Shown: in pieces, positions 1 through 5,341 of the stretch
Layout: each line of letters begins with the position of its first letter
Numbering within the stretch: the stretch's first letter is position 1
Assembly (NCBI GenBank): GCA_027335515.1
Contig: DAHWHT010000388.1
Span: forward strand, 1-5,341
From: Clostridia bacterium
GTDB lineage: Bacteria > Bacillota_E > RBS10-35 > JAJYVN01
Length of the DNA: 5,341 nt
Direction of reading: 5' to 3'
Program-made: the position numbers and the translations under genes
The notes under the pieces: model-generated
The model's database searches: none
What the model saw: only the letters and a program-made list of their open reading frames with translations
What the model was told of the DNA's origin: nothing

Positions 1-569
1 GGCAGGGGGCGGCGCGAGGACTTGCGGTTGGGCCCGTTCGGCTTGGCGCGGCGCTGCGGCTCCACGGACTCGTTCCTGCCGTAAACAAAGCGGCCGACGT
101 AGGCGGTGTTGGTCAGCAGGCGTTGCATGATGCTGGGGTGCCAGTGCGATCCCGCCCTGGGCGTAGGGATACCGGTCGCCGTCAGGTGCTTGCAGACGGC
201 CCGGCAGGAGAGCCCTTCCACCGCGAACAGGCGGAAGATGTCGCGTACCACCGCTGCCTCTACCGGGTCCATCTCCATGCTGGAGCGGTGCTCGGCGGTA
301 CGCGGCACCGTGCGGTAGCCATAGGGGACGCCGCCGCCGACCCCGGCGCCCTGCCGCACCCAGTGCTGCCGGCCCCGGCGTGTGCGGTCGGCGATCACGC
401 GGCCCTCAAAGTTGGCGATGGCCCCGAGCATGTTCTCCAGCAATTGGCCCTCAGGGCCGTCGTTGGTGGGGTGTTTGACAAACTCCACCTGGGCCCGCTT
501 GCGGATCTCTCGTAGGAGCAACGCCTGGTCCGCATAGTCGCGGGCAAGGCGGCCAATCTCGTGGATCAG
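1..569 (-). pseudogene. Large serine recombinase remnant, 5' truncated, runs off left edge
   Basis: Reading the minus strand from 569 down to 1 gives about 189 residues without a stop. They match the second half of the resolvase catalytic domain followed by the Recombinase domain of large serine recombinases, which cut and rejoin DNA at attachment sites. Visible landmarks in order: GRLARDYADQ, PEGQLLENMLGAIANFEGR, DRTRRGR, VPYGYR, DPVEAAVVRDIF, GIPTPRAGSHW and NTAYVGRFVYGRN. The part carrying the nucleophilic serine should lie above position 570, but no frame there resembles it and there is no plausible in-frame start. The usual D of the D-R-L-x-R motif is G here (codon GGC), equivalent to Asp67 of gamma-delta resolvase, which also points to decay. 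The zinc-ribbon/coiled-coil C-terminus would lie left of the window. Family assignment is firm; the pseudogene status is inferred from the missing N-terminus. Confidence 0.85.
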
Positions 570-794
570 CGGCCAGGGCCGGCAGCGACGGTGCGCCGCG
601 CGGGTAGGGCGTTCTGGAGGGCTTGTGGAGCGGCCCGCGGCACGCCGGTTGTGCGCGCCCGCCACCGGCGCCCTGCGTGGCGCGTCGTGACGGCGGCAGC
701 CCGCTCGGCACGAACTCGGCAGTCTCTGGTCAGCGGCCCGGCTGTCGGCCAGCCCGGCAGCCCGGTATGCTCCGGCGTACAGGGGGTGAGAGGG

Positions 795-1028
795 ATGGCA
801 GATGTGGGGAAGCTCCAGGCGCTGCGGGACGCCTGCGCCAAGGATGCGGGGCTTCGTCACCGGCTGGAGCAATCGCCGGACGAGGTTCTGCGGGAACACG
901 GCATCGCGCTGGGCGAGGGCGTGACCTTTGCGGCCATGGCCAAGGCGATCCTCGGCGGTGCGTTGACAGAGGCCGAACTCAACGCCATGGCCGGCGGTAT
1001 CGAGGTTTCGTCGTTTCAGTGGGGGTAA
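795..1028 (+). CDS. RiPP precursor-like peptide 1 (Nif11/NHLP-type leader, core IEVSSFQWG)
   Basis: A 77-residue peptide. Residues 1-68 form a charged helical leader (KLQALRDAC at 6-14, PDEVLRE at 28-34, EGVT at 41-44, AKAILGG at 49-55) ending in AGG at 66-68. What remains is a 9-residue tail, IEVSSFQWG. This resembles Nif11 and nitrile-hydratase-like leader peptides, whose leaders recruit modifying enzymes and are cut after Gly-Gly by a C39-type peptidase transporter. The frame is open further upstream, but homology to the other two copies begins exactly at ATG 795, and a purine-rich stretch (AGGGGGTGAGAGGG, 781-794) directly precedes it. Copies 2 and 3 follow on the same strand. The tail has two Ser residues but no Cys, so any modification is unknown. 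The RiPP role is inferred; the leader resemblance and paralogy are seen. Confidence 0.82.
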   Translation: MADVGKLQALRDACAKDAGLRHRLEQSPDEVLREHGIALGEGVTFAAMAKAILGGALTEAELNAMAGGIEVSSFQWG

Positions 1029-1114
1029 GTCGGTGCATATCCCTTGGTGCCCCACGCGGCTCCTGGCAGTTCGCGGGGTGAGCGACGCCGAGGGCCCGGA
1101 CGCCGCCGGGTCGA

Positions 1115-1130
1115 TACCGGACGAGGTTCT
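1115..1130 (+). repeat. Short relic of a further precursor copy (possible)
   Basis: The gap between precursors 1 and 2 contains CCGGACGAGGTTCT (1117-1130), identical to 876-889 in precursor 1, where it encodes the conserved PDEVL leader segment. TACCGGACGAGGT (1115-1127) is likewise identical to 1518-1530 in precursor 3. No open leader frame surrounds it. It may be the scar of an unequal recombination or deletion between tandem copies. It is short, so chance in GC-rich DNA cannot be excluded. Confidence 0.45.
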
Positions 1131-1145
1131 AACCAGGCGAGCCCT

Positions 1146-1397
1146 ATGGCCGGGCAGGCGAAGCTGCAGGCGTTGCGGGACGCATGCGGGCGAGACGCGG
1201 TGCTACGGGCGCGGTTGGAGGCCACTCCAGACGAGGTGCTGCGGGAGTTCGGCGTCGTGCCGGATGTGGGCGTGACGGCCGCGGCGTTGGTCAGGACGAT
1301 CGTGGGCGGTGAATTGGGCGAGGTCGACCTCGGTGCCGTGGCCGGCGGCGTCGTCTCGATGGGTTGGGACCTGACGTTTACGAAGAAGCTTGATTGA
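1146..1397 (+). CDS. RiPP precursor-like peptide 2 (Nif11/NHLP-type leader, core VVSMGWDLTFTKKLD)
   Basis: An 83-residue paralogue of the flanking peptides. Leader residues 1-68 keep KLQALRDAC (6-14), PDEVLREFGV (28-37), a hydrophobic stretch (45-53), VGGEL (53-57) and the terminal AGG (66-68). The tail is the longest of the three, VVSMGWDLTFTKKLD, with one Ser and two Thr and no Cys. Its DNA is nearly the same as precursor 3 over the first half: 28 bases at 1165-1192 equal 1458-1485. This indicates recent duplication. The hydrophobic stretch is more diverged (TAAALVRTI, against TAGTVAKAI in copy 3). The start ATG 1146 is set by alignment with the other copies; the upstream AGGCGAG (1136-1142) is only a weak ribosome binding site, and it sits just after the relic of a further copy. 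Function as a modified-peptide precursor is inferred. Confidence 0.8.
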   Translation: MAGQAKLQALRDACGRDAVLRARLEATPDEVLREFGVVPDVGVTAAALVRTIVGGELGEVDLGAVAGGVVSMGWDLTFTKKLD

Positions 1398-1438
1398 AGC
1401 CCTGGCATTCTGTCGGCAAACGGAAGGAGACGAGCCGG

Positions 1439-1678
1439 ATGGCGGATGCGAGCAAGTTGCAGGCGTTGCGGGACGCATGCGGGCGGGACGCGGGGCTGCG
1501 GGCGCGGTTGGAGCAGTTACCGGACGAGGTGCTGCGGGAGTACGGCGTCGTGGCGGGCGAGGGCGTGACCGCGGGGACGGTGGCAAAGGCGATCCTCGGC
1601 GGTGAGCTGAGCGAAGCGGAGATCAGCCGGTTGGCAGGCGGCCTCTGTCCTCCCGCAGCCCTCGGATACGACGACTAA
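1439..1678 (+). CDS. RiPP precursor-like peptide 3 (Nif11/NHLP-type leader, core LCPPAALGYDD)
   Basis: A 79-residue third member of the tandem family, starting 41 bases after the stop of copy 2. The leader is again 68 residues long with KLQALRDAC, PDEVLREYGV, GEGVT, AKAILGGELSEAEI and the final AGG at 66-68. The tail is LCPPAALGYDD, the only core with a Cys, which could take part in a thioether, thiazole or disulfide if modified. The start ATG 1439 has the clearest ribosome binding site of the three, AAGGAG at 1424-1429, nine bases upstream. Leader Cys14 is present in all three copies. Whether the three genes share one transcript is not certain, but their spacing and common strand allow it. 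No maturation enzyme follows downstream; the next gene is on the opposite strand. Confidence 0.82.
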   Translation: MADASKLQALRDACGRDAGLRARLEQLPDEVLREYGVVAGEGVTAGTVAKAILGGELSEAEISRLAGGLCPPAALGYDD

Positions 1679-2056
1679 TTCGCGGCAACTAGGCAACCGC
1701 CGCCGGGTAAGACAGGAACCCCCGGGGACAGCAGGGGCGCCGCAGGGGCATCACGTCGCTGCCGTCTGCGCCGCACCCGGCGGCTCCATGATGCTCGCGA
1801 CCCCCAGTGGGGCCGCGCCGCCGTTCCCGCGGGCACGAGCCGCGCCCGCCGCTGCGGGCCACGGGCTGGCGAATCGCCGCCGAAACTGTGTTGGTGCTAG
1901 GCGCGACGACAACGTTGCCGGGTTCGAGCGTCGACTGGCCGAACGATGGCGTCGGGGGCTCTGGTAGCCCCCAAAACGGAGTCCTTGCGGAGACGCCGCG
2001 CAGGCCTACTCTACACAGCGGCGGGCCCGGCGTTTGGGACCCCGTTTGCCAAGGGC
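1679..2056. other. Non-coding stretch between the precursor cassette and the PIN gene
   Basis: No reading frame here resembles a known protein, and none has both a good start site and a coherent sequence. It is the converging gap between plus-strand precursors and the minus-strand PIN gene. It holds a perfect 10-base inverted repeat (GCCGCCGGGT 1699-1708 with ACCCGGCGGC 1775-1784, 66-base spacer) and the hairpin listed separately at 1954-1972. Confidence 0.6.
1954..1972. terminator. GC-rich hairpin, possible terminator between converging genes
   Basis: GGGGGCT (1954-1960) pairs perfectly with AGCCCCC (1966-1972) around the 5-base loop CTGGT. It lies 85 bases beyond the 3' end of the PIN gene and about 275 bases beyond the last precursor. 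Neither strand shows a T-run after the stem; AAAA follows on the plus strand. An intrinsic terminator of the GC-rich, T-poor kind is therefore possible but unproven. Confidence 0.4.
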
Positions 2057-2515
2057 CTACGCGTCGCGCCCGGCGTGCTCGCCTTTGACAAGACGGACCA
2101 GCGCGTCACGAGGGGCGATGACAGGGATGATCGTAGCCGCTGGCGGGGCCGGTACCTCGCGAAGTGCCAGCAGGTGCTTGTCGCTCGCGACCAGCGGATC
2201 CGCATGGGCAGCAACGGCTGCCTCTACGACGTGGTGGTCGTCGGGATCGTTGGGGATCAACGCGACCCTCGCAAGCGGCTGGACGGCCAAACACGACGGG
2301 TGTGACACCAAGGCCTGGACCGCGCGTTGCCGCGTCTTCCGGTCGCCCAGGCGTGCGAATTTCGACCGGGCGAGAACTGAGCCGAGTTCGGCTGCGAGAG
2401 CGGGCGAAACGGCCAAGTAGTGGCCTGAAAATACGGTTTGCAAGAGGCGGCCTTCGGCGTGATCAGGGTAGATCAGGGCGGACACCAAGGCGCCGGTGTT
2501 CAAGACGACGATCAC
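2057..2515 (-). CDS. PIN-domain protein, VapC-like putative toxin with altered active site
   Basis: A 152-residue protein of the PIN-domain class annotated as putative toxin components (COG1569-like). Active members are Mg-dependent ribonucleases. Visible: strand 1 with VVLNTGALVSAL (3-14), SPALAAELGSVL (37-48) with the conserved Glu43, the acidic cluster NDPDDHHVVEAA (89-100), and ASDKHLLAL (110-118). The normal start motif is D-T-N; here it is N6-T-G8, so the first catalytic Asp and the following Asn are both changed (codon AAC instead of GAC for residue 6). The other acidic positions D90, D92, D93 and D112 are kept. The start is GTG at 2515, overlapping the stop of the upstream small gene as GTGA, which suggests translational coupling. 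No strong ribosome binding site of its own is seen. It may be a weakened or inactive toxin. Family confidence is high; activity is unknown. Confidence 0.85.
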   Translation of the reverse strand: MIVVLNTGALVSALIYPDHAEGRLLQTVFSGHYLAVSPALAAELGSVLARSKFARLGDRKTRQRAVQALVSHPSCLAVQPLARVALIPNDPDDHHVVEAAVAAHADPLVASDKHLLALREVPAPPAATIIPVIAPRDALVRLVKGEHAGRDA

Positions 2516-2703
2516 CGCCCGGCTCTGTGAGCTTCAATCTCGCTCTCCACGTCCTCCGGCGTGATGCCAGCCCGCTTCGCTCGACGGCCAATCAGGGCCC
2601 ACAGCCGGCGGAACTCACGGTCCCGTGAAACGGGAGCGGCCGGCTGCCCGACCGGGCCGTTCTTCGCCTGAGTCTTTGCCGGCCTATCCTGAGTCGCGGC
2701 CAT
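2512..2703 (-). CDS. Small antitoxin-like protein upstream of the PIN gene
   Basis: A 63-residue protein with a disordered, Pro/Ala/Gln-rich N-terminus (1-27) and a charged helical C-terminus (about 30-63) containing WALIGRRAKRAGITPEDVES. Small proteins with such a GITPEDV-type helix often sit directly before PIN toxins of this class and are taken to be their antitoxins; this is a context-based call, since no DNA-binding fold can be read with confidence. The chosen ATG at 2703 has a matching AGGGGGT (minus strand, 2717-2711) six bases or so upstream. A longer frame starting GTG 2772 would add 23 residues but has no better site. Its stop TGA overlaps the PIN start by four bases, typical of a two-gene toxin-antitoxin operon. 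An AbrB, RHH or Phd domain is not evident. Confidence 0.7.
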   Translation of the reverse strand: MAATQDRPAKTQAKNGPVGQPAAPVSRDREFRRLWALIGRRAKRAGITPEDVESEIEAHRAGR

Positions 2704-3481
2704 CGGGACCACCCCCTGCATGCACGGCGCCACATGGCCAGGTAGCACCGACGCTGCGGGTACAGACGGCACACGGGGCCACGGTCGTCCCCAGTAGTGG
2801 ATGCCGACCTGGCCGGCTGAGCCTCGAACAGGACCACGGCGCGCTGGATCTCCGCCTCGGTTGACGCCGAAGTGGGCCGGAGCTGGCGCGTAGCCGTCCG
2901 TGGTCCGGCCTGGTCGGCCGGAACTTCAGCGACTGGTGTCTGCGGGGCAGGCCCCTGCACCCCGCCGAACGGGTCCGTGAGGTCGAGCACCCCCGCCACC
3001 CAGGCCGCGTTGGGCCTCTACCCTACCTGGCGGACGCTTGGATGGAAAGTCTTGCCTTGGCCGAAAATGTCGCATAACGACTGTGCCAGTCCAACAGGGC
3101 CACCTGCGCGTGTCAACCCAAAAGGGACCCACCTGCATGTGGTCTGTCCGCCGCACCCTTTATACAAGGGGACCAGGGGCAGGGTGTGGGATCGTGTGGG
3201 ATTCCCCTCCCTTGAGTCTTTGGCGGTCGGCAGGTTGTGGCCCGCCGTTGCCCCGGTTGCCTGGCTCGTGGTGATGGCGAACCTGTTGGGCGAACTTGGC
3301 GATCTCTTTGCGGCGATCGCCGCGGTGCGCGCGCCGTTCCCGATGTTTGCGGATACGCTGGATGGGTTGTTCTTTGGTGCGCCGGGACCGGTCGCCGCTT
3401 CGCGCACGTTGCCAGCAGCGGACGATGTGGATAGCCTTTGATCGACGTGTCCGTACAACCGGCCCCGCGGAGGTGGCCGCC
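2704..3481. other. Stretch without a recognisable gene
   Basis: No frame matches a known family. The best candidate is a minus-strand frame opening at GTG 2999 (MAGVLDLTDPFGG..., with STEAEIQRAVVLFEAQ further on). It has GC-rich third positions down to about 2700, but it lacks a ribosome binding site and then runs in another frame over the antitoxin gene, so it may be a broken fragment. Between 3000 and 3480 every strand and frame looks like low-information GC-rich sequence. A 10-base-period doublet of GTGTGGGAT occurs at 3184-3202. Confidence 0.45.
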
Positions 3482-3754
3482 GTGCTTCCTTCCGACAGCG
3501 AGCCGAGCAGTGACCTCGGGGTCACCGCGTTCTATTTGAGTCGTGCCGGGTTGGTTGAAGCGGGCACGGTGCCGCTGACCCGGGCGCGGGCTTTGGTGCG
3601 ATGCGGGCACGCGCTGTGGGTGGCTGGTCGTGCGGGTGGGCGCCCTACGGTGTTGGGGCGGGCCGAACCCGCGGATCCCGGTGCGAGCGGGAGCGGATTG
3701 CTGGTGCGTTCCGACTTTTGCGACTTTGGTCCGGAGTCGCCACAGGTGGGATGA
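3482..3754 (+). CDS. Hypothetical 90-residue protein
   Basis: Not recognised. The GTG start at 3482 is chosen because GCGGAGG (3467-3473) lies eight bases upstream. The frame is open further back to an ATG at 3425, but that has no good site. The product has SDLGVTAFYLSRAGLVEAG near its start, a mixed hydrophobic/Arg-rich middle (LTRARALVRCGHALWVAGR), and a Gly/Pro-rich end. Third codon positions are mostly G or C. No signal peptide or clear transmembrane segment is seen. It is followed on the same strand, 27 bases later, by another unrecognised small frame. It could be the tail of a degraded gene rather than a functional one. Confidence 0.3.
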   Translation: MLPSDSEPSSDLGVTAFYLSRAGLVEAGTVPLTRARALVRCGHALWVAGRAGGRPTVLGRAEPADPGASGSGLLVRSDFCDFGPESPQVG

Positions 3755-3781
3755 AGGCCGTAATCTGGCGAGGGGATGGTT

Positions 3782-4054
3782 ATGGTGATGGCGAGGATTG
3801 GTACACCCGCGCGGCGCGCCGGCCGGAAACACGGCGATGGCGGTACTCCACCGCGGCCCCCGCACGAAGACGGCAAGGGGGGTGCATCGCCGCCCGCCGG
3901 TCCGCAGCCGACGCGGTTGCCGCAGCGGCCTCCGCTGCCGCACCGTGACGACGGCCAAGACCCGCCGCGCTGGCCGTGGGGTCCGGCGCGGCGACAACGC
4001 CCCAAGCCGGTGCTGGGTTCTGTAGCTCGGCCCGACAGCAAGGTGATGGTGTGA
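3782..4054 (+). CDS. Hypothetical proline/arginine-rich 90-residue protein
   Basis: Not recognised. The frame has ATGs at 3776, 3782 and 3788; 3782 fits best because GCGAGGGG (3768-3775) sits six bases before it. The product is very rich in Pro, Arg and Gly (for example TPPRPPHED, RLPQRPPLPHRDDG, PPRWPWGPARRQRPKP) and would be disordered and basic. Such composition also arises by chance in GC-rich non-coding DNA. The case for it rests only on the ribosome binding site, the mostly G/C third positions and the spacing behind the preceding small frame. Confidence 0.3.
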   Translation: MVMARIGTPARRAGRKHGDGGTPPRPPHEDGKGGASPPAGPQPTRLPQRPPLPHRDDGQDPPRWPWGPARRQRPKPVLGSVARPDSKVMV

Positions 4055-4282
4055 GCGGTGGCGGGCACCTGCAGCGATACACAGTGGCCGGGCAGCAAGA
4101 AGCCTGAGTGCGGGCTGAAGGCTAGTCGTGTCGCTGGTGCGTCGTCGTCGTTTGCGCTGGTGGCTTGAAGCACTCGGTTGATCCGGCTGGGAGATTAGGT
4201 AAGACGGGTATGGAGCGGGGGTCCGCGAAGGGATGGGCTGGATGCCGCCGTTTGGGGAAGTGGCAGGATGGCGGGCGTATGT
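4055..4282. other. Stretch without a recognisable gene
   Basis: Neither strand shows a coherent protein or RNA gene. The stretch leads up to the broken end of the IstA fragment, so it may be unrelated DNA joined to the insertion-sequence relic. Confidence 0.4.
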
Positions 4283-4441
4283 CTACATGGAGCAGAACCA
4301 CAAGACGCCACACTTCTTAGAAAGCAGGGGTGGCGGTGTTGCCGAATGGGAGGTTATTGGAGGAGCCCGGTGGATGCCGAGGCGGGCCGCGATCTGCCGC
4401 TTGTTCAGTCCCGCCTTGCTCAGGCTCTGGATCTCCACCAC
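4283..4441 (-). pseudogene. istA: IS21-family IstA transposase, N-terminal fragment
   Basis: From GTG 4441 the minus strand encodes VVEIQSLSKAGLNKRQIAAR followed by LGIHR. This is the N-terminal helix-turn-helix of IS21-type IstA, which normally reads on as R-x-TV-RKYL. Here similarity stops after 25 residues (about 4367), and the frame goes on as an unrelated tail to TAG at 4283-4285. The rest of the transposase (integrase core with DDE residues) and the IstB helper ATPase are absent downstream. AAGG and GGCGG elements before the GTG could serve as a ribosome binding site. IS21-like terminal repeats lie on the expected upstream side, at 4559-4608. The family call is good though the fragment is short. 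Confidence 0.65.
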
Positions 4442-4558
4442 TACCGCTACCGCCTTCAGTCGTCCTCATTCCCGCCAGTCCCCTGCTCGCGCACCGCGCC
4501 GGGGCTTCCCGACCGACGGGACCGTGACCTTTCCGTTTCCAGTTCGTGCTGGTTTTTG

Positions 4559-4608
4559 GTGGCCATTTGTGTCGAGTTTATCGTGGCCGTTTACACTCGC
4601 GAGTGGCC
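4559..4608 (-). repeat. IS21-type terminal repeats (three GTGGCC units)
   Basis: GTGGCC occurs at 4559-4564, 4583-4588 and 4603-4608, each followed by a related stretch (ATTTGTGTCGA, GTTTACACTCG, ACGCAAGACTCG). GTGCTGGTTTTTG directly precedes the first. Repeated, closely spaced motifs containing TGGCCAC with a nearby CCAGCAC are usual at IS21-family ends, where the transposase binds. Position upstream of the IstA start on the minus strand fits one element end. The outer boundary and any target duplication could not be located. Confidence 0.5.
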
Positions 4609-4793
4609 ACGCAAGACTCGCTTCGCCGTGGATGGCCAGCCCTTCGGCGGTAGGGATCTCACCTACTCCGCGTGGTCGACTTCATGGCGCACACTTCCCT
4701 TGCTTGGGGTAGTATCAGGCGCTAAGGCGCCGGGGATGATCAAACCACCGGGTTGACAGATGGCGGGGGAGGTGCAATGGCAGCATTGGGAAG

Positions 4794-5148
4794 TTGAACC
4801 TTGTTGCCACGTCTGGGCGGCCGTTCTGGGTCGGAGACCGTGAGTTCAGAGATGCGGACCTCGATCTGATGTGCGAGGTGACCCGGCGGTTCCCGCGGCG
4901 GAGCCGCTGGGAGCTGGCACTGATGATCTGCGAAAACCTGGGGTGGGAGGTGCCCAACGGACAGCCGCGGGGCAATTCCTGCTTGGTGCTGCCGCCGAAG
5001 GTGTCGCAAAAGCCCCGGCGCGGCGCGTGGCCTGCCGGGATGTGTGGCTGGGCTGGGGTCCCTTGCAGCGCAAGCGCTTCCGCCAGCGTCTGGTGGCCAA
5101 CCGCCGGCTTCTGATTCCGGCCGCCGCGGCCGCTCGCTCGCCCCGACA
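4794..5148 (+). pseudogene. DUF4338 (DruA-like) gene, frameshifted and internally deleted
   Basis: Two pieces in different frames. The first (4794-5015) encodes GDREFRDADLDLMCEV, SRWELALMICENLGW, PNGQPRGNSCL and then LPPKVSQKP. This is the N-terminal region of DUF4338 proteins, the family of DruA from the Druantia anti-phage system that is also found next to or fused with transposases. The second (from about 5027, another frame) encodes VACRDVWLGWGPLQRKRFRQ and then RLVANRRLLIP, matching the later RD-x-(W/F)-(I/L)GW...N-x-R-x-LI segment. The part between, normally roughly a hundred residues, is missing. A strong GGGGGAGG site (4764-4771) precedes ATG 4777, but that ATG reads only six codons to a TGA overlapping the TTG that opens the conserved frame, so the start is broken too. 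Sequence stops resembling the family near 5148. Non-functional by every sign; it could have been a defence gene or part of a transposable element. Confidence 0.65.
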
Positions 5149-5157
5149 TTTAAAATT

Positions 5158-5341
5158 TCACGGCTTCTTATCGGTTGGTGACCGACTGCGGGCAGGGTCC
5201 AGCAGAATGTCGTAGTGGCGCCCCATGTCGCGGTAGGCTCGGTTCAGCACCGGGTCGTAGATGTCGGCCTTGAGCACGCCGTCCTTGAGGTTGTCCAGGA
5301 CCAGGCGTCGCACCGTTCCGCCGAAAAAGGCGAATGCCATC
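5158..5341 (-). pseudogene. istA: IS21-family IstA transposase, catalytic-domain fragment, truncated; runs off right edge
   Basis: Entering from the right edge, the minus strand encodes about 60 residues of the IstA integrase core: AFAFFGGTVRRLVLDNLKDG, VLKADIYDPVLNRAYRDMGR and HYDILLDPARSRSPTDKKP. The D of LDNLK is the second catalytic acid of the DDE fold. Full IstA proteins continue after DPAR...KDK with RVERP and over a hundred more residues including the catalytic Glu. Here a TGA at 5160-5158 follows KKP, next to a short AT-rich patch (ACATTTAAAATTT, 5146-5158), so the C-terminal side is lost. The first Met visible (5340) is likely internal, with the true start beyond the window. It lies on the wrong side of the other IstA fragment to be the same gene. 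Confidence 0.8.

Follow-up and report, generated by a model that had tools for sequence, protein, structure and literature searches.

Recurring short tails behind shortened NHLP-type leaders in a family of probable orphan double-glycine precursor peptides

Our analysis of a 5,341-nucleotide stretch of DNA (the window) centers on three tandem genes for small peptides that share one leader and end in unrelated tails. Compared by sequence across the family, these tails of 6–15 residues, which contain few Cys, Ser or Thr, are not hypervariable; they are mostly of a few recurring types that stand behind differing leaders. We consider it very probable that the peptides are exported double-glycine precursors of NHLP descent. 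With moderate confidence, we favor the reading that these orphan genes encode precursors which are processed in trans and yield short products belonging to a small, recurring set.

The three genes, their putative processing sites and the Shine-Dalgarno-like stretches are arranged as follows.

785–789, plus strand: Shine-Dalgarno-like GGTGA, 5′ of peptide 1
795–1028, plus strand: precursor peptide 1, 77 aa, ATG start; leader 795–998, tail IEVSSFQWG 999–1025
963–998, plus strand: LTEAELNAMAGG codons of peptide 1, L(X)4L motif and double-glycine processing site
1146–1397, plus strand: precursor peptide 2, 83 aa; leader 1146–1349, tail VVSMGWDLTFTKKLD 1350–1394
1314–1349, plus strand: LGEVDLGAVAGG codons of peptide 2, L(X)4L motif and double-glycine processing site
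1424–1429, plus strand: Shine-Dalgarno-like AAGGAG, 5′ of peptide 3
1439–1678, plus strand: precursor peptide 3, 79 aa; leader 1439–1642, tail LCPPAALGYDD 1643–1675
1607–1642, plus strand: LSEAEISRLAGG codons of peptide 3, L(X)4I version of the motif and double-glycine processing site

The first-pass annotation had described three peptides with a 68-residue leader ending in AGG, followed by unrelated tails, and the open reading frames (ORFs) and their alignment agree. The intergenic gaps are 117 nt (peptides 1–2) and 41 nt (peptides 2–3). At the DNA level, a 218-nt direct repeat is present in three copies, at 784, 1135 and 1428; measured against the reference copy, the other two show 69% and 75% identity. 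The peptide alignment gives 57% identity between peptides 1 and 2 and 62% between peptides 1 and 3. Leader dN/dS values among the three genes, calculated with our own script, are 0.29, 0.43 and 0.52, which indicates that these frames evolve as protein. Upstream of peptide 2 we found no Shine-Dalgarno-like stretch, and no promoter-like site was found at the window locus, a weak signal because shuffled sequences also average 0.0. Just 5′ of peptide 2, 16 bases (1115–1130) match the codons for PDEVL in the leader (874–889) at 88%, perhaps a remnant copy or a chance match.

The same annotation took the cores to be hypervariable, which the comparison contradicts: all three window tails recur behind leaders that are 53–58% identical, and homologues conserved through the tail were found, tail by tail, for each of the three. 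Tail 3, LCPPAALGYDD, has an identical CPPAALGYD at locus L001 (7491–7727) of the MAG Bacillota bacterium FK2.bin46, with leaders 53% identical. Tail 1, IEVSSFQWG, has a homologous LEILSFQW at locus L013 (8450–8698), also with leaders 53% identical. Tail 2 has a homologous ...IGWDLT in database protein P0012, a truncated record with a 45-residue leader, and the leaders are 58% identical over this incomplete record. When each window tail was compared with 11 outside tails, none of 2000 shuffles reached the observed best score. Across 15 precursors, a set that includes one close paralogue pair (L013a/b), the mean best tail–tail score was 36.7, compared to 16.7 ± 1.1 for shuffled tails, and none of 500 shuffles reached it. 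Left out of this set were P0008, P0011 and P0013 (identical or almost identical to the L002, L001 and L013 copies), P0001, P0004 and P0007 (the window itself), the broken L013 copy, two NHLP-type precursors of locus L014, and P0014 (138 aa, with Pfam labels PF02979 and PF00934). Sorted by eye and after the fact, the 15 precursors give five tail types.

Type A: CPPAALGYD (n = 2)
Type B: S[FV]QW (n = 3)
Type C: [GN][WY]DL[TQ] (n = 3; P0010 is weak, with none of its pairs among the best 25)
Type D: FEH, including FEH(VWEP) (n = 4)
Type E: AFDA[YF][ML] (n = 3)

The leaders do not track tail class, as their mean identity is 57% within types (16 pairs) and 54% between types (89 pairs). In the CPPAALGYD pair, five of nine codons differ, with five synonymous and no nonsynonymous changes; pN for the leaders of this pair is 0.30. 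The SFQW pair differs at three of its four codons with the encoded residues unchanged, as read from the sequences themselves, since the path-based count of our script routes the serine change via other residues and is meaningless here. Such codon changes suggest tails of long standing under constraint and speak against both hypervariability and recent transfer. Two further database proteins, P0002 (SVQW tail) and P0012 (GWDLT tail), may form a second tandem locus resembling that of the window, because the longest contig listed for each is 7,032 bases. A text search for the tail strings gave no RiPP paper by title among the matches listed, and the excerpts of the literature matches listed for NHLP, orphan and conserved-core wording held no description of recurring short NHLP tails.

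An alternative, which we judge unlikely, is that these are diversifying orphan Nif11/NHLP precursors with hypervariable cores served by one promiscuous enzyme. This arrangement would resemble that of the prochlorosins, described in the excerpted text of PMC10783134 as hypervariable precursors with one promiscuous modifying enzyme. The window family and the prochlorosin/Nif11 group (TIGR03798) have in common many precursors, a conserved leader with a GG site, and a presumed enzyme encoded apart. The window's combination of one leader and three unrelated tails, the orphan placement, and the single YcaO and single C39 match in FK2.bin46 would all fit. However, the tails recur by class across lineages behind diverged leaders, the codon changes in CPPAALGYD are synonymous only, both TIGR03798 and TIGR03793 score below cut-off, and FK2.bin46 has no LanC-like match. 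Conserved tails on drifting leaders favor specific products over a combinatorial library.

Profile comparisons place the 68-residue leader as a homologue of the nitrile-hydratase-type (NHLP/proteusin) leader, shortened in the middle and outside the curated model. A seven-row profile retrieved 14 database proteins, including three from the window itself, and a profile of 15 family members, A7, matched nitrile hydratase alpha (1v29) with a best E of 2.5e-8, which is the sum of two individually weak stretches. This match is centered on D-x-x-x-R-x-x-x-x-P-x-x-V-L-x-E-x-G. Profile A7 also matched the solved NHLP leader 8tb1 with an E of 2.7e-5 (profile 7–70 against chain 13–87), the family leader being ~11 residues shorter in the middle, and hhalign against an alignment of six NHLP-type precursors gave a probability of 97.6. 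Window peptide 1 alone, searched against the PDB, found no NHase or NHLP chain.

Curated models score the peptides low. The top NCBIfam match for all three is TIGR04351 (TOMM_nitrile_2, putative TOMM peptides), within residues 17–48, but the scores of 23.9, 17.7 and 19.5 bits for peptides 1, 2 and 3 lie under its cut-off of 65; the model number was absent from the literature searched by text. Peptide 1 scored 18.7 bits with TIGR03793 (NHLP, cut-off 50.9) and 12.6 bits with TIGR03798 (Nif11, cut-off 32.3), neither of which reported peptides 2 and 3, and 14.9 bits with NF038399 (cut-off 40). Membership in TIGR03798 or TIGR03793 was thus not supported, all scores being below the curated cut-offs, and we ruled out Nif11 membership on this score. 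The first reading of the leader as a mixture of NHLP-like and Nif11-like features holds for the NHLP-like part, on the profile and hhalign results, and fails for the other: the ‘Nif11-like’ feature is the motif preceding C39 sites that is common to both groups, and the ancestry is NHase/NHLP.

The family thus shares with NHLP/proteusin precursors (TIGR03793) an NHase-alpha-derived leader, three N-terminal helices (predicted here), the L(X)4L motif, a double glycine closing the conserved part, and a C39 ABC exporter (here in the relative FK2.bin46). It differs in having a leader of 68 rather than ~80 residues that scores below the TIGR03793 cut-off, in its Cys/Ser/Thr-poor tails, which are short and recurrent rather than hypervariable, and in the orphan, scattered placement of its precursors. 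The CxxCSC metal motif is absent, and position 14 holds the only Cys of each window leader.

An AlphaFold2 model built from 15 sequences (mean pLDDT 76.5, pTM 0.58) predicts helices at 4–16, 18–26, 28–34, 45–54 and 59–66. The pLDDT falls below 50 at 69–71 and 73–79, so low confidence begins at the leader end. The best Foldseek match of this model is 8tb1, and it is weak (E 3.1). In the excerpt of PMC12455567, the NHLP leader of MprE is a three-helix bundle with an L(X)4L motif, and the first helix and this motif are the two features that one YcaO needs. Both a first helix and an L(X)4L-type motif are retained in the orphan leaders, with helix residues that, as far as tested, differ from those in that excerpt.

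The L(X)4[L/I] motif lies at leader positions 57 and 62 in the window, with Ile at 62 in peptide 3. Together with xGG, it is present in 13 of 13 database proteins checked (P0001–P0013, including the window's own three); two family members (L013 4521–4811 and 6127–6414) end in AAG instead of GG. Haft et al. (2010) report a motif ahead of the Gly-Gly site of NHLP precursors (PMC2887384, in excerpt), and the acidic/hydrophobic register before GG in ALTEAELNAMAGG, ELGEVDLGAVAGG and ELSEAEISRLAGG fits it, judged by eye against the Figure 6 legend there. The L(X)4[L/I]-xGG register, kept in all 13 proteins, makes it improbable that the genes instead encode small cytoplasmic proteins in which a helical, NHase-derived domain carries a C-terminal interaction tail that is specific to its class and stays uncleaved. 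Such proteins would account for a leader predicted to fold and for conserved tails, and for the window host an exporter was not seen, but the solved NHLP leader 8tb1 is among the profile's matches and FK2.bin46 has an NHLP exporter.

Export and processing in trans, as we favor, would require machinery encoded elsewhere. Among the window ORFs scanned with Pfam and NCBIfam, no maturation or export gene was recognized, in line with the first-pass annotation, and the orphan placement that it proposed also held up. Its suggestion of a distant RiPP enzyme and C39 peptidase finds its counterpart in the related MAG FK2.bin46 and not in the window's own genome. A profile search of genome contigs gave two loci, both in FK2.bin46, where orphan precursors lie on contigs C61, C259 and C216 (L013, with three intact copies and one broken), and two NHLP-type precursors lie on C264 (L014). 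By our ORF calls, the L014 cluster contains the following, all on one strand.

AAA/STAND-like protein
NHLP-type precursor: 69.7 bits, over the cut-off of 50.9
6369–6647, minus strand: NHLP-type precursor with tail IIIIVIVR, 40.7 bits, below the cut-off of 50.9, adjoining YcaO-TfuA
YcaO: TIGR00702 202 bits, over the cut-off
TfuA: Pfam over the cut-off; NF033432 216 versus 235
HlyD protein: Pfam over the cut-off; TIGR03794 147 versus 156
NHLM_micro_ABC1 with a C39 domain: 946 bits, cut-off 853

We take the IIIIVIVR tail to resemble the hydrophobic streptococcal SHP pheromones. The whole of FK2.bin46 has one C39 match and one YcaO match, both in this cluster. No LanC-like match and no MNIO (PF05114) match was found in FK2.bin46, and the lanthipeptide and MNIO routes were rejected on these grounds; such gene absences are soft, as the completeness and contamination of the MAG are not given. 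There are 10 radical SAM matches in FK2.bin46, and all 10 ORFs were scanned, with matches to E 1e-20. Seven pass the cut-off of MoaA, MiaB, HemW, LipA, anaerobic sulfatase maturase, RlmN or QueE models, one barely passes TIGR04053 (395.7 versus 395), a radical SAM/SPASM model with no named role, and two (NirJ1/AhbC-like and Rv2578c-like) pass none. A peptide-maturing radical SAM enzyme was rejected, as none of the 10 passes a model named for peptide maturases (E ≤ 1e-20).

An important caveat is that the NHLM exporter, none of which was recognized in the window, lies in FK2.bin46 on a contig other than those of the orphan precursors. This exporter is above cut-off in 4 of 154 genomes of the class and the precursor family is found only in FK2.bin46 (1 of 154), so a single genome carries the case for their co-occurrence. 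The resemblance between the orphan leaders and the NHLP leaders encoded next to YcaO is remote, which leaves a common processing route unproved. The single YcaO-TfuA cluster of FK2.bin46, which also encodes NHLP-type precursors and a C39 exporter, is of the kind described for thioamidated RiPPs in the excerpt of PMC8120280, a survey that reports one Firmicutes cluster, but the tie between this cluster and the orphan precursors is one that we infer. FK2.bin46 is very unlikely to be the window's own genome and is better regarded as a relative, because the closest DNA matches between the two reach 84% over ~120 bases and 80% over ~125, GC content is 0.68 in the window versus 0.72–0.78 in 13 of its stretches, and tetranucleotide correlations (r) of the window with its four main contigs are 0.44–0.49, compared to 0.55–0.83 for its own short stretches. 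In the phylum sample, apart from FK2.bin46, weak matches (E 2.8e-7 to 3.3e-6; L039–L042) came from 4 of 398 genomes, and all four look like ordinary NHLP-type precursors with other tails. Weak matches on FK2.bin46 contigs C228 and C164 (E 0.8 and 1.8) looked unrelated once translated, and plasmid records gave no match.

Locus L013 (C216) carries a methyltransferase gene (6714–7688) between precursors of two tail classes, which raises the question of whether a dedicated methyltransferase acts on the family, as happens in proteusin side-chain N-methylation (PoyE/AerE) or in the borosins. The best PDB match of this gene product is 7rc5 (E 1.2e-9, residues 28–263), with a general PrmA match at 4.5e-4. 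We take entries 7RC2–7RC6 to be AerE, the aeronamide pathway enzyme. AerE is described in PMC11285071, in the excerpted text of which accession 7rc5 does not appear. We give this reading little credence: the PDB names 7rc5 no more precisely than ‘Methyltransferase family protein’, no such gene was seen among the ORFs scanned in the window, L001 and L002 (part of the ORFs of the latter two), and although the family profile matches SonA borosin precursors in the PDB (E 0.7–0.9) and Foldseek finds the SonM-SonA complex (E 5.3), the SonA matches are at chance level. L013 also encodes a large protein 3′ of the SFQW-type precursor (9405–12914, plus strand), with TolB-propeller and S41-peptidase matches below cut-off; it is presumably tricorn-like.

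Among six non-peptide window ORFs, the only Pfam matches above cut-off were Resolvase/Recombinase in one ORF and a PIN domain in another; with NCBIfam, run on six ORFs, one PIN-toxin model was above cut-off and the recombinase and IS21 matches were below. Ten further window ORFs had nothing above the Pfam cut-off. The other features of the window are listed here.

3 to ~560, minus strand: incomplete serine recombinase with Resolvase and Recombinase domains, truncated at the window edge; 1–553 has 71% DNA identity to genome G073
1975–2734: 78% DNA identity to genome G070
2057–2515, minus strand: PIN-domain toxin, TIGR00305 34.7 bits versus a cut-off of 29.15
2512–2772, minus strand: small ORF upstream of the PIN-toxin ORF and overlapping it, the two likely a toxin-antitoxin pair
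3124–3178: 55 bases, 93% identical to genome G072
4551–4660, minus strand: Rfam group II intron match, sub-threshold (24.7 bits versus gathering 49)
4596–4692: ~97 bases with 73–83% identity in several genomes of the class of FK2.bin46
5158–5340, minus strand: fragment matching an IS21 transposase model at 52 bits, under the cut-off of 160, with DNA matches in several genomes of that class

The window DNA matches 23 of 154 genomes of this class, via apparent mobile-element pieces and the toxin-antitoxin region, so the class is its probable origin, although mobile DNA may be misleading on this point. A truncated recombinase, an IS21 fragment and further pieces common to several genomes do flank the three genes, and L013 holds a broken copy. 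Even so, we consider it very unlikely that the genes are decaying leftovers in a mobile-element-rich stretch, non-functional in the window host, since the window has three intact frames with dN/dS of 0.29–0.52 and the tails are conserved elsewhere.

Taken together, these observations support a model in which the window genes specify orphan double-glycine precursors of short products. A C39 peptidase/ABC exporter encoded elsewhere would recognize the leader, cut after the double glycine and export the tail; processing in trans by such a remote exporter seems reasonably probable to us. Before cleavage, the YcaO-TfuA pair or another enzyme encoded elsewhere might modify the tail, although YcaO-TfuA modification of window-family tails is a tentative proposal. 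Since the tail types persist as the leaders change, the products would have specific jobs outside the cell, acting most simply as signals or as a defined set of bioactive peptides.

The usual description of a RiPP precursor family is one of a fixed leader and a free core. What is unusual here is that unrelated tails follow one leader within a locus, yet tails persist across lineages as leaders drift. The shortened NHLP-type leader scores below current model cut-offs, and orphan precursors of this kind are probably under-counted. More speculatively, a small fixed ‘vocabulary’ of about five conserved short peptides (types A–E) may be carried on mini-NHLP leaders that are interchangeable, evolve faster and lie scattered over the genome, with one shared exporter releasing the peptides. 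If true, this would invert the usual RiPP pattern and would amount to a multi-word peptide signaling or defense repertoire in high-GC Bacillota. If the pattern holds, the tails would be specific products under selection that can be made and tested directly.
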